Assembly: GCA_029245865.1 (NCBI GenBank) | Contig: JAQWOM010000043.1 | Location: 172,620 to 236,619, forward strand | Source: Planctomycetota bacterium | GTDB lineage: Bacteria; Planctomycetota; B15-G4 | DNA: 64,000 nt | Reading direction: 5' to 3' | Shown here: positions 1 through 64,000 of the stretch, piece after piece | How the letters are laid out: each line of letters starts with the position of its first letter | How positions within the stretch are numbered: position 1 is the first letter of the stretch | Program-made: the position numbers and the translations under genes | Notes under the pieces: model-generated | Told to the model about the DNA's origin: nothing | The model's input: only the letters and a program-made list of their open reading frames with translations | Databases searched by the model: none

Positions 1-2
1 TG

Positions 3-1268
3 TCATCGAGATTCTCTCTGGGTATGAATCGCCCGTTGGTAGACATCATCGACGATGTCCGCATGTGACGCGGGATTCAGCATTTCCTGAGCGGTGGCCG
101 CTCGCCACGTCGCAAGGCGTGAGGGATTCTCTAGAACCTCACGCAAGAGAGCGGCCAATGCACGAGGAGAGGCTGCTGCGACAGAGGTTCCTGCGGGGCC
201 GACGCCTTCCGGCAGAGCACCGCGGTCGGAAGTCACCACCGGCATTCCCAGCGCACGAGCCTCGGCCACCACCAAGCCAAAGGTTTCCTCTGCTCGACTT
301 GGAAACACTGCCAGATCCATCTCGGCGGCTGCTTCACGCAGATCTTCAGTGCGATAAGCCCCCGCGAAAGTCACGTCCAGCCCTTCGGCCAACTTCTGCA
401 ATTCTTCGCCATAAGCCGGGTCCGTTGGCGCCCCAAAGACACGCAAAGAAACCGCCTGGGAAGGTAGCTCGTGCAAGGCTTCCAGCAGGTCATGCACGCC
501 TTTGGCTGGCGCCAGATGCCCCCAGGTGCCGAGCCGCAGTCGACCCTCGACCGGGGAATGCCGAGCTTTGCTGCCGCCGATTCCAGGTGCATGCGGCACA
601 ACTTCTACTTGGCCTGCACGAAACAACCCGCTTTGTTCCCAATGCCTGGCCGCAAGCTGGCTCGGAACAATCGCGGAAGACAGGGCTTCGGCTTCGACGG
701 GTGCGCATGCAGCCTTGTCGCGCAACTCATGCTCGAGTTGTTCGGCACCACCTGAAAAGTCTGGCAGTACGCACTCAAAGCAACGGCGGGATGGCAGTGG
801 GAAGTGACTGGCGCATGACTCTCCATCTGGGCGAGCCAGAAAAAACCGAGCACACACCAGTGTGTAATCGTGCAATGTCGCGACAACAGGAATGCCTGCA
901 GAGCGAATGCGCGAGGCGAGGTCTGATGTCAGGTTCAACGTGTGATGAAGGTGAACCACGGCGGGGTCACACTCTTCCAACAAGCGCAGCACGAGTTCAC
1001 CCATACGAGGCAAGCGCGCATCGACCGAATAGTTCTCCTCGAGACGACGTCGAAGGCGCCAGACGGGAAGATGCCCGACCAACTCCCGACTCACCTCCTC
1101 GGCAGCACCATTCCCTTGTGGACCGGATCCGAGACGGACATCCGAGCCGCTGATCACGAGCGGTTCATCGCCACGTGCCAGTTGAGCCGTGGCAAGAGTC
1201 TCCACGCAAGCTTCTGTTCCACCCCGAAATTCGGGTGGGTAGCTGTGCACAAGGTGCACGACTCTCAC
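3..1268 (-). CDS. Glycosyltransferase family 4 (GT-B)
   Basis: N-term HLVHSYPPEFRGGTEACVETLA; C-term PSRAEETFGLVVAEARALGMPVVTSDRGALPEGV typical of GT4. Confidence 0.9.
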   Translation of the reverse strand: MRVVHLVHSYPPEFRGGTEACVETLATAQLARGDEPLVISGSDVRLGSGPQGNGAAEEVSRELVGHLPVWRLRRRLEENYSVDARLPRMGELVLRLLEECDPAVVHLHHTLNLTSDLASRIRSAGIPVVATLHDYTLVCARFFLARPDGESCASHFPLPSRRCFECVLPDFSGGAEQLEHELRDKAACAPVEAEALSSAIVPSQLAARHWEQSGLFRAGQVEVVPHAPGIGGSKARHSPVEGRLRLGTWGHLAPAKGVHDLLEALHELPSQAVSLRVFGAPTDPAYGEELQKLAEGLDVTFAGAYRTEDLREAAAEMDLAVFPSRAEETFGLVVAEARALGMPVVTSDRGALPEGVGPAGTSVAAASPRALAALLREVLENPSRLATWRAATAQEMLNPASHADIVDDVYQRAIHTQRESR

Positions 1269-1981
1269 AACACCTCCAGAAAGGCCTCCGCCCGATGCGC
1301 CCCCTCAGATCCTGCCCCCGGCAGCAGAACTGCACGATAGCGGTTCATGCCCTCCGTCGCCCCGAGGATGTCAGAGTGCTTGAGTTGACTCGCATAGCAA
1401 GCAATGGCCTGGCGCTTGGCCTCGTAAACAGACGTCACATCGACCAGCAAGGTCGGTACGAGAGGCGACCACACCTCGTAACCGAGCAGCGGAACGCCTC
1501 TTCCCACTTCGCGGTGGGTCTCTCGCGCAGCAAGGCCAATGAAGTGATGGTCGCTGTGCGTCTCCTGAATGTGCGGTGCATAAACGACATCCGGACGGAT
1601 ACGTTCGTACTCCGACTTCAAACGGCTTACGACATGTTCCATGTCTTGAGAGGTCACAACACAACTGTCCGGGAATTCCCAGAAGACCGTCTCGGCAAGA
1701 CCGAGCACTTCAGCAGCATTCCGCGCCTCTGCCTGCCGCATTCCGACGTACTCTTCGGGAGAGTGAGTGCTGCCGGGATCGCCATGAATCCCCGTCGTAA
1801 CGAAGATCACATGAACCGAATCGCCGGCCCGGCCATGCAGAGCGAGAGTCCCACCCAAACCGACGGTTTCGTCGTCGGGGTGAGGTGCAAGCACCAAAAC
1901 CGTCCCACGAGCCGGCGGCTCGGATGTCGTCCGAGGAAGCTGCGGTGGATCTAAAGCGAAAGGTGTCTTTTCGGAATCCAA
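1265..1981 (-). CDS. PIG-L/LmbE-family deacetylase
   Basis: VLAPHPDDETVGLGGTLALH motif, HSDHHFIG; 4-nt overlap with the downstream GT4. Confidence 0.92.
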   Translation of the reverse strand: MDSEKTPFALDPPQLPRTTSEPPARGTVLVLAPHPDDETVGLGGTLALHGRAGDSVHVIFVTTGIHGDPGSTHSPEEYVGMRQAEARNAAEVLGLAETVFWEFPDSCVVTSQDMEHVVSRLKSEYERIRPDVVYAPHIQETHSDHHFIGLAARETHREVGRGVPLLGYEVWSPLVPTLLVDVTSVYEAKRQAIACYASQLKHSDILGATEGMNRYRAVLLPGAGSEGAHRAEAFLEVL

Positions 1982-3199
1982 CTACTCTTCGACTTTCTCA
2001 ATGCGCAACAACTTGCCGAGCAACGGAGCGATGAGGAAAACCACTGCGGAGAACAAGGCCCCCATCTTGGCTTGGCCCATGAGCCCCTCCTGCTGGTAGG
2101 CCACGCCGGAAACGAACAGCGCCACGGTCAATCCCAACCCAGCAATCAGCCCGGCAAGAACCAGCGCACGCACGTCCATGCCGGTCGGCAGCGAGAAGCC
2201 AGCCTTGTGTCCCATCCACGACATCAGCGCGATTCCCAGAGTCTTTCCGACCACCAGTGACAGGAGGATGATCCAGGTGAGGCCTCCCATGTTCGCAAAG
2301 GCCACCCCCGCATTGGCAAAGGCGAACAGAAACAGTCCCCAATCCACGAAAGTCTTGAAGAAATGCTCAAAAGCTTCCAGGGGACTCGAATTGTGATGCA
2401 TGGCGGCCGTCGCCGCCACGTCCTGCTCTTCGGTGACCAGCCCCATCTGCACGCGACGAGCCGGCAAGAAGGGCACGATGAAGACCAGCGCCAGTGCAGG
2501 ATGGAGGTGGGCTGTGATCAGTCCAAACCAGCTCAAGCCTCCTCCAATCAATACGTACGGCACCCAGCTCTGAACCGAGAAGCGCCGCAACAGCAGAGCG
2601 ACCAACATGCCTCCCACGGTGAAAAGAAGCATGACAGGTGCCACCGGATGCGCCGGGTCTGGATAAGCCACGGCGATGATCCCCAGCCCGATGGCATCAT
2701 CAGCAACCGCCAACAGCAGCAAGAAATTGACGGCCGGGTGCTTCGACCCGAAGACCATTCGGGCCAGCAACCACGCGAGCGCAATATCTGTCGCGGTCGG
2801 CACACCCCATCCATTCGCGACCGCTGCATAGTCGTGCGCCCCTCCATAAATCCAGTTGGTCAAGAGGAAGAACACGCCAATCGGACCGATCACTCCTCCG
2901 AGCGTTCCAAGCAAGGGGTTGACGGCTTGAGACGGAGGGTTCAGCGACCCTCCAGGCAGAAGCGCATCGGTGATTTCTTTCGCTGCAATGCCAAAGAACA
3001 ACACCATGAAGAGGTCATTGACCAGAAACTCGAGGGACACCGAGTGCCCCAGTATCTTGGCACTGATCAACTCACTCGTCACAAGTGTGCTGTAGAGCTC
3101 CGGAAAAGCGTTCGCCATCCAGAGAGCGACGAGTACGCCCGCAATCAGAGGAATCGAATATGCCTGAATCTTGGCGAGAAGGCCCTTCTTAGCGCTCAC
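1982..3199 (-). CDS. nhaA: Na+/H+ antiporter NhaA
   Basis: NhaA-like sequence (NDLFMVLFFGIAAKEITDALLPGG, GGVIGPIGVFFLLTN, GWGVPTATDIALAW). Start re-assigned to GTG at 3199, just after the upstream stop. Confidence 0.92.
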   Translation of the reverse strand: MSAKKGLLAKIQAYSIPLIAGVLVALWMANAFPELYSTLVTSELISAKILGHSVSLEFLVNDLFMVLFFGIAAKEITDALLPGGSLNPPSQAVNPLLGTLGGVIGPIGVFFLLTNWIYGGAHDYAAVANGWGVPTATDIALAWLLARMVFGSKHPAVNFLLLLAVADDAIGLGIIAVAYPDPAHPVAPVMLLFTVGGMLVALLLRRFSVQSWVPYVLIGGGLSWFGLITAHLHPALALVFIVPFLPARRVQMGLVTEEQDVAATAAMHHNSSPLEAFEHFFKTFVDWGLFLFAFANAGVAFANMGGLTWIILLSLVVGKTLGIALMSWMGHKAGFSLPTGMDVRALVLAGLIAGLGLTVALFVSGVAYQQEGLMGQAKMGALFSAVVFLIAPLLGKLLRIEKVEE

Positions 3200-3212
3200 A
3201 ACAACTCCATCA

Positions 3213-4232
3213 TCAGTAGATGTCCGAATCGCCCATGGTGAAGAACCAGCGAGACTTCGACCAGTCGAGATCGAAATCTCTCGCGTAGACCATGATGCAA
3301 AGATTGAAGGGACTTTCCTCCGGCACGAAACCAAAACGCCTCAGCGTCGCAAGCTGCGGCATATTGGGCGTCACCCAGGTTTCCAGGCGCGCTCCACCCT
3401 CCGCCAGCGTGATCTTGCCCACTTCGGCGAGAACCGCAGCCATCATCTCCTCGTCGGCACCAGGGCCAATCCAGTCCATGAGCGGCACCAGAGGCTGACC
3501 GAACCAGCCCAAACTGAAGATCAGTGCCCCGACCAGAACCCCGTCCCGCTTCGCCAGCAACAGTCGATAGCGCACATCTGGCCAGTCACGGTAGCGCCAG
3601 GCCAGATAGGTCGAATCCCTCCACAGCCCCAACGGGACCTCATCCAGGTGCTTCAGAAACAACTGGCCAACCTCATCCAAGCAGGTCCAGTCGTCTTCCG
3701 TCACCGTCACCTGGCCGGCCTCTTTCTGGAGGCCTTCTACCCACGCTTCATCGATTTGCATGACCTGCGTGGGCATGGGGCAATGCACCGGCTTGTAGCC
3801 AAGAATCCGCGTGCCGGCACCGAAGGCCTGGTTGTTGGGAAGGCCGTAGGCGTATTCGTTCCCGCGATCTCCTTCTGGCCGACAGAACTCTTTGAGGTAC
3901 CGGCGCCCCAAGGTCACGAAAACACTGGTCTTGCTGAGTGCGCCACGCCATGCGCGACCGACCACCGTATCAACAGCCTGCGCACAGCGGCGCTTCTCGC
4001 CTCGTACCGAACAGTGCATTTCCATGGCAGAGTAGTTGCCGATGATTTCGCCTTGTGCATCTGTAGCCACAAGAACTTGATAGCCCATCGGGTTGTCGAT
4101 GTATCGGTGCCGCCAAGTGGCCATCGTTCGCGGGACATAGTCGGGGTCGTCCCCCTGAACCACACGGTTGAACAGGGCGAGAATGCCCTCTTCATCACCC
4201 GGCTGATAGCGGCGCACTTCGAACGGTTCCAT
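3213..4232 (-). CDS. GNAT-family acetyltransferase (paralogue 1)
   Basis: MEPFEVRRYQPGDEEGILALFNRV GNAT N-term; C-term WFFTMGDSDIY. ATG overlaps the upstream stop by 1 nt (TGATG). Confidence 0.8.
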   Translation of the reverse strand: MEPFEVRRYQPGDEEGILALFNRVVQGDDPDYVPRTMATWRHRYIDNPMGYQVLVATDAQGEIIGNYSAMEMHCSVRGEKRRCAQAVDTVVGRAWRGALSKTSVFVTLGRRYLKEFCRPEGDRGNEYAYGLPNNQAFGAGTRILGYKPVHCPMPTQVMQIDEAWVEGLQKEAGQVTVTEDDWTCLDEVGQLFLKHLDEVPLGLWRDSTYLAWRYRDWPDVRYRLLLAKRDGVLVGALIFSLGWFGQPLVPLMDWIGPGADEEMMAAVLAEVGKITLAEGGARLETWVTPNMPQLATLRRFGFVPEESPFNLCIMVYARDFDLDWSKSRWFFTMGDSDIY

Positions 4233-5281
4233 CAGTAGATGTCCGTATCGCCCATGGTCAGGTGCCAGTTTTTCTGCACCCACGAAATGTCGTAGTCCTG
4301 AGAGAAGAGCACCATGCAAAGGTTGAATTGGGTGTTCTCCTGCGCCAGGCCCAGTTCGCGCAAACAGTCGATGTGGGGCATGGCGGGAGTGAGCCACGTT
4401 TCGAGGCGTGCGTGCTCACGTTCCCAGGCAACCGCCGCAACCTTGGACAGCAGGGCGGCCATGGTCTGCTCGTCGGACCCCGAGCCGAACCAGTCCAGAA
4501 CAGCGACCACAGGTCGCTTTTCCCAGGGGACGCCCACTCTGAAGAACACGGCGCCACAGGGCTCTCCCTCTCCACCTCCTTCAGTTCCGCCACCTCGCCG
4601 AGCGATGATCAGCCCATAGGGTTGCTCCGGCCAGTCACGGTAGCGCCATGCCAGGTAAGGCAGGTCACGGACATTCCCCAGGCTCATGTCTCCGGCGTGA
4701 CGCGCCGCAAGTTCCGCAACGACCTCTAGCTGAGTCCAGTCCGCTTCCTTGGCCACGACATCACCAGCACGTGCCGCCAATTCCGATGACCAGCCCTCGT
4801 CGAAATCTCGAACTTGCCGCGGCAAGGGGCAGTGCACCGGTGTGTAGCCGAGAAGCCGAACACCCAGCGGGTAATGGTTCTCATTAGGCAGCCCGTAGAT
4901 GAAGTCGTTAAAAGTCGGCTGACTGATGTCGCAATAGGTTCGTTGGTACTCGTGAGCGATGGTGATGAACAAGCTGTTCTTGCGCAGTGAACGACGCCAA
5001 GCGATGTCGACGCAGCTATCCACGACCTGGCTTGCGACACGCTCCTCGCCTTTCACGTGAATCTTCACCGGGCACGACGAATAGTTCGCGACGATGTTGC
5101 CGTCGAGATCTGTTCCGACCAGCGTCTTGTGCCCACACGGGTTCCGTTCGTAGGTGTGCCGCCATGCATCCATATCACGAGGCGTGAAGTCAGGGTTGTC
5201 TGCACTGAAGACGCGATTAAAAAGATTCAGAATCTGTTCTTCATCGCCGGCCTCGTAGGGGCGGATTTTGAAACCACTCAT
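4232..5281 (-). CDS. GNAT-family acetyltransferase (paralogue 2)
   Basis: MSGFKIRPYEAGDEEQILNLFNRVFSADNPDF; C-term WHLTMGDTDIY; clear paralogue of the adjacent gene. Confidence 0.8.
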   Translation of the reverse strand: MSGFKIRPYEAGDEEQILNLFNRVFSADNPDFTPRDMDAWRHTYERNPCGHKTLVGTDLDGNIVANYSSCPVKIHVKGEERVASQVVDSCVDIAWRRSLRKNSLFITIAHEYQRTYCDISQPTFNDFIYGLPNENHYPLGVRLLGYTPVHCPLPRQVRDFDEGWSSELAARAGDVVAKEADWTQLEVVAELAARHAGDMSLGNVRDLPYLAWRYRDWPEQPYGLIIARRGGGTEGGGEGEPCGAVFFRVGVPWEKRPVVAVLDWFGSGSDEQTMAALLSKVAAVAWEREHARLETWLTPAMPHIDCLRELGLAQENTQFNLCMVLFSQDYDISWVQKNWHLTMGDTDIY

Positions 5282-6201
5282 GCAGCCACCACTTTCCGCA
5301 CGGCATCCCACATCTCACGCTTCGCCTGCTGCGGAGCTTTCTCCCGCACCAAGCGACGCCATTCCTGCACTCCGCGCACAACGGTCATCGACTTGGCCAC
5401 AAGACTTCCGCGCCAACCGAAGTGTTTCCGGTAGTACGCCAGTCGGTTCACGTGCCACAACTGCCCGAAGTTGGGTATCTGAGAAGTGCTTTTCCCCTCG
5501 TGGTGGAGAATCGCAACTTCAGCGACATACGCGATCTTCCAGCCCTCGCCTTTCAACCGCTTGCAGAGATCCACGTCGTTAAAGAACAGCCAAAGAGCGG
5601 GATCAAAACCGTACAGCTTGTCCCAGAGTTCCTTGCGGATGAGAAATGCCGCTCCAGGCGGCTGGTCGACATCTCGGCTCGTGGTGTGATCGAAGCCGGC
5701 CATCATGTACCGAGGAATGACCTTGTTCCCCGGAAACCATTTGTCGAAACACGTGTCGTAGAAGACCGCCGTCCAAAGATCCGGAAAGGTCTTACACGAC
5801 CGCTGAATGGCACCGTCTTCACAGACCAATCGAGGTGCACACGCCCCATGCTCCGGGTGAGTTTCAAGAAAGTTGACCAGAAAGGGCAGCACACCTGGGC
5901 CCACGGCTGTATCCGAGTTAAGCAACAGCAGATAGCGCCCGGAGGCATGCGCCGCACCGAGATTGTTTCCAACCGCGTAGCCATCGTTCCGCTCATGGCG
6001 CACCAGCGTGATCCAGGGAAAGCGGGCAGCCACCATGTCTGCACTGCCATCAGAGGAACCATTGTCGAGAACGATCACCTCGAGACTCTGCTCGTCTCGA
6101 AGTGGCTTGAGTGAGTTCAAACAAGCACGCAGCAGTCCCTTGGTGTTCCAGCTCAACACCACGACGGAAAGGGTCGGCCGATCGCCTGAGCCGTCCGTCA
6201 T
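5278..6201 (-). CDS. Glycosyltransferase family 2
   Basis: LSVVVLSWNTKGLLRACLNSL, VIVLDNGSSDGSADMV, LLLNSDTAVGPG. Confidence 0.92.
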   Translation of the reverse strand: MTDGSGDRPTLSVVVLSWNTKGLLRACLNSLKPLRDEQSLEVIVLDNGSSDGSADMVAARFPWITLVRHERNDGYAVGNNLGAAHASGRYLLLLNSDTAVGPGVLPFLVNFLETHPEHGACAPRLVCEDGAIQRSCKTFPDLWTAVFYDTCFDKWFPGNKVIPRYMMAGFDHTTSRDVDQPPGAAFLIRKELWDKLYGFDPALWLFFNDVDLCKRLKGEGWKIAYVAEVAILHHEGKSTSQIPNFGQLWHVNRLAYYRKHFGWRGSLVAKSMTVVRGVQEWRRLVREKAPQQAKREMWDAVRKVVAA

Positions 6202-7388
6202 GCGTGGACGATCTCAGCAGCTGCGGACTCAGCAGTGACGGGAGTCGGCGCCCCGAGCTTCTCCATACACACCACGCGCAAAACCTTCAGTGAGCGCCGC
6301 TCGAGAAAACGAACGTAGTATTTTGCTTCGACCAGGCCGTCCCACACGACATCTGGAATCTGAAAGCGGCGTGTCACATCCAGCCGCCCCGCGGCGAACA
6401 CGAAGCCAGGGTCCACGGCCAGTTCGGCCACATAGCCCCCTGTCCCGGGCACATCGAGCGTAGGCGGCGCCTCGCAGGCACCGAGGTCGTCGATCTCGGA
6501 AAACTCGTGTCCGCGCCCAGACCGCGCCGACGTGAAAGAAAGCAGAAGATGCGCGAACCAGTAGCCCAAAGCACCGTAGCGCGCCCGATAGAAAAGGCGG
6601 CGAGAGACCTCGTAGCGCGACATGGCTGCCTCTGGATCCTGCCCCGCACTGCGATTGAAGAAGTGCGTCAGTTCGGCCTGCGGACAAAGATCTGTGGTGA
6701 AGCCTCGGCGATGGAGGCGTAAGCACAGATCTGCATCTTCAAAGTAGAACGGATAACGAGTGTCGAAAGGTCCCAACTCGTTGGCCAGATCACGCAGCAT
6801 CAAGAAGCTGGCCCCGGAGACCTGAGACACGGGGACGCCCGTCGTTGCCGTCCACTGCTCGATCGCCCGGCGCGTCCGGCCTCGGGCATGGCATTCACCT
6901 GCACAAGACGAGGCACGCGCCATGGTTTCCGAGAGCAAGCTCCACAACGACGGCTTCTCGTTCGGAGGCAGTTGAAAGAAACGGTGGCTGTCCAAGAAAC
7001 TCTTGGGTCCCACGAGTCCGCAATGCGGATGCGCCTCCATGTGCTCAATCATGCGAGTCAACATGCCGCGAAACAGCATCACATCAGGGTTGCTGACCAG
7101 AACGTATTGACCCCTCGCATGCTCGCAAGCGAGGTTCATTCCAGACGCATAGCCCGAGTTCTGCTTCGAACGGATAACCGTGACATCCTCGTCGGCCTCC
7201 AGGGCCGCAAGGTGCTCTTCTTCTTCTGGACCCGAAGCATTGTCGAGCACAACGAAATCAAGACCTTGGCCTGCGGCGTGCTCAGGCAATCGCTGTCGTC
7301 GCACGTTGTCCACGAGGCCGCGGGTCATGGCACCCGAGCGCCAGTTGACCACCAGGACAGTGATGAGCGGCGTGTCGATCTCAGTCAT
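6198..7388 (-). CDS. Glycosyltransferase family 2
   Basis: LITVLVVNWRSGAMTRGLV, DFVVLDNASG, VLVSNPDVMLF; start re-assigned to MTEIDTPL. Confidence 0.9.
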   Translation of the reverse strand: MTEIDTPLITVLVVNWRSGAMTRGLVDNVRRQRLPEHAAGQGLDFVVLDNASGPEEEEHLAALEADEDVTVIRSKQNSGYASGMNLACEHARGQYVLVSNPDVMLFRGMLTRMIEHMEAHPHCGLVGPKSFLDSHRFFQLPPNEKPSLWSLLSETMARASSCAGECHARGRTRRAIEQWTATTGVPVSQVSGASFLMLRDLANELGPFDTRYPFYFEDADLCLRLHRRGFTTDLCPQAELTHFFNRSAGQDPEAAMSRYEVSRRLFYRARYGALGYWFAHLLLSFTSARSGRGHEFSEIDDLGACEAPPTLDVPGTGGYVAELAVDPGFVFAAGRLDVTRRFQIPDVVWDGLVEAKYYVRFLERRSLKVLRVVCMEKLGAPTPVTAESAAAEIVHA

Positions 7389-8614
7389 GCTGTGGGTTCC
7401 AGGGATTCGACGGTGAACTCGCAATCGCAAGCCACCATTCCGGGGATGTTTTCGGGGTTGAGGACCAGCAAGGGGCGATCAACAGAGCGAGTGTCGTACG
7501 CGTGAACGAACGTCTCGTCGATGAGATACCCCATCACGTTGAACTCGCCGCTCACCAGCGGGATGTTAGGAAGCTTGGCGCGACAGCGGTAGCGACCGCT
7601 TTTATGGACCGCCTGCATGCCATCCAGATGCGAAAAAACCGAGATCACAAGCACATTGTCATTGCGAAAAACGCCAACACCGACGTGAACAATTTGCCGG
7701 TCATTGAAGAGTTCGAACTCCATCTCCACAACCACATCCACGCCTGGCACGATGGCATCAACGATTTCTGTCTCAACGCCATCATCGACGCGCAGCAAGC
7801 GTATGTCTTCCAACTGCGGGCGCCCTTCACCTTCCACCATATCGCGCCCCATACTGAGTGCGCTTTCGTCGGCTGACAGCGCCCGTTCGTAGTTTGCGTA
7901 GGCGATCGTCACGTCCTGCGGCGAGCCTTGCATCTCGACTTTCCCGTCCTTGATCCAGACCACTTCATCGCAGATCTGGCGCACGTCATAGAGCGAATGA
8001 CTGCAGAAGAGAATTGACTTACCTGCATTGCGGAAGTTGAAGATCCGGTCGACGCACTTCTTCTGAAAGTACAGGTCCCCGACAGCAAGAATTTCATCGA
8101 TAATCAAAACTTCAGGATCGATGGCCGTCGCCACGGCAAAGCCCAAACGCATGACCATGCCAGAACTGTAGGTTCGCACAGGCTTGTTGATGTAGTCGCC
8201 CAGTTCTGCGAACGCGATAATTTCGTCGACCTTAGCCGTCACTTCCTTCAACGAGAAACCCAGCACCTGGGCAGAGAGGAAGATGTTCGCGCGGCCATCA
8301 AACTCGCTATGAAATCCAGTGCCCAGTTCGAGCAAGCTCGCAACCGAGCCCTTCACTTCAGCGGTGCCGCTCGTCGCCATCGAAGTTCCGGCGAGCACCT
8401 TCAGAAGGGTCGATTTGCCTGCTCCATTCTCACCGATCACACCCAGAGCTTTGCCGCGCGGCAATTCGAAACTCACTCCATCGAGTGCACGGTGCACCGA
8501 GTGGAATTTCTTGCGCCCGAAAGACAGCGACTCCTTGAGACGGTCGAAAGAGCTCGAATACATTCGATACTCCTTGACCAAGTCTTTGACGATGACAGCA
8601 GCGTCCGACATCAC
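7385..8614 (-). CDS. wzt: Polysaccharide ABC transporter ATP-binding protein (Wzt/TagH-like) with Wzt-type C-terminal domain
   Basis: GENGAGKSTLLKVLAG Walker A, YSSGMVMRLGFAVA signature, IDEILAVGD Walker B, roughly 150-aa C-terminal extension. Confidence 0.9.
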   Translation of the reverse strand: MMSDAAVIVKDLVKEYRMYSSSFDRLKESLSFGRKKFHSVHRALDGVSFELPRGKALGVIGENGAGKSTLLKVLAGTSMATSGTAEVKGSVASLLELGTGFHSEFDGRANIFLSAQVLGFSLKEVTAKVDEIIAFAELGDYINKPVRTYSSGMVMRLGFAVATAIDPEVLIIDEILAVGDLYFQKKCVDRIFNFRNAGKSILFCSHSLYDVRQICDEVVWIKDGKVEMQGSPQDVTIAYANYERALSADESALSMGRDMVEGEGRPQLEDIRLLRVDDGVETEIVDAIVPGVDVVVEMEFELFNDRQIVHVGVGVFRNDNVLVISVFSHLDGMQAVHKSGRYRCRAKLPNIPLVSGEFNVMGYLIDETFVHAYDTRSVDRPLLVLNPENIPGMVACDCEFTVESLEPTA

Positions 8615-9582
8615 ACCTCGTCCGAGAACCGGCCCTTGCAGCGCAGGAAGAACGCGTAGCCGAGGAATTGTACGACGACTGCAAGAAGCCCGAATCGCAG
8701 CAACTTGCCCACGTCGAAGGGCACCTTTCCATAGGTCCAGATGGATCGATGCAAGCTGAGCACCGTCGCCATCGGGTTGACCTGCATGATGTCGTTGATG
8801 CGATTCACGTCGTGCGCAGCGGCACGATCGTTCTCCAGAGTACTCGCGGCCTCCGCCAACAGTGCGGGCGAGGCCAGGGGGTCCTTTTCAAGAGCAACCA
8901 TCGTTGCCTGCCCAACCTCGACCTTCTTCCCTGCCTGAGTGGCCACGGCATTCAGGTCGTAGAACACCGGGGTGGTGAACATCCAAAAGATCACGACGAC
9001 AGGCACAAGCTGCATGACATCACGAACAAAGATGTTTGCCGCTGAGAGGAACATCGACAATCCGCTGATGAACAAAAACTGCACAACAAGAATGGCGGGC
9101 AACCACACCAAGGCAATGGGGAGCGAACCATTGACGATCCACTCCATCGCGACCAGTAATGCGTAGCCAATCAACAAATACACGTGGTTGACCACCACGG
9201 TGTATACAGGGAGGAGTTCGCTAGGAAACGCGATCTTCTTGACGAGATTCGCGTTTTCGAGAACAACGCCAGAACCACGCGACAAGCTCTCCGCCAGCAC
9301 TGTCCAGGGCAGGATGCCCGTGATCAGATAAAAAGTGGAGCGCCAACCCTCTCCATCAGGTCCATGCGGTGCCAGCTCATCGCTGAAACCGATTTTCAGG
9401 ATGCGAGCGAACACCAGGTAGTAGATGGCAAAGAGAACAGCGGGCTGGACCACGGGCCAGACGCGCCCCAGGGTTGAGCCCTCGATCCGCGCCCGCAGCT
9501 CACGGCGTACGAACGCCATCAGCAACTCGTGGTGCCTCATGACCACGAGCGGCAAGCGGAAAGCTGCACGGAATGGATGCAT
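8611..9582 (-). CDS. wzm: Polysaccharide ABC-2 permease (Wzm-like)
   Basis: MRHHELLMAFVRRELRARIEGSTLGRVWPVVQPAVLFAIYYLVFARIL; overlaps wzt by 4 nt; start re-assigned to MHPFRAAF. Confidence 0.9.
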   Translation of the reverse strand: MHPFRAAFRLPLVVMRHHELLMAFVRRELRARIEGSTLGRVWPVVQPAVLFAIYYLVFARILKIGFSDELAPHGPDGEGWRSTFYLITGILPWTVLAESLSRGSGVVLENANLVKKIAFPSELLPVYTVVVNHVYLLIGYALLVAMEWIVNGSLPIALVWLPAILVVQFLFISGLSMFLSAANIFVRDVMQLVPVVVIFWMFTTPVFYDLNAVATQAGKKVEVGQATMVALEKDPLASPALLAEAASTLENDRAAAHDVNRINDIMQVNPMATVLSLHRSIWTYGKVPFDVGKLLRFGLLAVVVQFLGYAFFLRCKGRFSDEV

Positions 9583-9653
9583 CGGACTCTCGTGGACTGA
9601 ACCGACAAAGAAGTGCGCGGAGCACCTCATCATACCCCCGCGACTGCTCGCGA

Positions 9654-10577
9654 TCAGCCCCCGAGCAGTTCGCGCGCCAGGCGCCCCGCCCCGATCAGCC
9701 CGGCTTCGTCTCCAAGACGGGCAGCTTCCACGGGCAGGTCCCGCCGCCCATTGCCCAGGGGCAGTTCCAGAACGGTCTGCCGCGCTCTCGCCAGCATCTC
9801 CGGGCAACGCATGCCAAGACCGCCTCCCAAGACGATCCGCTGAGGATCTAGCAAGTTCACCGTGATGGAAACGAGAGCTTCCAGCGCCTCCAGAGCCTCC
9901 TCCATGATCGCCGTGGCGGGCTGCTGCCCAGCTCGCCATGCTTTCAAAATCTCTGGAACATCAGCAGGTCCGCCGGCGGCCTCGGACCGCCGCTCCAGGG
10001 CATCTCCTCCCAGGTAGGCCTCGAGACAGCCATCGCAGCCAGCCGGGCAACGGACACCAGGTCGAAAAGGCAGATGGCCGCCCTCCCCCCCCATGCCACG
10101 CTCTCCTTCGAGCAGGTGGCCACCACTCACGAAGCCCGTTCCGACGCCTGTGCCCAGAAACAGAGCGGCCAACTCACCACACTGGGACACCTCGGATTCA
10201 CCCAGCGCCGCGGCATTCACATCGTTCACCAAGGACACCGGTAAATCGAGCCTGCGCGCCAGCGCAGAGGTCACATCAAAGTCGGTAAAGCCCGTGGTAG
10301 GCCAGCTACGAACCCGGCCTGAAGCGCGGTCAACTGTTCCCGCCATCGCAACGCATGCAGCCCGAGGTCTCGAAACCCGACCACTCTCGGTTGCCACAAG
10401 AGCATCGCCGACCCCGGTCAATGCCTGAGCGAGATCTTCAGGCGAAGAGCGCGGCGTCGGCACAGACATCTGTTCGAGAATTCTTCCGGCCTCATCGATG
10501 AGAGCGCCCCGCAATTGGGTTCCGCCCACATCGAAGGAGAGCACGCTCGCCTCGGCCTGAGAGTCCACGTCCATCAC
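9654..10577 (-). CDS. ROK-family sugar kinase
   Basis: LSFDVGGTQLRGALID, LVNDVNAAALGE, GTGVGTGFVSGG, CPAGCDGCLEAYLGGDAL ROK zinc motif. Confidence 0.92.
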   Translation of the reverse strand: MMDVDSQAEASVLSFDVGGTQLRGALIDEAGRILEQMSVPTPRSSPEDLAQALTGVGDALVATESGRVSRPRAACVAMAGTVDRASGRVRSWPTTGFTDFDVTSALARRLDLPVSLVNDVNAAALGESEVSQCGELAALFLGTGVGTGFVSGGHLLEGERGMGGEGGHLPFRPGVRCPAGCDGCLEAYLGGDALERRSEAAGGPADVPEILKAWRAGQQPATAIMEEALEALEALVSITVNLLDPQRIVLGGGLGMRCPEMLARARQTVLELPLGNGRRDLPVEAARLGDEAGLIGAGRLARELLGG

Positions 10578-12817
10578 CGAGTCCCCTGTTGGTTCAAAGG
10601 CACAGGGCGTGCCGCAGCCTCAAGGATCGTCGCGCGATACCAATCATCAAAAGCATCGCGCAGGGCGCGCGCCTCTTCCTCCCATGGCCCCGTCTGGGGT
10701 TCCAGCAACAGATCTCTCTCTTGCCCCGGGCCGGGAGCCAGATCGAGCAATGTGCTCTCTCCCGTCTGACGGTCAGTGAGCAGCAAGACCCCTCCACGGC
10801 GACTGCCCTCAAGGTCTTGGTTTGTCTGCCCTTCGTACGGGAACAAGACGGAGTGAGCCACTTGGTCAATATCACTTGGCCCATACGGTGGTGGTGTCTG
10901 CCCTGACAGATACATCGCCGACATCAACTTCCCGAGTTGTCCGACAAGCTGCGTCACATCGTCCATTTCGATCATTTCACGCTCGACGACCGGAGCCCCC
11001 ATCAACCCGAGAACGCCCGGCCCTGACACGATCACCGGAACGCGCAGCACCTCGTCGTACAACGTCTGGCCCTGACCCCGCCCGAGATGTTCATAAAACT
11101 CTTGCCCGTGGGAGCCCACGATCACAACGAGAGTGTTTTCCAGCAAACCCTGGTCTTCCAACTCATCGAGCAGAACACCTAGAGCTTGATCAATACCCGC
11201 AACCTCAGCGTCGTACTGCGGCCCGATCTCGTTCGCAATGAGTTCGGCGACTCCCGGCCTTGAGTCGAGAGTGGCCAGTCGCCCGACCAGGGCTGGATCG
11301 GGCAAATAAGTCACAGCATTCAGGTCGGCCATGGTTGGCTCGTGCGGCGCAGTGGCCTGATCAAAGTGCAACGTCAGGAACCATTCAAACTGCGAGGCCT
11401 CAACCAGCCAGTCCACGGCACGTTCGACCATGACGAGCGGCGACATCGGCGCACCGAACAACGTTTCGTATCCACGTGAAAGCCCTGTCTCCTCGCTGAT
11501 CACCATCGAAGACGTAAAGCAAGCGGTGCTGTAGCCTGCCCAGCTTGCTGACTCTGCCAGCGTGCTTAACCGAGGCGAAAGCGTTCGCCCCGGATGCAAT
11601 CCAAGTCCATGCGTGAGTGGGTGAACACCCGTGAGCAGAGTGGCCACGCTTGGAAGCGCCCAGGAAGAAGGCGCCACGGCGTACTCGTAGCGCAGCCCTG
11701 TTTCAGCCAAGCTCTCGAGAACAGGCGTATGCCCCCGATCGTAGCCCTCGAATCCCAGGCGATCCGGGCGCAAGCCATCCACAATGACCAGCAAGGTGTT
11801 GAGACCGCCTTCTTTCTTGAAAGCACGGCGGAGGCGCTCTTCCGGCTGGCGAATGAGAACCTCTCTGACGCCCACGAACAGGCCGCCACCCCCTTCGAGT
11901 TCAAGGCTGACCGACAGCGGCTTACCCACCCACTCCGAAAGATCCGCGGACACGATCAACTCCCCGGAGGGAGAAGCCCCTCCCAGGGATTTCACCAGGG
12001 GATTCACCGAGACGTTGGCGAGCACGAGTTCATCGGCAGCGACGATCACACGCCCAGGCTCGATCTGAGGATCGACCCCAATCGGAGCAGCGTGAAGCAC
12101 GACACTCAACTCTGCGCCAGGCGGGACTTCATCAACATGCAGCGTCCTGGAAAGGCCATCTTCAAGCGGGAGACATGCAGGACCCGGCATGAACAAACGC
12201 GACGTTTCGAAGTTTCCCGGTGCGTGCACCTTGTCGAGGCTCACATTCGCCAAGAGGTCCACACCGATCGCATAGGCCGTCACCGTATTCTCGGTTTCAT
12301 CGAGAGGCCGGCCTTCGGATTCCAGCACGACATCCGAGAGAAGAATCGAGCCCAACCCAGGGCGGCCGCGCCCATCCAGGCAGAGGAATTCGAGTTCGAC
12401 CTCCTCATTCGGGCTCGCCGGGAGCTTGAGTCGATGCTCTTTCCACGCAGCTTCAGAAGCATGAAACTGCCCAAGCTCAACTCGCTCTCCGTCGGTACGC
12501 ACCATCCGAACCGCGACATCCGGCAATCCCTCGAGGTGCCCTTCCAGAAAGCGAACAACAGCTTCCTCGCCCGGGATCACCACCTGAAAACGCGCCATCT
12601 GACCCGCAGAGACACTCCACGCCAGCCGCCGTTGATAGTTGAGGATCACATAGCCCGGCATGGCAACCTCGTTGTTCGGCTGAAGCCGCACGCGCAGGTC
12701 GACCCGAAAGTCGGGAGCTTTCTGCATCAACCACCAGGCAGACACAACAAGGATCAAGGCAACAACCACCGTCAGGCGTATCGCAGCAACGACCGCCTGC
12801 CGACTAGACAGGCTCAC
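10574..12817 (-). CDS. Sulfatase/alkaline-phosphatase-fold protein, membrane anchored, probably catalytically degenerate
   Basis: NTLLVIVDGLRPDRLGFEGY and SVATLLTGVHPLTHGL typical of the sulfatase fold, but WALPS at the nucleophile site and VGSHGQ in place of SDHGE; N-terminal TM. Confidence 0.8.
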   Translation of the reverse strand: MSLSSRQAVVAAIRLTVVVALILVVSAWWLMQKAPDFRVDLRVRLQPNNEVAMPGYVILNYQRRLAWSVSAGQMARFQVVIPGEEAVVRFLEGHLEGLPDVAVRMVRTDGERVELGQFHASEAAWKEHRLKLPASPNEEVELEFLCLDGRGRPGLGSILLSDVVLESEGRPLDETENTVTAYAIGVDLLANVSLDKVHAPGNFETSRLFMPGPACLPLEDGLSRTLHVDEVPPGAELSVVLHAAPIGVDPQIEPGRVIVAADELVLANVSVNPLVKSLGGASPSGELIVSADLSEWVGKPLSVSLELEGGGGLFVGVREVLIRQPEERLRRAFKKEGGLNTLLVIVDGLRPDRLGFEGYDRGHTPVLESLAETGLRYEYAVAPSSWALPSVATLLTGVHPLTHGLGLHPGRTLSPRLSTLAESASWAGYSTACFTSSMVISEETGLSRGYETLFGAPMSPLVMVERAVDWLVEASQFEWFLTLHFDQATAPHEPTMADLNAVTYLPDPALVGRLATLDSRPGVAELIANEIGPQYDAEVAGIDQALGVLLDELEDQGLLENTLVVIVGSHGQEFYEHLGRGQGQTLYDEVLRVPVIVSGPGVLGLMGAPVVEREMIEMDDVTQLVGQLGKLMSAMYLSGQTPPPYGPSDIDQVAHSVLFPYEGQTNQDLEGSRRGGVLLLTDRQTGESTLLDLAPGPGQERDLLLEPQTGPWEEEARALRDAFDDWYRATILEAAARPVPLNQQGTR

Positions 12818-13383
12818 CGGTAGTACGCCTCCGGCTCAACAACCGCCTCATCCTTGATCGCATATTCGGAGAGCAGAGCGCGAAGCTTCGCCGCAAGGTA
12901 CTCAGCATCTTCAAAGTTGTCCGGGAAAGACTCCCAGTCAGACTCTCGGTGCTCGCCTGCCGACAGCATCCCGCCCTTGCGGACGATCTGCTCTTCGACT
13001 CGCATCCGCACGACATAACGCCGCCGACCTTCTGCTCGATTGATGTCAACGTGCACTCGACTTCTCGAAGGGCCGCGCACCTCGCGACGTGAGATCCCTC
13101 GGAGCCACTCTGTTTCGATCTCACCAAGGTCCGGCAATCTTTTTCGCACGAAGTAGCCCTCCATCTCGAGCATGTCTAGGACGGAGGCGTACAGGTTCTG
13201 ATAACTGACATCCTGCATATTGACTTCAGCCCAGCGCTGAGTCGTCGAGGCACAGCCAGACGTGAAGCCGAATGAAAGGCAAAGAGACAGCATCAAACAA
13301 ACGCGGGAAAACCATCGCGCGCCAGGGTTCTCTCGTTGAGCAAGCATCCTTCCGAGTCTACTCGCTACACCGACCCGTTTCAC
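12814..13383 (-). CDS. Hypothetical lipoprotein
   Basis: Signal peptide with lipobox-like LSFGFTSGC; 4-nt overlap with the downstream gene. Confidence 0.6.
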   Translation of the reverse strand: MKRVGVASRLGRMLAQRENPGARWFSRVCLMLSLCLSFGFTSGCASTTQRWAEVNMQDVSYQNLYASVLDMLEMEGYFVRKRLPDLGEIETEWLRGISRREVRGPSRSRVHVDINRAEGRRRYVVRMRVEEQIVRKGGMLSAGEHRESDWESFPDNFEDAEYLAAKLRALLSEYAIKDEAVVEPEAYYR

Positions 13384-13385
13384 GG

Positions 13386-14783
13386 TTACGAGGGTCCTCG
13401 TTGCTGGAACCGCAGGAGAATCGGAATCTCACCGTAGGGCAGTGATTCTTGCAGTCGCCGAATCAAAAACCGTCGCCAGCCTTCCTCGAACAGCTTGGGC
13501 TCGTTGACAAAGATCACGAGAGTCGGCGGATGGGTTTCCACCTGCGAAGCATAATAGATCTTTCCAATACGGCCCTTGCTCGCACGAGGCTTGCGAATCT
13601 CATAAGTCCGCCGCAGCACGCGATTCAACTCCCCTGTCGACACGCGCTCACCGGCCTGATCGTGCAACTCGGCGGCAAGCGCCAGTGTTGCATTGATATT
13701 GAAGTCCTCGGGGGCCGAGATCAGCGTGATGGGTGCAAAAGACAAGCCTGCGAGCACTCCGCGAAGATACGTCTCGTAGTCTGCAGCTTGAGCAGTCTCT
13801 CGTGCGAGGTCCCACTTCGTGACGACCATCACAACAGGGATCGCACAGTCGACAATCATTCCCGCGATCTCTCGATCGATACGGCCGACATCCCTCGTTG
13901 CATCGAGCAACAAGAGCACAACATTCGCGCGCCGGATAGCCCGGTGCGCTCGAGACTGTCCGTAAAACTCCACTGAGTCGCTGATGGTCTTGCGCTTGCG
14001 AATGCCCGCCGTATCAATCGCGATAAAACGCCGGCCATTCCGAACAAAGGGCACGTCAACCGCATCGCGGGTTGTGCCCGCCACTTCGGACACGATGACG
14101 CGTTCCTGCCGCACCAACGAATTCACCAGCGTAGATTTCCCGGCATTCATACGCCCAACGATCGCCAGCCTGACCACGTCGGCTGGCATCATGGGTGCCT
14201 CAGCCACATCTCCGAGGCGCGAAAAAAGTGAGTCTCTGAGATCCGTTGTTCCCAGGCGCTCTTTGGCAGAGATGCGCACCGGATCACCGAAGCCGAGCGT
14301 ATAGGCTTCAGCGAAGCCCGCTTCATCGCCAGCGCCCTCCACTTTATTTGCGATCAGCAACACAGGTTGCTCAAGCCTTCGCAAGCGGCTGGCGATGTCT
14401 TTGTCGAGAGTCGTCAAGCCTGTCTTGCAATCGACAACAAACAAGATCAAATCGGCAAGGTCCAGTGCCATGGCGATCTGATCGTCCACCTCTGACTTCA
14501 GTTGCTGATCGTCGACGTGCCCGATACCGCCTGTGTCAATCAACTCGAGCGTTTGGCTTTCCTGATCGAGCAAAAAGCTGACACGATCTCGCGTCACTCC
14601 GGCCATAGGATCCTCGATGGCCACACGCCTTCCAGCCAGAGCGTTGAAAAGAGTGCTCTTGCCAACATTGGGCCGCCCGACAATGGCAACACAGGGGATT
14701 CCCCCGGAGGCCGCCGGAATCGGCTGAGACACCTCGTTGGCGGACACGTCGTCCATTGGATTGTCGATCGGAGGGGGAGTCAT
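13386..14783 (-). CDS. der: Ribosome biogenesis GTPase Der (EngA)
   Basis: Two GTPase domains: VAIVGRPNVGKSTLFNALAGRRVAIEDPMAGVTRD and LAIVGRMNAGKSTLVNSLVRQERVIVSEVAGTTRDAVD; KH-like C-term. Confidence 0.97.
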   Translation of the reverse strand: MTPPPIDNPMDDVSANEVSQPIPAASGGIPCVAIVGRPNVGKSTLFNALAGRRVAIEDPMAGVTRDRVSFLLDQESQTLELIDTGGIGHVDDQQLKSEVDDQIAMALDLADLILFVVDCKTGLTTLDKDIASRLRRLEQPVLLIANKVEGAGDEAGFAEAYTLGFGDPVRISAKERLGTTDLRDSLFSRLGDVAEAPMMPADVVRLAIVGRMNAGKSTLVNSLVRQERVIVSEVAGTTRDAVDVPFVRNGRRFIAIDTAGIRKRKTISDSVEFYGQSRAHRAIRRANVVLLLLDATRDVGRIDREIAGMIVDCAIPVVMVVTKWDLARETAQAADYETYLRGVLAGLSFAPITLISAPEDFNINATLALAAELHDQAGERVSTGELNRVLRRTYEIRKPRASKGRIGKIYYASQVETHPPTLVIFVNEPKLFEEGWRRFLIRRLQESLPYGEIPILLRFQQRGPS

Positions 14784-14862
14784 CGAATGAAGCGAGGAAG
14801 TGTCCTGGGAATGCCGTTGACGATACGGCGCAGCGGCCTGCCGGTCCACGGCGGGGACCCGC

Positions 14863-15654
14863 TCAGCGCACGCGTAGCACCTTATGGACCTGTGGGACCA
14901 CTCGCACCTCGAGGCCAGCAGCCGCCAGGATGTCGACGAAGGGGTCGAGTTGCTCACGAGGCAAGGCAGGCGAACCGCCCAGAGGCGTCACGGGCTGGAG
15001 AAAGACAGAGGCGCCAGGAGCGTAAGAGCTCAAGAGGTTCGCAGCGCGGGCCACCTCGTCTCGCCCCACATCACCATCAACAATAAGCTTGTAGAACACC
15101 TCCAGGCCGTCCAGCGCGCCGCTTGCCAGAACAGCGGCATGTTCATCAAGCACTCCGGCTCTCCCCGTGGCAGAGGGCAGCTTGAGATCACAGGAAACCC
15201 AACGCAGGTGCGGAGCCACGTGCGCCAGGGCAACGGCATCCAGCCCAGCCGTCTCGAGCATGACGTCTCGTGGAGCCAGTGCTGCACAGAGGGCCCGCGC
15301 GAAGTCGGGCTGCTCGAGCGGTTCACCGCCGGTCAGGCTGACAGCAGAGGTCCCTCCGGGGTCGACCCGCTCTACAAGTTCCAGAACTTGCTCAACGGTG
15401 AGTGGGTTTTGTAGGCGAGTCGGTGTCTCGGCCTCCTCGCCTGCTTCTTCGGTGCAACGAGGAACTGCAACATCGGCGACCGAGCCCAAGGCCCACTCGG
15501 TGTCACAGTAACGACAGCCCACCGTGCACCCTGCAAGACGGACGAAGACCTGACGCTTTCCCAGCAGCAGACCTTCCCCCTGATAGCTACGGAACACTTC
15601 CGCAACTTGCCCAGTCACACGCCCCTGCTCCTCTACAGCCACAGCGGCAGTCAT
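14863..15654 (-). CDS. queE: 7-carboxy-7-deazaguanine synthase QueE (radical SAM)
   Basis: VFRSYQGEGLLLGKRQVFVRLAGCTVGCRYCDTEWA (CxxxCxxC). Confidence 0.93.
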   Translation of the reverse strand: MTAAVAVEEQGRVTGQVAEVFRSYQGEGLLLGKRQVFVRLAGCTVGCRYCDTEWALGSVADVAVPRCTEEAGEEAETPTRLQNPLTVEQVLELVERVDPGGTSAVSLTGGEPLEQPDFARALCAALAPRDVMLETAGLDAVALAHVAPHLRWVSCDLKLPSATGRAGVLDEHAAVLASGALDGLEVFYKLIVDGDVGRDEVARAANLLSSYAPGASVFLQPVTPLGGSPALPREQLDPFVDILAAAGLEVRVVPQVHKVLRVR

Positions 15655-15657
15655 CGC

Positions 15658-16842
15658 TCAACCCTCGGCGAACTCCTCCGCCAGCGCCAAGAGGGCATCG
15701 ACACCACGGTCGAGCACCTCGCCTGATGCGGCGAAGGAGAGGCGGAAGTGGGTGTCACGTGCAGAGAAAGCTTTGCCCGGGACGATCAACAGCTTGCGTT
15801 CCAGCGCGCGTTCCATGAACGCCTCGGTGGTCGCGCCCTTCGGAAGTTCCGGAAACATGTAGAAAGAACCCCCGGGCTTGGGGAACTCGTAGTGACCAGC
15901 AAGCCGCGCATAGAAAGAATCGCGCTTCTGGGCATAGTTCTCGATCTCTGCGGACATATCCACATCCATGGCCGCAAGGCCCGCGAGTTGAACCATCGAC
16001 GGCGCGCAGACAAAGGTGAACTGCTGAATCCGCCGCATGGCATCGATGATGTCGTCAGGTCCCACGGCGTAGCCCATGCGCCAACCGGGCATGCCATACG
16101 TCTTGGAAAACCCACCGAGTAGCAGCAAGCGGTCCTCGTCAACATGGCCAACTGCAGCAACGTGCGGTCCGTCGTACACGAACTCATCGTAGATTTCGTC
16201 GGAGACCACCAGCAGGTCGTGTTTCCTCGCAAACGCACCAACAATGTCCAACTCTTCGGCGGACAAAACGCGGCCTGTGGGATTGCTAGGTGAGTTGATC
16301 AGCAACAGCCGCGAGCGACCCTCGGGATCTAGCGCGGCTTCCAGCGCAGCCTCCGTAAGCGGAATGCCGGGATACATCTCGTACCCACTCCAATCCGCAT
16401 CGACGAGACCTGCGAGCACCGGGTACATGGTGAAGTAAGGATCGGGAAGCAAGACGTGATCACCCTTGTCGAGCGCCGCCATGAATCCCAGCAGCAGCCC
16501 ACCCGACACGCCCGAGGTGACGAGACTTTGTTGACCCTGGTACCCGTAACGATCTGCAAGCCGTCCCAGGATGCGCTCGTTCAGCTCGGGCACACCTTCG
16601 GTCACGGTGTAGCGATTGAAGCCATCGCGGATGGCGGCAATCGCAGCCTCTTTGACCGCCTCGGGAACATCGAAGTGAGCCTGCCCGATCGAGAGATTGA
16701 TCGGGTCGTCCATGAACTGCACCCGCTCAAAAATCTTACGGATACCGCTCGACTCCACTCCATCCGCACGACGCGAGACGAGGCGTCGACCTGAAAGAGC
16801 CTGGTCCTGAGGAGGCGCCGGGTTTTCGGGCGGAAGCGACAC
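15658..16842 (-). CDS. PLP-dependent aminotransferase class I/II
   Basis: INSPSNPTGRVLSAEEL, VSDEIYDEFVYDG, GGFSKTYGMPGWRMGYAVG lysine motif; GTG start near 16842 inferred. Confidence 0.92.
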   Translation of the reverse strand: MSLPPENPAPPQDQALSGRRLVSRRADGVESSGIRKIFERVQFMDDPINLSIGQAHFDVPEAVKEAAIAAIRDGFNRYTVTEGVPELNERILGRLADRYGYQGQQSLVTSGVSGGLLLGFMAALDKGDHVLLPDPYFTMYPVLAGLVDADWSGYEMYPGIPLTEAALEAALDPEGRSRLLLINSPSNPTGRVLSAEELDIVGAFARKHDLLVVSDEIYDEFVYDGPHVAAVGHVDEDRLLLLGGFSKTYGMPGWRMGYAVGPDDIIDAMRRIQQFTFVCAPSMVQLAGLAAMDVDMSAEIENYAQKRDSFYARLAGHYEFPKPGGSFYMFPELPKGATTEAFMERALERKLLIVPGKAFSARDTHFRLSFAASGEVLDRGVDALLALAEEFAEG

Positions 16843-16852
16843 GCCCTCCGGC

Positions 16853-17026
16853 CTAAGCCTTCTTGGCGGCCTTGGCTGCCGTCCGCACCTTACGGAGACC
16901 GTAAACGGTCTTCTCTTGGTCCCACTCACCCGCCTTTTGCAGGGCCTCGAGCCGCTCAATGCGGGTCCAGACGTTGCGACTCCTGAGCAGGGCGCTCTTG
17001 ATCTTCAAGCTGCGGTGGATGGACAT
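16853..17026 (-). CDS. Small basic protein of the PVC superphylum (TIGR04137-like)
   Basis: MSIHRSLKIKSALLRSRNVWTRIERLEALQKAGEWDQEKTVYGLRKVRTAAKAAKKA, 57 aa, highly basic. Confidence 0.85.
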   Translation of the reverse strand: MSIHRSLKIKSALLRSRNVWTRIERLEALQKAGEWDQEKTVYGLRKVRTAAKAAKKA

Positions 17027-17228
17027 CGAGGCGCTTCCTCTTGTTCTATTCGTCTTGGATAAGGCGACGGGTGGTGCGGACCGCGCTCGCGGCACTCACT
17101 CTACCGACGGTTCAGCAGGCTCTCTGAAGAGGCCAGCCGAGCCAGGACATCGTCCACATCGATGATCTCGGGTCAAGACTGAGGCCCCTGCCAAGACCGA
17201 GCGGCCTGCCAAGGCGACACCCCGAGCC

Positions 17229-18086
17229 CTAGGAGCCTGGCTCCAGTCCCTCGGGAGCCGGGTGAGCCACAATCCGCGCGTCCACGAAGGGCGCCGACTT
17301 CCCCCCATGCCAATCATCGATATCCAGCAGTCGAGTGAGTGTGGCTTGCAAGGCCTGCTTACTGCGGCCAGCCCCGACGATCAACTCGATGCTCTCGTAT
17401 CCCTCGCCCTCGGCTCGTTCCTGCCCGATCAACATGAGACCTGGCAGCCCGCGCAATTCGAGTTCCTTGAGAGCTGCCGTTCCCAACTCGAGGCCGCGGT
17501 CGGATCCGTTGTAGGTTGCAGCCTGAATGGTCAACCACTCTTGCCCTGGCTCAATCGGAGCGGCAGACGGAGGCAGTGCCCCTCCCGGACCTTCAGGGAG
17601 CACGTCAGCCAGTTTCATGGTGGGCAGTTCTGCCATGCCATCACCCAGCCAGAACTGCTTGAACACGAGCACCAGCACCACGGCCGACAGCATGACGGTG
17701 GCGCCAAAGAACATGGTACGCGTCGCACCATCGGCCTTCCGCGCTGCGGCAGAGCGCTTCTTGCTGCCAGGTCCGGAAGCGAACAATCGAGCGCCCGAGA
17801 TCAAGCGACTCACACGCGAGGCCGGGCTCTGAGTGGCTCCACCGCGCCATGCGGCAGACCCGCGAGAGGCCCCCGTCTTGGGTCGCGCGCCGGCGGAGGT
17901 CGAACGAGAAGTCGCGCCCCGTTTCGCCTTGCCAGCCCCACCTGTCGAAGAGCCGGCGAGCGCGCTTTTGACCTTCACCGAGGAAGCGATGACCTTACCG
18001 ACCACCCTTCGCCGCTTGGAAGCCTTATCAAAGCCGTCCCGGCTGGATCGAAACACGTCCAGCGGATGTTGTCGTCCCACAACCAA
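17229..18086 (-). CDS. Hypothetical single-pass membrane protein with Lys/Arg/Ser/Gly-rich N-terminal tail
   Basis: Long basic low-complexity tail, TM TMFFGATVMLSAVVLVLVFKQF, C-terminal globular region. Confidence 0.55.
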   Translation of the reverse strand: MVVGRQHPLDVFRSSRDGFDKASKRRRVVGKVIASSVKVKSALAGSSTGGAGKAKRGATSRSTSAGARPKTGASRGSAAWRGGATQSPASRVSRLISGARLFASGPGSKKRSAAARKADGATRTMFFGATVMLSAVVLVLVFKQFWLGDGMAELPTMKLADVLPEGPGGALPPSAAPIEPGQEWLTIQAATYNGSDRGLELGTAALKELELRGLPGLMLIGQERAEGEGYESIELIVGAGRSKQALQATLTRLLDIDDWHGGKSAPFVDARIVAHPAPEGLEPGS

Positions 18087-18184
18087 CCCTCACCGTTGCC
18101 CAAGATCGCCTGGACCAAAGCTAGCGTGCCAGGAAGGTCGATCCAAGGCGCGAGATGCAGAAATGAGGGCCAGAAAATCAGGCT

Positions 18185-19426
18185 TCAGCCGCGTGCGGTC
18201 CGAACCAGCTCCCGGAACAGCGTCTCTTCATGCTGGAGGGTGCGCCCGATGGCCTTCTGGTAGGCCTCCGCTGGGGATTGGCCTTCCAGGGCGCGTACCC
18301 AACGAATAGCTGCTCCCATCCCGTGCTGCGACACCACATGATCGACAAACGCAAAGCTGAGCAGGTAGCCCAGGTGCACCTGCCCTGAGTCACCAAGCTC
18401 CAGAAACGACTCGGGCAAGTCTTCGATCCGGGGCAGATCCTGACGGGCGATCCCGGACTTCTCCATGTACTCGACCAGTCGAGAGATGCCCTGCCCCCGT
18501 CCGTACTCGGCCAACTGAGCCAGTCCTTCGTTCAGGTAGACGGGGCAGCGCGGCGACAGCTCGCTCATGATCAGGTGGGTGTACTCATGCCGGAAGGAGG
18601 CCTCGATGCGCTCTCCGTCAAGTTTCGGATCGGCGACCGGCAGCCTGATCTTTCGGTCGAACAAGCCCCCCACCCAGTCATGTGCCCCCGTGACGGCACG
18701 AAACGCCTCGGGCGGATAGAGCACCACAATGGCCTTGTTGCGCGGGAACTCATCGAAGGTGTTGCAGACCTCGGCCCGTGCGCGGTCGAGTAACTCCGCG
18801 AGTTCCAGAAATTCCGTATCTCCTGGATGACGGATCACAAAGGTGCTCGTGACATCCGTGCGGTAGTCCTTCTCGACCGCATACTGCCGCCCCGTACGGG
18901 CGAGTGCTTTCGCAGCTCTGGCAGCCAGTTCATCATCACCCAATTCCTGAGCTTTGCGGTAAGCGACCTGTGCTTGCGGCAACTCGTCAAGCAGATTGAG
19001 CGTGTCACCTAACAACTGGTGAGCGAGTGCGTTCTCCGGGTCTGCCTTCACAGCAGATCGCGACGCGCTCAGCGCTTCGTCCAATCGGTAGAGGCGTAGC
19101 GCCAGGCTCGCCAGGTGCAAGCGATAGCCAACCTCATCAGGCACTTTGACAATCGCCCTGCGGTAGTCTCCCAACGCGGCATCCCAGGCGAAGGCATCGT
19201 AATGCGCCTGGCCACGCTTGAAGTACGCGTAACCAAGGTTGCGCGCGAGCACCGAATCGTCGGGCTTGAGAGCCGCTGCAGACTCAAGGTAGAGAACTGC
19301 GTCTGCAGCCTGCCCATTCTCAAGCGCCTGCTTGGCGCGTTGATTCAGATCCGCCACGTCCTGTGCCGACGCCCCCATGAACAGGATCGCCAACAGCAAC
19401 ACAGAAAGAGAGTGACTCTTGGTCAT
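18185..19426 (-). CDS. TPR-repeat protein with peptidase-MA-like zincin domain
   Basis: Signal peptide MTKSHSLSVLLLAILFMGASAQ, TPR repeats, FRHEYTHLIMSELSPRCPVYLNEGLAQLAEY (HExxH plus downstream E). Confidence 0.85.
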   Translation of the reverse strand: MTKSHSLSVLLLAILFMGASAQDVADLNQRAKQALENGQAADAVLYLESAAALKPDDSVLARNLGYAYFKRGQAHYDAFAWDAALGDYRRAIVKVPDEVGYRLHLASLALRLYRLDEALSASRSAVKADPENALAHQLLGDTLNLLDELPQAQVAYRKAQELGDDELAARAAKALARTGRQYAVEKDYRTDVTSTFVIRHPGDTEFLELAELLDRARAEVCNTFDEFPRNKAIVVLYPPEAFRAVTGAHDWVGGLFDRKIRLPVADPKLDGERIEASFRHEYTHLIMSELSPRCPVYLNEGLAQLAEYGRGQGISRLVEYMEKSGIARQDLPRIEDLPESFLELGDSGQVHLGYLLSFAFVDHVVSQHGMGAAIRWVRALEGQSPAEAYQKAIGRTLQHEETLFRELVRTARG

Positions 19427-19884
19427 GAGTTTGTGGGCGGAGAGGGGAGCAGTGCGGGATCGCGAACGGCCTCGACAAAGCGGCGATAACTGTAGGAGAG
19501 ACCCGCCTCGACGTGCAGAGCCTTCAGTTCCGCATGAAAGCGCTCGTAAACTTGTGGCATGAGGTCCGTCCATGCGGGATCGCAGAAATACAGACGGCAT
19601 CCGAGCGGCCGACCATCCCGGAGCCGACAGGTTCCTTCGACATGCCAGGGGCAGAGACCTGAGGGAGCCTCGGGAACGTCACCTCCGGCCTTCCTCAGCG
19701 CATGGGCAGATTCCAGGTCCGTCGCCCAGAGTTGATGCCCACTGGTGGGGAAATCGCAGCAACGGCCCGACATCTCACAGCGCGGACGGGATTCGGCGAG
19801 AGCCTCATCAACTCGAACATAAAGCTGATCGAGGGCGTCAGAGAAGGAACCGTCCTTCGCGTCGAGCGAATCGCTTGCACCGAT
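19423..19884 (-). CDS. YkgJ-like cysteine-cluster protein, probable AUC start
   Basis: RCEMSGRCCDF, PSGLCPWHVEGTCRLRDGRPLGCRLYFC. First ATG (19773) lies after the first conserved Cys. Frame stays open upstream to ATC at 19884, 6 nt after GGAGGT. Confidence 0.7.
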   Translation of the reverse strand: MGASDSLDAKDGSFSDALDQLYVRVDEALAESRPRCEMSGRCCDFPTSGHQLWATDLESAHALRKAGGDVPEAPSGLCPWHVEGTCRLRDGRPLGCRLYFCDPAWTDLMPQVYERFHAELKALHVEAGLSYSYRRFVEAVRDPALLPSPPTNS

Positions 19885-19888
19885 CGGA

Positions 19889-21040
19889 CTACCTCCGCTT
19901 TCGGCGGCGTCTCAGACGAGAGAGCCGCTGCTTTTGAATCCGCTGATCCTGCTCATCATCCACGGATGAATCCGGCCCCACATCCAGGCTCTTCTTGCCA
20001 GCAATTTGGCGCTCGATATCTTCGATCAGCTGCTGGGGATCCTGATAGCGGATCTCCCGGTCCTTGGCCATCATCTTCTCGATGAAGTAGTGCATGTGTG
20101 CACTGATGCGCCCTCCCTTTGTCGTTTCTGCCGACAAGCCTTCGAGCACAGCCTTCTGAACGAGTTCCTCGTCATCCCCGGAGAAAGGAAGTTCGCCAAG
20201 GACCAACTGATAGAGCGTCGCTCCCAGCGCATAGATGTCACTGCGCACGTCAAGATTCTCTTCACCGCGAGCAGACTCCGGGGAGAGAAAGGCCGCGGTG
20301 CCCCGCGTCGTCTCGGAAGAGGCCTCTTCATCGTGCCGCCGCTCGCCACCATCCACTGCCGCAAACCCGAGGTCGATGACCTTGACCTCGTGAGTCTCGG
20401 GAACCCAGAGAATGTTGCCCGGCTTGATGTCGCGATGAACGATGCCCTCGCTGCGCAAGAAATCGAGGGCCCGGGCCACTTGCAGCACGACAAGAAGCGC
20501 TGACTCCTCATCGAACACGCCGCCCTCGGAGATCGCCTCCTGCAGCGAGCGCCCGTCGACGCACTCCATGAAGGAGAGGTAGCGGCCTGCCAGTCGACCA
20601 GCCCGCAGCCCCTTCACCACATTGGGGTGCTCAAGGCGCTGCAGGAGCTTGGCCTCACCCATGAAAGCCTCGACCTCGGAGGGCTCGAGAGCGACATGGT
20701 CGTGCATCATTTTGACGGCCAGCCGCTCTCCGTCGGCCTCACGCCTTACGGCATAGACCGAGGCCACGCCGCCCTCGCCCAGCTTGGACTCATAAACATG
20801 GCCCGGTATGTCGGGCACTTCGTCCGCGTCCGTCCGAAACAATCGTTTCAATCGATCTTTGTCGAGAAGACCTGCCCGAACAGCCAGCCCGGCCAAAGAG
20901 ACAGGATTCCCTGCCTCCGCAGCCTTTCGGGCCTGGTCGAACAGCTTCTCGACCTGCCCCCGCTGGAGGATTCCTTTGACGGCCAGCCGGCCAAAAAAGC
21001 GGGCTTCTGTTGCGGGATCGATTGCCATGAGAGGGCCCAT
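19889..21040 (-). CDS. Serine/threonine protein kinase (Hanks type)
   Basis: LGEGGVASVYAVRREADGERLAVKMM, GIVHRDIKPGNILWV, VIDLGFAAVDGG, DVRSDIYALGATLYQLV. Confidence 0.95.
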   Translation of the reverse strand: MGPLMAIDPATEARFFGRLAVKGILQRGQVEKLFDQARKAAEAGNPVSLAGLAVRAGLLDKDRLKRLFRTDADEVPDIPGHVYESKLGEGGVASVYAVRREADGERLAVKMMHDHVALEPSEVEAFMGEAKLLQRLEHPNVVKGLRAGRLAGRYLSFMECVDGRSLQEAISEGGVFDEESALLVVLQVARALDFLRSEGIVHRDIKPGNILWVPETHEVKVIDLGFAAVDGGERRHDEEASSETTRGTAAFLSPESARGEENLDVRSDIYALGATLYQLVLGELPFSGDDEELVQKAVLEGLSAETTKGGRISAHMHYFIEKMMAKDREIRYQDPQQLIEDIERQIAGKKSLDVGPDSSVDDEQDQRIQKQRLSRLRRRRKRR

Positions 21041-21164
21041 CGTACCGGTGTTCTCGAAATCGATCGAGAAGGGAGCAGCGATCTCTCAAGCGAGACGTGG
21101 CCAACGTCCGATGAGCTAGGCATCCCACCACAAGGATCGACTGCCCACACCAGGGAGAATCAAG

Positions 21165-22541
21165 GTGCCCCGCTCTGACGACAACGTCGTACTCAAATAC
21201 TGTGAGCTCCTGGATGAGTTCATCCGCATCCGGACCACGACGGACGACGGCACTCGGCCATCGACCGGTGACGACGCGGTCACGAACCGCGCCGCCTACC
21301 ACCAGTTTGTCGTCAATCACTGCGTGGTGGACTACGAAGAGCAGGTACTCCCCCTCTTCCACCACCACAACAAGGTCTATCAAACAGAAGCTCTTGTCGA
21401 ACTGCTCTACCAGATCTGCATCGAGGTAAACCCTCACCTTGAAATCCACAGCGTGACGCTTCCTGGGGACAACTCGTCGGAAGGCCTCACAGATGGCTCC
21501 GGAATCGAGGTTGATGAGACTTGGAGTGAAGCAGATGACCTTGGTGCGCTCCAAGAGCGCGTACGCGACATCGAAAGCACACTCAGTCAGTGTGTCGTCG
21601 GGCAAGAGCCCGCGGTGCACGCCGTCTCGCATGCCGTCAAGAAGGCAGCTGTTGGCCTGAAGGATCCCCGCAAGCCCATCGGAGTTTTTCTCCTAGTCGG
21701 ACCGACCGGCACAGGAAAAACAGAACTCGCGAAATCTCTGACACGCCAGTTGTTTGGCAATCTCTCATCGCTTGTCCGCATTGACTGCAGTGAGTACGCC
21801 TTGCCACACGAGTACGCGAAACTGATTGGAGCTCCCCCCGGATACATCGGGCACAGTGAAGGCGGGCAGCTCACCGAAGCCGTCAAGAAAGCCAAGACCT
21901 GCGTTGTACTTTTCGACGAAATCGAGAAGGCGCACGAGAAAGTGCACAACCTCCTTCTCCAGCTGATGGACGAAGGAACACTGACCGACAGCAAGGGAGA
22001 AAAGGTCTCCTTCCAGCAGTCGATCGTCTTGATGACAAGCAACATCGGTGTCGACGAGGTGAACCGCATCACCGACCGCGTGGGTTTCGCCCGCAAGGAA
22101 ACAGGCGATATGCCTGCCAGCTCTGTCGCCTTCACGATGAACGAGGCCGTGAAGCGCGCCTTCCGTCCGGAATTCGTGAATCGAATTGACGAGGTCATCC
22201 AGTTCCGCCCTCTGACGGTGGAAGACTGCGAGAGCATCGCCAACCTTCAGCTTTCTGAAATGGCGAGCTACCTGGAGCGGACAGGCGTTTACCTGCGCTT
22301 TGCTCCGTCCCTGAGTCGCCACCTGGCCAAGATGGGCTGGTCTGCTGAATACGGAGCTCGCGAGCTGCGCCGGCATATCCGCGATGAGGTTGAAGACCCG
22401 CTCACCGAGCAGCTCATGGATGGCACTTTCAGCCCTGGTGACACCGTGAGCATCAGCGTCCGAGGCAAGAACAAGGTGGTCATGACACCCGTGCAAAAAC
22501 GCCGCAAACGCACAAGCCGAACCAAGAGCGAGGCTCTCTGA
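21165..22541 (+). CDS. Single-domain ClpA/B/C-like AAA+ ATPase with divergent N-terminus
   Basis: LLVGPTGTGKTELAKSLT, VVLFDEIEKAHEKVHNLLLQLMDEGTLTDSKGEKVSF, FRPEFVNRIDEVIQF; only one AAA+ domain; GTG start. Confidence 0.88.
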   Translation: MPRSDDNVVLKYCELLDEFIRIRTTTDDGTRPSTGDDAVTNRAAYHQFVVNHCVVDYEEQVLPLFHHHNKVYQTEALVELLYQICIEVNPHLEIHSVTLPGDNSSEGLTDGSGIEVDETWSEADDLGALQERVRDIESTLSQCVVGQEPAVHAVSHAVKKAAVGLKDPRKPIGVFLLVGPTGTGKTELAKSLTRQLFGNLSSLVRIDCSEYALPHEYAKLIGAPPGYIGHSEGGQLTEAVKKAKTCVVLFDEIEKAHEKVHNLLLQLMDEGTLTDSKGEKVSFQQSIVLMTSNIGVDEVNRITDRVGFARKETGDMPASSVAFTMNEAVKRAFRPEFVNRIDEVIQFRPLTVEDCESIANLQLSEMASYLERTGVYLRFAPSLSRHLAKMGWSAEYGARELRRHIRDEVEDPLTEQLMDGTFSPGDTVSISVRGKNKVVMTPVQKRRKRTSRTKSEAL

Positions 22542-22566
22542 GCCGCCAGTTGTATGCTCTTCGGGC

Positions 22567-24147
22567 ATGAGTCGCCCTGACGCCCCCTCGTCTCACCTGG
22601 CCTCCAGGCTGATCACTGGACTGTTGCTTGCGGCTGTCTTCGCCCTGGCAATCCTGAGTGCCACGCTCTTCGTCGATCCGAACTGGCGTCATTCGGTCGA
22701 CAGTGCGATCTATCTGCTAACTGCCAAGAGCCTCTCGCTCGGTGACGGCTACACCTATCTGGGGCATCCTTTTTTTGTGCGCCCCCCGGCACTGAGCTGG
22801 TGTCTTGCTCATTTCATGGGTGAGACCTGGAACTTCACGCTCTACAACCAACTCATCCAGATTGCGGTCGCCGCCTCATTCGGCACCATCCTCCTCGCCA
22901 TGTCTCGCCTGCACGGTTGGTGCGCTGCGGCACTGATCACGCTGCTGTTTGGACTCAACCCCCTGGCGTTGAATCACCAGAACAGCATTCTGGCCGAATA
23001 CCCTTTCATCGCTCTCTTCTTCGCCGCCACCTGGCTGCTCAGTCAACACCGAAACGGCCGACAGCCGGGAACTCTGGCAGCCCTGCTCGGTGCAGCCCTC
23101 TTGGCGGCCTCGGTTGCCTTCCGCACAGTCGGCGTGCTGTTTCTTCCAGGGCTCGTCCTTCTGTCTGCGCTCGGCATGAATGGCCGAAAGCAAGACGACG
23201 CCCGCGCCGGGGGAAGCTCGAAACGCTGGCAAGGCCTTCTGGTGGCCGTGCTTGTCACGCTCAGTCTCCTTCCCTGGGCGCTCTACAGTCGAGAGGCTGC
23301 AGTCAATGCAGAACGTCCTTCGACGCAACTGCTGATGTTCGACTACAGCACCGCACTCTTCCACACCAATCCGAGTGACCCCGACTCCCCTCTCGTCGAT
23401 TCTGCCGGCTGGTTCGAGCGCATCGAAAACAACCTGACCGAAATGTCGCACACGGTCGGCTACGCCTTTCTGGGTGGACCGCCCAACGAAGCCCTCAGCA
23501 CATTCGGCCCCGGTTCCATGATCGTCACCCTGCTGCTGGGTGCATGTCTGCTGTACGCCGCAGCATCTCGACGATCGGCGATGGACCTCTACGCAATCCT
23601 TTCAGTTCTTGTCCTTCTTCTCTATTTCACTTCGGCAGACCGACTGCTTCTGCCGTTGATTCCACTGATCCTTTCGTCCGTGGTGTACACGCTGCATCGC
23701 ATCGGCCAATTCCTCGCCAAGCGAACAACCCTTCCAAATCCGAGTGTGTTGTTTGTGGGAGCCTTTGCACTGGCATTCGGAGTCATGAGCCTCAGTCGCA
23801 TCGACGAGTCTCGCAGCCTCAGCGCGACCAAACGTCGTTTTCAGCGTGACGATCTCGCAACGGCCGACTGGGTCCGCGAACACCTACCGGCAAACGCTCG
23901 GCTGCTCCATGAAAAAGGAGCCGTACTCTCCGTACTCACGGGCCGGACCACCTACACTTACAGGAATCTTCCCGGACCCTGGCCCCAGGGTTGCCCTGAG
24001 GTGGACTACGCGATCTTCAGCCCCCGGCCACGCCGAGAGGAGACCGAGACCCTTGTGGCTGCCGTCGCTGGCCCACCGACCTTCGTCCCCTTCAAGTGGA
24101 AGGGCCAGATGAGCAACATTCGGATCTACCCGCTCGATGACGACTGA
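22567..24147 (+). CDS. Polytopic membrane glycosyltransferase (GT-C/ArnT-like)
   Basis: Many TM segments, early acidic loop SVDSAIYLLTAKSLSLGDGYTYLGHPFFVRPP. Confidence 0.75.
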   Translation: MSRPDAPSSHLASRLITGLLLAAVFALAILSATLFVDPNWRHSVDSAIYLLTAKSLSLGDGYTYLGHPFFVRPPALSWCLAHFMGETWNFTLYNQLIQIAVAASFGTILLAMSRLHGWCAAALITLLFGLNPLALNHQNSILAEYPFIALFFAATWLLSQHRNGRQPGTLAALLGAALLAASVAFRTVGVLFLPGLVLLSALGMNGRKQDDARAGGSSKRWQGLLVAVLVTLSLLPWALYSREAAVNAERPSTQLLMFDYSTALFHTNPSDPDSPLVDSAGWFERIENNLTEMSHTVGYAFLGGPPNEALSTFGPGSMIVTLLLGACLLYAAASRRSAMDLYAILSVLVLLLYFTSADRLLLPLIPLILSSVVYTLHRIGQFLAKRTTLPNPSVLFVGAFALAFGVMSLSRIDESRSLSATKRRFQRDDLATADWVREHLPANARLLHEKGAVLSVLTGRTTYTYRNLPGPWPQGCPEVDYAIFSPRPRREETETLVAAVAGPPTFVPFKWKGQMSNIRIYPLDDD

Positions 24148-24306
24148 TGGCTGACGGCCGGCTCTGGTCCGCCCGGAGGACCTGCTGAGCAGGCGGTGGG
24201 CGACTCGAACCAAGACCGGCACTGGAGCCCCCGCGCCTCGGGCTGCTAGCCTGCGCACCTGATCCTTCTCCAGAGACCCTTCCTCCAACGGACTGGCGCC
24301 TTCCTC

Positions 24307-25107
24307 GTGTCCCTTCAGAGCTACAAATCGGTCGTCCCTCCGCCCAGGGATCTGAAGAAAGTCGTCGTGGTCATGCCGGCGTACAACGCGGCGTTGACGA
24401 TCAAGGCCACACTGGACGACATCGACCAGGAACAGGTTCATGAGGTCATCCTGGTCGATGACTGCTCCACGGACAACACCGCAGAGGTCGCCACATCTCT
24501 GGGCATCACGACCATTCGTCACACGACCAATACGGGATACGGCGGCAACCAGAAGACCTGCTATCGCACTGCCTTGGATCATGGCGCCGACATCGTGGTG
24601 ATGATTCACCCCGACTATCAATACGACGCCCGCGCACTGCCAGCGATGGTCACCTTCATGCAACTCGGCACCTGCGATGTCGTCCTGGGATCACGCATCC
24701 GCACGCGCCGCGAGGCACTGCAAGGAGGCATGCCGCTCTGGAAATACCTCGCCAATCGATTCCTGACCTTCACAGAGAACCTCGTGCTGGGGCAGAACGT
24801 CGGTGACTTTCACACCGGACTCCGCGCCTACACCCGCGAGGTGCTCGAAACGATTCCATTCGAGGAAAACAGTGACGATTTTGTCTTCGACACGCAGTTC
24901 CTCGTCCAGGCAGTGCGCTTCGGATTCAAGATCGGGGACGTTCCAGTTCCCGCACGCTATTTCGCGGAAGCCAGTTCCATCAATCTGAAACGCAGCACGC
25001 GATACGGACTCGGCACGCTGGGCATGCTGGGAAGCTTCGTGCTCTGGAAGCTCGGGCTGCCGCATTCAAAACTCTTTCGCCCCAAGGGCACAAACAACCG
25101 AGCCTGA
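24307..25107 (+). CDS. Glycosyltransferase family 2 (dolichyl-phosphate mannose synthase-like)
   Basis: [60 protein letters not shown] start. Confidence 0.92.
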
Positions 25108-25172
25108 ACGTCGTGCGTGCCTCGTGCTGCACGCCCGCCCCAGCCTGGCTCAAGAAGATTTCGAGAGACTCC

Positions 25173-25727
25173 ATGGCCCGCTGCTGCGTTCTGTTTGCTG
25201 ACGGCTTCGAAGAAATCGAGGCAACAGTCGTCGTGGACATCTTGCGCCGCGCAAATATCGAGACCGTCATGCTGGGCGTCTCTTCACTTGAAGCCACGGG
25301 ATCTCACGGCATCACACTGCGCATGGACGGCCTGCTGGGCGAGGCCCTCGACTCGAACTGGGACATGGTCGTTCTACCAGGTGGTATGCCAGGCGCATCC
25401 ACTCTGCGCGACGACCCCCGGGTTCAGCGCTTTGTGAAGTCGCACCATGCAGGCGGCAACAGGGTCGCTGCCATTTGCGCGGCTCCGATCGTTCTCGGCG
25501 CAGCAGGACTGCTCAGTGGTCGACGCGCCACCAGCTATCCCGGGTTCAGTGATCAACTCAGGGAGGCAACCATCTCCGAAGATCGCGTAGTGGTTGACGA
25601 ACTCATCACAACCAGTCGCGGGCCGGGAACCGCCTTTGATTTCGCTCTGGAGTTGGTGCGCCAGCTCGTTGGAGATGAAGCGGCAGAGTCGCTTCGCACT
25701 GCAATGCTCGTCAGCGACGTACACTGA
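25173..25727 (+). CDS. DJ-1/PfpI (YajL-like) family protein
   Basis: VLFADGFEEIEATVVVDILRRA, VVLPGGMPGA, VAAICAAPIVLGAAGLL nucleophile elbow with Cys. Confidence 0.93.
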   Translation: MARCCVLFADGFEEIEATVVVDILRRANIETVMLGVSSLEATGSHGITLRMDGLLGEALDSNWDMVVLPGGMPGASTLRDDPRVQRFVKSHHAGGNRVAAICAAPIVLGAAGLLSGRRATSYPGFSDQLREATISEDRVVVDELITTSRGPGTAFDFALELVRQLVGDEAAESLRTAMLVSDVH

Positions 25728-25781
25728 CCGCGACGCGCACAGTTCACGAGAGGCAATCAGCCCCGCACACTCGAAAGCTCT

Positions 25782-26834
25782 ATGGTTTTTCACATCAACA
25801 AACTCGTGATGTTCCTCAGCATGACGCTCGCGCTGGCCTTCACCGCCATCGCACAAGACCCTCAAAGCGAGCCCGCCTCAGAGATCGCGCCACCTCTCTC
25901 GCCGGGAACCGTCGCCCGCGTCGGTGACATCCCTATCAGCGAGGCGGAATACTTTCGATACCTGGGTACGGTCTATGCCCGTGAACCGGAAGGTAAAATC
26001 GCAACGACCCAGGAACTCACCGAACGAGTTTTGATGGCGGCTGCAGCCGCAACTCAGGTCGAGGTCGATGAATCGGATGTCCAAGACCTCGCCGAACGCC
26101 TTGATGCTCGCGCGCGAACCGAATCCGGCGGTTCGATCGGACTGGTTGAAAGCCTTGGTGCTGAAGAGAGCGAACTCCGCCACTCCCTCGGGTTGCTCGC
26201 ACTCCAAGAGAAGATCATTGCTGTAGAAACAGGTGTCAGCCACCCGTCAGACCAGCAGTTGCGCGCATGGATGGAGAACGCCCTCTCGGGTTTTGAATTG
26301 CAGCCAGCCCCTCTCCACGATGCCGTTGCCACCCGCTGGCATGACGGCGAGATCACCAGAATTCAATTGGGCCGACGTCTGTATGCACTGCTGACGCCCG
26401 AGGACCGAGCTGGAGTACTCACCGAACTCATCGGCATACTCCTCATTCGCGCTGCAACTGAGCGAGCGGGGCTTGAGTTAACAGCAGAGGCTCTTGCCGA
26501 AGAGATTGCTCGGAGAGACGCGCTCGTGCGCAACCGAGATGAGACGTCGGGCATCTCCTATGCGGACATGGTAAAGCAAATGCAAAACCTCACGGTCGAA
26601 GAGCTCATCTCAACGCCAAGCTTTGGAGCCCAGGTACGTTTACGGCTCCTCGTCGAACAGCGCTGGGACGAGACTCGGCTACGCAGTTACTTCGAGGACG
26701 AGCGCGCCAGCTTCGAGCAAAGGTTCGGCCCGGACATCACCTTCGAAGCAGCTCAGTCTGCGCTGTGGCGGGAAGTCCGACAACTCAGCTATCGACAACT
26801 GTTCTCGGAATGTAGAATCGTCCGCAGCTTTTGA
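25782..26834 (+). CDS. Secreted SurA-N/peptidyl-prolyl-isomerase-like hypothetical protein
   Basis: Signal peptide, then VARVGDIPISEAEYFRYL resembling the SurA/PrsA N-domain entry; helical remainder. Confidence 0.5.
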   Translation: MVFHINKLVMFLSMTLALAFTAIAQDPQSEPASEIAPPLSPGTVARVGDIPISEAEYFRYLGTVYAREPEGKIATTQELTERVLMAAAAATQVEVDESDVQDLAERLDARARTESGGSIGLVESLGAEESELRHSLGLLALQEKIIAVETGVSHPSDQQLRAWMENALSGFELQPAPLHDAVATRWHDGEITRIQLGRRLYALLTPEDRAGVLTELIGILLIRAATERAGLELTAEALAEEIARRDALVRNRDETSGISYADMVKQMQNLTVEELISTPSFGAQVRLRLLVEQRWDETRLRSYFEDERASFEQRFGPDITFEAAQSALWREVRQLSYRQLFSECRIVRSF

Positions 26835-26884
26835 GGCGATCTCTCTTACGCCCACCTTCCTGCGAAACCGGACGCCCTCCTGAC

Positions 26885-27211
26885 ATGTTTATTGGAAAAG
26901 TCGTCGGCACCGTGGTCTCGACCATCAAGGACGAAAAGGTCGCGAATCTCAAGCTCCAGATCGTCCAAGAACTCGACGAAAATGCAGCGCCACGAGACAA
27001 GTACGTGGTGGCCGCTGACACCATTGGCGCAGGTCAAGGCGATCTGGTTTTGTTCAGCCAGGGCAGTTCGGCTCGTCAGACCACATTGACTGATGGACGG
27101 CCCATTGACGCGGCCATCTTTGCAGTTATTGACAGCTGGGACGTGCATGGCGACCTCGTGTATCAGAAGGAAGGCCTCGAAACGACGTCCTACGACCCGG
27201 CCGAGAGCTAG
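26885..27211 (+). CDS. EutN/CcmL (BMC-P) vertex shell protein 1
   Basis: MFIGKVVGTVVSTIKDEKVANLKLQIVQELDE; VVAADTIGAGQGDLVLFSQGSSARQTTLTDGRPIDAAIFAVID. Confidence 0.93.
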   Translation: MFIGKVVGTVVSTIKDEKVANLKLQIVQELDENAAPRDKYVVAADTIGAGQGDLVLFSQGSSARQTTLTDGRPIDAAIFAVIDSWDVHGDLVYQKEGLETTSYDPAES

Positions 27212-27216
27212 CCAAA

Positions 27217-27507
27217 GTGCACCTTGCTCGCGTCATTGGCCGCGTCGTCGCAACTCGCCGAATCACCGGGCTCGCGACTGAGAAGCTGCTGCTTGTTCGC
27301 CCTCTCGACGAACACGGCGAGTCCGCAGGGAATACGTTGGTCGCGTGCGACATCGCCAACTCCGGGCTGGGAGACCTGGTCCACATCTGCGATGGCCGCG
27401 AGTCCACATTAGCCCTTGCTGAAACCTACGTCCCCGTAGACGCAACCATTGTGGGACACGTAGAACAGTTTGAAGTCCAAGAAGACGTCGGCGGCAGCGC
27501 GCAATGA
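27217..27507 (+). CDS. EutN/CcmL (BMC-P) vertex shell protein 2
   Basis: MHLARVIGRVVATRRITGLATEKLLLVRPLDE; VACDIANSGLGDLVHICDGRESTLAL; PVDATIVGHVE; GTG start. Confidence 0.9.
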   Translation: MHLARVIGRVVATRRITGLATEKLLLVRPLDEHGESAGNTLVACDIANSGLGDLVHICDGRESTLALAETYVPVDATIVGHVEQFEVQEDVGGSAQ

Positions 27508-28253
27508 CGGCACTCCTTCAAGTCGATGGACTGACCTATCACTACGGAACCCGCGTCGCTGTGGACGGGGTTTCTTTCGAAGTGCAGAGCGGCGAGATTC
27601 TGGCTTTACTGGGACCCAACGGAGCCGGCAAGACCACCGCCATCAGTTGCCTGTGCGGGCTGCTGGCTCCTCGCGACGGCGTGATGACATTCGAAGGCGA
27701 GCGCTTCACCCCCCTCGAGACCCCTTCACAGCGAGGCCGACTCGGCGTGGTCCCGCAGGAGCTCGCGCTGTACGAAGCTCTGACAGCGGCCGAGAATCTA
27801 CTCTTCTTTGCACAGCTTCACGGCGTCTCCGACCCCGAATCTGCTGTGGCTCGCGGCCTGAAACTGGCCGCCCTCGAAGGACGCGCAGGTGATCGGGTCA
27901 AGACATTTTCCGGCGGCATGAAGCGCCGCCTCAATCTGGCCGTCGGCACCTTGACCGAGCCCAGCCTCACCTTGCTCGACGAGCCCATGGTGGGAGTCGA
28001 CCCACAGTCTCGGAATCACATCTTCGACAGCATTGAGAATCTCCGCGATCAAGGCCGCGGCATTCTCTACACCTCGCATTCCATGGATGACGTAGAACGG
28101 CTCTGCGATCGCGTCGCCATCATGGACCACGGCAAGTTGATGGCCATCGGGACTCCGGCGCAACTGGCAACCGAGGCCGGCATTCCGGAAGCCGACCTTG
28201 AACGGACCTTCCTCGAGTTAACCGGCCGTTCGCTACGAGACGAGAGCAGCTGA
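27504..28253 (+). CDS. ABC-2 type exporter ATP-binding protein
   Basis: ALLGPNGAGKTTAISCLCG, FSGGMKRRLNLAVG, LTLLDEPMVGVDPQSR; ATGA overlap with EutN-2. Confidence 0.95.
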   Translation: MTALLQVDGLTYHYGTRVAVDGVSFEVQSGEILALLGPNGAGKTTAISCLCGLLAPRDGVMTFEGERFTPLETPSQRGRLGVVPQELALYEALTAAENLLFFAQLHGVSDPESAVARGLKLAALEGRAGDRVKTFSGGMKRRLNLAVGTLTEPSLTLLDEPMVGVDPQSRNHIFDSIENLRDQGRGILYTSHSMDDVERLCDRVAIMDHGKLMAIGTPAQLATEAGIPEADLERTFLELTGRSLRDESS

Positions 28254-28255
28254 CG

Positions 28256-29575
28256 ATGATCCGCAACACCATGATCATGGTCATCAAAGACTTGCGGCTA
28301 TTCCTGCGCGATAAGGTCGCCTTGATGCTGGCGGTCTTGCTGCCCATCGTTCTGGTCACCGTCTTCTGCTCGATCATGACAGGTATGGGCGGAGGCAACG
28401 GAGGCATGCCCTCGATTGAGGTCGCCCTGCTCGACCAGGATCAGTCGCCTGCCTCGAATGCTTTCGTAGCGGCCTTCGGTGACATGCAGGGCATTTCTCT
28501 CGTGCTTGCCGAGCCTGCATCCACTCGCGACGACCTTGTGCGGCTCGTGCACGATGGGCAACGGCCCTTCGCCGTCCTGCTACCCGAGGGGTTCGCGGCG
28601 GGAGCCGAGCTTGAGTTGATCCGCGATCCGGGTCGATCGATGAGCCTGCAAATTCTCAGTATCGGACTCGTGCGCGCGCTCTTTGAAACCCGCGGTGAGG
28701 AACTTCTCTGGGAGATCCAGTCCCGCTCACTCGAAGCCGCAGGCATTCCCGCGGAATGGACCACTCGCATCGAGGCCTTCACCACACCCTTCCGCCAGGC
28801 CATGAAGAGCCTGTTTACAGACGCCGCAGAAGAAGGGCATGTCAGTCCGGACGCAGAAGCCGACGGTGAGGACTTTGACTTCCAGCAATTCGCGCTGCAG
28901 GTCCTGCCCATTCAGACGCAGGACGTCCTGCCCAGCGGCCGGCAGGAGCAGATCACCTACATGGTTTCCCACTCCGTCTCGGGCATGACGGTGATGATGA
29001 TCATGTTCAGCTTGGTCGGCTTCGCTCGCACACTCCTCGAAGAGCGCAAAGATGGGACGATGCGGCGACTGCTCTGTGCACCAATCAACCCGTTGACGGT
29101 TCTGATGAGCAAATTCCTGGGCGCATTCATGGTCGGAATGTGTCTTGTCTTCATTCTCTTCGCCTACGCGGCCCTCGTCTTTGACTTCAGCTTCCTGCCA
29201 CACTGGGACACCGTGCTGGTCATCTCACTGGCAACCGTGGCCAGTTCGACAGCTTTTGCACTGCTCATTGCTGTGGTGTCCACCTCTGACAAGCAAGCGG
29301 ACGGGCTCTCAACCATCTTGATTCTGGTCATGTCGGCACTTGGCGGTGCGTGGATGCCGTTGATGTTCATGCCAGAGGCCGTGCGAACCGTTGGCCAGTT
29401 CACTCTGACTTACTGGTCCATCGAGGCCTATCAGAGCGTCTTCTGGAGCGGGCTCCACTGGACCAACCCGACCATCCTCAAGGACCTCGGTGTCTTACTC
29501 GGTCTCGCCCTCGTGCTCGTGTTTGTGGCCGCCCGTGTATTCCAACGCCGTCGCCTGAGTGGGTTCGCATCATGA
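28256..29575 (+). CDS. ABC-2 type exporter permease (with large extracytoplasmic domain)
   Basis: N-term TM, about 200-aa loop, then ABC-2 TM bundle (ERKDGTMRRLLCAPINPLTVLMSKFLGAFMVGM). Confidence 0.92.
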   Translation: MIRNTMIMVIKDLRLFLRDKVALMLAVLLPIVLVTVFCSIMTGMGGGNGGMPSIEVALLDQDQSPASNAFVAAFGDMQGISLVLAEPASTRDDLVRLVHDGQRPFAVLLPEGFAAGAELELIRDPGRSMSLQILSIGLVRALFETRGEELLWEIQSRSLEAAGIPAEWTTRIEAFTTPFRQAMKSLFTDAAEEGHVSPDAEADGEDFDFQQFALQVLPIQTQDVLPSGRQEQITYMVSHSVSGMTVMMIMFSLVGFARTLLEERKDGTMRRLLCAPINPLTVLMSKFLGAFMVGMCLVFILFAYAALVFDFSFLPHWDTVLVISLATVASSTAFALLIAVVSTSDKQADGLSTILILVMSALGGAWMPLMFMPEAVRTVGQFTLTYWSIEAYQSVFWSGLHWTNPTILKDLGVLLGLALVLVFVAARVFQRRRLSGFAS

Positions 29576-29877
29576 AGATCGGCAAGGTCATTGGCACCGT
29601 GGTCACGCCCGTCCAGCACCCGTCCTACGACGGACAACGCCTGCTTGCGGTGCGCCCGGTCGCACCGGACCTCAGCCCCACCCAGGACCGCATGTTCACA
29701 GCCGTCGATCGCTGCCAGGCCGGCGTCGGTGACATCGTGCTCCTGATGGCCGAAGGAAGCTCCGTGCGCGAGATCGTGGGCGACTCGGAAGCGCCCATAA
29801 GGACTGCTGTCGTGGGCGTCATTGACGAGATCAGTCTTCATGGACAGATCGTCTACCCGGCGCTCAACGGCTTCTGA
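29572..29877 (+). CDS. EutN/CcmL (BMC-P) vertex shell protein 3
   Basis: MKIGKVIGTVVTPVQHPSYDGQRLLAVRPV; FTAVDRCQAGVGDIVLLMAEGSSVREI; PIRTAVVGVIDEI; ATGA overlap with the ABC permease. Confidence 0.93.
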   Translation: MKIGKVIGTVVTPVQHPSYDGQRLLAVRPVAPDLSPTQDRMFTAVDRCQAGVGDIVLLMAEGSSVREIVGDSEAPIRTAVVGVIDEISLHGQIVYPALNGF

Positions 29878-29933
29878 GGACCCAGGGGACTCGGTCCTTC
29901 CCCCTTCTGGCAACTGACCGCTACTATGGCGGT

Positions 29934-30794
29934 ATGGACCAGCCTTCTCCCGGCATCGACGACCTTCAAGCCTGCTTCCCGCCTGCTGCGGTGGATCCCT
30001 CTCTGGAGGGCAAACCCATCGGCACGACCCCCTGGGCAGCCCCGGAAGCGGGCCCCGTGCGGCACGACACTCTGGTGCAGGCAGCGCCGGACGACAAGGC
30101 GGCACTCGCGCAACAGATCTGCGACGTGATGCGGATGCTCTACAAGGCCGAGATGGTCGTCGCCAATGACGGCAATGTCAGTGCGCGGCTGCCCAACGGC
30201 AACATCATGATCACCGCATCTGGAGTCTTGAAGGGCTTCATGACACCGGATCAGGTCATCGAATGCGACTCGCAAGGCAACGCGCTTGACGGGCGCACTG
30301 TCACGACAGAGATCAAGATGCACGTTGCTGCCTACCAGGAGCGCCCCGACATACGCGCCGTGGTTCATGCGCACCCCATCTATGCCACGGCCTTTTCGCT
30401 GGCGGGCGTTTCTCTGGCCGAATGCACCATCCCCGAGATCATCGTGACCATGGGATCTATTCCCACGGCTCCGTATGCGACCCCCTCCACATACGATCTG
30501 CCCGACGAACTCCGGCCGTTCCTTTCAAAAGGAGACGCCGTGATCATGGAGCGGCACGGCGTGGTGTGCATTGGCAGCGATTTGATCGACGCTTACAAGA
30601 AGATGGAAATGGTGGAGCACACCGCCAAGATCACGCACGTTGCACGAACTCTGGGCACCGTGAAGCCCATTGCTCCTCCGGGCGTGAAGGCCCTTCTCGA
30701 AACCCGCAAGTCGCTCGGCATTCAGACGAAGAACAACCTCTGCCACGGCTGCGGCGCTCGCGAGGTCTGCGCGGCCCCGCTGTATCCCGAATGA
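29934..30794 (+). CDS. Class II aldolase (fuculose-phosphate aldolase-like) with N-terminal extension and Cys-rich C-terminal tail
   Basis: VVANDGNVSARLPNGNIMITASGVLKGFM, AVVHAHPIYATAFSLAG, VIMERHGVVCIGSDLIDAYKKMEMVEHTAKI; tail NNLCHGCGAREVCAAPLYPE. Confidence 0.92.
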   Translation: MDQPSPGIDDLQACFPPAAVDPSLEGKPIGTTPWAAPEAGPVRHDTLVQAAPDDKAALAQQICDVMRMLYKAEMVVANDGNVSARLPNGNIMITASGVLKGFMTPDQVIECDSQGNALDGRTVTTEIKMHVAAYQERPDIRAVVHAHPIYATAFSLAGVSLAECTIPEIIVTMGSIPTAPYATPSTYDLPDELRPFLSKGDAVIMERHGVVCIGSDLIDAYKKMEMVEHTAKITHVARTLGTVKPIAPPGVKALLETRKSLGIQTKNNLCHGCGAREVCAAPLYPE

Positions 30795-30807
30795 AGCCTG
30801 GGCCAAC

Positions 30808-30828
30808 CCGTCCATACAACCTGGACGG
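30808..30828. terminator. Perfect 7-bp inverted repeat between convergent genes (candidate bidirectional terminator)
   Basis: CCGTCCA-tacaacc-TGGACGG between the aldolase stop (30794) and pgi stop (30832); no U-tract. Confidence 0.5.
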
Positions 30829-30831
30829 CCG

Positions 30832-32217
30832 TCAGATCACTCGATAGTTCGGGTCACTGATTTTTCGCCCCTCGACTCGAGAGCGCTCCTGCTCGAAGCC
30901 CGGCCGCCCCATCAGGCCGTAGGTCGCGACCTTCCCTGCCTCGACCCCCGGCTGATCAAAGGCATCGACCCCGTACAGTTCGCCGCCGTACGCCGTCGCC
31001 ACCATGGACCACATCAAGAATTCGCCAACCGAGTGCGCATCCACCTCGGGAACCGAAATGAGTGCATTCGGACAACCTGCGTCCGTGAGCGCGAGTTGCG
31101 TGGCGCGGCACTCAGCGTCAAGCAGTTGCCCGAAGGTCTTGCCAGACAGATAGGCAAGCTCATCAAGCCCCTGAGGATGATCAGGAATCAGCAGGTCGTC
31201 TTTGTGATTCAGCACGCGCAGAAAAGTGAATGCCTTGTCGCGCGGGCCCTGAGCAAACAATTGCACCTGACTGTGCTGATCCGTGGCACCCACCGCACCG
31301 TGAGGAAACGGGCCAATCCTACGACCCTGTGCGTCGACCTTGCCCAGACTCTCTGCGACCAGTTGAACATTCCAGTCGACCATCAGCCTCAAGCGGTGGC
31401 TGTATGGGAAGAGCACCTGGGAATGAACGCCGCAGCGCGTGTCGAGCAGGTGATGACACGCTGCCCAGACAGCAGCAGGGTTCTGCGCAAAGTCTCCGCT
31501 CAAACTCCGATTTCGTCCGTGAGCAGCGCCCTCGAGCAACTGAGGCAGGTTCCATCCCATGAGCGCGCCGGGTAACAAACCCACCGGCGACAGCACGCTA
31601 AACCGTCCACCCACGTTGTCGGGCACGACGAAAGACTTCAACGCGTGCACATCGGCGAAAGGACGCAGAAAACCTTGCTGGGCGTCCGTGGTCACGACAA
31701 TGTGGTCCCGCCAGGAATCTCCCACGGCAGCCTTCAAGGCTTCCAGGAAGAGAAGGAACTGGCTCATCGTCTCCGCCGTGGAGCCGGATTTGCTGATGAC
31801 GTTGAAAAGGGTCGTTTCTGGATTGGCGACGCGCAGAACCCCACCCACCAGCGAAGGGTCCACGTTGTCGACGACAAACAGCCGCGGTCGATCATTCGGC
31901 AACCGACTGTCATGAAGCGGCCGAGACAGGGCAGCGTGAAGTGCCTGGGTTCCGAGCGCCGACCCTCCGATTCCCATGACGACAATGTTCTCGAAGCGCC
32001 CCGACACCGACTCGGCGTATTCAAGGCATGCAGCCATGGTCGATCGATCGTCGGGCAAGTCGAAAAACCCGAGTTGACCCGAATCGCGCTTGCCCTTCAG
32101 CGAGGAGAGCTTCTCGGCGTGTTGATCAGCAGCCTGCTCGAGATGTTCGGGATCGACGCCCACCTCACCCTGAGGGCCGCCGCGGACGAAACACGTGTAA
32201 TCGAGTGTGAGGACCAT
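30832..32217 (-). CDS. pgi: Glucose-6-phosphate isomerase
   Basis: VVMGIGGSALGTQALHAAL, NVISKSGSTAETMSQFL, VLSPVGLLPGALMG; start re-assigned to M7. Confidence 0.93.
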   Translation of the reverse strand: MVLTLDYTCFVRGGPQGEVGVDPEHLEQAADQHAEKLSSLKGKRDSGQLGFFDLPDDRSTMAACLEYAESVSGRFENIVVMGIGGSALGTQALHAALSRPLHDSRLPNDRPRLFVVDNVDPSLVGGVLRVANPETTLFNVISKSGSTAETMSQFLLFLEALKAAVGDSWRDHIVVTTDAQQGFLRPFADVHALKSFVVPDNVGGRFSVLSPVGLLPGALMGWNLPQLLEGAAHGRNRSLSGDFAQNPAAVWAACHHLLDTRCGVHSQVLFPYSHRLRLMVDWNVQLVAESLGKVDAQGRRIGPFPHGAVGATDQHSQVQLFAQGPRDKAFTFLRVLNHKDDLLIPDHPQGLDELAYLSGKTFGQLLDAECRATQLALTDAGCPNALISVPEVDAHSVGEFLMWSMVATAYGGELYGVDAFDQPGVEAGKVATYGLMGRPGFEQERSRVEGRKISDPNYRVI

Positions 32218-32340
32218 CACCGTTTTATGACACACACCCGGCTCGATCCGAAGCCTTGACCCTGTGTCTGTGGCAGAGAGCGCTCCTTGAGAGAGCTACG
32301 ACTCGGCACTGGGGTCATCGGGTTACCATCCCCGGCTCAG

Positions 32341-35300
32341 ATGAACCTCAATCAGCCTCCCACCCCCTCTCGCGCCTCCGGGCTCCCGGGCCTCCTCGTG
32401 AACCGCCCGGTCACGATGTTCATGCTGTTCCTCACGCTCATCGGTACGGGCGTGATCAGTTACCGCAAGACGCCGCTGATGCTCTTGCCACCAGGACTTT
32501 CTGCCTCGAATCTTTCGGTTGAACTCCCATTCCCTGGCGCTGGGCCGCAAGAAGTTGAAGACCAGCTCACACGCCCGGTCGAAGAGCAGCTCAGAACAAT
32601 CCCCGGGATCAAGGAGATCTTTTCTGTCAGTCGCGAGAACTTCTCCTCCATCGAAGTCGTCTTCAACAACACGACCGACATGGATATTGCCTACGGAGAA
32701 GTCCGCGATCGCATCGAGCGCATACGCACTCAACTGCCTCCAGAAATGGACCGCTACCGGATTTTCCGAAGGCGCATGTCGGACATCCCGATCATGTGGA
32801 TCGGCATCCAGTACGACGAAGACTCTGCAGACCCCTTTGGCCCGATCGAACGAATTGCCGTACGCCGACTCGAGGGAGTCGACGGCGTGGCTCGCGTTGG
32901 TCTTTATGGCGTAGTCGACGAAGCAGTACGCATTTTCGTCGACGTCGAAAAAGTCAAAGGATACGGAGTAGATCTTCGCGCTGTCATCCAGCGGATGCGC
33001 AACGACAACTTCACGCTACCTGCTGGCATGGTCGACGATTCGAACCGCACCTTGGCGCTGCGCATCGACTCTCGCTACCAGAACCTCGACCAGGTTCGTG
33101 CCTATCCGGTGGGCAACGATCTTGTCCTGGGTGACATTGCCGAAGTCGTGCAAGCACGTGGCTACCGCGACTGGGTCTGGCGCATCAACAGCCGAGGTGC
33201 CGTGGGCCTCGACATCAGCCGCGAGTCCGATGAGAACACCATCGCCGTCTGCTCGCGAATCGAAGAGACGATTGCGAACCTCGAACAAGATCCAAGGCTG
33301 CAAGGCGTCACATTCAACGTCTTCTTCAGCCAGAAAGAGGTCATTCTCGACGCGATCGGGGGGCTTCAACAGTCCGCACTCTGGGGCGGATTGTTTGCCG
33401 TGATCGTGCTGTTCTTTTTCCTGCGCGATCTGCGCATGACCTTGCTGGCGGCACTGGCCATCCCCAGTTCTCTGTTGGCAGCTCTCATTGCCACCTACTT
33501 CGGCGGCCAGACCCTGAATCTCATCTCACTGGCTGGCTTCACACTGGGCATCGGAATGCTCGTGGACAACGCCGTTGTGGTCATCGAGAACATCAGCCGC
33601 AAGCGCTCCGAAGGTCTCGACCGAAAGAGCGCCTCTTCGGTGGGCGCAAGTCAGGTCAGCCTCGCTGTCGTAACTGCCACGGCGACGTCCATCGTTGTTT
33701 TTTTGCCCCTCGTGTTCATGGATGGCGATCGAAACAACCAGGTCATGATGCAAGAGGTGGGGCTACCCATCTCTTATTCACTCGCGTCCTCGCTTCTGGT
33801 CGCGCTCATCTTCCTGCCCGCTTTTTGTGCTCGCATCATGAGTCGCAATCGGAGCAAGTCCGCAGACCTTCATTTTTCCGGAAAACTCGTCACCGGATAT
33901 GAACGCACTCTCGGCTGGGTGCTGCAGCACCGCCTCGGATCTTTGTTGCTTCTGCTACTCGTTGTCAGTGTGGCCATGCAGGCGAGCAGCAAGCTACGCA
34001 GCGCCAACACGGGCAATGAAGGCGATGACTCGATCCGCATGTCTCTCGAGACTCCCTCGACGTATTCGCTCGGAGAGACCAACGCCGTCTTCGCACACTT
34101 CGAAAGATGGGCCGATAAAAACCAAGAAGCGTTCGGATACGACTTCTACTCCACGCGATTCAGTCGCCGTGGAGGTCGACTTGATTTCTACCCTCGCCGC
34201 GACCTGGAAGAAGAGGCAAAGGCCAACATGCCTTACCTCCTACGCACCAAGGCGCCCACCTTGCCCGGAGTCGAAGTCACGGTTGGGCGTGACGGGGAGA
34301 CAGGGAGCAAGGAACTACGTGTCAATCTCAAGGGACGCGATTTCACAATCCTGGCGGGCATCGCAGACGACCTCAAAGAACGGCTCGAAGCGCTGACACT
34401 TGACGTCGAAGGCGTCGCCACTCCCATGTTCGAAAATGTCCGCACGGACATCGACGACGGTCTCGATGAGATCCACATCAAGATCGACCGCGACCGGGCC
34501 TCCGACCTGGGCGTCCTCCCCGAAACAGTCCAGGGCATGGTCGCCTGGGGCCTGGGAGGGCAAAGGCTTCCAGATTTTCAGGATGGCGAACGCGACATTC
34601 GCATGCAGATTGAATACGGGCAGTCGGACCAGGAGAGCCTCGAGTTCATCCGAAACATGGGGCTGAGTACGCTCTCTGGCGACCAGGTCCCGCTGGTTTC
34701 CGTGGCAGACCTCAGCTTCGACAAATCTGTGGGCGCGCTCGTGCGGCGTAATGGCGAGACCAGCACGCGCGTCACCGCACTCCCAACCGTCGATGACCTT
34801 TACCTGGTCTCTCGCGGATTGAAGTCGGTGCTCGACAACTACCCTTTCCCTGAGGGGTACAACTGGACTGAAGAAGGCGGACAGCAAGACTTCGAACAGG
34901 ACATGATTGAGCTGATGAAGACGCTCTTGTTCTCTGTCTTGTTGGTTTATTTGCTCATGGCCATTCTCTTGGAGTCCGTCACACTTCCGTTCTCCATCCT
35001 GGTGTCGATTCCCCTGGCTCTTATGGGTGTCAACATCACCCTCTATCTGACGAACCGAGCCACCGACGCCATGGTCATCGTCGGCATGATCTTGCTCGCG
35101 GGTATCGTCGTGAACAACGCCATCGTGCTGCTCGATCGCGTGCAACGCCTTCGCGCCGAAGGCCGCCCCCGCAATGAAGCCTTGGTGCGCGGCGGAGCCG
35201 AGCGACTTCGCCCCATCATCATGACGGCATTGACGACCATCTTCGGCTTGATGCCAATGGCGATGCCCCAACTCTTCCCTGGCGATGCCGAGTCGTCAGG

Positions 35301-35517
35301 CTACGAGAGCATGGCCATCACGGTTGCTGGCGGTCTTGCCTTTTCGACCTTCTTCACGCTTCTTGCGGTCCCGCTCTTCTACTCGTTCTTTGACGACCTC
35401 AGCGGGGCCTGCGGGGCTCTGTTGCCATGGAACAAGCGCCCTCGGGAAATGGCCGGAAACGCCTCGGGCGAGGCCACGGGCCAGGCCGCGCCGCTCGCCG
35501 CCAAGCAGGACAATTAG
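32341..35517 (+). CDS. RND-family efflux transporter inner-membrane component (AcrB/MdtB-like)
   Basis: LVNRPVTMFMLFLTLIGTGVISYRKTPLMLLP, FPGAGPQEVEDQLTRPVEEQLRTIPGIKEI, GMLVDNAVVVIENI, AGIVVNNAIVLLDRV. Confidence 0.96.
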   Translation: MNLNQPPTPSRASGLPGLLVNRPVTMFMLFLTLIGTGVISYRKTPLMLLPPGLSASNLSVELPFPGAGPQEVEDQLTRPVEEQLRTIPGIKEIFSVSRENFSSIEVVFNNTTDMDIAYGEVRDRIERIRTQLPPEMDRYRIFRRRMSDIPIMWIGIQYDEDSADPFGPIERIAVRRLEGVDGVARVGLYGVVDEAVRIFVDVEKVKGYGVDLRAVIQRMRNDNFTLPAGMVDDSNRTLALRIDSRYQNLDQVRAYPVGNDLVLGDIAEVVQARGYRDWVWRINSRGAVGLDISRESDENTIAVCSRIEETIANLEQDPRLQGVTFNVFFSQKEVILDAIGGLQQSALWGGLFAVIVLFFFLRDLRMTLLAALAIPSSLLAALIATYFGGQTLNLISLAGFTLGIGMLVDNAVVVIENISRKRSEGLDRKSASSVGASQVSLAVVTATATSIVVFLPLVFMDGDRNNQVMMQEVGLPISYSLASSLLVALIFLPAFCARIMSRNRSKSADLHFSGKLVTGYERTLGWVLQHRLGSLLLLLLVVSVAMQASSKLRSANTGNEGDDSIRMSLETPSTYSLGETNAVFAHFERWADKNQEAFGYDFYSTRFSRRGGRLDFYPRRDLEEEAKANMPYLLRTKAPTLPGVEVTVGRDGETGSKELRVNLKGRDFTILAGIADDLKERLEALTLDVEGVATPMFENVRTDIDDGLDEIHIKIDRDRASDLGVLPETVQGMVAWGLGGQRLPDFQDGERDIRMQIEYGQSDQESLEFIRNMGLSTLSGDQVPLVSVADLSFDKSVGALVRRNGETSTRVTALPTVDDLYLVSRGLKSVLDNYPFPEGYNWTEEGGQQDFEQDMIELMKTLLFSVLLVYLLMAILLESVTLPFSILVSIPLALMGVNITLYLTNRATDAMVIVGMILLAGIVVNNAIVLLDRVQRLRAEGRPRNEALVRGGAERLRPIIMTALTTIFGLMPMAMPQLFPGDAESSGYESMAITVAGGLAFSTFFTLLAVPLFYSFFDDLSGACGALLPWNKRPREMAGNASGEATGQAAPLAAKQDN

Positions 35518-35618
35518 ACCCACTCAGCGGCGCTTTCGTTTTTCTCGGCGGCCAGCGACCTCGACGGGCCCTGGCCCCGGTGGCGGCGGCAGTCGGTGGC
35601 CCCGTACAATCCCCCGCC

Positions 35619-37250
35619 ATGTCGAACTCTATCAGCAGGATCCCAGACCCCGTCAACGAGCCCGTTCGGGACTACGCTCCCGGGACTCCAGAACGCGCCT
35701 CGCTCAACAAGGCCTTGCTGGACATCAGGTCAGAGGCAGCCGACATCCCGATCGTCCTGGGCGGGCAGGAAATACGCACGGGAAACACCTTCCCTCTCGT
35801 CGAGCCGCACGACCACCAGCATGTACTCGGCGTATGCCACGCCGGCAACGCGGACACCGTCAGCGCTGCGGCAGCAGCAGCAGCGGCCGTATCGCATGAC
35901 TGGGCCACGATGGACTTTGATGACCGAGCCGCCATCTTCCTGCGCGCTGCGGACTTGCTGGCCGGCCCTTGGCGAGATCGCGTCAATGCCACCACGATGC
36001 TTGGGCAGAGCAAGACCGCACTTCAGGCAGAAATCGATGCCGCATGCGAATTGATCGACTTCTTCCGCTTCAACGTGAGCTACGCCCGGCAACTGATGGA
36101 GATGCAGCCTGGCAGTCAGCCCGGGATGTGGAACCGCTGCGAGTACCGAAATCTCGAGGGATTTGTGTTCGCAGTCACACCCTTCAACTTCACATCCATC
36201 GCGGGCAACTTGCCGACAGCGCCAGCACTGATGGGCAATGTCTGTTTGTGGAAGCCCGCGTCGACCTCTGTGCTAAGCAACTGGGCGCTCATGGAACTGC
36301 TGAAAGCAGCAGGACTCCCAGACGGCGTCATCAACTTTGTTCCCGGAGCCGGCCCGGAGATTGGGACCCCGGCTCTCGCACATCCAGACCTTGCCGGCGT
36401 GCACTTCACCGGATCGACAGGCGTGTTCCACGGCATGTGGCGGGCGGTCGGAGAGAACATCGCCAACTACCGCTCGTACCCACGCTTGGTCGGCGAAACA
36501 GGCGGCAAAGACTTTCTCTTCGCGCACCCCAGCGCTGACATGGACGCCGTTGCTGTCGCTCTGCTCCGCGGCGCCTTCGAGTATCAAGGCCAGAAGTGCT
36601 CGGCTGCGAGTCGTGCCTACGTTCCGAGATCATCCTGGGAAGGACTGCGCGAAAAACTCGCTCACGAGGTGAGCAAGATTTCCATGGGCAACCCACTGGA
36701 CTTCAAGCACTTCATGGCGGCTGTCATCGACCAGAAGAGCTTCGACAACTGCCGCAACTACATCGAAGGAGCTCGTGCAGACAGTGCCTGCTCGATCCTG
36801 GTGGGAGGAAACTGCGACGACTCCACGGGCTGGTTTGTGGAACCGACCGTCATTGAAACAGCTGACCCGAAGGCCACCTCGATGTGTGAGGAGATCTTTG
36901 GCCCCATCTTGACGGTTTACGTCTACGACGACGACAAGCTCGACGAGACGCTCGCGCTCTGCGACACCACATCTCCCTACGCACTGACCGGCGGCATCTT
37001 TGCTCGCGATCGCCAGGTCATCGCGCACATGTCTTCCAAGCTGCGTCACGCAGCTGGCAATTTCTATGTGAATGACAAGCCCACCGGCGCAGTGGTTGGA
37101 CAGCAACCATTCGGAGGCGGACGCGCATCTGGCACCAACGACAAGGCCGGCTCGCTTCTCAATCTGGTTCGCTGGAGCAGCGTGCGAACCATCAAGGAGA
37201 CTTTCGCGCCGCCTGTAGACTGGCGCTACCCGCACATGGGCGAGGAATAA
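35619..37250 (+). CDS. pruA: L-glutamate gamma-semialdehyde (P5C) dehydrogenase, ALDH4A1-like
   Basis: NEPVRDYAPGTPERASLNKAL, QAEIDAACELIDFFRFN, ALMGNVCLWKPAST, GAFEYQGQKCSAASRAYVP, INDKPTGAVVGQQPFGGGRASGTNDKAG-like C-term. Confidence 0.93.
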   Translation: MSNSISRIPDPVNEPVRDYAPGTPERASLNKALLDIRSEAADIPIVLGGQEIRTGNTFPLVEPHDHQHVLGVCHAGNADTVSAAAAAAAAVSHDWATMDFDDRAAIFLRAADLLAGPWRDRVNATTMLGQSKTALQAEIDAACELIDFFRFNVSYARQLMEMQPGSQPGMWNRCEYRNLEGFVFAVTPFNFTSIAGNLPTAPALMGNVCLWKPASTSVLSNWALMELLKAAGLPDGVINFVPGAGPEIGTPALAHPDLAGVHFTGSTGVFHGMWRAVGENIANYRSYPRLVGETGGKDFLFAHPSADMDAVAVALLRGAFEYQGQKCSAASRAYVPRSSWEGLREKLAHEVSKISMGNPLDFKHFMAAVIDQKSFDNCRNYIEGARADSACSILVGGNCDDSTGWFVEPTVIETADPKATSMCEEIFGPILTVYVYDDDKLDETLALCDTTSPYALTGGIFARDRQVIAHMSSKLRHAAGNFYVNDKPTGAVVGQQPFGGGRASGTNDKAGSLLNLVRWSSVRTIKETFAPPVDWRYPHMGEE

Positions 37251-37254
37251 GGCC

Positions 37255-38046
37255 ATGCGGGACACTGCATTTGCGCTACTGCTCGCCTTGGCCTGCTCTT
37301 GCCTTGGATCCTGTGCAACGGCATCTCATCCGGACTCGGAAGTGGAAATCCTTCCTCTGGTCGTGGCCTCCGACCTGGACAACATGCCGTTTGCTGGCCT
37401 CGACGCCGAAGGAACGCCCATCGGCCGTGACGTCGAAATGATGGAAGCCATCGCCGCGGCGCTCGGCCGTCCCTTGCGCTGGCATCGCGCAGAGTTCGAG
37501 ACCTTACTGCCCTCGGCTCAAGGTGGCTGGCCCGACGTCGTTTGCGCAACCATTGGCATCACCGAGGAAAGAGCTCGCAAGGTGGCCTTCAGCCGCCCCT
37601 ACTTCGAAACAGAGATCGCCGTCGTCGTTCGCACGGGCGAGGGGGAGCCACGTAACTGGGACGATCTTGCGGGCCGTGTCGTTGCCGCCTCGCCGGGCAC
37701 CACCTCCGAAAAGGCCGTCCTTCACAAACTTCCCAGAACTCAGGCGACTCTCTGGGCCGACAAGCAAGGCCTGGGTGTGGCAGAGCGCCTTCTCCTGGGA
37801 GAAATCGATGGGATTGCCATGGATGGGCCCAATGCCGAGGCCCTCGTCTTGGACAGCGGCGGCGCCCTGACAACCTTGCCGGCCGCGCTCGCCCCCGAGC
37901 GCTACGCTTTGGTGGTACCACCCAATCGAACGGCACTCCTTGTTGAGATCAACGCAGCCCTGCAAGAACTTGAGCAGTCCGGGCAATCGGAGCGCTTGAA
38001 CGGCAAGTGGGGCCTGCGCCCGACCCCCTCTTCTTCCGACAACTGA
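37255..38046 (+). CDS. Amino-acid ABC-type substrate-binding lipoprotein (SBP_bac_3)
   Basis: Lipobox-like signal, VVASDLDNMPFAGLDAEGTPIGRDVEMMEAIAAALGR. Confidence 0.88.
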   Translation: MRDTAFALLLALACSCLGSCATASHPDSEVEILPLVVASDLDNMPFAGLDAEGTPIGRDVEMMEAIAAALGRPLRWHRAEFETLLPSAQGGWPDVVCATIGITEERARKVAFSRPYFETEIAVVVRTGEGEPRNWDDLAGRVVAASPGTTSEKAVLHKLPRTQATLWADKQGLGVAERLLLGEIDGIAMDGPNAEALVLDSGGALTTLPAALAPERYALVVPPNRTALLVEINAALQELEQSGQSERLNGKWGLRPTPSSSDN

Positions 38047-38176
38047 CACACGCTTCTCACTCCTTCACCATCTGAATCATCTGCCCTGGATCACTCTCAG
38101 GTCTCATTCCCCATCGATGAACCGGGGTCTGGTAAAGTCTCCCGCTCGACATTCACCGCTCGCTTTGGAATCTCTC

Positions 38177-40951
38177 ATGCCTCACCTGCTTCTCACCAGA
38201 ATCCTGGCCCCCCTGCTCTTCTTGGCTCCGCTGGCCTGCCACAGCTTGCCGACCAACAGCGGTTCGGAGAACACGGACAACACGGCGGCCGCTTCTACGG
38301 AAGACACGGCCAAGGCCGAGGCCCCAGAGGAGACTGCGGAAGCCAAGCCGGTCGCCGCTTCCGACAAAGCTGCTGATCAGAAAAACAGCGGCAAGAAGGA
38401 CAGCACTGCCAAGGCTGACAAGAAAGAAGACAAAAAGAGCGAAGACGAGGACGAAGAGAAGAAGAACAAAGCCCAGAAGAAGTGGGACGACACCATCGAA
38501 GATCTGGTGGCCACGACGGGCTTCTTCGATTTCTACTTCGATGAGTCGAAGCTCTTGCTCGAGCTCGACGAAGCGTCGCTCGGTCGTGAGTTCCTCTACT
38601 GGGGAGCGCTGAACAGCGGGGCAGGCAACAACAGCGTGTACCGCGGAGCCATGCTCTACGACAATCCCAACGTGCTGAGCTTTCAGCGCCGAGGCGAGAA
38701 AAAGATCGTCCTCGTTGCCAGCAACACGAACTACGCCGAGCCGAACGGGCCGCGCGAAACGCGCGTCATCGGAGAGGTCCTGACCAAGGGCTACATCCGT
38801 TCCTTTGACATCGCCGCCGAAATCGAAGACGAAGGCAAAGTGTTGATCGATATCGGAGCCTGGCTCAAGAGCGACAACTTGAAAGTCGCACGGGGACTGA
38901 GTGGCGGAAAGTTCTCCCCCAGCAAAGATCTGAGCCTGATCACGGACGTGCAGTCTTTCCCGAAGAACGTCGACATCACGACGGACATGATCTTCACCAG
39001 TAGTTCATCTTCCGGAAACTCCACCATGGCCGATGGCCGTGGTGTGGAAGTCATCGTGCAGCACTCATTCGTTGCGCTCCCAGATCCTGGCTACAAGCCA
39101 CGCAAGTTTGACCAGCGAGTCGGCTATTTCTTCAGCGAGAGAAAAGAGCTGTTCGACCGCACGAGCGACGACAATGTCACCCGCATGATCAACCGCTGGC
39201 GCCTGCAGAAGAAAGATCCAACCGCAGACGTAAGCGACCCGGTCAAACCCATCGTGTACTGGGTTGAAAACTCGACACCGCCCGCCTATCGCGATGCCGT
39301 CAAGCGAGGAATCGAAGCGTGGGAGCCCGCCTTCCGCAAGGCAGGCTTCAGCAACGCCATCGTTGCCAAGCAAATGCCTGATGACGCCGATTGGGATGCC
39401 GCGGACGTGCGCTACGCAGTGGTTCGCTGGTCGGAAGATGAAAACGTTGGCTTTGCCATCGGCCCATCACGCCAAGATCCGCGCACGGGCGAAACCATCG
39501 ACGCCGACATCACCATGCAGGCCAACTTCCTCGACATCTACTCGCAACGTTTCGACACGTACATCGCGAAACGCGCCTCGATGTCCAAAGAGGACGTCTA
39601 TCGCGAGTGGCAAGAGGCAAACAAGCCTCTGAGTCAAGAAGACGTGGCGCGCGACCCGCGTGACATGTGCCAGATGCTGGGCGAAGAGTTCGCTCTGCAG
39701 GTCGGGTACGGCGCCATGATGCTCGACGTCGTCGCACCTGAGAAGACCAGAGACGAGTTCCTCCAGGACATGATCCAGGAAGTCACTGCCCACGAAATCG
39801 GACACACCCTGGGCCTCCGGCACAACTTCAAAGCCTCGACCTGGAAGAACATGGAAGAGCTCGAAGATGCCGAAGCAACCATGGAGTACGGCACCGCCGG
39901 CTCGTTCATGGACTATCCGGCCGTCATCATTGCACCGCCCGGCGCGACCCAGGGCGAGTTCTTCCAGTCGTCGATCGGACCGTATGATTACTGGGCAATC
40001 GAATACGGCTACCGCGAGTTCGGCAGTAATGAGGACAAGCAACTCGCAAAGATTGCCGCTCGCTCAGCAGAGCCAGGCCTCGAGTTCGGAACCGATGAGG
40101 ACTCCTACATCGGCGACCCACTCACCGTGACCTGGGACATGGGCAGCAACCCCGTGACCTTCGCAGAAGGCCAGATCGATTTGGCCGAATGGGGCCTTTC
40201 TCAGATGAAGGAGCGCGCCGTCGAAACGGGCGACGGTTTCCACAAGTACGCCCGCTACTACGCGATGTTCTACAGCATGTACTCCCGGGCTTATCAGGGA
40301 CTCAGTCGCTTCGTCGGTGGATTCACCTTCAACCGCGACACGGTCGGGCAAGAAGGCGGACGGATGCCCATCGTCCCCATTGATCCAGCGCTGCAAGAGC
40401 AGGCCATCAGCGTGATGATCGACAAGGGACTCAAGTGGGAAGGAGGCATCCCGAACGAAGATCGCCTCTTGCTCGCCAACAAGAAGTACGGCAGCTTCGG
40501 CGAGTGGTTCGACTCCTGGAGCATGGACCCACTTCCACGCCTCGTAAACTCTGTGAGACTGCGGACACTCCTTCCGCTCACGAGCCAATCGCTTTTCGAA
40601 CGCCTTGAGATCCAAGAAGCGCTCGATCAAAACAGCCTGAAAATGAACGACGTGAGCAAGCGAGTCTTTGATGCCGTCTGGCCAGAGGCGCCAAACGAAT
40701 ACGATCTCTGGACCCAGTCCGACTACGTGGACATCTTGATGTCTCGCGTCCAGACGGACACCACGCCGCGCATCAAAGCCATGTACGACCAATCCCTGGA
40801 TGACAGCCTTGCTGTGCTCTTGAAGTACATGGAATCCAAGGACCCGACCGTCAAGGCGCATGGCAAGTGGCTGAGCAAGAAGATCACCCGCTTCCGCGAT
40901 CGCGATCAAGTCGAGTTGGATGTCCAGGCCCTGATGGGCAGCCTCTTCTAA
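38177..40951 (+). CDS. Zinc-dependent metalloprotease (DUF4953/DUF5117-like), lipoprotein
   Basis: APLACHS lipobox, Lys/Glu/Asp-rich linker, EVTAHEIGHTLGLRHNFKAS metzincin-like motif. Confidence 0.92.
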   Translation: MPHLLLTRILAPLLFLAPLACHSLPTNSGSENTDNTAAASTEDTAKAEAPEETAEAKPVAASDKAADQKNSGKKDSTAKADKKEDKKSEDEDEEKKNKAQKKWDDTIEDLVATTGFFDFYFDESKLLLELDEASLGREFLYWGALNSGAGNNSVYRGAMLYDNPNVLSFQRRGEKKIVLVASNTNYAEPNGPRETRVIGEVLTKGYIRSFDIAAEIEDEGKVLIDIGAWLKSDNLKVARGLSGGKFSPSKDLSLITDVQSFPKNVDITTDMIFTSSSSSGNSTMADGRGVEVIVQHSFVALPDPGYKPRKFDQRVGYFFSERKELFDRTSDDNVTRMINRWRLQKKDPTADVSDPVKPIVYWVENSTPPAYRDAVKRGIEAWEPAFRKAGFSNAIVAKQMPDDADWDAADVRYAVVRWSEDENVGFAIGPSRQDPRTGETIDADITMQANFLDIYSQRFDTYIAKRASMSKEDVYREWQEANKPLSQEDVARDPRDMCQMLGEEFALQVGYGAMMLDVVAPEKTRDEFLQDMIQEVTAHEIGHTLGLRHNFKASTWKNMEELEDAEATMEYGTAGSFMDYPAVIIAPPGATQGEFFQSSIGPYDYWAIEYGYREFGSNEDKQLAKIAARSAEPGLEFGTDEDSYIGDPLTVTWDMGSNPVTFAEGQIDLAEWGLSQMKERAVETGDGFHKYARYYAMFYSMYSRAYQGLSRFVGGFTFNRDTVGQEGGRMPIVPIDPALQEQAISVMIDKGLKWEGGIPNEDRLLLANKKYGSFGEWFDSWSMDPLPRLVNSVRLRTLLPLTSQSLFERLEIQEALDQNSLKMNDVSKRVFDAVWPEAPNEYDLWTQSDYVDILMSRVQTDTTPRIKAMYDQSLDDSLAVLLKYMESKDPTVKAHGKWLSKKITRFRDRDQVELDVQALMGSLF

Positions 40952-40993
40952 ACACCACCCCCTCACCCCGGAGAGTCAATTCAACTCTTCGGC

Positions 40994-42811
40994 GTGGATA
41001 CGATGCCTGAAGGCACTGCCGGTCGATCGCCACACCAGACCTACACCCAGCGACTCCAACGCTGGGCGGATGAACGCGCGCGAACTGCTGCTCGTGAGCG
41101 ACAGCTGTCCAACGGTCGCCTGGCCGTGTTTGCGGTGGGCGGCATCTTCAGCCTCTGGATTATGTACAGCCAGCCCTCGTGGTGGCCGGCCTTGCTCCTC
41201 CCCATCGCCAGCTTTGCGGCGACTGTTTTGTTGCACCACAAGGCCCACAGCCAGGCGGTTCGGGCGCGCGCACTCCATGAGCTCTACCAGCGCGCCGTCC
41301 ACCGTGTGACGGACTCCTGGGCCGGGGAGGGCCCACAAGGCGAAAAGCACCTCGCAGATGAACGCAATTTTGGCCGCGACATCGACCTCTTCGGCGAGGG
41401 GTCACTGTTCCAGCGATTGGCGAGTACGCCCAGTTCCATGGGCCACGATGTTCTCGCCGCATGGCTGACCCATCCCAGTGATCAGGCAGCGATCGTCGGT
41501 CGACAGCAAGCCGTTGCCGAACTGGCGCCCTTTCTGGAGTTGCGCGAGCAACTCGCAGTCGTCAGCGACAATGAAAACGCGGATCTTGATCCGGAGAAGT
41601 TGATCGCCTGGGGGCAGAACACCTCGACCCTCCATCAGGCTGATGCTGTCCGTGCCATCTCCTGGACTCTCGGCCTTCTGGGAGTTGCAACGGCCGCGGC
41701 CTGGGTACTGGATATGGCCAGCGTAGGTCCACTCGGCCTGGTTGTGATCGCCGACCTCCTCTTCGGGCGCATCGTGGCCTTCCGAAGAAAAAGCATGCCT
41801 GCCACGCAGTCTGCACCCGCTCGCCAGCTTGAAGGACTTGCCGCTCTACTCGAACTGATTGAGTCCCATCAGTTCTCGGCCTCCGTGCTCGTGGACTTGC
41901 GCGAGTCCCTCCGAACCGAAGAAATCATGCCTTCCAAGCACATTCGCAGCCTGACCAAGCTGACGGATGACCTCGGAGCCGCTCGACACAATGCGTTCTA
42001 CGCACTGTTCGCCTTCCTGACCCAGAAACCCATTCGTACCGCTCTCGACCTGGACGCCTGGCGAACTCAGCATGGACCGCATGTTGCGACCTGGCTGGAT
42101 GCTGCCGGCCGATTCGAAGCTTTGCTGTCTCTCGGGGTCTACGCCTACGAACGCCCCGAAGATGTCTTTCCAGAAGTCACGGACGGAGCACCTTGCTACG
42201 CAGCGGTCGGACTCGGGCACCCCCTCATCCCTGACGCCCAATGCGTCCGAAACGATGTCCGGCTCGACAACTCCATGCGTTTACTGCTTCTCAGCGGAAG
42301 CAACATGTCGGGCAAAAGCACGCTGCTGCGAGCCGTAGGCACCAACTTGGCCCTTGCCATGGCAGGTGCTCCGGTCAAAGCAACAGCACTCAAGCTCACC
42401 CCGCTCGCTCTGGGAGCTTCCATTCGTATCGAGGACTCTCTTCGCGACGGCACAAGTCACTTCTATGCCGAAGTCAAACGCCTCAAGCAAATCGATGAAT
42501 TGATCGAAGGGCAGTGGCCCGTCATTTACTTGCTAGACGAAATACTTCACGGCACGAACTCCAGTGATCGCCTTGCAGGGTCGAGTGCCATCGTGAAGAA
42601 ATTCGCCGACTGCGGTGCTCTTGGAATCGTGACCACACACGACCTGGCGCTTGCTCGCATCGCAGAGGATCTTGGCAGCCTCGCTCGCAACGCTCACTTC
42701 GAAGACAGCCTCGTCAACGGCGAGATGTCTTTTGATTACACGCTGCACGAGGGCGTCGTGACGCGCGGCAATGCCCTTGCGTTGATGCGGTCACTGGGAC
42801 TCAAGGCCTGA
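40994..42811 (+). CDS. MutS-family ATPase, membrane-associated variant
   Basis: N-terminal TM pair (LAVFAVGGIFSLWIMYSQPSWWPALLLPIASFAATVLL); LLLSGSNMSGKSTLLRAVGTNLALAMAGAPV; VIYLLDEILHGTNSSDRLAG; VTTHDLAL. Confidence 0.92.
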   Translation: MDTMPEGTAGRSPHQTYTQRLQRWADERARTAARERQLSNGRLAVFAVGGIFSLWIMYSQPSWWPALLLPIASFAATVLLHHKAHSQAVRARALHELYQRAVHRVTDSWAGEGPQGEKHLADERNFGRDIDLFGEGSLFQRLASTPSSMGHDVLAAWLTHPSDQAAIVGRQQAVAELAPFLELREQLAVVSDNENADLDPEKLIAWGQNTSTLHQADAVRAISWTLGLLGVATAAAWVLDMASVGPLGLVVIADLLFGRIVAFRRKSMPATQSAPARQLEGLAALLELIESHQFSASVLVDLRESLRTEEIMPSKHIRSLTKLTDDLGAARHNAFYALFAFLTQKPIRTALDLDAWRTQHGPHVATWLDAAGRFEALLSLGVYAYERPEDVFPEVTDGAPCYAAVGLGHPLIPDAQCVRNDVRLDNSMRLLLLSGSNMSGKSTLLRAVGTNLALAMAGAPVKATALKLTPLALGASIRIEDSLRDGTSHFYAEVKRLKQIDELIEGQWPVIYLLDEILHGTNSSDRLAGSSAIVKKFADCGALGIVTTHDLALARIAEDLGSLARNAHFEDSLVNGEMSFDYTLHEGVVTRGNALALMRSLGLKA

Positions 42812-42835
42812 AAACTGGCCCAGTGTTCGAGCAGG

Positions 42836-43204
42836 TCAGCTCTTCGCGGAGTCAGAATCTCCTGGCGTGGACCGCCCCGTGCTCTTCCCCACCTTTGATC
42901 TTCGCCGCAAGCGTGGACGCAGGGCCTTACGAACCCGAGGCGAAAAACCCCGTTCTTTGAGGTTCACCCAGCGGGCCAACGGCGGGTGAGCCATACTGAG
43001 AAGCACGAGGCCGAGAATATAAAATGGAATGCCCGTGACCACGGGCACCAACCAGCCAACAACACCCAGAAGCATGCAGCCCGCCGCACCGAGGAAGAGC
43101 ACAACTCGAAACCAGAGCGGCTTCCTCTCCGACGGGACCTTCAGCAGGTCAGAAAACGCTTCTGAATCTCCTGACGATTCGCCTGACATCTTATTTTGAT
43201 CCAT
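42836..43204 (-). CDS. Small membrane protein (PGPGW-like)
   Basis: TM region VVLFLGAAGCMLLGVVGWLVPVVTGIPFYILGLVLLS. Confidence 0.6.
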   Translation of the reverse strand: MDQNKMSGESSGDSEAFSDLLKVPSERKPLWFRVVLFLGAAGCMLLGVVGWLVPVVTGIPFYILGLVLLSMAHPPLARWVNLKERGFSPRVRKALRPRLRRRSKVGKSTGRSTPGDSDSAKS

Positions 43205-43398
43205 AGGCTCTGCCCTTTTCGACTCCCAGACCCTCGGGCTTGCACACCCACGGGGGTCATCCTCAGCCGAGCATGATGATTCTTGGGAAATGATGCTGCG
43301 ACCTTTTCATGAACAAGGGCCGGCCCATGCGGGAGATCTTCCTCCGGATTCCCTACCGTGGATCCGACCCACTCCTCATTCAAGCGCCGTCACACGCC

Positions 43399-44532
43399 AT
43401 GACCTCCTGGAAAACTGACTGTCGCCACTTTCTCGGTGATCGCCCGTGCGCCCCGCACAAGCTCACGGGTGTGGACTGCTCTGAGTGTCGTGATGATTAC
43501 GACCCGATCCAGACCCGCATGCTCATCGTCAAGTTGGCCGCCATGGGCGATGTCCTGCGGACAACCAGCATGCTGCCTGCCATCCGCCGTCGGTGGCCGG
43601 CTGCTCATATCACCTGGGTGACCAACTCCGAGTCGGTGCCTCTGCTTGAGAACAACCCGGCCATCGACCGCATTCTGAGTTTCAGTGCAGGCGCCGTCCC
43701 CCTCGAGATCCTCAGCGAGCGCTATGACGTGGTGGTCAATCCGGATGCTGCGCCAGAATCTTGCGCACTCGCCCACCTTGCGCGCTCGGGATCGCGAGTC
43801 GGCTACGCCTTCGACGAACGAGGTGTTCCTGTTCCACTGAGTGACGGAGCACGTCACTGGATGAACCTGGGGCTTTCCGACAAACGCAAGCGCGCGAACA
43901 AACGAACGTATCAGGAACTCATGGCAGATGTGCTCGAAGTGGACTACCGCCGAGAGCCACCCGTCATGAACATCTCGCATGAAGACGGCGAGAAGGGTCG
44001 CGCACTTGCCGAACAACACGCCACGAGCAAGCATCAGTTGCTGGTAGGCCTCAACACCGGTGCGGGCGGCCGCTGGCGGTTTAAGCGCTGGACAGAAAAA
44101 GGCTACGCATCCCTCATCAAGAGGCTCGGCGAAAGCGGGCACCGCGTCCTGCTGCTGGGCGGTCCGTCAGAAGTGGAACGCAATGCACGACTCATGAGAG
44201 CTTCCCATGGCATCGCCGTGGACTCCGGCGGCGACAACTCCTTGGGCACTTTTGCAGGCCTCGTCGAGGCCTGTGATGTGATCGTCACCGGAGACACACT
44301 CGCCATGCACGTAGCCATCGCACGCCAGGTCCCCACCGTCGTGCTCTTTGGCCCCACATCATTGGACGAGATCGATGTCTTCGACCGAGGAGAGCGCATC
44401 GCACCCGAACTCGACTGCCTTGGCTGCTACCTGACCGATTGCGACGTCAGTCCGAACTGCATGGAATCCATCAGCGTCGATCGTGTCTACGACGCCGTGA
44501 TACGTAACGGCTCACTCACGACAGCAAGCTAA
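43399..44532 (+). CDS. Glycosyltransferase family 9 (heptosyltransferase-like) with N-terminal Cys motif
   Basis: MLIVKLAAMGDVLRTTSMLPAIRRRWP, LVGLNTGAGGRWRFKRW, VIVTGDTLAMHVAIA; N-term DCRHFLGDRPCAPHKLTGVDCSEC. Confidence 0.92.
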   Translation: MTSWKTDCRHFLGDRPCAPHKLTGVDCSECRDDYDPIQTRMLIVKLAAMGDVLRTTSMLPAIRRRWPAAHITWVTNSESVPLLENNPAIDRILSFSAGAVPLEILSERYDVVVNPDAAPESCALAHLARSGSRVGYAFDERGVPVPLSDGARHWMNLGLSDKRKRANKRTYQELMADVLEVDYRREPPVMNISHEDGEKGRALAEQHATSKHQLLVGLNTGAGGRWRFKRWTEKGYASLIKRLGESGHRVLLLGGPSEVERNARLMRASHGIAVDSGGDNSLGTFAGLVEACDVIVTGDTLAMHVAIARQVPTVVLFGPTSLDEIDVFDRGERIAPELDCLGCYLTDCDVSPNCMESISVDRVYDAVIRNGSLTTAS

Positions 44533-44557
44533 TCACCCTCGCTCCTTTCCTGATCCT

Positions 44558-45514
44558 ATGCGTGGAATCGTCCTCAAAGCGGGTCGCGCAGAAGTGCGCG
44601 ACGACCTCCCCGAACCCGACCTCGCATCCCACGAGACGCTCATTGAAGTCCTCGTGGGAGGCGTCTGTGCGACTGACATCGCACTGCGCGCGGGCTACAT
44701 GAATTTTTCGGGGATCCCCGGACACGAGTTCGTCGGCCGAGCTCTCACCGGGCCACTGGCCGGGCAGCGCGTCGTGGGTGAGATCAATGCTGGCTGTGGA
44801 ACGTGCGCTCGGTGCCTGAAAGGCGACCCCCGCCACTGCGCTGACCGCTCCGTGCTCGGGATCTTCCACCGCTCCGGCGCATTCGCCGAGCGATGTGCAC
44901 TACCCACGACGAACCTGCTGCCCGTTCCCGACGAGATGCCCAACGAGGTCGCTGTTTTCGTCGAGCCGCTTGCAGCCGCCTTACAGATTCCACTCGACCT
45001 CAACCTACCCAGGGGCGCCCGAGCCCTGGTCGCGGGAGACGGCCGCCTTGGACTGCTATGCGCCCATGCACTCCATGAGGCCGGACTCGTGGTGACAGTT
45101 GCCGGCCACCACGAAGAGCGCAAAGAACTGCTTCCGCAGGGTGTGCGGCTCATCACCGGACTGCTTGAAGAAGGTGTGATCGCTCATGAAACCTTCCCTG
45201 TCGCCGTGGAGGCCACGGGCAATGCAGCCGTACTCCCCCGGCTGATCCCCTGGGTCGCCCCACACGGCACACTGGTCATGAAGACCACAACAGAGCGCCC
45301 TGTCACCCTCGACCTCGCCCCCCTGGTGGTGAACGAGCTCCGCCTGGTCGGATCTCGCTGCGGCCGATTCGAACCAGCCTTGAACCTTCTGGCCGAAGGG
45401 CGCCTGCCCTTGGAGCGCCTCGTGCAGGCCCGATATCCGCTCAAACAGGGCGATCAGGCCCTAGAACGTGCAGCCCAGCCAGGAGTGCTGAAGGTTCTGC
45501 TCGACGTGTCCTGA
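44558..45514 (+). CDS. Zinc-type alcohol dehydrogenase (MDR family)
   Basis: VGGVCATDIALRAGYMNFSGIPGHEFVGRAL, CGTCARCLKGDPRHCADRSVLG structural-zinc Cys. Confidence 0.92.
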   Translation: MRGIVLKAGRAEVRDDLPEPDLASHETLIEVLVGGVCATDIALRAGYMNFSGIPGHEFVGRALTGPLAGQRVVGEINAGCGTCARCLKGDPRHCADRSVLGIFHRSGAFAERCALPTTNLLPVPDEMPNEVAVFVEPLAAALQIPLDLNLPRGARALVAGDGRLGLLCAHALHEAGLVVTVAGHHEERKELLPQGVRLITGLLEEGVIAHETFPVAVEATGNAAVLPRLIPWVAPHGTLVMKTTTERPVTLDLAPLVVNELRLVGSRCGRFEPALNLLAEGRLPLERLVQARYPLKQGDQALERAAQPGVLKVLLDVS

Positions 45515-45613
45515 CGAGGATTGTGACTGCCCTCTCAAGGCATGGTGTGCCGACTGTCGAGACAGACAGAGCCCGTACCCCGACTGCACCCCCCTGCCCG
45601 CCGACCTTCCACC

Positions 45614-46504
45614 ATGAACATGCTGCTCTGCCTCTGCCTCACCCTGACGACACTTCAGTCTGATCAAGAGCCCCTCGTCAAGCTCAGCGAGCGTGCCGCG
45701 GACTTACCTCCGTCCTATTCCGACGGAGAGCTCGCGGAAATCGCCTACGAATCCATCGTCTCTGATCTACGAGCGCAAGACCTCTCTGCCGAACAGATGG
45801 GTTTCGCCGTGAACCGCCGTCCCGACACGGCTGTCGCCCGTGATGTCGACACCTTGCTCATGCGAAGCCTTCGCCCCCTCCCGGTCGGACTCAACGTCAG
45901 CTGTTACCGAGGCAACGTCCTCCTACGCGGTGTCGTGGCGACCAAAGCCGGGCGCGACAACGCAACGGAACTGGCAGCTCATGTCCCGGGCGTCCGCGCT
46001 GTTCTCAACCGCATGATGACTCCGACACAGTCACAGCCTGGGGGGCCGATTGCCGAGATACCAAACGAGCTCCCGAGTCAGAGAGGACCATTCGCTTTTC
46101 TGACACAAGATGGCCTTGCAGGCAACAACGTGAGTTTGGATGTCATTGATGGTCAGGTTTTCGTCAAGGGGTACGCGAGTTCAGAAAAATCGCGCGCCTA
46201 CGTCACAGCATCTATTGGTCGTATCCCGGGGACGCGCATGGTCCAAAACAACATGACCACGCGGCCAAACTCTCCGCAAGAAGATGAACGACTCGCCCGA
46301 CTCGTACAGAAAAAAATGAGCTGGGAACAAAAACTGCACGGTGTTTCGAAAAACTTCCGACTCTCTGTCCGCCACGGCATCCTGACGATCAGCGGACAGG
46401 TAGAGACCGAAGAACAGGCAACCCTCGCAAGAGTTCTTGCTGCGGACACGACCGGCATCATCGTCGTGGACGACCAGATCGTGGTGGCAGCCGGGGCGCG
46501 CTGA
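45614..46504 (+). CDS. BON-domain protein
   Basis: Repeated BON-like units: NVSCYRGNVLLRGVVATKAGRDNATELAAHVPGVRAVLN and LSVRHGILTISGQVETEEQATLARVLAADTTGIIVVDDQI. Confidence 0.75.
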   Translation: MNMLLCLCLTLTTLQSDQEPLVKLSERAADLPPSYSDGELAEIAYESIVSDLRAQDLSAEQMGFAVNRRPDTAVARDVDTLLMRSLRPLPVGLNVSCYRGNVLLRGVVATKAGRDNATELAAHVPGVRAVLNRMMTPTQSQPGGPIAEIPNELPSQRGPFAFLTQDGLAGNNVSLDVIDGQVFVKGYASSEKSRAYVTASIGRIPGTRMVQNNMTTRPNSPQEDERLARLVQKKMSWEQKLHGVSKNFRLSVRHGILTISGQVETEEQATLARVLAADTTGIIVVDDQIVVAAGAR

Positions 46505-46519
46505 GCACTCCCAGGTTTT

Positions 46520-47902
46520 CTACTGCACTTTGACCTTGCCGGCCGATGCATTCGACGCGGTCTCAAGATCAAGACGTCGGATGTCGCCCGCCAGTTGACT
46601 CCGAACGCGAAGCACCAAGACCGTGGCGACGAAAGCCAAGGCGACACCCAGTGCGCACCAGAGGGCCTGGGGGCCACCGCCCCACCGTCGCGCCCAGAGA
46701 ACCCCGAGCGGGAGCGCCAGAATCCAGTAGCCAAAAAAGTTGGCCAACATCGGAAATCGCACGTCGCCAACGCCACGCAAGACCCCCCCGGCCACGACCT
46801 GCAAACCATCAAACAGCTGAAAAGCCGCTGCGAATGGCATGAAGGTCAGTGCGAGGGCCAGAACACTCGGATCTTTCGAGAAAGCCGAGAGCAACAGCCC
46901 CGGCATGCTCACGAAAATCACGACGAAACCGCACATCGCCAGAGCACCGCAGAGCAACGCCACACGCGCTGCCTGCCGCATACGCAGGCGGTCACCAGCT
47001 CCCACAGCCCGACCGACGCGCACAGCAGCAGCCGTCCCCAACCCCAAGGGCACCATGAACGACACGGAAGCGAGGGAAAGCACAATGCCGTTCGCTGCGA
47101 TTTCAGCTTCACCAAACCATCCCATCACAAAGGTGACGGCATTGAAGGCGCCGATCTCCAGAGCCATCGTGAACCCGATCGGAAGCCCTAGCCACAGCAT
47201 GCGCATCAAGGGTCCGACCGAAAAGGCTCGTGGCACCCACGGAAAGAGATGCGGCAAGAGCTTTCGACGTGTGATCGCGATCAGCAGGCAAGGCATCACA
47301 TAACTGCAAGCCACTGTGGCCAACGCACAACCGTGAGCACCCATCTTCGGGAAGCCAAGCTCGCCCCGGATCAACAACCAGTCCAACAAGCCGTTCACGA
47401 GATTGGCTACAACGACCACGACCACAAGGGGGGCCACACGCCCCATGGATTCAAGACTTCGGCGCAAGGCCGCAAACAGCAACAAGCCAGGCAAACCCCA
47501 GGCACAGGTCTGTGCGTAATCCGCCGCCACAGCGATGATTGCGGGCGGCTGCCCCAGCCACTGCAGCAAATCACTGGCACCGAGCATCAAGAGAGCCACG
47601 GGAAGGCTCAGCAAAAGCGCCAGCAGCAAGCCACGCTGCAAAGAGCGGCTGATGGCCCCTTCATCACGCGCACCGACCGCCTGCGACACCAGCGGATCCA
47701 GAGCCATGAGGACGCCAAGTGCGAAGGCCGTAGGCACCCAGAAGACGGCATGCCCTTGCCGAACGGCCGCAAACCCAGCCGTGGACACATGCCCCATCAT
47801 GGCGCTGTCCACGATATTCATGGACATCAGGCTCAAATTGACAGCAACCACGGGCACGGCGAGGCGCAACTGGGCAGCAAACTCTTTACGCATCGACAGC
47901 AT
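46520..47902 (-). CDS. MATE-family efflux transporter
   Basis: NIVDSAMMGHVSTAGFAAV, paired 6-TM halves, GLGTAAAVRVGRAVGAGD. Confidence 0.92.
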   Translation of the reverse strand: MLSMRKEFAAQLRLAVPVVAVNLSLMSMNIVDSAMMGHVSTAGFAAVRQGHAVFWVPTAFALGVLMALDPLVSQAVGARDEGAISRSLQRGLLLALLLSLPVALLMLGASDLLQWLGQPPAIIAVAADYAQTCAWGLPGLLLFAALRRSLESMGRVAPLVVVVVVANLVNGLLDWLLIRGELGFPKMGAHGCALATVACSYVMPCLLIAITRRKLLPHLFPWVPRAFSVGPLMRMLWLGLPIGFTMALEIGAFNAVTFVMGWFGEAEIAANGIVLSLASVSFMVPLGLGTAAAVRVGRAVGAGDRLRMRQAARVALLCGALAMCGFVVIFVSMPGLLLSAFSKDPSVLALALTFMPFAAAFQLFDGLQVVAGGVLRGVGDVRFPMLANFFGYWILALPLGVLWARRWGGGPQALWCALGVALAFVATVLVLRVRSQLAGDIRRLDLETASNASAGKVKVQ

Positions 47903-47989
47903 CGCGCCACCGTATCCACACGACAGGACCACCGCCACTAGGCATGTTCGGTCCTATCTGCAAGCCCACCGCAACGGTAGATTCAGTTC

Positions 47990-48871
47990 ATGGACTTCGC
48001 ACTCAAAGACAAGACCGTTCTCGTGACAGGCGCCTCCGGCGGAATAGGCAGGGCCCTTGCCGAATCATTCCTTGAAGAAGGCGCCCGCGTCGCCTTGCAG
48101 GGCCACACCCAGTTCGATGCGATGCAGCACTGGCTCGCAAAGAAATCTGCCGATCAGCGCGACCGCAGTCTCTGCCTACGCGGCGACCTCTCAAACTCAG
48201 ACGATTGCGATCAGATCGTGGCGACCATCAGCGAGACATGGGGACGCCTCGACGTGTGCATTGCCAATGCAGGTCACTGGCCTCCCGACGACATACCACT
48301 GCACGCCATGGACCCTCAGCGCATGCGCCGTACCCTTGAGGTCAACCTCTTGGGCTCGGCGTGGACAGCCCGCGCCTTCCTGAAACTTCTCGCCTCGACA
48401 GGACCTCGAGATGATGGCCACGGAGCATCGCTCATTTTCGTGGGCAGCACAGCGGGCCGCTACGGCGAGCGGCATCACGCAGACTATGCCACCGCCAAAG
48501 CAGGGCTGACCGGGCTGATGGCAACACTCAAGCACGAGATCGTGGACATCGATCCATTCGGACGCGTCAATTGCATCGAACCCGGCTGGACCGTGACGCA
48601 CAAGGCGCGCCCCGACCTGCTCGAAGCAGAATCTCTCCAGCGCGTTTTGGCCACGATGCCCCTCCGCCAGCTTGGTCGGGCAACGGACATTGCCCGAACC
48701 GCACTCTATCTGGCCTCACCGACACTGGCCCGGCATGTGACCGGCCAAACGCTCGTTGTGGCAGGAGGCATGGAAGGCCGCATGCGCTGGCAGCCCGGGC
48801 AGGTGGATGAGAATGCTGTGAAGCAACGGCTCGCACAAGACGAAGCACCTGGCCTCTCCAGGCCTCCATGA
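47990..48871 (+). CDS. Short-chain dehydrogenase/reductase
   Basis: KTVLVTGASGGIGRALAESFLEEGA, CIANAGHWPP, YATAKAGLTGLM. Confidence 0.95.
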   Translation: MDFALKDKTVLVTGASGGIGRALAESFLEEGARVALQGHTQFDAMQHWLAKKSADQRDRSLCLRGDLSNSDDCDQIVATISETWGRLDVCIANAGHWPPDDIPLHAMDPQRMRRTLEVNLLGSAWTARAFLKLLASTGPRDDGHGASLIFVGSTAGRYGERHHADYATAKAGLTGLMATLKHEIVDIDPFGRVNCIEPGWTVTHKARPDLLEAESLQRVLATMPLRQLGRATDIARTALYLASPTLARHVTGQTLVVAGGMEGRMRWQPGQVDENAVKQRLAQDEAPGLSRPP

Positions 48872-50223
48872 CCCTCGATGACTTGCCTTCCGCAAACCGC
48901 GCCGGTCAGGATATCGCCATGACAAGGTCCCAGGCGCTGACTGACGTGAACGACGAGAGCTATCTCGCCAAAGTTCCGGGATCGAAGTCGTACACCAACC
49001 GCGCCCTGATTCTCGCGGCCATGCGGCCAGGCACGACCGACTTGCTCGGCGGACTCAAGTGCGACGACACCTACCGGATGTCTGAGGCATTGAATGCATT
49101 TGGGGGGCTCACTGTCTCCGAAACAGAAAACGGATTCCGAATCGTCCGCAAAGCCGAACGCCTCACAGCACCGCTCGAGCCACTTCATCTAGATGCTGCA
49201 GGAACACCGGCTCGCTTCCTTCTGGCATTCAGTACAGCTGCCGAGGGCGAAACGACAATCACCGGAACAAAGCGGCTCTGTGAACGCCCCATGGGAGAGA
49301 TTCTCGATGCACTGCGTGCACTGGGCATCGAGGCCCATTGCTTAGAAGGCGAGCAGCAATTGCCTGTGCGGATCACCGGCAGCCCCATCACCAGTCGAAC
49401 CTGGGCGACTCATGGCCAGACCTCATCGCAGTCTGCCAGCGCACTCCTCTTGCTTGCGTCCCAGCAGTCGCAAGGCCCCGTTCGCATCGAACTCCGCGGC
49501 CGCTCTCTCTCAGCACCCTATATCGACATGACGCTGGCCATGATGAATGCGTGCGGCATTCCTGCGTCCCGCACGGACGATTCTGCAATCGTCGTGCAGC
49601 AGGCCGTCGTCCAGGGCGACACGATTGCCATCGAGCCCGATGCCAGCAGCATGGCCTGCTTTCTCGCGGCCGCCGCCATCACAGGAAGTGAGGTTCAGAT
49701 CCAGGGCATCGGCAGTTCCTCAATTCAGGGCGACGTAGGCCTCGCACACATTTTCGAGCAGATGGGATGCACGCTCTCCATAACCCGCGACGCCATTCGC
49801 CTGAAAGGCGGTCCCCTGACAGGCCTCGACATCGACATGGGAGCTATGCCCGATGTCGTGATGTTGCTCGCCGTTGTGGCTGCTCGTGCCTCGGGTACGA
49901 GCAGGATCACCAACATTGGCAACCTGCGCTTCAAAGAATCCGACAGGCTCCACGCAATGGCCAGCGGATTGCAACAACTGGGAGTCACCGTAGAACAAGG
50001 CGACGACTTCTTGATCATTCACCCGGACGTCAAGCGGATGATCGCATCACCCGTTGCAACCTACGACGATCACCGAGTGGCCATGGCGTTCTCGGTCCTC
50101 GGACTCGTGGTGGATGGCATCGAGATCGAGCATCCGGAATGTGTCGCCAAATCTTTCCCCGGGTACTGGCAAGAGCTGAACAGATTCCGTGCACACCACC
50201 ACGCAGCCCCTTCAGGCCCCTGA
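48868..50223 (+). CDS. aroA: 3-phosphoshikimate 1-carboxyvinyltransferase
   Basis: VPGSKSYTNRALILAAM, LDAAGTPARFLLAF, QTSSQSASALLLLA, NLRFKESDRLHAMASGL, DDHRVAMAFSVLGL. Confidence 0.95.
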   Translation: MTLDDLPSANRAGQDIAMTRSQALTDVNDESYLAKVPGSKSYTNRALILAAMRPGTTDLLGGLKCDDTYRMSEALNAFGGLTVSETENGFRIVRKAERLTAPLEPLHLDAAGTPARFLLAFSTAAEGETTITGTKRLCERPMGEILDALRALGIEAHCLEGEQQLPVRITGSPITSRTWATHGQTSSQSASALLLLASQQSQGPVRIELRGRSLSAPYIDMTLAMMNACGIPASRTDDSAIVVQQAVVQGDTIAIEPDASSMACFLAAAAITGSEVQIQGIGSSSIQGDVGLAHIFEQMGCTLSITRDAIRLKGGPLTGLDIDMGAMPDVVMLLAVVAARASGTSRITNIGNLRFKESDRLHAMASGLQQLGVTVEQGDDFLIIHPDVKRMIASPVATYDDHRVAMAFSVLGLVVDGIEIEHPECVAKSFPGYWQELNRFRAHHHAAPSGP

Positions 50224-50244
50224 AGCCAAGTCGCTTCTCAAACC

Positions 50245-50258
50245 GAGCGCAGGCGCTC
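50245..50258. terminator. Short palindrome GAGCGC-AG-GCGCTC between convergent aroA and crcB
   Basis: Perfect 6-bp arms overlapping the crcB stop; no U-tract. Confidence 0.3.
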
Positions 50259-50661
50259 AGTCCATGAACAGCTTGACCAGAGCATGCCCGGCCCAAACGG
50301 CCAGCAGACCAGCCACCACATTCAGGGCCACGTTGCCGAGAGCCAGCGAAACCCGATCTTCGCGAAACAGAGCGAGGGTCTCGGCACCAAAGGTCGAGAA
50401 GGTCGTAAAGGCACCCAACAGCCCGGCCCCGAGGAAGTGACGCATTCTGGGATCGAGATCTTCGCGCTGGAAGACAGAAGCGAACAAGATGCCAGCCAGA
50501 AAACAGCCGACCACATTGACGGCAAGGGTGCCGATCGGCATGGAGCCCACATAGCGCCTGTGAAGAAATCCAGCCAGGCTGAAGCGTGCCAACGCACCTA
50601 GCCCACCACCAAGACACACAAAAACCCACGCGTGCATGAACCGCGATCCCAAGAGAAACAT
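50257..50661 (-). CDS. crcB: Fluoride exporter CrcB/Fluc
   Basis: LGGGLGALARFSLAGFL, GTLAVNVVGCFLAGIL, GLLGAFTTFSTFGAET. Confidence 0.95.
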   Translation of the reverse strand: MFLLGSRFMHAWVFVCLGGGLGALARFSLAGFLHRRYVGSMPIGTLAVNVVGCFLAGILFASVFQREDLDPRMRHFLGAGLLGAFTTFSTFGAETLALFREDRVSLALGNVALNVVAGLLAVWAGHALVKLFMD

Positions 50662-50741
50662 TTGGAGTTCCTCTATGATCGCCTTCCCTGCCTCCAGATT
50701 CACCCCCGAGTCAAGGAATCGCGTCAAGCGAGCAGCCTTTC

Positions 50742-51149
50742 ATGAATGCCAAACCGAGCGTCCTCTTCGTATGCATAGAGAACTCATGTCGCAGTCAGTT
50801 GGCAGAGGCCCTGGGCCGCATGGCCGGGCTGGAGACTTACAGCGCCGGCACTCGACCTTCAGGCACGGTGGACAGTGGCGCCATCGCCAGCATGGCGGAA
50901 TTGGGATATGACCTTGCAACACACCGCAGTGAATCCATCGATCAGTTCGCTCACCAGGAATTTGCAGCGACCGTCACCATGGGCTGCGGCGATGAGTGTG
51001 CCCACGTAAGCGCCGAAAGCCGTGAGACATGGCCCATCCCGGATCCCAAGGGCACCGACGCAGACAACTACAGGCGAGTCCGCGACGACATCGCAAGCAG
51101 GGTAGAAACCCTTGCGAAGCGCCTTCTGGACGCGCAAACGCACGCATGA
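50742..51149 (+). CDS. Low-molecular-weight phosphatase / arsenate reductase-like (ArsC)
   Basis: VLFVCIENSCRSQLAEAL P-loop (C-x5-R variant), TMGCGDECAHV, IPDPKGTD. Confidence 0.9.
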   Translation: MNAKPSVLFVCIENSCRSQLAEALGRMAGLETYSAGTRPSGTVDSGAIASMAELGYDLATHRSESIDQFAHQEFAATVTMGCGDECAHVSAESRETWPIPDPKGTDADNYRRVRDDIASRVETLAKRLLDAQTHA

Positions 51150-52669
51150 CGCAAGACTCGACGCTCGACTCCGGCCTCCGCGCGAGCCTGGCAAAACACG
51201 CAAAGCGCACGGCTTTCGCTTCGAGTCAGCACACCCTGACCTACGCCGAACTGGACAAGGCGGTCGAAGATGCCGTGGGTTGGCTGGCAGAGCGAAGCGT
51301 CACTCCCGGCGACCGCGTGCTGCTTCAGATGGACAAGGGTATTGCGTTCCTTCTACTCCACCTCGCAAACATGCGGATGGGCTCGGTCACTGTTCCGATC
51401 CACCCTCTCTCTACCGCTCAAGAAGTGGCCTACGCGATACGTGACTGCAGCCCACTTCTACTGGTATGCGGCCTTCAAGAAGACCGTGCCCAGCCCTCTT
51501 CGTTGCCAGAACACAACGGAACAGCAGTGGCTTTCGTGTCTCCATCAGAGCGCCCTGTTGGTAAAGCCCCACGCCAAAGCGACCCTCCTCAACCAGGGGA
51601 CCTTGCCTGCCTGCTTTACACATCGGGCACAACCGGTCCCCCAAAAGGTGCACGTTTGTTGCACCGACAACTCGCTGCGAACATCGCCATCCTGGCCAAG
51701 TCCTGGGGCTGGACACCTGAAGACCGTCTGCTCCACGTGCTCCCTTTGTTTCATGTTCACGGGCTCTTCGTGGCGGCTTCCGTCGCACTCCACTGCGGCG
51801 CGACCCTTGAATTAGCGACTCGATTCGAGCCGAGCGAAACATGGAAAGCATTGCTCTCCGGCCGCATTTCGCTCTTCATGGGCGTCCCAACGATGTACCA
51901 CCGATTGCTGAGCGCTGCCCCCGCCACCGCACCGCGCCCCACCGCTGTGCGACTCTTCACTTCAGGCTCTGCCCCACTCCGCCCGGAAACCTTACGGGCA
52001 TTTGAAGCACTCACGGGACAAGTCATCCTCGAACGCTACGGCATGACCGAGGTGGGTATGGCGGCGAGCAATCCACTACACGGCACCCGCAAGCCCGGAA
52101 GTGTCGGCCCTGCCTTACCAGGAGTTGGCCTGCGCATCGCCCCGCCACCAACAGGCCGCGAGCCTGACTCAGAAGACATTGGAGAGGTTCAAATCTCGGG
52201 GGCCTCCATCTTCGATGGCTACTGGAATCGCCCAGAGCAAACGGAACAGTCGTTCACGAAGGATGGCTGGCTACGGAGCGGGGATCTCGGCTTCCTGGAC
52301 TCCGACGGATACCTGCATCTGGTCGGCCGAGAAAAAGAGCTCATCATCTCGGGCGGACTCAATGTCTACCCGCGTGAAGTCGAGACTGCCCTGGACGAGC
52401 ACCCCTACGTCGCAGAATCAGCTGTCTGCGGTGTACCCGACGAAGACTTCGGCGAAGCCGTCGTCGCTGGAGTCGTGCTCCATGCGAAAAGTCAGCCCGG
52501 ATCTGTCCCGGACCTTGAAGAACTCCTCGCGTGGGCACGCGTGCGACTGGCCCCTTACAAACTGCCCAAGCGAATCGCGTTCCTCACGGAACTGCCTCGC
52601 AATGCCATGGGCAAGGTGCAAAAAGATCGCCTGTCCAGCCTTCCAGAACTGCGCGGAAGCGGTTCCTAG
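51146..52669 (+). CDS. AMP-dependent acyl-CoA synthetase (malonyl-CoA synthetase/FadD-like)
   Basis: CLLYTSGTTGPPKGARL, ERYGMTEVGMAASNPL, GWLRSGDLGFLDSDGYLHLVGREKELIISGGLNVYPREVE. Confidence 0.95.
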   Translation: MTQDSTLDSGLRASLAKHAKRTAFASSQHTLTYAELDKAVEDAVGWLAERSVTPGDRVLLQMDKGIAFLLLHLANMRMGSVTVPIHPLSTAQEVAYAIRDCSPLLLVCGLQEDRAQPSSLPEHNGTAVAFVSPSERPVGKAPRQSDPPQPGDLACLLYTSGTTGPPKGARLLHRQLAANIAILAKSWGWTPEDRLLHVLPLFHVHGLFVAASVALHCGATLELATRFEPSETWKALLSGRISLFMGVPTMYHRLLSAAPATAPRPTAVRLFTSGSAPLRPETLRAFEALTGQVILERYGMTEVGMAASNPLHGTRKPGSVGPALPGVGLRIAPPPTGREPDSEDIGEVQISGASIFDGYWNRPEQTEQSFTKDGWLRSGDLGFLDSDGYLHLVGREKELIISGGLNVYPREVETALDEHPYVAESAVCGVPDEDFGEAVVAGVVLHAKSQPGSVPDLEELLAWARVRLAPYKLPKRIAFLTELPRNAMGKVQKDRLSSLPELRGSGS

Positions 52670-54603
52670 GCCTCTTGTCCCTGGCTCTTGGGCCCGCGCA
52701 GATGCCCATCCAGCAAGCGTGCAGCCACACCGATGAAATCTCGCTCGGTGATGATGCCCACCAGCTTCCCCTCGTCTACGACGGGTAGGCACCCGACTTT
52801 TTCGCGCCGCATCACGGCAATCGCATCCAGGGTGCTCGTGTCCGAAGACACCGTGACAGGATTTGCGTTCATGATGTCGCTAACGGCAACAGGATCCTGA
52901 CTCTGCTTGCGCCTGCCATGTGCAACAAGCCTCAAAAGGGAGCGATGCGACAGCAAGCCGACCAGGCGCGCCTGGTCGTCTTCTACCGGAACATGCCTCA
53001 CATGCTCCCAGTCCATAAGACTCGCAGCCAAATCCACGAGATCGCCGGGTCGGACAGTGAAAAGGTCCGTTGACATGAACTGCCCTACGGTCTGAATCGC
53101 ATCACTGCTGTCGAGAACAGCCTGAAGCTCAGCAGCCTCGACCGGTGCCCACTCATGCACCGGAGAATCGGTGTCCTGTCGCTCCAACATCACGGCGGTG
53201 AGCACGCGATCTCTCACGTCTCCCGACCCCGCATCCGCCATGCTTCTGAGAGACTCTCTGACCCAACGCGCTCCAGTCGCACCACGGCTCACACGCTCTT
53301 CCAGCACGGAGAGATAGCGTTCGATATCAGCTTCGTCGATCTTCGAGGCGCGCAGTCCCTGCCGCGCCATGGGCAACAGTCGCTCCAGGATCAACTGCGA
53401 AGCCGGAATCGTCTCTCCATCGAGCCAGGTGAACTGCGCATTGAGACCGTGGCGTGCTGCCGCGAAGAAGTTGGACTTCGCATCCTCAAAGAGCATGTGT
53501 TCATGGATCTGTCCGTATTCCTCCACGCAGGCGGCCATGAGTCCGTAATAGAAGGCCGCATTGGCCATCTGATCGAGAATCGTTGGCCCTGCCGGAAGCA
53601 CCCGGTTTTCGATACGCAAATGAGGGCGAACCCCATCATGTCCGTAGCACACGCGATTCCAGCGATACACCGTCCCGTTGTGCAACCGAAGTGCTGAAAG
53701 CTCGGGGATCCCGTCGGCATCCAACACGGCATCGGGATCTTCTTCCAGGTCTGTCACAAAAAGCACCCGGAAACGTGAGATGTTCTCACGCCAGACTTCA
53801 GCAGCTGATTCCTTGACCCATGCGTCCCCAAAGCTCACCCGAGGGCGGACATTTCGAGCCTTCTGCACCGTGGACCGCGAATCCACGGAGTGCTGAAAGA
53901 GCGCCACTCGCGTTTCGTTCCAGAGTTGCCGGCCGAGCAAGACGGGCGAGTTGACTGCTGCGGCAAGCACCGGAGCTGTGATGGCTTGCGCTGTGTTGTA
54001 AAGCTTTGAAAACTCGGCAGGCGCCACCTGGAAGTGAAGTTGAAAACTTGTATTGCAGGATTCGAGCATGACGTTGTCGTGCGTCAACTCGAGTTCATCA
54101 TTGCCCTTGATCAACACATGGAAATGTCCGCCCCGTGCAGCGCACGTGGCTTCGTTGATTTCCATGTAGCGAGCTTTTTGCGTCATATTCGCCAGAGAGA
54201 GATCCTGAAGACGGAGCGTGGGGAGGATCCCCGTGAGCAGAATGCGCGCTCCTTCCGACTCGGCGGAAACGTCAGCTGCTCGCACCAGTTGCCTCAGCTC
54301 CGATTCCATCTTCGAGAGGCACTGCCCGCCAAAGACAAGGGGGCTCGAATTGGCCTCGAGATTGAACTGTGCCAGCTCATTGACGAGCTCGGGGCGATCC
54401 GCATGCCTCAGAACAGCATCGGCAATGGGCATCGGCCGCATCGAACTGTCCACGAGAAACATCTCCTGCTCTGCACCAATCCGCCGAATGCCCGTCTCGA
54501 AACGGTCTTCTTTGAGCATGCGTTCGAAGGCATGCACATCCGTCAACAGCGCTTTCATAAACCGGCGCTGCTGGAGCTCATCAGTCGGTCTGGTCGAGGT
54601 CAT
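52666..54603 (-). CDS. Glutamate-cysteine ligase-like (GCS2) carboxylate-amine ligase fused to two CBS domains
   Basis: IGAEQEMFLVDSSMRPMPIADAVL, FNLEANSSPLVFGG; C-term STDLFTVRPGDLVDLAASLMDWEHVRHVPVEDD and NANPVTVSSDTSTLDAIAVMRREKVGCLPVVDEGKLVGIITERDF. Confidence 0.9.
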   Translation of the reverse strand: MTSTRPTDELQQRRFMKALLTDVHAFERMLKEDRFETGIRRIGAEQEMFLVDSSMRPMPIADAVLRHADRPELVNELAQFNLEANSSPLVFGGQCLSKMESELRQLVRAADVSAESEGARILLTGILPTLRLQDLSLANMTQKARYMEINEATCAARGGHFHVLIKGNDELELTHDNVMLESCNTSFQLHFQVAPAEFSKLYNTAQAITAPVLAAAVNSPVLLGRQLWNETRVALFQHSVDSRSTVQKARNVRPRVSFGDAWVKESAAEVWRENISRFRVLFVTDLEEDPDAVLDADGIPELSALRLHNGTVYRWNRVCYGHDGVRPHLRIENRVLPAGPTILDQMANAAFYYGLMAACVEEYGQIHEHMLFEDAKSNFFAAARHGLNAQFTWLDGETIPASQLILERLLPMARQGLRASKIDEADIERYLSVLEERVSRGATGARWVRESLRSMADAGSGDVRDRVLTAVMLERQDTDSPVHEWAPVEAAELQAVLDSSDAIQTVGQFMSTDLFTVRPGDLVDLAASLMDWEHVRHVPVEDDQARLVGLLSHRSLLRLVAHGRRKQSQDPVAVSDIMNANPVTVSSDTSTLDAIAVMRREKVGCLPVVDEGKLVGIITERDFIGVAARLLDGHLRGPKSQGQEA

Positions 54604-54681
54604 ACGCGACCCTGGTTCCCTGAGAGGGTGACGAACCAGAAGATACCACCTCAGGCCCACGGCGACCGTATGGTGGTGCCC

Positions 54682-56547
54682 ATGAGAAAAACCTGGAAGA
54701 GAAAGCGTGGCCCCCCTCTGCCCCCCCACTCCCAGCGCCACCTGCCCGGCGCGGCAGCGGCCCTGAACCGCTCGAGACGAGTTGAGCTTTCAGAGAGCCT
54801 CAGGTCACTCACCCTGCTGTCAGCCCTGCTGGTTCTGGCGAGCTGCACGGCACCCGAAGTGTCCCGTGCGTCTCCCGACATAAGGCTCGGTCACCAACTG
54901 ACCACCCACGGGGGCGCGGTCGCATGCGCCGACCGACTGGCTGCCACCATCGGAGCCCAACTACTGGCACGCGGAGGCAACGCCGTAGACGCCGCCGTGG
55001 GCACGGCACTCGCCCTTGCCGTCACCTGGCCGTCAGCCGGCAATCTGGGTGGCGGTGGCGTCATGATCATTGCGATGGCAGACGGAACCCAGGTCACCGT
55101 CGACGCACGCGAGACAGCCCCTGCAGCTTTTCACGAAGACGCTTTTCTTGATGAGGGAGGAAACTACGTTCCCTCTCGAGCCACTGATCCCTGGCTGTGC
55201 ATCGGCGTCCCCGGAAGCGTGGCCGGATTGGCCCTTGCGCATGAACGGTTCGGGACACTGCCATGGCATGAACTCGTAGCGCCCGCCATTCGCCTTGCAC
55301 ACCAGGGTTTCGAACGCGGAGAGATGTTTCACCGCATCCTCTCCAGTTCTGCAACAGCCCTCGCTGCGATCCCTTCGAGTCGCGAGGTCTTCCTCAACCC
55401 CGACGGCTCCGTGCCCGCGACGGGCACGCTCCTCAAGCAACCGGCACTCGCCCGCACTCTGGAGCAGCTTGCAGAAAACGGCCCCGAAGCCTTCTATCGC
55501 GGACCTCTCGCGAAAGCTCTGGCAGCCGACATCCAGGAAAACGGCGGCTTGTTGACCTACGAGGATCTCGCGTCCTACCGCGCGGTGTTTCGGCCGCCGT
55601 TGACGCTAGAAATCGCGGGAACAGAAATCCTGGCCATGCCTCCGCCCTCCTCGGGAGGCGTCGCCATCGGACAGATCCTGGGACAACTCGAACGCCACGG
55701 TGCGCTCGACGGCGACCCAGGCTCTGCCGAGTTCCTCCACCTCTACGCCGAGAGTGCGCGTCGGGCATATGCAGAGCGGGCCCGATGGCTGGGCGACCCC
55801 GGGTATGTAGAAGTCCCCACCGCATGGTTGCTGGCGCCGGAAACGATCGACGATCTCGCTGCCAGCATCGACCCGACTCGGGCGACAGCGAGCACATCCA
55901 TTGGCCCGCCCATCACCGCACTGCGCAGAACCCCCGACAAGAAACAGACCACTCATCTCTCCGTGATCGACGGCGATGGAAATGCCGTCTCATTTACAAC
56001 CACTCTCGAAGCGACCTACGGCAGCAAGGCCGTCTCCGCACGAACCGGCGTCCTGCTCAACAACGAGTTGCGTGACTTCAACCGCATCCCTGGGCAATCC
56101 ACCGAATCGGGACACATTGGGACAGCGGCCAATCTCGCCGCACCCGGGAAACGCCCCCTCACGTCGATGTCGCCCATCATCGTGCTGGAGGACAACGAGG
56201 TGGTGCTGGTGACAGGCAGCCCCGGCGGACGAACGATCATCAACACCGTCTGTCAGATCTTCCTGGGTTTTGTCGGTCGCCGCCTCTCACTGAGTGATGC
56301 GGTCGCAGCACCGCGCGTGCATCATCAGTGGTTTCCCGATCAGTTGGTCTTCGAGCCGGGCTTCCCCAGACCTGCCGTGCGCGAAGAACTCATCAACCGC
56401 GGTCACACCGTCGTCAATCGAGAAGACACTCCTCCAGCCGGAGGGGCACTGGGCTCAGCCCACTCGGTTTCACGTAACCGGCTGACGGGAATCGTTACGG
56501 CTGTAGGCGACCCAAGAAGAGACGGTTGGTCGGCAACAGACTCCTGA
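54682..56547 (+). CDS. ggt: Gamma-glutamyltransferase, lipoprotein
   Basis: LLVLASCTAP lipobox, GGNAVDAAVGTALALAVTWPSAGNLGGGG, TTHLSVIDGDGNAVSFTTTLEATYGSKAV, GVLLNNELRDF. Confidence 0.95.
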   Translation: MRKTWKRKRGPPLPPHSQRHLPGAAAALNRSRRVELSESLRSLTLLSALLVLASCTAPEVSRASPDIRLGHQLTTHGGAVACADRLAATIGAQLLARGGNAVDAAVGTALALAVTWPSAGNLGGGGVMIIAMADGTQVTVDARETAPAAFHEDAFLDEGGNYVPSRATDPWLCIGVPGSVAGLALAHERFGTLPWHELVAPAIRLAHQGFERGEMFHRILSSSATALAAIPSSREVFLNPDGSVPATGTLLKQPALARTLEQLAENGPEAFYRGPLAKALAADIQENGGLLTYEDLASYRAVFRPPLTLEIAGTEILAMPPPSSGGVAIGQILGQLERHGALDGDPGSAEFLHLYAESARRAYAERARWLGDPGYVEVPTAWLLAPETIDDLAASIDPTRATASTSIGPPITALRRTPDKKQTTHLSVIDGDGNAVSFTTTLEATYGSKAVSARTGVLLNNELRDFNRIPGQSTESGHIGTAANLAAPGKRPLTSMSPIIVLEDNEVVLVTGSPGGRTIINTVCQIFLGFVGRRLSLSDAVAAPRVHHQWFPDQLVFEPGFPRPAVREELINRGHTVVNREDTPPAGGALGSAHSVSRNRLTGIVTAVGDPRRDGWSATDS

Positions 56548-56567
56548 CTCGACGGCTTACGAGTCAG
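56544..56567. terminator. Perfect 7-bp inverted repeat between convergent ggt and ATP-grasp A
   Basis: CTGACTC-gacggcttac-GAGTCAG; fills essentially the whole gap between the two stop codons. Confidence 0.5.
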
Positions 56568-57788
56568 CTAGCGCGCGTGAACTTTCACGGTCTCACCCAC
56601 CGTGTCCAGCATCTTGCGCAGGGTGTCGTAGTCGGGATGCCGCATGCGCACCCAGGCGTTGGCCATGAAGCCCCCCTCCACCGGCTGAGTCTTCGAGCCC
56701 GGGCCCGGGAAATGGCTGTCGATGATCCACTCGCCCCAGTTCAGATGCAGATCCTCGACACCCTCGTAACCGACGATATGTCCGTCGCAGTCTGGACGCA
56801 GGGCAATCATTCCTGCCGCATATTTGCGCGAGGGCTGCTCGACTGACCGCCCATGCACAATCGTGTTGGCCCACTCCCCGTACACGTCCATCTCGTTGCC
56901 AGCGCAGTACAAGTCCCATGCACCAACACCCGGAGGGCGGCAACCGATTTCTGAGAACTTCAGGCCCTTGGGGCCATAGAACCACTCCATGTGCGTGGCC
57001 GAGGTCTCAAGGCCCAGTTCACGAATGACCTTCTTTCCCAGGTGCTTCACCTCTTCGTAGGTGTCAGCAGCCACACGGTTGGTGGCGACAATCTGCGGTG
57101 AGATCCAACGATTGCGCATGCCCTCTAATACGTTCGGGTAGTAGTGGCATATGAACTCGTGGACGACCTCCCCGTCGACGCACAGCGTGTCGTAGAAACC
57201 CTCATGCCCCTCAATGAACTCTTCGAGTGCAACTTCTGCACCTCGCGGGACATCTGAGTTGTTCAAGGCCTGCTTCAGCTCTGCATCACTTCGAACGCAC
57301 GAGGTTCCAGCCGCCCCGGCTCCATCGCGCGGCTTCACAATCAACGGGTAACCCACGCTCTCCGCGAAGGCCATCGCCTCTTCCATGGACGAAGTCCCCA
57401 TGGACATCGCACATGGTATGTCTGCATTGCGCAGTGCCTCCTTCATGGCCGGCTTGTCACGGCACAGGAAAGCTGTCTTGGTGGAGGTTCCTGGAATACC
57501 GCAGGCTTCACGTACATTGGCAGTTGGCTGAATGTGTGCCTCGATCGTTGCTTCAAGGCGATCAACCCATCCGCGCTCCTGAATGCGGCGCACAGCCTCA
57601 TGAAGCGAAGGCTCGTGCACAACAGACGAGACCTGCTCATAAGCGCCAAGCCACTCGCGCAGCTCATCGTCCAAAAATTCGAGCGGCCGTTCGCCAATCC
57701 CAGTCACAAAAGCACCCGCTGAAGAGAGTGCGCGTACAAATTCACGCTGATTGTTTGGGAAGCCAGGCTCGACAAAAATCACGTGCAT
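56568..57788 (-). CDS. ATP-grasp ligase A
   Basis: CRDKPAMKEALRNADIPCA, GYPLIVKPRDGAGAAGTSCV, LEEFIEGHEGFYDTLCV, THMEWFYGPKGLKFSEIGCRPPG. Confidence 0.88.
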   Translation of the reverse strand: MHVIFVEPGFPNNQREFVRALSSAGAFVTGIGERPLEFLDDELREWLGAYEQVSSVVHEPSLHEAVRRIQERGWVDRLEATIEAHIQPTANVREACGIPGTSTKTAFLCRDKPAMKEALRNADIPCAMSMGTSSMEEAMAFAESVGYPLIVKPRDGAGAAGTSCVRSDAELKQALNNSDVPRGAEVALEEFIEGHEGFYDTLCVDGEVVHEFICHYYPNVLEGMRNRWISPQIVATNRVAADTYEEVKHLGKKVIRELGLETSATHMEWFYGPKGLKFSEIGCRPPGVGAWDLYCAGNEMDVYGEWANTIVHGRSVEQPSRKYAAGMIALRPDCDGHIVGYEGVEDLHLNWGEWIIDSHFPGPGSKTQPVEGGFMANAWVRMRHPDYDTLRKMLDTVGETVKVHAR

Positions 57789-57849
57789 CGCACTGCTCGC
57801 TTATGAACCGGAAAGGGCCACGTATCCGCACCACGGATCATTCAAGTCG

Positions 57850-59319
57850 TCAGGCTGGTGCGGCGGCCTGCAGCTGATAGTACAGCTCCTCATAGGCCGC
57901 GGTCTGCTGCTCCCACGAGAAATCCTCGGCCATGGCATTGCTTTGCATGCGCTCCCAGGCGGGGCGGTCTGCCCAGAGTTCGAGAGCATAGGTCAAGGCC
58001 CACCGGACTCCCTCGGGGTCGAACTCATCGAACAAGATTCCGGTTCCCTCGCCGGTATGCCTGTCGAAAAGCCTGACCGTATCGGCCAAGCCGCCCGTCC
58101 GGCGCACGATCGGAATCGTTCCATAACGAAGGCTGTACATCTGATTGAGCCCGCAAGGCTCGTAAAGCGAGGGCATCAAAAAAGCATCGCTCCCCGCTTC
58201 GATCAAGTGCGCCAAGGCATTGTCATACCCTCGGTAGAAGCACATTCGCCCCGGGAACCGTCGTTCAAGATCCGCGAAGGCCGTCTCGTACTTTTGCTCC
58301 CCGCTGCCCAGCACCGCGACGCGCACATCTCTCCCCGAGAGCATCTCCGAAAGCGGCTCGAAAAGCAGCTCAAAGCCCTTCTGGTAGACAAGCCGTGAAA
58401 CGACACCGAAGACGGGCACATCATCGCCCGGCTCAAGTCCCAGTGACTCCAGAAGAATCCGTTTGTTCTCGAGCTTTCCGGACAGATCTCCCGACGAGTA
58501 GCTCGCCGGAATGAGTTCATCGTTCTCCGGACTCCACTCGCCGTAGTCGACACCATTGACGATGCCGATCACGCTCGCCGCACGCTCACGCAACAAACCG
58601 TCAAGCCCCATTCCCAGTTCTTGGGTTTGGATCTCACGCGCATACGTTGTGCTCACAGTCGTGATCGCATCGGCATAAAGCAGGCCGATTTTCAGAAAGT
58701 TGATCTTCCCTGCAGCCAAGTCCTCCTGGTGCAAGAGATGCGTCGCGTCATCCAGTCCGAGGTCATGGACGGCATCTGCTGAGACCATGCCCTGGTAGCC
58801 GATGTTGTGGATCGTGAGCACAGTCCGCGTCCGTGCAAACAGGTCCTCCCAGGAGGACAACAACTTCAAGTAAAGGGGCAAGAGCCCCGCATGCCAGTCA
58901 TTGCAATGGACGATATCAGGCGCCCAAGACGTCGCCTGACAGGCCGTGAGTGAAGCCCGCGCCAACAACGCGAAGCGCAAATGTTCATCTTCATCCGCCG
59001 TGTAGATGCCTTCTCGGTCGTACAACTCGGGACAGTCGATGCAGGACACTTCGAGTCCTGTGCGCTCGATCGTCGTATTGAACACCGAGATGCGCCCCGA
59101 GCGCGGCCCGAGGGAAACGCTGAGATTCCCCATACCTGGTGCCGGGACAAGAGACCGGCCAGCCTCTCGAAGCTGCCTGTAGAGAGGCATGAAGACACGA
59201 ACCTCGTGGCCCCGGCGGACCAATTCGGCCCCCAGGGCAGCCACAACGTCGGCCAATCCGCCGGTCTTGGCGAGCGGAGCGACCTCTGACGAAACGAGGC
59301 AGATCTTGAGCGGCGGCAT
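57850..59319 (-). CDS. glgA: Glycogen synthase (GT5)
   Basis: ICLVSSEVAPLAKTGGLADVVAALGAEL, IVHCNDWHAGLLPLYLK, VSRLVYQKGFELL, LMPSLYEPCGLNQMYSLRYGTIPIVRRTGGLADTV. Confidence 0.96.
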   Translation of the reverse strand: MPPLKICLVSSEVAPLAKTGGLADVVAALGAELVRRGHEVRVFMPLYRQLREAGRSLVPAPGMGNLSVSLGPRSGRISVFNTTIERTGLEVSCIDCPELYDREGIYTADEDEHLRFALLARASLTACQATSWAPDIVHCNDWHAGLLPLYLKLLSSWEDLFARTRTVLTIHNIGYQGMVSADAVHDLGLDDATHLLHQEDLAAGKINFLKIGLLYADAITTVSTTYAREIQTQELGMGLDGLLRERAASVIGIVNGVDYGEWSPENDELIPASYSSGDLSGKLENKRILLESLGLEPGDDVPVFGVVSRLVYQKGFELLFEPLSEMLSGRDVRVAVLGSGEQKYETAFADLERRFPGRMCFYRGYDNALAHLIEAGSDAFLMPSLYEPCGLNQMYSLRYGTIPIVRRTGGLADTVRLFDRHTGEGTGILFDEFDPEGVRWALTYALELWADRPAWERMQSNAMAEDFSWEQQTAAYEELYYQLQAAAPA

Positions 59320-59456
59320 GGAGGGCCTCTCGGGGTCTTGAGGAGCGCGTCACTCTATCCCATCGGGATGTGTGCCTCACGCCTCGGCAGGCGGTATCCT
59401 GCCCGACCCCGGAATGCGCCCGACATCCCGGACCCTCTTTTGACGCAGGAACCGAC

Positions 59457-60677
59457 ATGCGCCACGCGGTGTTCGTCGTGCCATTCCTCTTTGAGACCTC
59501 CGTGCGCTTTCTTCGCGCGGCTCTTCGCCTACCCGGCGTGGCTGTGAGCCTCGTGAGCCAGGACCCCCTGGAGCGCTTTGACCCGGAGATCCGCTCCGGA
59601 CTCGCTGCGCATTGGAAAGTCGACAATGCCCTGGATGCCACTCAACTGACCCAAGCGGTTCAGGGCCTGTCTCGGCAGATCGGGCCGGCAGATCGACTCA
59701 TCGGAGTGCTCGAACAGCTTCAAGTCCCCCTGGCCGAAGCGCGCGAGAACCTTGGTCTTCCCGGACTCTCGTCCGAAGCAGCGGAGTGTTTTCGCGACAA
59801 GTCTGTGATGAAGACTCGACTACGCGAAGCCGGTTTACCTTGCGCACGCCACTGCCTCGCCACGAACACTCAACAACTTCAGGGGTTCCTCGAAGAGGTG
59901 GGCTTTCCTGTCGTGGTCAAACCACCAGCTGGCGCCGGGGCCGTGGACACCTTCAGGCTCGACAGCCCGGAGCAAGTCCCCCAGATGCTGGCCACGTGGC
60001 CCCCCCATCCATCTCGCCCGATGCTGATCGAAGAATTCATCGTCGGCGACGAACACTCTTTTGATGCTGTTTGCATCGATGGGCGCTGCGTCTGGTTCAG
60101 CATCAGCGACTACACGCCAACTCCACTGGAGGTCATGAGCAACAACTGGATTCAGTGGTGCGTCCAACTACCACGTGAACTTGAAGGCCGCGGGTATGAG
60201 CCCATCATAGAAGCCGCCCCACGCGCCCTACACGCCCTCGGCATGGGGACTGGCTTTGCGCACATGGAGTGGTTCCGCAGACCCGATGGTTCGATTGCCA
60301 TCTCCGAAGTGGGTGCGCGCCCACCCGGCGCACAATTCACGACACTGCTGAGCTTTGCTCACGACACCGATATGTACTCGGCCTGGTCACGCCTCATGAT
60401 CGAAGATCATTTTGAGCCCCCCGAACGCACGCACTCCGCCGGTGCTGCCTACCTACGCGGGCAAGGCCAAGGTGCTGTCAAAGCCATCCACGGCCTTGAA
60501 CACGCCCAACGGGAGCTCGGCGAGCTCGTGGTCGACGTCAAGCTCCCTCAGGCAGGACAGGCGCAGGCCAGTGGCTATGAAGGTGAGGGTTACGCCATTC
60601 TGCAGCACCCGCATACAGACATCGTCGAACACGGCTTGAAGCGAATGATCGAGATCATCCGGGTAGAGCTTGGTTAA
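59457..60677 (+). CDS. ATP-grasp ligase B
   Basis: FRDKSVMKTRLREAGLPCARH, GFPVVVKPPAGAGAVDTFRL, IEEFIVGDEHSFDAVCI, AHMEWFRRPDGSIAISEVGARPPG. Confidence 0.88.
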   Translation: MRHAVFVVPFLFETSVRFLRAALRLPGVAVSLVSQDPLERFDPEIRSGLAAHWKVDNALDATQLTQAVQGLSRQIGPADRLIGVLEQLQVPLAEARENLGLPGLSSEAAECFRDKSVMKTRLREAGLPCARHCLATNTQQLQGFLEEVGFPVVVKPPAGAGAVDTFRLDSPEQVPQMLATWPPHPSRPMLIEEFIVGDEHSFDAVCIDGRCVWFSISDYTPTPLEVMSNNWIQWCVQLPRELEGRGYEPIIEAAPRALHALGMGTGFAHMEWFRRPDGSIAISEVGARPPGAQFTTLLSFAHDTDMYSAWSRLMIEDHFEPPERTHSAGAAYLRGQGQGAVKAIHGLEHAQRELGELVVDVKLPQAGQAQASGYEGEGYAILQHPHTDIVEHGLKRMIEIIRVELG

Positions 60678-60699
60678 TGGCTCCTATGAAGACTCCACG

Positions 60700-61923
60700 A
60701 TGAATGTGCTCATGCTCTCTCCCGGATTTCCGGATGAGATGAACTCTTTCACCGAAGGCCTCGCGGCCGCAGGCGCACGCGTCTACGGTGTCGGCGAACA
60801 ACCGCTGGGCACGCTTCCCGCTCGCTGCCGCACTGCCCTGACGGCGTATCTTCAAGTGCCTTCCCTCTGGGATGACGAAGCGGCTATCGGCGAGATTTCA
60901 AAGGAAGCACGAGCCAACAACATTGAGTTCTCGCGCATCGAATGCCTGTGGGAACCACTCATGATCCTCGCAGCACGACTCCGAGAGGCCCTCGGCGTGC
61001 CCGGCATGACCGTCGCAGAAACCGTCCCCTTCCGGGACAAAGAGATCATGAAGAGCGTGCTGGACGCTGCAGGCATCCGCACGCCTCATCACGCACGCTG
61101 CACAGATGAGAATCAATCGCGCGCTGCTGCCGAGCGCATCGGCTTCCCGCTCATTGCCAAACCGATTGCGGGTGCAGGCTCTGCGGACACGCATCGCGTG
61201 AACGACGAGAAAGACCTCGATCGAGTGCTACCGCTGATCCGACACGTTCCAGAGGTGAGCATCGAAGAGTTTATCGAAGGACGTGAATTCACCTTCGACA
61301 CCATCTGCGCCGCAGGCGAGGTGCTCTACCACAACATGTCCTGGTACAGGCCTTGCCCGCTCATCGCGAGAACGGTCGAGTGGACTTCACCACAGACCAT
61401 CGCACTGCGAAACCCTGGCGTGGGGCCCCTCGCAGCCGGTCAGGAGATGGGCTTTGCGGTCCTCAAGGCTCTGGGATTCCAGACGGGCTTCACGCATATG
61501 GAGTGGTTTCTCACGGATTCGGGCGAAGCGGTCTTCGGTGAAATCGGAGCACGCCCGCCAGGGGCCCGTTCCGTGGAGATCATGAACGTCGCCAGTGACA
61601 TCGATCTCTACCAGGGCTGGGCCGAAGCGGTCTGCACCGGACAGCTGTCACAGCAGATTCACCGTCGCTACAACGCAGCTGTCATCTTCAAGCGCGCCCA
61701 GGGCGAGGGTCGTATCACTCAAATCGAGGGGCTGGGCGAACTTCTTTCTCGGTTTGGCCCGCACGTAACCTCCGTAGACCTTCTGCCACCCGGCGCCCAC
61801 CGTCGCAACTGGAAGCAAACGCTCATGTCGGATGGGCATCTCGTGCTGCGCCATCCAGATCTCGAGACCTGCGTCGAGATGGCAGATCGCGTCGGTACAG
61901 ACCTCCGGATATATGCAGCCTGA
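60700..61923 (+). CDS. ATP-grasp ligase C
   Basis: FRDKEIMKSVLDAAGIRTPHH, GFPLIAKPIAGAGSADTHRV, IEEFIEGREFTFDTIC, THMEWFLTDSGEAVFGEIGARPPG. Confidence 0.88.
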   Translation: MNVLMLSPGFPDEMNSFTEGLAAAGARVYGVGEQPLGTLPARCRTALTAYLQVPSLWDDEAAIGEISKEARANNIEFSRIECLWEPLMILAARLREALGVPGMTVAETVPFRDKEIMKSVLDAAGIRTPHHARCTDENQSRAAAERIGFPLIAKPIAGAGSADTHRVNDEKDLDRVLPLIRHVPEVSIEEFIEGREFTFDTICAAGEVLYHNMSWYRPCPLIARTVEWTSPQTIALRNPGVGPLAAGQEMGFAVLKALGFQTGFTHMEWFLTDSGEAVFGEIGARPPGARSVEIMNVASDIDLYQGWAEAVCTGQLSQQIHRRYNAAVIFKRAQGEGRITQIEGLGELLSRFGPHVTSVDLLPPGAHRRNWKQTLMSDGHLVLRHPDLETCVEMADRVGTDLRIYAA

Positions 61924-61926
61924 CTC

Positions 61927-62862
61927 ATGACAAAGGTCGTCCTCCTCGGTCCACAGGGCAGTTCCCCCACGGTGCGATCCACTCTCGATGAGTTGGAGTT
62001 GGGCGGACCTATCGCCGTCGTGACTGCCGGCTGGGAAGAACGCGAAGCAGAAGTCGATGAACTGGCAACCCATGTTGGTCGAGAGGTTTGCAACTTGCGT
62101 CTCTTTACACGCGCAGAAGCCGCGCTCGAAAGAGACCCAGAACTCGCAACGGCTCTGCGAGAGCTGAACGACCGCCTACGTACACTACGCATCTACTATC
62201 AGCTGCGCCTCTCAAACGCAATGAGTGCCATACGCGACCTGGCGGAGCGCGAGACTCCAAAACATAAACAGGAGCTGGATGAAGAAATCGAGCACGCCCT
62301 GGGCGCCGCACACGTACTCGATCAACATCACCGGCAGCGCTCACGAGATGCTTTTCTTTCTTTTGATGAACGCATGACACCAAGCCACCGGGATTCGATC
62401 GGTCGCGCTCGCGGAAAGATCCGCAAAGAACTCTCCAGGTGCAAAACGCTTGCCATCGCCGGGGGCCATGTGGCTGTCTTGCTTGGCCGCATGCGGCTCT
62501 TCGTCCTGGACGAATTGATCGAGGATCAAACCATCATCGCCTGGTCCGCGGGGGCCATGGCCCTCACCGACCAGGTCGTCCTCTTCCATGACAGCCCTCC
62601 ACAAGGCCGTGGCGACGCCGAAGTCCTCTCCGAAGGGCTGGGGCTTTGCCCGGACGTCGTCGCCTTGCCGCACGCCCGGCAACGCCTTCTGCTCGACGAC
62701 CCGCTGCGTGTCAGCATCATGGCGCGTCGCTTCGCCCCCTCGCGTTGCCTTGCACTGGACAAAGGGTCCCGAGCCATCTGGAACGGAACCAGTTGGACCG
62801 TTGCTCCCGGCACAAGAACCCTGCAGCCAGACGGATCACTGCACGTCGGGGGAATCTCATGA
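61927..62862 (+). CDS. Peptidase S51/cyanophycinase-like (class I GATase-like) protein with helical insertion
   Basis: TKVVLLGPQGSSPTVRSTLDELELGGPIAVVTAGW; LAIAGGHVAVLL; IIAWSAGAMALTDQVVLFHD Ser-nucleophile elbow. Confidence 0.7.
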   Translation: MTKVVLLGPQGSSPTVRSTLDELELGGPIAVVTAGWEEREAEVDELATHVGREVCNLRLFTRAEAALERDPELATALRELNDRLRTLRIYYQLRLSNAMSAIRDLAERETPKHKQELDEEIEHALGAAHVLDQHHRQRSRDAFLSFDERMTPSHRDSIGRARGKIRKELSRCKTLAIAGGHVAVLLGRMRLFVLDELIEDQTIIAWSAGAMALTDQVVLFHDSPPQGRGDAEVLSEGLGLCPDVVALPHARQRLLLDDPLRVSIMARRFAPSRCLALDKGSRAIWNGTSWTVAPGTRTLQPDGSLHVGGIS

Positions 62863-63998
62863 GCAGCCCGATCCAAAAACTCTGCGCAGAGGGCATGCCG
62901 TCTCTCGAGAAGATCGACGCTTTTCTGGCAAAGCACAGCGTTCCAATCGTCGAGGACCAACGGGTCACCTTCATCTTTCGCGGAGATCTGAAAGCTGTCT
63001 TCCTGCAGCACTTCATCTACGGCCTCGAATCCACACGCCCCTTCGAACGGATTGAAGGCACAGACCTCTGGCATCTTGAGATGGAGATCCCTCGAGAGTC
63101 TCGCGTTGAATACAAACTTCAACTTGAACACGCTGACGGACGACGAGAGCTCGTACGCGATCCGCTCAATGAGGCCGTTGCACACGACCCCTTTGGCAGC
63201 AACTCTGTCTGCGCGGGCGCTGGCTATGAAAGGCCTCTCTGGACTCTTGAAAACAACGACACGCGGCCAGGAACTCTAGAACACCGCCGTATTCAGAGTC
63301 ATGCATTCGGAAACCGTCGCGAAGTCAGCGTGTATCTACCAGCGCGCTACCGCAAGTCGGGTCGCTATCCGTTGCTTGTGGTCCATGACGGAATGGACTA
63401 TCTACGGTTCAGTTCCTTGAAGACGGTTCTCGACAACCTGATTCACCGGCTTGAGATCCCCCCCATGGTCGTGGCATTGACCGGCTCAAGTGACCGACTG
63501 CATGAGTACGCCGACGACCCTCGGCACGCGGCCTATATCGCCGAAGAACTGGTTCCCGCCATGGAACAACGTTACTCGCTTGTGAGTCACGCCGATGCAC
63601 GGGGGCTGATGGGAGCCAGCTTTGGAGGCGTCGCCGCTCTCTCGACGGCATGGCGGTATCAGGGCACATTCGGACGCCTGCTCCTGCAATCGGGCTCTTT
63701 TGCGTTCACAGACATCGGCGTCAATCCGCGAGGACCAGACTTCGACCCTGTCGTGCGCTTCATGAACGAGTTTCGCAAAGACCCTGGGCGCCCAGCGGAG
63801 CGACTGTTCCTGAGCTGCGGAACCTATGAATCCCTCATCTACGAGAATCGATCCCTCGTGCCGAGACTCCAGCAAGCCGGCATGAGCCTTCGATTCGTGG
63901 AAGCCCGCGATGGGCACAACTGGGAGAACTGGCGCGACCGGCTCCGCGAGGGCCTGTCCTGGCTCTTCCCGGGCCCCCTGTGGATGGTTTATGAATAA
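62859..63998 (+). CDS. Enterochelin-esterase-like alpha/beta hydrolase with N-terminal E-set (CBM48-like) domain
   Basis: YPLLVVHDGMDYLRFSSLKTVLDNLI, ARGLMGASFGGVAALSTAWRY (GxSxGG), N-term VTFIFRGDLKAVFL...GTDLWHLEMEIPRESRVEYKLQLEHADG; ATGA overlap with the S51-like gene. Confidence 0.82.
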   Translation: MSSPIQKLCAEGMPSLEKIDAFLAKHSVPIVEDQRVTFIFRGDLKAVFLQHFIYGLESTRPFERIEGTDLWHLEMEIPRESRVEYKLQLEHADGRRELVRDPLNEAVAHDPFGSNSVCAGAGYERPLWTLENNDTRPGTLEHRRIQSHAFGNRREVSVYLPARYRKSGRYPLLVVHDGMDYLRFSSLKTVLDNLIHRLEIPPMVVALTGSSDRLHEYADDPRHAAYIAEELVPAMEQRYSLVSHADARGLMGASFGGVAALSTAWRYQGTFGRLLLQSGSFAFTDIGVNPRGPDFDPVVRFMNEFRKDPGRPAERLFLSCGTYESLIYENRSLVPRLQQAGMSLRFVEARDGHNWENWRDRLREGLSWLFPGPLWMVYE

Positions 63999-64000
63999 CG

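What the first reader, a model, noticed from the sequence alone, without database searches (positions are those of the whole stretch)
26885..29877. Three EutN/CcmL shell pentamer genes translationally interleaved with an ABC-2 exporter
Seen: order EutN1, EutN2, ABC ATPase, ABC permease, EutN3, with ATGA overlaps at 27504-27507 (EutN2/ATPase) and 29572-29575 (permease/EutN3), so the exporter is genuinely within the shell-protein operon. Known: planctomycete (PVM-type) microcompartment loci carry three BMC-P genes, but alongside BMC-H shell genes, PduL, an acylating aldehyde dehydrogenase and an acetate kinase, none of which I see here. Inference: either a split BMC locus or a BMC-P-derived system (for example membrane-associated pentamers) working with an exporter.
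Basis: partly seen in the sequence, partly recalled or inferred. Interest (0 to 1): 0.7.

Follow-up and report, generated by a model that had tools for sequence, protein, structure and literature searches.

The report
Split microcompartment locus with inserted ABC exporter
Three shell-corner genes of a bacterial protein organelle sit with a sugar-phosphate aldolase apart from the rest of the organelle's genes, an arrangement common in Planctomycetota; the transporter pair wedged among them is an addition found in this position in this genome only, so the finding is mostly ordinary.

Summary
EutN1, EutN2, an ABC ATPase, an ABC-2 permease and EutN3 lie in that order with 4-bp ATGA overlaps at both EutN/ABC junctions. 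A class II aldolase follows directly (29934-30794).

The "split locus" reading is right; the "BMC-P-derived membrane system" reading is not supported. The same genome carries the main shell locus on contig C38: acylating aldehyde dehydrogenase, BMC-H, CcmP-like BMC-T, two more BMC-P, PduT-like BMC-T. It also has a lone BMC-T on C15.

The window segment is a conserved satellite module, (SurA-like)-P1-P2-P3-aldolase. P1, P2 and P3 are each monophyletic across phyla. In 36 of 37 independent loci P2 and P3 are adjacent; only the window has genes between them. One family member (G003) has an orthologous ABC pair just upstream of P1; another (G005) has a different ABC-2 set beside P1, divergent. In other relatives the homologous ABC pairs have unrelated neighbours.

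PduL, Pta, acetate kinase, fucose isomerase and rhamnose isomerase were not found (genome about 91% complete), so this is not a PVM locus. It fits the BMC-P-triplet (FRAG/HO/ACI-like) metabolosomes.

The parts
26885..27211 (+). EutN1: BMC-P vertex protein, clade P1
   Evidence: PF03319 8e-29; nearest solved structure is 5v74 (microcompartment shell), 5e-23; P1 clade monophyletic, support 73
27217..27507 (+). EutN2: BMC-P vertex protein, clade P2 (GTG start)
   Evidence: PF03319 1e-22; P2 clade monophyletic, support 99
27504..28253 (+). ABC-2 type exporter ATPase (DrrA-like), inserted
   Evidence: PF00005 2e-30; TIGR01188 222 bits, below cut-off; overlaps EutN2 by 4 bp; not at this place in 36 other loci
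28256..29575 (+). ABC-2 permease, inserted; one N-terminal TM-like segment, a large region without TM-like segments, then C-terminal TM-like segments
   Evidence: PF12698 1e-32; hydropathy; ortholog 56-57% identical in G003
29572..29877 (+). EutN3: BMC-P vertex protein, clade P3
   Evidence: PF03319 2e-20; P3 clade monophyletic, support 82; overlaps the permease by 4 bp
29934..30794 (+). Class II (FucA-type) aldolase, likely signature enzyme; the only PF00596 protein found in the genome
   Evidence: PF00596 6e-46; single copy; nearest solved structures are class II/fuculose-phosphate aldolases; Glu126, His145, His147 and His208 invariant
25782..26834 (+). SurA-like protein with a signal-peptide-like N-terminus, upstream of EutN1; neighbour conserved in many planctomycete loci, link to the BMC unknown
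   Evidence: PF13624 4e-6, at the cut-off; recognised beside the module in roughly half of the 37 loci

Best explanation
The segment is a satellite locus of a fragmented BMC-P-triplet metabolosome in a planctomycete. Shown: three vertex proteins (P1, P2, P3) and a class II aldolase form a conserved gene module, and the facet proteins, further vertex proteins and a CoA-acylating aldehyde dehydrogenase lie at a second locus of the same genome. Inferred: the aldolase cleaves a 1-phosphorylated keto-sugar to DHAP plus a short aldehyde, and the dehydrogenase converts the aldehyde to acyl-CoA in or at the shell. The ABC-2 exporter pair is an accessory insertion into this operon, probably co-expressed with it through the gene overlaps. 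It is most likely not a structural or mechanistic part of the organelle.
For: The genome has BMC-H, two CcmP-like BMC-T, a PduT-like BMC-T and two more BMC-P elsewhere. All five family relatives have the same two loci, far apart in G002: on contigs of 1.04 and 1.44 Mb, with the P4/P5 genes more than 540 kb from either end of their contig. P2-P3 adjacency holds in 36 of 37 loci; only the window differs. In three loci of other lineages (L120, L134, L167) the same genes lie in one locus, in the order P1-ALDH-PduT-P2-P3-aldolase. P1, P2 and P3 clades span phyla, and the window's copies show no long branches. The only close ABC ortholog near the module (G003) sits at a different position, upstream of P1. 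Other homologous ABC pairs have unrelated neighbours.
Against: ABC-2 exporters lie next to this satellite in three of six family genomes: G000, G003 and, non-orthologous and divergent, G005. That could mean a functional tie. Both EutN/ABC junctions are overlapping, so co-expression is likely. No expression or biochemical data exist. That the aldolase is cargo is not shown: it lacks the C-terminal encapsulation-like helix seen in its relatives from other phyla.
Confidence: 0.8

Rival explanations
1. The ABC exporter is a working partner of the metabolosome. It is co-translated with the vertex proteins and exports a product or toxic by-product of the encapsulated pathway, or holds shells near the membrane.
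For: 4-bp overlaps at both junctions. An orthologous pair lies directly upstream of P1 in G003, and a different ABC-2 set lies beside P1 in G005. G000 and G003 ABC proteins fall together in the ABC tree although the two genomes are not nearest neighbours in the shell/enzyme tree.
Against: Absent at this place in 36 of 37 loci. Position differs even between G000 and G003. Homologous pairs elsewhere in the order have unrelated neighbours (transaldolase and TMEM164, AlaX-like and OmpA, CBS-domain protein). EutN2 and EutN3 of the window are not unusually divergent. Four-base overlaps are common in bacterial operons (general knowledge).
Confidence: 0.12
2. BMC-P proteins here have been redeployed as a shell-independent, membrane-associated pentamer system with the ABC exporter.
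For: No hexamer gene in the window; BMC-P genes interleaved with membrane-protein genes.
Against: Hexamer and trimer genes exist on C38 and C15. The satellite with the aldolase is conserved without the ABC. No hydrophobic segment in EutN1-3: highest 19-residue Kyte-Doolittle mean is 1.13.
Confidence: 0.03
3. It is a standard PVM (fucose/rhamnose) microcompartment that happens to be split.
For: Class II aldolase, three BMC-P genes, acylating ALDH, planctomycete host.
Against: No PduL, acetate kinase, fucose isomerase or rhamnose isomerase in the assembly. PduL is also absent from all five family relatives. The ancillary genes given for PVM in PMC4207490 (DeoR regulator, acetate kinase) are not at either locus as far as read.
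Confidence: 0.05

Closest known systems
FRAG-type BMCs (Sutter et al. 2021, PMC8217296)
   Same: BMC-P triplet; shell genes scattered over several genomic places; reported in Planctomycetes; an ALDH without an obvious signature enzyme beside it
   Different: Here the triplet is joined to a class II aldolase and, in this genome only, to an ABC-2 exporter. The FRAG subtype could not be assigned because supplementary data were not available.
ACI BMCs of Acidobacteria (PMC8217296)
   Same: PF00596 aldolase with a BMC-P triplet; ALDH at a different locus from the aldolase
   Different: Host phylum; [quoted passage not shown] the ACI aldolase has a C-terminal encapsulation peptide, not recognised here
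HO BMC of Haliangium ochraceum and its satellite (PMC8217296)
   Same: BMC-P triplet; type I satellite with two BMC-P and an aldolase. Nearest solved structures of EutN1 and of the C38 CcmP-like protein are from entry 5v74, one chain of which is labelled HO-5816.
   Different: Three BMC-P in the satellite here, plus two more (P4, P5) at the main locus; ABC insertion
PVM (planctomycete/verrucomicrobial) BMC
   Same: Class II aldolase, acylating ALDH, several BMC-P
   Different: No PduL, AckA, FucI or RhaA found; two-locus layout
DrrAB-like ABC-2 exporters
   Same: Separate ATPase and ABC2_membrane_3 permease genes
   Different: Below curated equivalog cut-offs; substrate unknown

Membership tests
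BMC satellite locus | Shell genes of only one kind (PF03319 or PF00936) at the locus | tested here: met
   Three PF03319 and no PF00936 match on contig C43
BMC satellite locus | Another locus in the genome with both BMC-H and BMC-P | tested here: met
   C38:38804-41160
BMC satellite locus | Shell genes contiguous | tested here: not met
   The ABC pair separates EutN2 and EutN3 in this genome; contiguous in the relatives compared. The strict Axen 2014 (PMC4207490) satellite definition is therefore not met and 'satellite-like' applies; Sutter 2021 does not state this criterion in the text read.
FRAG-type BMC | BMC-P triplet and shell genes in several genomic places | tested here: met
   Three places: C43, C38, C15; triplet clades
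FRAG-type BMC | Shell-protein clade colours assigning a FRAG subtype | not testable with these tools
PVM BMC | Class II aldolase (PF00596) signature enzyme | tested here: met
   29934-30794
PVM BMC | PduL phosphotransacylase | tested here: not met
   0 matches in the own genome and in five family relatives
PVM BMC | Acetate kinase | tested here: not met
   0 matches
PVM BMC | Fucose or rhamnose isomerase in the genome | tested here: not met
   0 matches; genome about 91% complete
ACI BMC | C-terminal encapsulation peptide on the aldolase | tested here: not met
   Tail ends LCHGCGAREVCAAPLYPE with no helix-like extension (by eye)
ABC-2 exporter | ABC_tran ATPase plus ABC2 membrane permease, motifs intact | tested here: met
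   PF00005 and PF12698; Walker A GPNGAGKTT, signature SGGMKRR and Walker B LTLLDEP read from the sequence

The most novel reading that the evidence does not exclude
The exporter is functionally coupled to the microcompartment in this planctomycete family: made in step with vertex proteins P2 and P3, it removes a product or toxic aldehyde derivative of the encapsulated aldolase pathway or positions shells at the membrane. The recurrent placement of ABC-2 exporters beside this satellite in three of six family genomes would reflect selection.
Probability: 0.12. Interest if true: 0.6.

Novelty: new member of a known kind. Interest (0 to 1): 0.3.

Why it matters
It settles that window-only absence of hexamer genes is not evidence for a shell-free pentamer system. 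It also documents a conserved two-locus, BMC-P-rich metabolosome without a recognised phosphotransacylase in a planctomycete family. The functions of the FRAG, HO and ACI types are unknown (PMC8217296). The gene content here (one class II aldolase, an acylating ALDH, MtnA present, no PF00596 MtnB) gives a testable substrate guess: 5-deoxyribulose-1-phosphate or 5-methylthioribulose-1-phosphate.

Tried and rejected
PVM membership: rejected on missing PduL, AckA, FucI and RhaA. Classical Pta: also not found. Assembly chimera as cause of the interleaving: judged unlikely, because both junctions are exact 4-bp gene overlaps inside a 236-kb contig and an orthologous ABC pair sits in the same neighbourhood in G003. 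Foreign origin by composition: GC (59-64%) and GC3 of the ABC genes match their neighbours. ABC pair of G004 as a possible third nearby copy: its 4.4-kb contig ends just after the permease, and the SurA-EutN contig ends inside SurA; no end overlap was found, so undecided. Profile search of the permease against solved structures gave only weak ABCG hits, no substrate clue. Promoter/terminator scan: nothing above chance.

Full report
OBSERVATION. Spacing is tight throughout: EutN1/EutN2 5 bp, EutN2/ATPase 4-bp overlap, ATPase/permease 2 bp, permease/EutN3 4-bp overlap, EutN3/aldolase 56 bp. The gene after EutN3, not mentioned in the finding, is a class II aldolase (PF00596, 6e-46). Its catalytic Glu and metal-binding His residues (Glu126, His145, His147, His208) are invariant in the alignment (residue roles from knowledge of FucA), and its nearest solved structures are class II and fuculose-phosphate aldolases. 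It is the only PF00596 protein found in the genome.

THE REST OF THE ORGANELLE. The genome (3.33 Mb, 57 contigs, 90.7% complete) is not free of hexamers. Contig C38 carries an acylating aldehyde dehydrogenase (TIGR02518, 546 bits, below its 620 cut-off), BMC-H, a CcmP-like BMC-T, two further BMC-P (P4, P5), a PduT-like BMC-T, two small proteins (one with an ACT domain) and DUF711. A second CcmP-like BMC-T stands alone on C15. No PduL, Pta, acetate kinase, fucose isomerase C-domain or RhaA was found; absence is qualified by about 9% missing genome.

CONSERVATION. All five family relatives have five EutN genes in the same two loci. The split is real and not an assembly gap: in G002 the loci lie on contigs of 1.04 and 1.44 Mb, with the P4/P5 genes more than 540 kb from either end of their contig. 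Four genomes of a second family of the order (G006, G008, G010, G012) have P1-P2 and P3-aldolase on separate contigs; these contigs are short, so how far apart the halves lie is not known. Across 37 independent loci that hold P1, P2, P3 and the aldolase, P2 and P3 lie less than 200 bp apart in 36; the exception is the window, with 2068 bp. In L120, L134 and L167, from other lineages, the order is CcmP or BMC-H, P1, ALDH, PduT-like, P2, P3, aldolase in one locus, so the planctomycete layout looks like a fission of such a locus; the direction of that change is inferred. A tree of 46 BMC-P proteins gives monophyletic P1 (73), P2 (99), P3 (82) and P4+P5 (100), with window proteins in their expected places on ordinary branches.

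THE EXPORTER. The ABC pair is a generic DrrA-like ATPase with an ABC2_membrane_3 permease, below all equivalog cut-offs. Its nearest relative (ATPase 63%, permease 56-57%) lies directly upstream of P1 in G003, in the place where SurA lies in G001, G002 and G004. G004 has a more distant pair on a short contig. G005 has a different ABC-2 set divergent from P1. Elsewhere in the order the pair has unrelated neighbours. In the shell/enzyme tree G000 pairs with G002 (99) and G003 with G005 (90), while the ABC tree places G000 with G003. Either one old association with later losses and moves, or two insertions, would fit. In neither case is P2-ABC-P3 a conserved organelle arrangement.

LIKELY FUNCTION. 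Shown: gene content and conservation. Inferred: a metabolosome in which the aldolase yields DHAP and an aldehyde that the ALDH turns into acyl-CoA. With no PTAC or acetate kinase found, acyl-CoA may be used directly. The substrate is unknown. One guess: MtnA is present (TIGR00512, 422 bits against a cut-off of 279) while MtnB, a PF00596 enzyme, is not. The sole class II aldolase could therefore act as the DHAP-shunt aldolase on MtnA's product, giving acetaldehyde or methylthioacetaldehyde (pathway described in PMC10986504). I give this about 20%; the MtnP/MtnN and MtnK steps were not tested, and MtnA is common.

COMPARISON. Sutter et al. 2021 (PMC8217296) describe BMC-P triplets in HO, ACI and FRAG types, scattered FRAG loci in Planctomycetes, ACI loci with a PF00596 aldolase and a remote ALDH, and an HO satellite with two BMC-P plus aldolase. 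The present case fits that group; the exact subtype could not be tested. The strict 2014 satellite definition (PMC4207490) requires contiguous shell genes, so 'satellite-like' is the accurate label for this genome.

VERDICT. A real, correctly described gene order; a known kind of split microcompartment locus; an exporter pair that is most likely a lineage-specific insertion. The recurrence of ABC-2 exporters beside the module in three of six family genomes keeps a functional link possible but unproven.

Noticed in passing
L011 14999-16732 (contig C38) and relatives L059-L063: The acylating ALDH of this family has a long low-complexity Pro/Ala-rich C-terminal tail with two short conserved motifs (GNPTHPASPF and PPYEGGxIP followed by basic/aromatic residues), possibly a non-helical targeting signal (by eye).
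   Followed up: partly
window 29934-30794 versus L118, L120, L134, L167, L126, L130, L115, L119: The class II aldolase keeps a C-terminal Cys-rich motif (LCxGCGAREVC) but lacks the C-terminal amphipathic-helix-like tail seen in its homologs from other phyla; it has instead a conserved N-terminal extension of about 50 residues within the family.
   Followed up: partly
window 25782-26834: A SurA-like protein with a signal-peptide-like N-terminus is recognised beside the BMC-P triplet in roughly half of the 37 loci, although the shell is cytosolic.
   Followed up: partly
window 19889-22541: A protein kinase gene (minus strand) and a ClpB-D2-like AAA ATPase gene (plus strand) also recur upstream of this satellite in distant planctomycetes.
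   Followed up: no
L012 277-1641 and the ACT-domain gene before it (L011 19613 to L012): DUF711 and an ACT-domain protein are attached to the main shell locus in all family members and some other planctomycetes; role unknown.
   Followed up: no
L013 9804-10457 (contig C15): A second CcmP-like tandem BMC-T gene stands alone among unrelated genes.
   Followed up: no
L048-L055 (G006, G008, G010, G012): In a second family of the order the triplet appears split again, P1-P2 on one contig and P3-aldolase on another.
   Followed up: no

Follow-up and report, generated by a model that had tools for sequence, protein, structure and literature searches.

Bacterial glycogen metabolism is regarded as complete with a few enzymes, namely GlgA, GlgB, GlgC, GlgP and GlgX. 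Among the ATP-grasp ligases, RimK modifies protein, and bacilysin is a peptide metabolite of a multi-ATP-grasp operon. In such operons successive ligations are carried out with distinct moieties, and for ATP-grasps of the CDC123/R2K clade a modification of proteins was proposed (PMC4431377). L-amino acid ligases, represented by the structures of RizA (4WD3), BL00235 (3VOT) and BacD/YwfE (3WNZ), produce free dipeptides (PMC6920838). Here a locus of Planctomycetota is compared with these systems, in which ligases and hydrolases are encoded beside a glycogen synthase.

Gene cluster in the window

The window, i.e. the whole stretch of 64,000 nucleotides that was analysed, ends at position 64000 together with contig C43 of a 3.3-Mb genome. 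All six open reading frames of the divergent locus described in the initial annotation were found on the strands claimed there (Table 1). The same applies to the tight spacing, with a gap of 3 nt between AGC and the S51-like gene and a 4-nt ATGA overlap of the latter with EST; AGB and AGC are separated by 22 nt. The assignments as ATP-grasp, GT5 and PF00756 proteins were supported by Pfam. For EST the mechanical reading frame starts at 62646, and the start in Table 1 was set where domain and homologues fit.

Table 1 Features of the gene cluster and of its flank in the window
Feature	Position	Strand	Description
GCS2-type carboxylate-amine ligase with CBS domains	52666..54741	-	possible accessory gene
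Gamma-glutamyltranspeptidase	54034..56547	+	possible accessory gene; convergent with AGA; the C-terminal two thirds of the reading frame hold the domain
AGA	56568..57788	-	ATP-grasp ligase of the L-amino acid ligase type, 406 aa
GlgA	57850..59319	-	GT5 glycogen synthase, 489 aa, distinct ligase-linked clade
Divergent intergenic region	59320..59459		probable promoter region for both arms
AGB	59460..60677	+	ATP-grasp ligase of the L-amino acid ligase type, 405 aa
AGC	60700..61923	+	ATP-grasp ligase, AGA/AGB paralogue, 407 aa
S51-like protein	61927..62862	+	class-I glutamine-amidotransferase/peptidase S51 fold; helical insertion at about residues 71-150; Ser207, His249
EST	62859..63998	+	PF00756 alpha/beta-hydrolase with enterochelin-esterase-type N-terminal domain; Ser254, His353

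Six genes had been counted in the locus solely because the contig breaks off here. In related genomes EST is followed by AGD, a fourth, divergent ATP-grasp of about 415 aa, and then by EST2, a PF00756 protein of 250 aa. In the genome of the window contig C4 carries AGD from base 184 onwards, followed by EST2. Hence, the contig break lies between EST and AGD, and the conserved unit consists of the eight genes AGA, GlgA, AGB, AGC, S51, EST, AGD and EST2. A further tblastn hit on contig C4 (L004, 49% over 69 aa) was discarded as a fragment without an open ATP-grasp gene. AGD and EST2 were missing from the initial annotation, as was the separate lineage of GlgA that is co-inherited with the ligases.

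The two genes next to AGA were considered as further core parts and rejected, since gamma-glutamyltranspeptidase is kept in only two and the GCS2-CBS ligase in only three other loci. The former was found near the system only in the close relatives L057 and L055, the latter only in L057, L112 (Eisenbacteria) and L053.

Distribution and gene order

When 85,462 species genomes were scanned, 466 relatives of the S51-like protein came up, and 80 loci were retained for analysis. They belong to Planctomycetota, Acidobacteriota, Myxococcota and Eisenbacteria, with one Riflebacteria record. Many of the loci are cut by contig ends; within this limit EST was counted in 76 of the 80, AGD in 60, AGA in 46, EST2 in 39, AGC in 38, AGB in 36 and GlgA in 29. 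For 200 Planctomycetota genomes the co-occurrence with the S51-like gene was examined by Fisher test. The gene was present in 28 genomes, all of which carried AGA and AGD orthologues (p=2e-33 and p=4e-32, respectively), while AGA at the same level was found in one and AGD in two of the genomes without S51.

The median gaps are 12 nt for AGB-AGC, 4 nt for AGC-S51, -4 nt for S51-EST and 14 nt for AGD-EST2, which suggests operons. The gene order varies between the lineages and the gene set is kept. Some genomes contain two blocks, AGA/S51/EST/AGD and GlgA/AGB/AGC; in Nannocystis AGC-AGA is divergent from S51-EST-AGD-EST2-AGB. Distances between the gene families correlate moderately (0.20-0.82), consistent with partly shared inheritance. 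The system is found as a set in three or more bacterial phyla; it is no chance neighbourhood. The claim of an uncharacterised system around a glycogen synthase is borne out by this neighbourhood comparison, in which the co-occurrence was recurrent in many genomes.

ATP-grasp ligases

AGA is the most conserved ligase, with 59-82% identity to the protein of the window across phyla and a mean column identity of 72%. AGB and AGC are likewise highly conserved across phyla. The motifs RDK..MK, HMEWF and E(I/V)G(A/C)RPPG, reported previously for all three, could be located in each of them; the pairwise identity is 31-33%, and they are ancient paralogues. Pfam and NCBIfam name the ATP-grasp domains without a specific family. 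The assumption that these ligases stand outside the known housekeeping families was confirmed insofar as no NCBIfam housekeeping family claims them.

The closest solved structures of AGA are L-amino acid ligases, in both sequence and fold. RizA was matched with E 4e-23 by sequence and E 4e-29 by fold (Foldseek). Structure prediction had been proposed for the ATP-grasps in the initial annotation, and the resulting AGA model (pLDDT 92.5) matches the RizA fold with TM values of 0.78/0.81. AGB is also nearest to these ligases (RizA, BacD), by sequence profile only, and AGC was assigned to the same type of fold via its homology to AGA and AGB. As in RizA, BL00235 and BacD, three domains in about 410 aa are present and the ATP and metal residues are kept. 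In each of the AGA, AGB and AGC families, conservation of the ATP/Mg residues and of a shared Glu reaches 95% or more; in AGA numbering the conserved set is E83, K112, K152, E189, E190, E196, H266, E268, E280 and R284. According to the profile alignment, E83 corresponds to the substrate-side Glu common to RizA and BacD. The aligned residue of BacD contacts the amino group.

Orthology to BacD is ruled out, as the ATP-grasps scored 25-32 bits against an equivalog cut-off of 850. Identity to the characterised L-amino acid ligases is only about 20%, so that the substrates cannot be deduced. The earlier proposal of amino-acid or peptide chemistry was supported by the relation to L-amino acid ligases and by the S51 peptidase fold described below. 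AGD is a divergent ATP-grasp. As a D-Ala-D-Ala ligase it gave only weak partial matches (best 3e-5) and no significant full-length match.

In contrast to the described L-amino acid ligases, four distinct ligases are retained together here and are co-inherited with a glycogen synthase. Several linked carboxylate-amine ligases plus hydrolases are also known from multi-ATP-grasp peptide-ligase operons (PMC4431377), but the present cluster is coupled to glycogen genes.

In L249 (4693-8682), L250 and L251 another AGA-like gene, with about 50% identity, occurs away from the main system and forms a tandem with two ATP-grasps that are more distant. These extra paralogues in a separate group of three ATP-grasps gave no functional hint.

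S51-like protein and esterases

The S51-like protein scored just below the Pfam cut-off (23.5 vs 23.9 bits). For its predicted structure (pLDDT 93) all matches with E<=0.001 were S51 members (6nqc, 3en0 and relatives, PepE-type), and the modelled fold confirmed the S51 identity despite the sub-threshold Pfam score. Cyanophycinase CphB (3EN0) and peptidase E share this fold, the nucleophile Ser in WSAGAM and the conserved His. Differences are the Pfam score and an insertion of about 80 residues formed by two long helices. Among 47 homologues Ser207 is invariant and His249 is at least 90% conserved. In the homologue of L040 Ala replaces the nucleophile Ser (AWAAGAM) and in that of L045 Ser replaces the catalytic His; these are either inactive copies or assembly errors. 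Cyanophycin synthesis was rejected as a function of the locus. Unlike the CphB system, the cluster is devoid of a cyanophycin synthetase of the Mur-ligase type, and with 33-38 bits against 850, for the ATP-grasp part only, the CphA1 equivalog was far from reached.

Ser254 and His353 of EST are invariant in 39 homologues, and EST2 retains Ser and His. At the N-terminus Enterochelin_N was detected in 37 of the 39 EST homologues and CBM_20, weakly, in five; a glucan-binding module was clearly present in none of them. The best solved relative of the EST profile is an enterochelin esterase. EST resembles enterochelin esterase and CE1 esterases with a CBM48-like N-terminus (2B20, 7B5V) in the PF00756 catalytic domain, in an E-set-like N-terminal domain and in the conserved Ser and His. 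In contrast to enterochelin esterase, EST is linked to glycogen and ligase genes and not to iron genes. An enterochelin or siderophore locus was not supported: EST reached the PF00756 threshold, but 103.7 bits only against the cut-off of 222 of NCBIfam PRK10439 (enterochelin esterase), and iron genes were not recurrent among the neighbours common to several loci.

A related explanation is a cluster for a siderophore- or antibiotic-like secondary metabolite that stands beside glgA by chance. The relationship of EST to enterochelin esterase would agree with this, as would the origin of peptide metabolites such as bacilysin from multi-ATP-grasp operons. It is nevertheless quite improbable, since the conservation of AGA across phyla is unlike that of a variable secondary metabolite and the linkage to GlgA and GlgC is repeated. 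Furthermore, exporters, NRPS and iron genes were not recurrent neighbours when gene clusters common to several loci were examined.

Glycogen synthase and the link to glycogen

GlgA of the locus is a full member of TIGR02095 (NCBIfam, 534 bits vs cut-off 328) with the motifs KTGGL at residue 18 and EPCGLNQ at residue 387. It is the sole GT5 gene found in the genome of the window, where GlgC and CBM48 enzymes are located elsewhere. In these respects it corresponds to the GlgC-GlgA pathway, from which it differs in that the members of its clade almost always adjoin AGA, AGB or AGC. In 23 of the 28 Planctomycetota genomes the distance between GlgA and one of these three genes is no more than 10 kb (hand count).

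Among 116 GlgA proteins placed in a tree (FastTree, local support values only) 43 of the 44 ligase-linked GlgAs, from three phyla, grouped in one clade of 47 with support 100. The remaining four members are two unlinked GlgAs of system-positive genomes and two acidobacterial control GlgAs. Both control genes proved in a blind test to adjoin AGA or AGB directly. The sole ligase-linked GlgA outside the clade is that of L092/L164, with GlgC in the same locus. The genomes of Nannocystis, Eisenbacteria and Holophagae have the system apart from GlgA and possess a GlgA from outside the clade; this type of GlgA is therefore not indispensable.

The clade is set apart by seven positions only, which do not point clearly to a changed substrate and include no added tail or tag site. 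This bears on the idea that the ATP-grasps tag a protein, e.g. GlgA or a glycogen-granule protein, and thereby regulate glycogen synthesis, with the S51-like enzyme and the esterases reversing the modification. ATP-grasp ligases are able to modify proteins, as seen with RimK and proposed for the CDC123/R2K clade, and the ligases are co-inherited with a distinct GlgA. Such tagging is nonetheless unlikely, because AGA and AGB are related most closely to dipeptide ligases acting on small molecules, and not to RimK or R2K, and because GlgA of the clade differs at those seven positions only, with neither a tail nor a tag site added.

GlgC was found in 16 of the 80 loci, and a debranching enzyme, GH57 or a GT3-type glycogen synthase adjoins some of them. 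In L048 (3-8147), L051 and L046 the stretch directly upstream of AGA consists of a GT3-type glycogen synthase gene, the product of which carries phosphorylase-like domains, followed by GH57 and GT4 and, in L048, also by a debranching enzyme. Further families of Planctomycetota, which lack the S51/AGA system, have a divergent AGD-like ATP-grasp that adjoins GlgA, GlgB, GlgC or a GH57 branching enzyme, accompanied by a GCS2 ligase, an EST2-like esterase, an M29 peptidase or a circularly permuted ATP-grasp. Ligase-plus-hydrolase modules near glycogen genes are therefore wider than this cluster. The divergent modules are located in L148, L149, L150, L152, L155 and L165; one protein, U405 (L155:10596-11813), had no Pfam match.

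Taken as a mere passenger neighbourhood, ligases and glgA would be adjacent by history and without functional link. The S51-EST-AGD part is indeed unlinked from GlgA in several genomes. However, the linkage is repeated in three phyla despite rearranged gene orders, the GlgA clade and its blind test speak for a connection, and the separate divergent modules likewise adjoin glycogen genes, which leaves this explanation very little probability. The link of the ligase system to glycogen synthesis is well supported.

Proposed function

By computation, the genes are inherited together and lie close to one another, the residues expected to serve catalysis are preserved, and GlgA forms its own lineage. 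We tentatively favour, as plausible but far from certain, that the eight-gene system is a cytosolic pathway which is coupled to glycogen synthesis and makes, transfers and recycles a short peptide-like compound. AGA, AGB and AGC would each activate an amino acid or another carboxylate with ATP as acyl phosphate and join the activated unit to an amine, working in sequence. AGD may append a further unit, leading to the short peptide-like compound. An ester bond is the proposed site of action of EST and EST2, where they could transfer this compound or release it, with a hydroxyl group of a glucan or sugar as the most plausible partner. Recycling would fall to the S51-like enzyme, through hydrolysis of the compound. 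The dedicated GlgA may elongate, or be co-regulated with, the glucan that carries or accompanies the compound.

A more specific form of this pathway would be bacterial glycogen with covalently attached amino acids or short peptides, the substituent being made by the ATP-grasps and added or removed by the esterases, together with a co-evolved GlgA. In its logic this would be a bacterial counterpart of starch phosphorylation and dephosphorylation. We regard it as rather unlikely in this specific form.

Alternatively, the ligases could make a soluble di-, tri- or tetrapeptide that is only co-regulated with glycogen. The product would serve as osmolyte, signal or nitrogen store; the S51-like enzyme would recycle it, and no attachment to glucan would take place at any time. 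The free dipeptides formed by L-amino acid ligases agree with this, as do the cyanophycin and Asp-dipeptide hydrolases belonging to family S51 and the occasional separation of the S51-EST-AGD part from GlgA. But two conserved esterases and the co-inherited GlgA lineage are left unexplained, and in several genomes AGA and AGB are nearer to GlgA than to S51. A free metabolite is a real, if somewhat doubtful, possibility. The system is open to direct testing, because relatives carrying it exist among cultured species, i.e. Nannocystis exedens DSM 71, Acanthopleuribacter pedis and Sulfidibacter corallicola.

Among 5.39 million open-access papers no description of an ATP-grasp/GlgA/esterase/S51 cluster was found, and a part of it may have been mentioned before. 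A survey of amidoligase operons from 2009 is relevant in this respect. The results suggest that amino-acid or peptide chemistry is coupled with glycogen synthesis in some bacteria. With seven further conserved enzymes inherited together with a distinct glycogen synthase, this would mean either a chemically modified glycogen or a novel peptide-like compound tied to carbon storage.
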